Assembly: GCA_028293725.1 (NCBI GenBank)
Contig: JAQGOE010000092.1
Coordinates: 1-6,203, forward strand
DNA: 6,203 nucleotides
Direction of reading: 5' to 3'
DNA from: Gammaproteobacteria bacterium
GTDB lineage: Bacteria; Pseudomonadota; Gammaproteobacteria; Steroidobacterales; Steroidobacteraceae
Below, in pieces: positions 1-6,203 of the stretch (positions within the stretch are counted from its first letter, which is position 1; every line of letters begins with the position of its first letter). The position numbers and the translations under genes are program-made. Below the pieces are notes generated by a model, which was not told where the DNA came from, ran no database searches, and saw only the letters and a list, made by a program, of their open reading frames with translations.

Positions 1-146
1 ACCTGGATGTCGTAGCCATCGACGAACAGGGTTGCGGCGCACAGCAGCGCGACCAGCACCTGAACTCGCGACATGGGGCGGTGGTCGATGAGATCAGCGA
101 GCCCGATCTGCGACGACGCCGCGCGGGGTTCAGCGTCCGGCCCCAT
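1..146 (-). CDS. MFS transporter, AAHS (aromatic acid:H+ symporter) type, N-terminal part
   Basis: This is the 5' end of an inner-membrane permease; 48 full codons are visible before the window edge. The translation contains GLADLIDHRPMSRVQ followed by a hydrophobic first membrane segment that ends in DGYDIQ. The layout of a short soluble head with a DLID-R-P motif, then TM1 with a DGxD motif, is the signature of the AAHS family (PcaK, BenK and relatives). In PcaK the two aspartates of this motif are needed for 4-hydroxybenzoate transport; here they are residues 44 and 47. The ATG at 146-144 is chosen because it gives the usual 15-20 residue head before DLID. The ATG at 74-72 would remove that motif. 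The ribosome binding site is weak: GGAAG lies about 11 bases upstream. The gene starts 88 bases after the receptor stop on the same strand, so co-transcription is likely. The substrate is unknown; AAHS members carry aromatic and some alicyclic or short-chain acids. Confidence 0.82.
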   Translation of the reverse strand, partial: MGPDAEPRAASSQIGLADLIDHRPMSRVQVLVALLCAATLFVDGYDIQ

Positions 147-234
147 AGCCGGCCGAACTTCCACCCTCGCTACAGGCTGCGCCGTAGCCACTACCCCCAC
201 ACCTCGAGTTTCTTTCCGAGCGCTTTCAAGTGAA

Positions 235-2730
235 TCAAAGAGCTCGGAAGTTGCGCTTGAACATGAGGGACCACTCTCGCGGCATGGCCGGCTGCCCGTT
301 GACGTAGCCTGTCGATGAGTGGAGGTCGAACAGAGTCAGATAGTAGAGCTTGTTGGTCATGTTGGTGACATTCAGAGAGGCCTGCCAGACATCCGCCTTG
401 TCCCGCCAGGTCAGCCGGCCGTTGAGAATGGTGTAACCGTCGATCTGGTTCCAGGCGGGATCGTTAATCGGATTGGCGAACTGCGACGACTGATAGCTCA
501 TGTCCACTCGGGGCGTCACCGAACCCTTGTCGCCGATGGGGATTTCATACTGGGCGCCGACGCTCGCCTTGTACTTCGGCGTATACGGAGTAGTCATCCC
601 CAGCGTAATGCCGGAATCCACGACATCGTTGATCTTCGTGTACTTGAAATTGAGATAACTGGCCGACGCGTCGATCTCCAGGCCTCCGAGGGGGTGAAGC
701 TCGGTTTCCACCTCCAGACCCTCGACGTGGGCCGAGCCCACATTGGAGGGCAACGCGCAGGGTGCCGGCGGGTACTGTATGCCGTTGAGCGGCGGTGTCG
801 GACAGGAGGCCAATGTAAGCTGGATGTTGTTGTAAATGTTATAGAAGGCCGCCAGGTTCAAGCGCATGCGACGCTCGAACAGATTGGTCTTCAGGCCCAC
901 TTCGTAGGCCTTCAGCGTCTCGGGCTGGAAGTTCAGGGCCTGCGATGGGTAGAACGGTCGTGGATTGACACCGCCGCCCTTGTAGCCCGTCGAGGTTTCA
1001 ACGTAGGCCATGACGTCGGAGGTGATCTGGTAGTCCAAGTCCAATCTGTAGTCCGTACGGGTACCCTGGAAGGTTGCCGACGTGCCATTCAGCCCGGCGA
1101 CGAGTCCGTTGTAACCGGCTGGATCGGTAATATCCGAACCGTCGCCGTTGTGACGGTAGTACGTATAGGTCTTTTTCTCGTTCGAATAGCGCACCCCGCC
1201 CACCAGGTTCAGTTTGTCCGTCACATGCCATTCGGCGTTGGCGAATGCAGCCTCGGTGCGCGATGGCGTGCTGTCGGGCCCGTGGATGAAGTCGAACCCC
1301 ACCCAGGGCAGACCGACCCGGGCGTTGAGTCCCCCATCCTGGCGCAAGTAGAAGCCACCCACGGTGTAGTCGACTGCACTGCCGACAGAGCCGTTCAAGC
1401 GCAGTTCCTGGCTGAACTGCAGGTGCTTCTGTCGCTGCAGCAGGATCTCCACTCCGATGGGCGAGGCATCCGTCTGCTCGGCGAACTGGTTGGTGTAGTC
1501 CCGATAAGCGGTGATCGAGGTCAGGGAGAGCTTGTCCGCCAGTGTCCAGCGGATGTCGCTGGAAACCCCCCAGGCCTTGAAGTGGTTGATCGGGGGCACC
1601 GTGATCGGGGCGTAGGGGTCAGGCCCGAACACGAACGACTTGGCGTTGGACGTGTAGGTCGCATAGCTCAGGTACGGGTTGTTCGGATGGTTCGGATCGG
1701 TCGATTGCGGGCCGTAGGGAATGAACTGCCGCCCGTAGGTGACGGGCGCGCCGTTCACGCCGGTGATGTAGGTGAGGGCCCCGAGCGTTGGGGAGTTGGG
1801 GTTGGTGGGGGTCGGGCTGACGGGGTCGAATTTGATGACGGTATTCGCCTGCACACCCGACTGATCGTTGGTGGCGTCGGCGGCCAGATTCACTTCGACC
1901 GCCTCTGTTGGGAGCCAGCGCAATGCGATGCGCGCCGCATCGAAAGCCTGACTGCCGTCCTTGCCCAACGTACATCCATCGCCGACGGAATGGGTCGGGA
2001 TGTTGGAGCCCGGGTGCGTGCAGGCATAATCGACGCGGGTGACGTAGCCGTCGTGGTGCTTGCTGGCGAACGACAGGCGCACGAACAGCTTGTCAGGAGA
2101 CAGTGTAAAGTCCGCGGCACCGCGCGCGTCGATCCGATTGAGGCTGCCGTAGCCTGCTTCCAGATACGTCGTACCATTGCCGGTTGGCTTCTGGGAGAAC
2201 AGCTTGATAGCACCCCCGATCGAATTCTTTCCTGCCAGGGTCCCTTGAGGCCCGCGCAGGATTTCGACACGGTCAAGATCCAGAAGGTCCAGCACTGAGC
2301 CGGTCAGAGTGGCGTAGTAGACGTCATCGACATAGATGCCGACGCCCGGCTCGAGCGCGAGGTTGAAGTCCGTCTGGCCGACGCCGCGGATGAACGCCAC
2401 CATCGAAGAGCCGAAGGCCGCGCCGTTCGGCTGCAGGGTCACGTTAGGCGCCTGGCTAGCCACCTGCGAGATGTCGGTCTGATTGCGCTGCTCGAGCATC
2501 GCGGCGTTCACTGCAGTGATGGCGATTGGCGTCTGCTGCAAGTCCTGCCTACGGAACTGCGCGGTGACCACAACCTCCTGCAACTGTTCGCTGGCGGCGG
2601 TTGGACCGCTGTTGTCCGCGCTCTGCGCAGACGCCTGACTGACAGCCAGAGCGGCGACGAACGGCGCACCCACTGTAAAGCGCACAACTGACGTTAAAAC
2701 CCCGGAAAGGGTAAAAATCGAAAATTGCAT
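235..2730 (-). CDS. TonB-dependent outer-membrane receptor
   Basis: This is a complete 831-residue ligand-gated channel of the outer membrane, powered by TonB-ExbBD. In order: a signal peptide with probable cleavage after the ASA ending at residue 35; a TonB box, EVVVTA, at 52-57; a plug domain at about 63-180 with FIRGVGQ, IYVDDVYY and VEILRGPQGTLAGKNS; then a 22-strand-type beta barrel to the C-terminus. Conserved barrel blocks include GYKGGGVNPRPF (582-593), YEVGLKTNLFERR (609-621) and NVTNMTNKLYY (787-797). The length is normal for receptors of this type in Pseudomonadota with many catabolic genes. The start is supported by AGGGGG five bases upstream. The only four cysteines (237/253 and 643/658) form two close pairs, probably in surface loops. 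The final strand ends NFRAL, three residues beyond the usual terminal Phe. Its position between a LuxR-type regulator and an AAHS permease suggests uptake of an organic substrate rather than a siderophore, but the ligand cannot be read from the sequence. Confidence 0.95.
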   Translation of the reverse strand: MQFSIFTLSGVLTSVVRFTVGAPFVAALAVSQASAQSADNSGPTAASEQLQEVVVTAQFRRQDLQQTPIAITAVNAAMLEQRNQTDISQVASQAPNVTLQPNGAAFGSSMVAFIRGVGQTDFNLALEPGVGIYVDDVYYATLTGSVLDLLDLDRVEILRGPQGTLAGKNSIGGAIKLFSQKPTGNGTTYLEAGYGSLNRIDARGAADFTLSPDKLFVRLSFASKHHDGYVTRVDYACTHPGSNIPTHSVGDGCTLGKDGSQAFDAARIALRWLPTEAVEVNLAADATNDQSGVQANTVIKFDPVSPTPTNPNSPTLGALTYITGVNGAPVTYGRQFIPYGPQSTDPNHPNNPYLSYATYTSNAKSFVFGPDPYAPITVPPINHFKAWGVSSDIRWTLADKLSLTSITAYRDYTNQFAEQTDASPIGVEILLQRQKHLQFSQELRLNGSVGSAVDYTVGGFYLRQDGGLNARVGLPWVGFDFIHGPDSTPSRTEAAFANAEWHVTDKLNLVGGVRYSNEKKTYTYYRHNGDGSDITDPAGYNGLVAGLNGTSATFQGTRTDYRLDLDYQITSDVMAYVETSTGYKGGGVNPRPFYPSQALNFQPETLKAYEVGLKTNLFERRMRLNLAAFYNIYNNIQLTLASCPTPPLNGIQYPPAPCALPSNVGSAHVEGLEVETELHPLGGLEIDASASYLNFKYTKINDVVDSGITLGMTTPYTPKYKASVGAQYEIPIGDKGSVTPRVDMSYQSSQFANPINDPAWNQIDGYTILNGRLTWRDKADVWQASLNVTNMTNKLYYLTLFDLHSSTGYVNGQPAMPREWSLMFKRNFRAL

Positions 2731-2735
2731 GGTAA

Positions 2736-2741
2736 CCCCCT
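2736..2741 (-). promoter_or_regulatory. Ribosome binding site of the TonB-dependent receptor
   Basis: On the minus strand AGGGGG lies five bases before the ATG at 2730-2728, which fixes the receptor start. The site lies partly within a perfect 10-base palindrome, CCCTGCAGGG (2738-2747). Confidence 0.7.
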
Positions 2742-2769
2742 GCAGGGATGCCGATTGCGCGCGGTTTTC

Positions 2770-2800
2770 TATTTACCGACGTCGCAAGCGGCGCCCCCAA
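2770..2800 (-). promoter_or_regulatory. Possible promoter of the receptor gene (weak)
   Basis: The gap before the receptor has one A/T-rich patch. On the minus strand TAAATA (2775-2770) could be a -10 box and TTGGGG (2800-2795) a poor -35 box, 19 bases apart. An 8-base palindrome, CGACGTCG (2777-2784), sits between them, where an operator would be effective. The boxes match the consensus poorly and the spacing is long, so this is only a candidate. An activator-dependent promoter often has a poor -35 box, which would agree with control by the adjacent MalT-type regulator. Confidence 0.22.
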
Positions 2801-2874
2801 CCAGCCCCAGACCACATCATGGCCACATCAGGATGGCCGGATCCTTCAAGGGAACACAGCGCAGCGCGCGACTT

Positions 2875-2890
2875 CCACCCAAAAGGGTGG
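2875..2890. repeat. Perfect inverted repeat, 6-bp stem with 4-base loop
   Basis: CCACCC and GGGTGG flank an AAAA loop, which reads TTTT on the minus strand. The stem is perfect and would fold in RNA. No U-tract follows on either strand, so this is not a standard intrinsic terminator. It lies about 70 bases downstream of the regulator stop and 145 bases upstream of the receptor start. It could be a transcript-stabilising or Rho-linked hairpin, or a protein binding site. Confidence 0.45.
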
Positions 2891-2896
2891 GCGCCC

Positions 2897-2918
2897 GCGT
2901 GCCGGGTGTCGCGCACGC
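2897..2918. repeat. Inverted repeat, 6-bp stem with 10-base loop
   Basis: GCGTGC (2897-2902) pairs with GCACGC (2913-2918). It follows the previous hairpin by six bases. A third short dyad, CCCC-TCA-GGGG (2925-2935), follows about six bases later. The three dyads in about 60 bases make the region between the regulator and the receptor locally structured. The flanking DNA is very G/C-rich, so short dyads of this size can arise by chance. Confidence 0.3.
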
Positions 2919-2959
2919 ATCGAGCCCCTCAGGGGGAGCGCGCTTCGGAAATCCGCTCA

Positions 2960-3349
2960 CTAGATCAAGCCTACCGCGCGGGCCGCGTTCACCGCCTGCA
3001 GGCGCCGACGCACGCCAAATTTCCCGAAAATCTCGCGCCAATACCACTTCACCGTATTTTCTGACAGCATCAGCCGCTGAGCGATCTGCCGGTTCGGTAC
3101 ATCGCCCGCTGCCAACTCGAGAATGTCGATTTCTCGACGGTTGAGCTCCGGCCTGCACTTGCCCGGCGCAGCAAGCAAGCCATGCGCGGCGCCCCGCTCT
3201 TCGCAGCCGGGGAAAGCAGTCAAGAGCATAAGTCCATACGATCGCTCGTCGTCCGTGAGCTCTTCGGAGCTGATCGCGTTATGCAGCATGTCGCGCACGG
3301 CTTGGCCTGCATCAACAAACGTGCGCACGAAGCGGCGCGGTGCACCCAA
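2960..3349 (-). CDS. LuxR-type HTH domain, C-terminal piece of the split regulator
   Basis: This open frame of 129 codons follows the amber stop in the same frame. Residues 67-127 form a LuxR/FixJ-type DNA-binding domain. LNRREIDILELAAGD is helix 1, NRQIAQRLMLSENTVKWY holds the HTH, and REIFGKFGVRRRLQAV closes the fourth helix. The first 60 residues match the end of the sensor region of MalT-type regulators (RFVRTFVDAG). The only near start is TTG at 3349-3347, with AGG eight bases upstream inside the stop codon context TAGGCG, so reinitiation after the stop is possible but weak. Made alone, it would be a small DNA-binding protein without the ATPase switch. It ends in a tandem stop, TAG then TGA. 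The frame has no further damage. It is most likely the DNA-binding end of the upstream regulator rather than an independent gene. Confidence 0.6.
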   Translation of the reverse strand: MGAPRRFVRTFVDAGQAVRDMLHNAISSEELTDDERSYGLMLLTAFPGCEERGAAHGLLAAPGKCRPELNRREIDILELAAGDVPNRQIAQRLMLSENTVKWYWREIFGKFGVRRRLQAVNAARAVGLI

Positions 3350-3358
3350 GCGAATCGC

Positions 3359-3361
3359 CTA
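3359..3361 (-). other. In-frame amber (TAG) codon inside the regulator
   Basis: The minus strand reads CTG AAT TAG GCG ATT CGC TTG. The frame is open for over 800 codons upstream and 132 codons downstream. Conservation of the family pattern on both sides shows that the stop replaces one residue in a linker helix. Single changes from GAG, CAG, AAG, TTG, TCG, TGG or TAT/TAC would create it. Family patterns make Glu or Gln the most likely original residue, which is inference. Confidence 0.9.
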
Positions 3362-5773
3362 ATTCAGATGGTGACTGGCCGCGCTGACGTCGCCACGCGC
3401 ATACAAGAGCTTCGCGAGCTCCACCAACAGCCGGATCGATGATCGGTGACACTGACGCGACGCCGTGAAGCAGCACCAGTTCTTGATCAACCGGATAGCG
3501 ACATCGAGATACCCTTGAGCACCCGCCGCGCGCGCAAATGCGACTGCGAGCGCCTCGTGTCGCGTCGTTACGCCGTTGCGGGGCTCCAGGCCGATGCAAC
3601 TTCCCAGAAGATTGTTCCGCCGGGCGAGGTGCATCACACCGTCCTGGTCTCCACAAAGCACGAGCTGTCGCATGCGCTCGTTGATGACGTGCGCCTCCAG
3701 ACGCGCGAATCCGTTTGCCAGGGCGCATCGCTCGGCATCATCGAGGGTCAGCTGCGCGAGTTCGTATCGGCCGTCGTTGGCTTCCAGCTTTGCTTTGGTG
3801 ATGTAGCCTGCAATCACCTTGTCGACGAACCCGAAGCCGTGCGCCACATCCAGATAGTCCGCGACCAACCCGCGGGCCTCGTCGAGAGCACCGTGCTCGT
3901 AGTGCACCTCCGCAAGCAGCAACGCGGGCATGGAAGCGAGCGGCGCAAGTGGGCCATGCAGTGCTATCGCACTCGAGAACGCACGTTCGTACATCTCGCG
4001 GGCACAGTTCGTCTCACCGGCCATGAAGTACGCCACGCCGCTCAGGCTGCACTGGAATATCTCGGCGAAGGAGAGTCGCGCGCTGCGGTAGACCTCGTGA
4101 AGCACCTGGACGGCGACGTCGATTCCAGCACAATCGTAGTGCTCCCGTCGCGCCGCCAGCAGCGCCCCGGCAGCCGACACTTCCATGAGTGTGTCGGCGC
4201 AATGGCGCGCGGACAGCCAGTCCTCGCACATCCGGCGCGCGTGCTGCATGTCGTCACAGACGAGGGAAGTCATCATCTCGCTATGGGAGAGCTTTGCAGT
4301 GATGTAGTCGAAATTCACGTGCCGTGGCACTGGAAATCGACCGCTGCGCCAATCCTCGACGACGCGTCTCAATCGAGTGAGAGCCGTGCGCGATTTGCTG
4401 AAAGCCCACTCCGCCTCCCATCCCCAGATCCTCTCGAGTTGAAGGTTTGGAAACTGTTCGAGCACGCTGTCGGGAATCCGCGCGGTGAGACGCTCCTGTA
4501 GTGCGAGCTGTCCCTGCTCGTATAACGCGAGTTTGTCGAGAAGGTGTGCTGCGCGAAAGAAGTCCTTGCCCTGTAAAGCGTGCTCGATCGCCTCGACCCC
4601 GCAGCCGTTCTGTTCGAACCAAAGGGACGCTCGCGCGTGCAGAACCTGCAGCCGGTCCGGGTCCGAATCGCGAAGACGCCGTTCGAGAAGCCCTGCGAAG
4701 AGTCCGTGGTAACGATACCAACCACGCTCCTCGTCGAGCGGGAAGATGAATGCGTTGCGCGACTCCAATAGATCCAGGCGCGCGCGCGCATCGGAACACG
4801 CCGTCACGAAGTTGCACAACTCGACGCTCAGCCGAGTGAGGATCGAGGTGTCCAGCAGAAAGCGCAGCGTGGGCTCATCAGTCATCTCCAGAACCGTCGC
4901 CTGGAGGAAATCGGCGATGTTGCGATTCGTTCCGGAGAGGCGCTGTATCAGTAGCGCCGGATCCTCCGCGCGCTTCAAACTGACCGATGCCATTTGCAGC
5001 CCCGTGACCCAACCTTCCACGCGCGCATTGAGCAGGGCGGCCAGCTCAGGATCGAGCGCTGGCGTGAAGGGTCGTTGGAAGAACTCCCGCGACTCGGAAT
5101 CTGTAAACCGCAGATCTTGCGTGCGTAGCTCCACAATTTCGTTTAGAAGGCGCAGGCGGTTCACGGGCAGGTTCGGCGTCGAACGGGTTGTGATGATCCA
5201 GGAGAGCCGCTCATGTGCGGTCAGTATCAGGTCGGATAAGAGCAGTTGGCTGCGGGGATCGATCAACAGGTGGTGATCATCGATACAGATGATGAATCGG
5301 CGATCGAGGTCGGCGATTGCACGGTTGAGCAGATCGCGCGCCGTCGCCGGGTCCGGACAGTCGCCGCGCTCTGCCGCGCCCTTCAGTGTCTTGTGGACCG
5401 GGATCCCGATGGATTCAAGCGTCCCGATCAGATGCAGCAGGAATCGCGAATAGGCGTTATCGGCAGGATCCAGACCGAGCCACACGCTCGCCGGCGAAGC
5501 GCCGCGCAGTGACTCGTGCAATTGGCTCAACAGGCTCGTTTTGCCAAATCCGGCGGCCGCCTGGATTACCGCGAGTCGCGGCGCCTCCGCGGAAATTCGC
5601 GCTAGCAGTGCCGGCCGCGGCACCAGACCGCCCTTGCGTATCGGGGGTCCCAGCATGTTCTGATAGAGAGTCGTTGCGCCGCTCCGCGCCGCTCCCGGCG
5701 AGCGTCGCTCACTGACAACCCGTCTCGCCAGGTCACCGTGATTTTCAGATCGAGACCGCTCGCGATGGCGCAT
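3359..5773 (-). CDS. MalT-type ATP-binding regulator, ATPase and sensor part (truncated before the HTH)
   Basis: These 804 codons hold a STAND-class signal ATPase followed by a helical-repeat sensor. Numbering from the ATG at 5773: Walker A AAAGFGKTS at 72-80 (Lys78), Walker B FIICIDD ending in Asp165-Asp166, TTRS near 195-198, the GWVTGLQ block near 254-260, and RYHGLF of the winged helix near 354-359. Degenerate helical repeats run from about 395 to 800. In MalT-type proteins an inducer and ATP drive oligomerisation, and the C-terminal HTH then activates promoters. This piece ends just before the HTH, so alone it should not bind DNA. The start is uncertain. ATG 6028 keeps the frame open but adds 85 residues with codon use unlike the rest. 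ATG 5656 cuts into the conserved lead-in to GLVPRP. ATG 5773 has GGGAG about 11 bases upstream and is preferred. It lies next to the receptor gene, which it probably controls. Confidence 0.8.
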   Translation of the reverse strand: MRHRERSRSENHGDLARRVVSERRSPGAARSGATTLYQNMLGPPIRKGGLVPRPALLARISAEAPRLAVIQAAAGFGKTSLLSQLHESLRGASPASVWLGLDPADNAYSRFLLHLIGTLESIGIPVHKTLKGAAERGDCPDPATARDLLNRAIADLDRRFIICIDDHHLLIDPRSQLLLSDLILTAHERLSWIITTRSTPNLPVNRLRLLNEIVELRTQDLRFTDSESREFFQRPFTPALDPELAALLNARVEGWVTGLQMASVSLKRAEDPALLIQRLSGTNRNIADFLQATVLEMTDEPTLRFLLDTSILTRLSVELCNFVTACSDARARLDLLESRNAFIFPLDEERGWYRYHGLFAGLLERRLRDSDPDRLQVLHARASLWFEQNGCGVEAIEHALQGKDFFRAAHLLDKLALYEQGQLALQERLTARIPDSVLEQFPNLQLERIWGWEAEWAFSKSRTALTRLRRVVEDWRSGRFPVPRHVNFDYITAKLSHSEMMTSLVCDDMQHARRMCEDWLSARHCADTLMEVSAAGALLAARREHYDCAGIDVAVQVLHEVYRSARLSFAEIFQCSLSGVAYFMAGETNCAREMYERAFSSAIALHGPLAPLASMPALLLAEVHYEHGALDEARGLVADYLDVAHGFGFVDKVIAGYITKAKLEANDGRYELAQLTLDDAERCALANGFARLEAHVINERMRQLVLCGDQDGVMHLARRNNLLGSCIGLEPRNGVTTRHEALAVAFARAAGAQGYLDVAIRLIKNWCCFTASRQCHRSSIRLLVELAKLLYARGDVSAASHHLN

Positions 5774-6089
5774 GAGTGAGTCGACTCCCGATGAGCCCGA
5801 AGCGGATCGCTTCTGCGGCGATTCGAGTTTGTTGCGAGAAACTTTGACCGGCGCACCCGATTGCCGGTCCAAGCCCTGCCATACTACTGTATATGTTTTC
5901 GCCCGGATTCCCGAGCCTCGCATAAACCACGCAGCCACAAGTGCAACTCTCTGATTGCGGAAGGATTTGTGTTCGACGGGTCTACACGACCCACGCGAGG
6001 CGGCGCAGGATTCTTCAGCCGGGATCATGACATAGATACGTTCCGTTACCGGCAGACATACCGTTGGCTCAACCTCAGACAGTATGGTG
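5774..6089. other. Gap between the acyl-CoA synthetase and the regulator; probable regulator promoter region
   Basis: These 316 bases hold no gene I can support. The regulator frame stays open to the ATG at 6028, but its codons here include AGA, ACA, TAT, GTA and AAA, unusual for the rest of the gene, so this part is probably untranslated leader. The most A/T-rich patch is 5881-5900. Its minus strand holds TATACA (5894-5889) and TAGTAT, either of which could be a -10 box, but no good -35 box lies at the right distance. A short interrupted inverted repeat, GGGTC-N5-GACCC, lies at 5978-5992. No U-tract terminator follows the synthetase stop. Confidence 0.4.
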
Positions 6090-6203
6090 CTAAGCGGTGG
6101 TCGAAGTCGTTAGATTCAATTCCCGTATCATCACATCACGGATGACAGACTTCTGGACCTTTCCGGAAGCCGTCATCGGGAAGGCGTCGACAAGGCGAAC
6201 ATA
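6090..6203 (-). CDS. Acyl-CoA synthetase (AMP-binding family), C-terminal end
   Basis: The last 37 codons of a gene that enters from the right edge. The translation begins YVRLVDAFPMTASGKVQK and ends at TAG (6092-6090). The PMTxSGKVQK block is the A10 motif of the ANL superfamily of adenylate-forming enzymes. Its first Lys (codon at 6161-6159) is the catalytic lysine of the mobile C-terminal domain, which orients the carboxylate and ATP in the adenylation step. The FPMT-x-[ST]-GKVQK form with VIRD after it is typical of fatty or aryl acyl-CoA synthetases rather than non-ribosomal peptide domains. The enzyme would turn a carboxylic acid plus ATP and CoA into the acyl-CoA in the cytoplasm. Its substrate cannot be read from this tail. 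The gene lies on the same strand as all others, upstream of the regulator. Confidence 0.88.
   Translation of the reverse strand, partial: YVRLVDAFPMTASGKVQKSVIRDVMIRELNLTTSTTA

Follow-up and report, generated by a model that had tools for sequence, protein, structure and literature searches.

The window, the whole stretch of DNA analysed here, is 6,203 bases long and carries its genes on the minus strand; along that strand a possible ligase tail is followed by the regulator, the TonB receptor and the start of an MFS gene, the fragments at the two ends being named from weak matches. The regulator gene is divided into two pieces by an in-frame TAG. Both pieces are closely matched by P0001, the nearest relative found among the matches listed. 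The features of the window are the following.

3..200, minus strand: likely start of an MFS permease gene, cut by the contig end (weak tblastn matches)
235..2730, minus strand: TonB-dependent receptor of 831 aa, the next gene (PF00593 and PF07715), 229 nt from the tandem stop
2957..2962, minus strand: tandem stop TAG TGA ending the regulator gene, with TAG at 2960-2962 and TGA adjoining it at 2957-2959
2963..3358, minus strand: downstream piece of the regulator, 132 codons, with the remainder of the sensor fold, then linker and GerE HTH (PF00196, identity to P0001)
3359..3361, minus strand: in-frame TAG, codon 805 of 937, occupied by a residue in 25/25 aligned relatives and falling, in the P0001 model, within helix 796-813
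3362..5773, minus strand: 804-codon upstream piece of the regulator gene, encoding the ATPase module and the larger part of the sensor (PRK04841, TPR_MalT, identity to P0001)

The regulator frame runs from ATG 5773 to the terminal TAG, and the interval from 5773 to 2963 comprises 937 codons. The internal TAG is its sole in-frame interruption, so that the original reading of one amber in an otherwise open, single-phase frame, with its coordinates, is confirmed. Over the same stretch the remaining two minus-strand frames contain 33 and 16 stops, which indicates that the openness on both sides of the TAG is not due to chance. G+C by codon position after the TAG (0.674/0.470/0.720 over 132 codons) was similar to that before it (0.678/0.455/0.730 over 804 codons). 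The frame could be extended upstream of 5773 to ATG 6028, which would give 889 codons up to the TAG, and the start residue of P0001 corresponds to ATG 5773, not to ATG 6028. Counting the TAG codon, the regulator has the same length as P0001 (937), and the proposal that the joined length fits the family therefore stands.

An NCBIfam scan matched PRK04841 to residues 39-472 of the upstream piece (E 2.9e-69). In the same piece Pfam gave AAA_16 at E 9.1e-06, under the curated cut-off, and TPR_MalT (PF17874) at residues 506-803 with 52.8 bits against a cut-off of 45. The downstream piece matched GerE (PF00196) at its residues 72-124 (E 5.9e-13). The predicted structural model of P0001 matched E. 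coli MalT, a STAND/LAL protein (PDB 8bob and 1hz4, 27% and 16% identical), from which the window's copy differs by its internal stop. These domain and structural matches support the earlier identification of a MalT-type regulator. As for the features of the MalT-like / LAL family, the N-terminal nucleotide-binding module was found through PRK04841 and the match of the P0001 model to 8bob, and the TPR sensor was found as well, though shortened by the TAG; the GerE HTH, which in the family belongs to the same polypeptide, is encoded in frame behind the TAG. Judged by sequence, the locus is thus a family member by descent whose product, under table 11, would be without GerE. We do not call the regulator MalT itself, since the upstream piece scored 234 bits and the downstream piece 30.6 against the 537-bit cut-off of the MalT equivalog NF003420 in NCBIfam, these scores being those of the two pieces taken separately.

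The TAG had been placed in a linker helix, exactly between the sensor and the DNA-binding domain, and this placement was not upheld. When the window protein was read with X at the TAG, TPR_MalT extended to residue 833 with 88.6 bits, and in P0001 it reaches residue 831. GerE starts at residue 877, 72 codons after the TAG position. In the predicted P0001 model, residue 805 falls in the middle of its helix and is followed by helices at 816-820, 824-835 and 841-853, by a low-confidence stretch at 856-873 and by the HTH helices from 879. Residues 473-855 of the model match the structure of the MalT sensor, domain III. According to the model, the TAG is within the predicted sensor fold, about 50 residues short of its end, and not at a domain boundary. 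Since it interrupts the last part of the sensor's helical repeat, neither piece is clean: the upstream one falls short of a whole sensor, and the downstream one carries sensor sequence ahead of its DNA-binding domain. With its fold clipped in this way, a stable free sensor is a less likely outcome of truncation.

Relatives of the upstream piece were searched for among 5.8 billion proteins, and the best 120 of the 392 found were listed. P0001 (937 aa, a cluster of 8 sequences) is 97% identical and P0002 (888 aa) is 73% identical over the upstream piece; both are MalT-like regulators from public sequence sets, both have GerE at the C-terminus, and both differ from the window's copy in being uninterrupted. 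P0001 is co-linear over the 937 codons, and in a gapless alignment it is identical at 783 of 804 positions of the upstream piece and 125 of 132 of the downstream piece. The 132 downstream codons are open, in agreement with the claim that no second lesion lies there. At the TAG column, 25 of 25 aligned relatives, our selection from among the first 65 of the 120 listed, have a residue, of five kinds; these are predicted proteins, so that TAG-bearing copies would appear as shorter proteins outside the alignment, and P0242, described below, may be one of these. By our own reading of the listing, PF00196 is present in 115 of the 120 listed relatives, the others being P0041, P0063, P0067, P0096 and P0099. 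P0041 (820 aa, 54%) is without its C-terminus from nearly the same place, after SAAWLH where the window has SAASHHLN before the TAG. Its loss looks like a frameshift and not a stop, and it is a single sequence on a 3313-base contig; its break and the window's TAG are only a few residues apart, which is possibly a coincidence or an assembly error.

A six-frame survey of 217 genomes of one family, in which stops were counted and at most 4 candidates were scored per genome, gave 42 matches from 25 genomes, all more distant than the relatives above, and 41 of the 42 are without an internal stop. By our count residue 805 is covered in 32 of the 42, and 31 of these 32 have no stop. The remaining one carries the only internal stop seen, a TGA in a distant MalT-like gene that is 29% identical (G491:C46:17883-20564). 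On these comparisons the sensor and the DNA-binding part are one gene in this family; they are not normally separate genes, an arrangement that would have spoken against a split. Genomic contigs were scanned with the upstream piece, and no relative turned up. A scan with alignment A1 found 574 stretches encoding one, with best segments at most 38% identical in the best 80 of the 574. In the order of G001, 0 of 396 genomes answered at E 1e-150, an empty result of an uninformative kind; in the order of G002 only G002 itself did so (1 of 53 genomes), and in the family of G001 4 of 217 genomes did so at E 1e-100, with 30-36% identity. A plasmid search with P0001 returned 339 records, every one below 60% identity, and P0001 matched 0 PADLOC families at E 0.001, so no defence role was indicated.

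The window differs from P0001 at 29 positions, the TAG included. With P0002 as outgroup, 10 of these changes are derived in the window (9 and the TAG) and 5 in P0001, which leaves 14 of the 29 unassigned; a comparison of 9 with 5 does not clearly point to relaxed constraint. The downstream piece appears somewhat more changed (7/132) than the upstream piece (21/804), an excess that is not significant (Fisher p 0.10). The GerE stretch, residues 877-929, shows 0 differences from P0001, which is weak evidence on timing because only about 1.6 would be expected over 53 residues at the overall rate of 28/936. This pattern agrees with a break so young that decay has not set in, or with no break at all. 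Ten of the 29 differences cluster in residues 97-185 of the ATPase module (window 5219-5485, minus strand), and this cluster might be a recombined patch.

The same data would be explained if the TAG had arisen in sequencing or assembly and the gene were uninterrupted in the cell, and a single wrong base would be enough. The window apparently spans its metagenome contig in full, since P0122, which has the same sequence as the window's receptor, is on a contig that is also 6203 bases long; the regulator's nearest relative is whole, and the GerE stretch shows no decay. There is no direct sign of error, however, as neither a second stop nor a frameshift occurs in the 937-codon regulator frame or in the 831-aa receptor frame. 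We consider an error a plausible, though less likely, source of the TAG than a real mutation.

It has also been suggested that the break is functionally tolerated. One form of this would be a functional split, in which translation either stops at the TAG and restarts at a TTG just behind it or begins internally at an ATG further on, giving a separate HTH protein released from inducer control.

3347..3349, minus strand: TTG, nearest possible restart (129 aa), 9 nt after the TAG and with AGG 8 nt ahead; putative
3227..3229, minus strand: ATG (89 aa), matching the start of P0242; no Shine-Dalgarno match found

The downstream piece contains 13 candidate starts, and AGG is in place for two of them, TTG 3349 and GTG 3298. 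The AGG ahead of TTG 3349 may therefore be there by chance, and so may the TTG, a codon like any other in the frame. In PMC10666635, distances of -8 to +10 nt are taken as predictive of termination-reinitiation, yet pairs near +10 nt are deemed likelier to be independently or very weakly translated. A fragment restarted at TTG 3349 would, on the P0001 model, include broken sensor helices.

When the downstream piece was used as query, 9 short relatives were recovered, among them P0242, a standalone HTH relative of 89 aa (3 members, on a JGI contig of 1070 bases) with one mismatch to the window's last 89 residues. The initial methionine of P0242 is an internal residue in P0001. The start of P0242 may be explained by an upstream stop like the one in the window, or by a contig beginning just ahead of it. 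With an upstream stop, the split would be real in a second strain, and P0242 would independently back a real stop and count against a sequence error; with a contig edge, the likeness would be trivial. The window's own regulator pieces were absent among the 120 listed of 392 representatives in the upstream search and among 9 of 9 in the downstream search. Two further odd members, P0243 and P0245, are a 160-aa C-terminal piece, whose contig is given as 23.7 kb, and a 228-aa protein in which the start of the ATPase module is fused to the end of the sensor; the latter looks as if produced by a large internal deletion. Taken together, a functional split seems improbable. At least as improbable is the fuller version, in which an HTH-less sensor-ATPase and a restarted free HTH are both made, the uptake genes are uncoupled from the inducer, the amber is fixed in part of the population and P0242 is a second copy of the split. 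If the TAG were maintained and the HTH fragment made, the locus would show how, in nature, one step can turn an inducible regulator into one that is inducer-independent.

The other form of tolerance would be that the amber is read through or suppressed and a full-length protein is made. The wholly intact downstream piece, with its HTH unchanged relative to P0001, would suit this. Against it, the TAG is kept in none of the 25 aligned relatives, so the conserved stop that was looked for as a mark of a programmed or suppressed amber is not there. The regulator gene itself ends in TAG, albeit with TGA right behind, and no tRNA lies within the window, which also gave no Rfam match at gathering score. 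Of the explanations considered, we regard readthrough or suppression as the least probable.

Most likely, then, the TAG is a recent loss-of-function mutation or a sequence error. There is nothing unusual in a regulator that carries a nonsense allele, or in a metagenome contig that is wrong at one base. This leaves the first part of the earlier proposal, a recent break or an error, in good standing, as the gene is intact on both sides and the family form is normally one gene; the second part, functional tolerance, is given little weight. At a probability of about 0.58, we favour the reading that the TAG is a real base and that the window carries a recent nonsense (null) allele of a regulator that is MalT-like and belongs to the large ATP-binding type of the LuxR family.

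Under this nonsense allele, translation would halt before codon 805. The product would keep the ATPase module and the greater part of the sensor but would be missing some 50 residues at the end of the sensor fold, together with the linker and all of the HTH. Such an HTH-less product should not bind DNA and would probably not work as a regulator. PMC4381067 describes MalT as a protein whose ATPase module is opened by the inducer; the protein multimerises, and this lets it bind DNA cooperatively and recruit RNA polymerase. Because MalT activates through multimerisation followed by cooperative DNA binding, the expected effect of the truncation is that target activation is lost, and the targets that would lose it are perhaps the adjoining transport genes. 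In glucose-limited laboratory evolution of E. coli, as presented in PMC7863352, the malT alleles were all missense and none lay in the DNA-binding domain; a truncation such as this one was thus not among the adaptive changes reported there. The ancestor strain in that study carried a nonsense suppressor.

The receptor encoded next to the regulator is 100% identical to P0122. The permease fragment gave no Pfam or NCBIfam match, and 2 of the 6 weak tblastn matches shown (39 records) are annotated as aromatic acid/H+ symporter. Around the distant loci L081 and L083-L086, flanks of about 1500 bases per side, read as ORFs only, had no clear common layout. At the right end of the window, a 34-aa stretch (6102-6203, minus strand) is what we take, from a motif, to be a possible ligase tail; it had no Pfam match at E 1, and its weak PDB matches (best E 0.11) include adenylating enzymes. 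The longest contig is 98,218 bases both for P0002, a relative of the regulator, and for P0123, a relative of the receptor. From this common figure and from the gene order, we infer that the receptor and the permease may be targets of the regulator. The gene order also suggests that these genes serve uptake and catabolism together, with an aromatic acid as a possible substrate.
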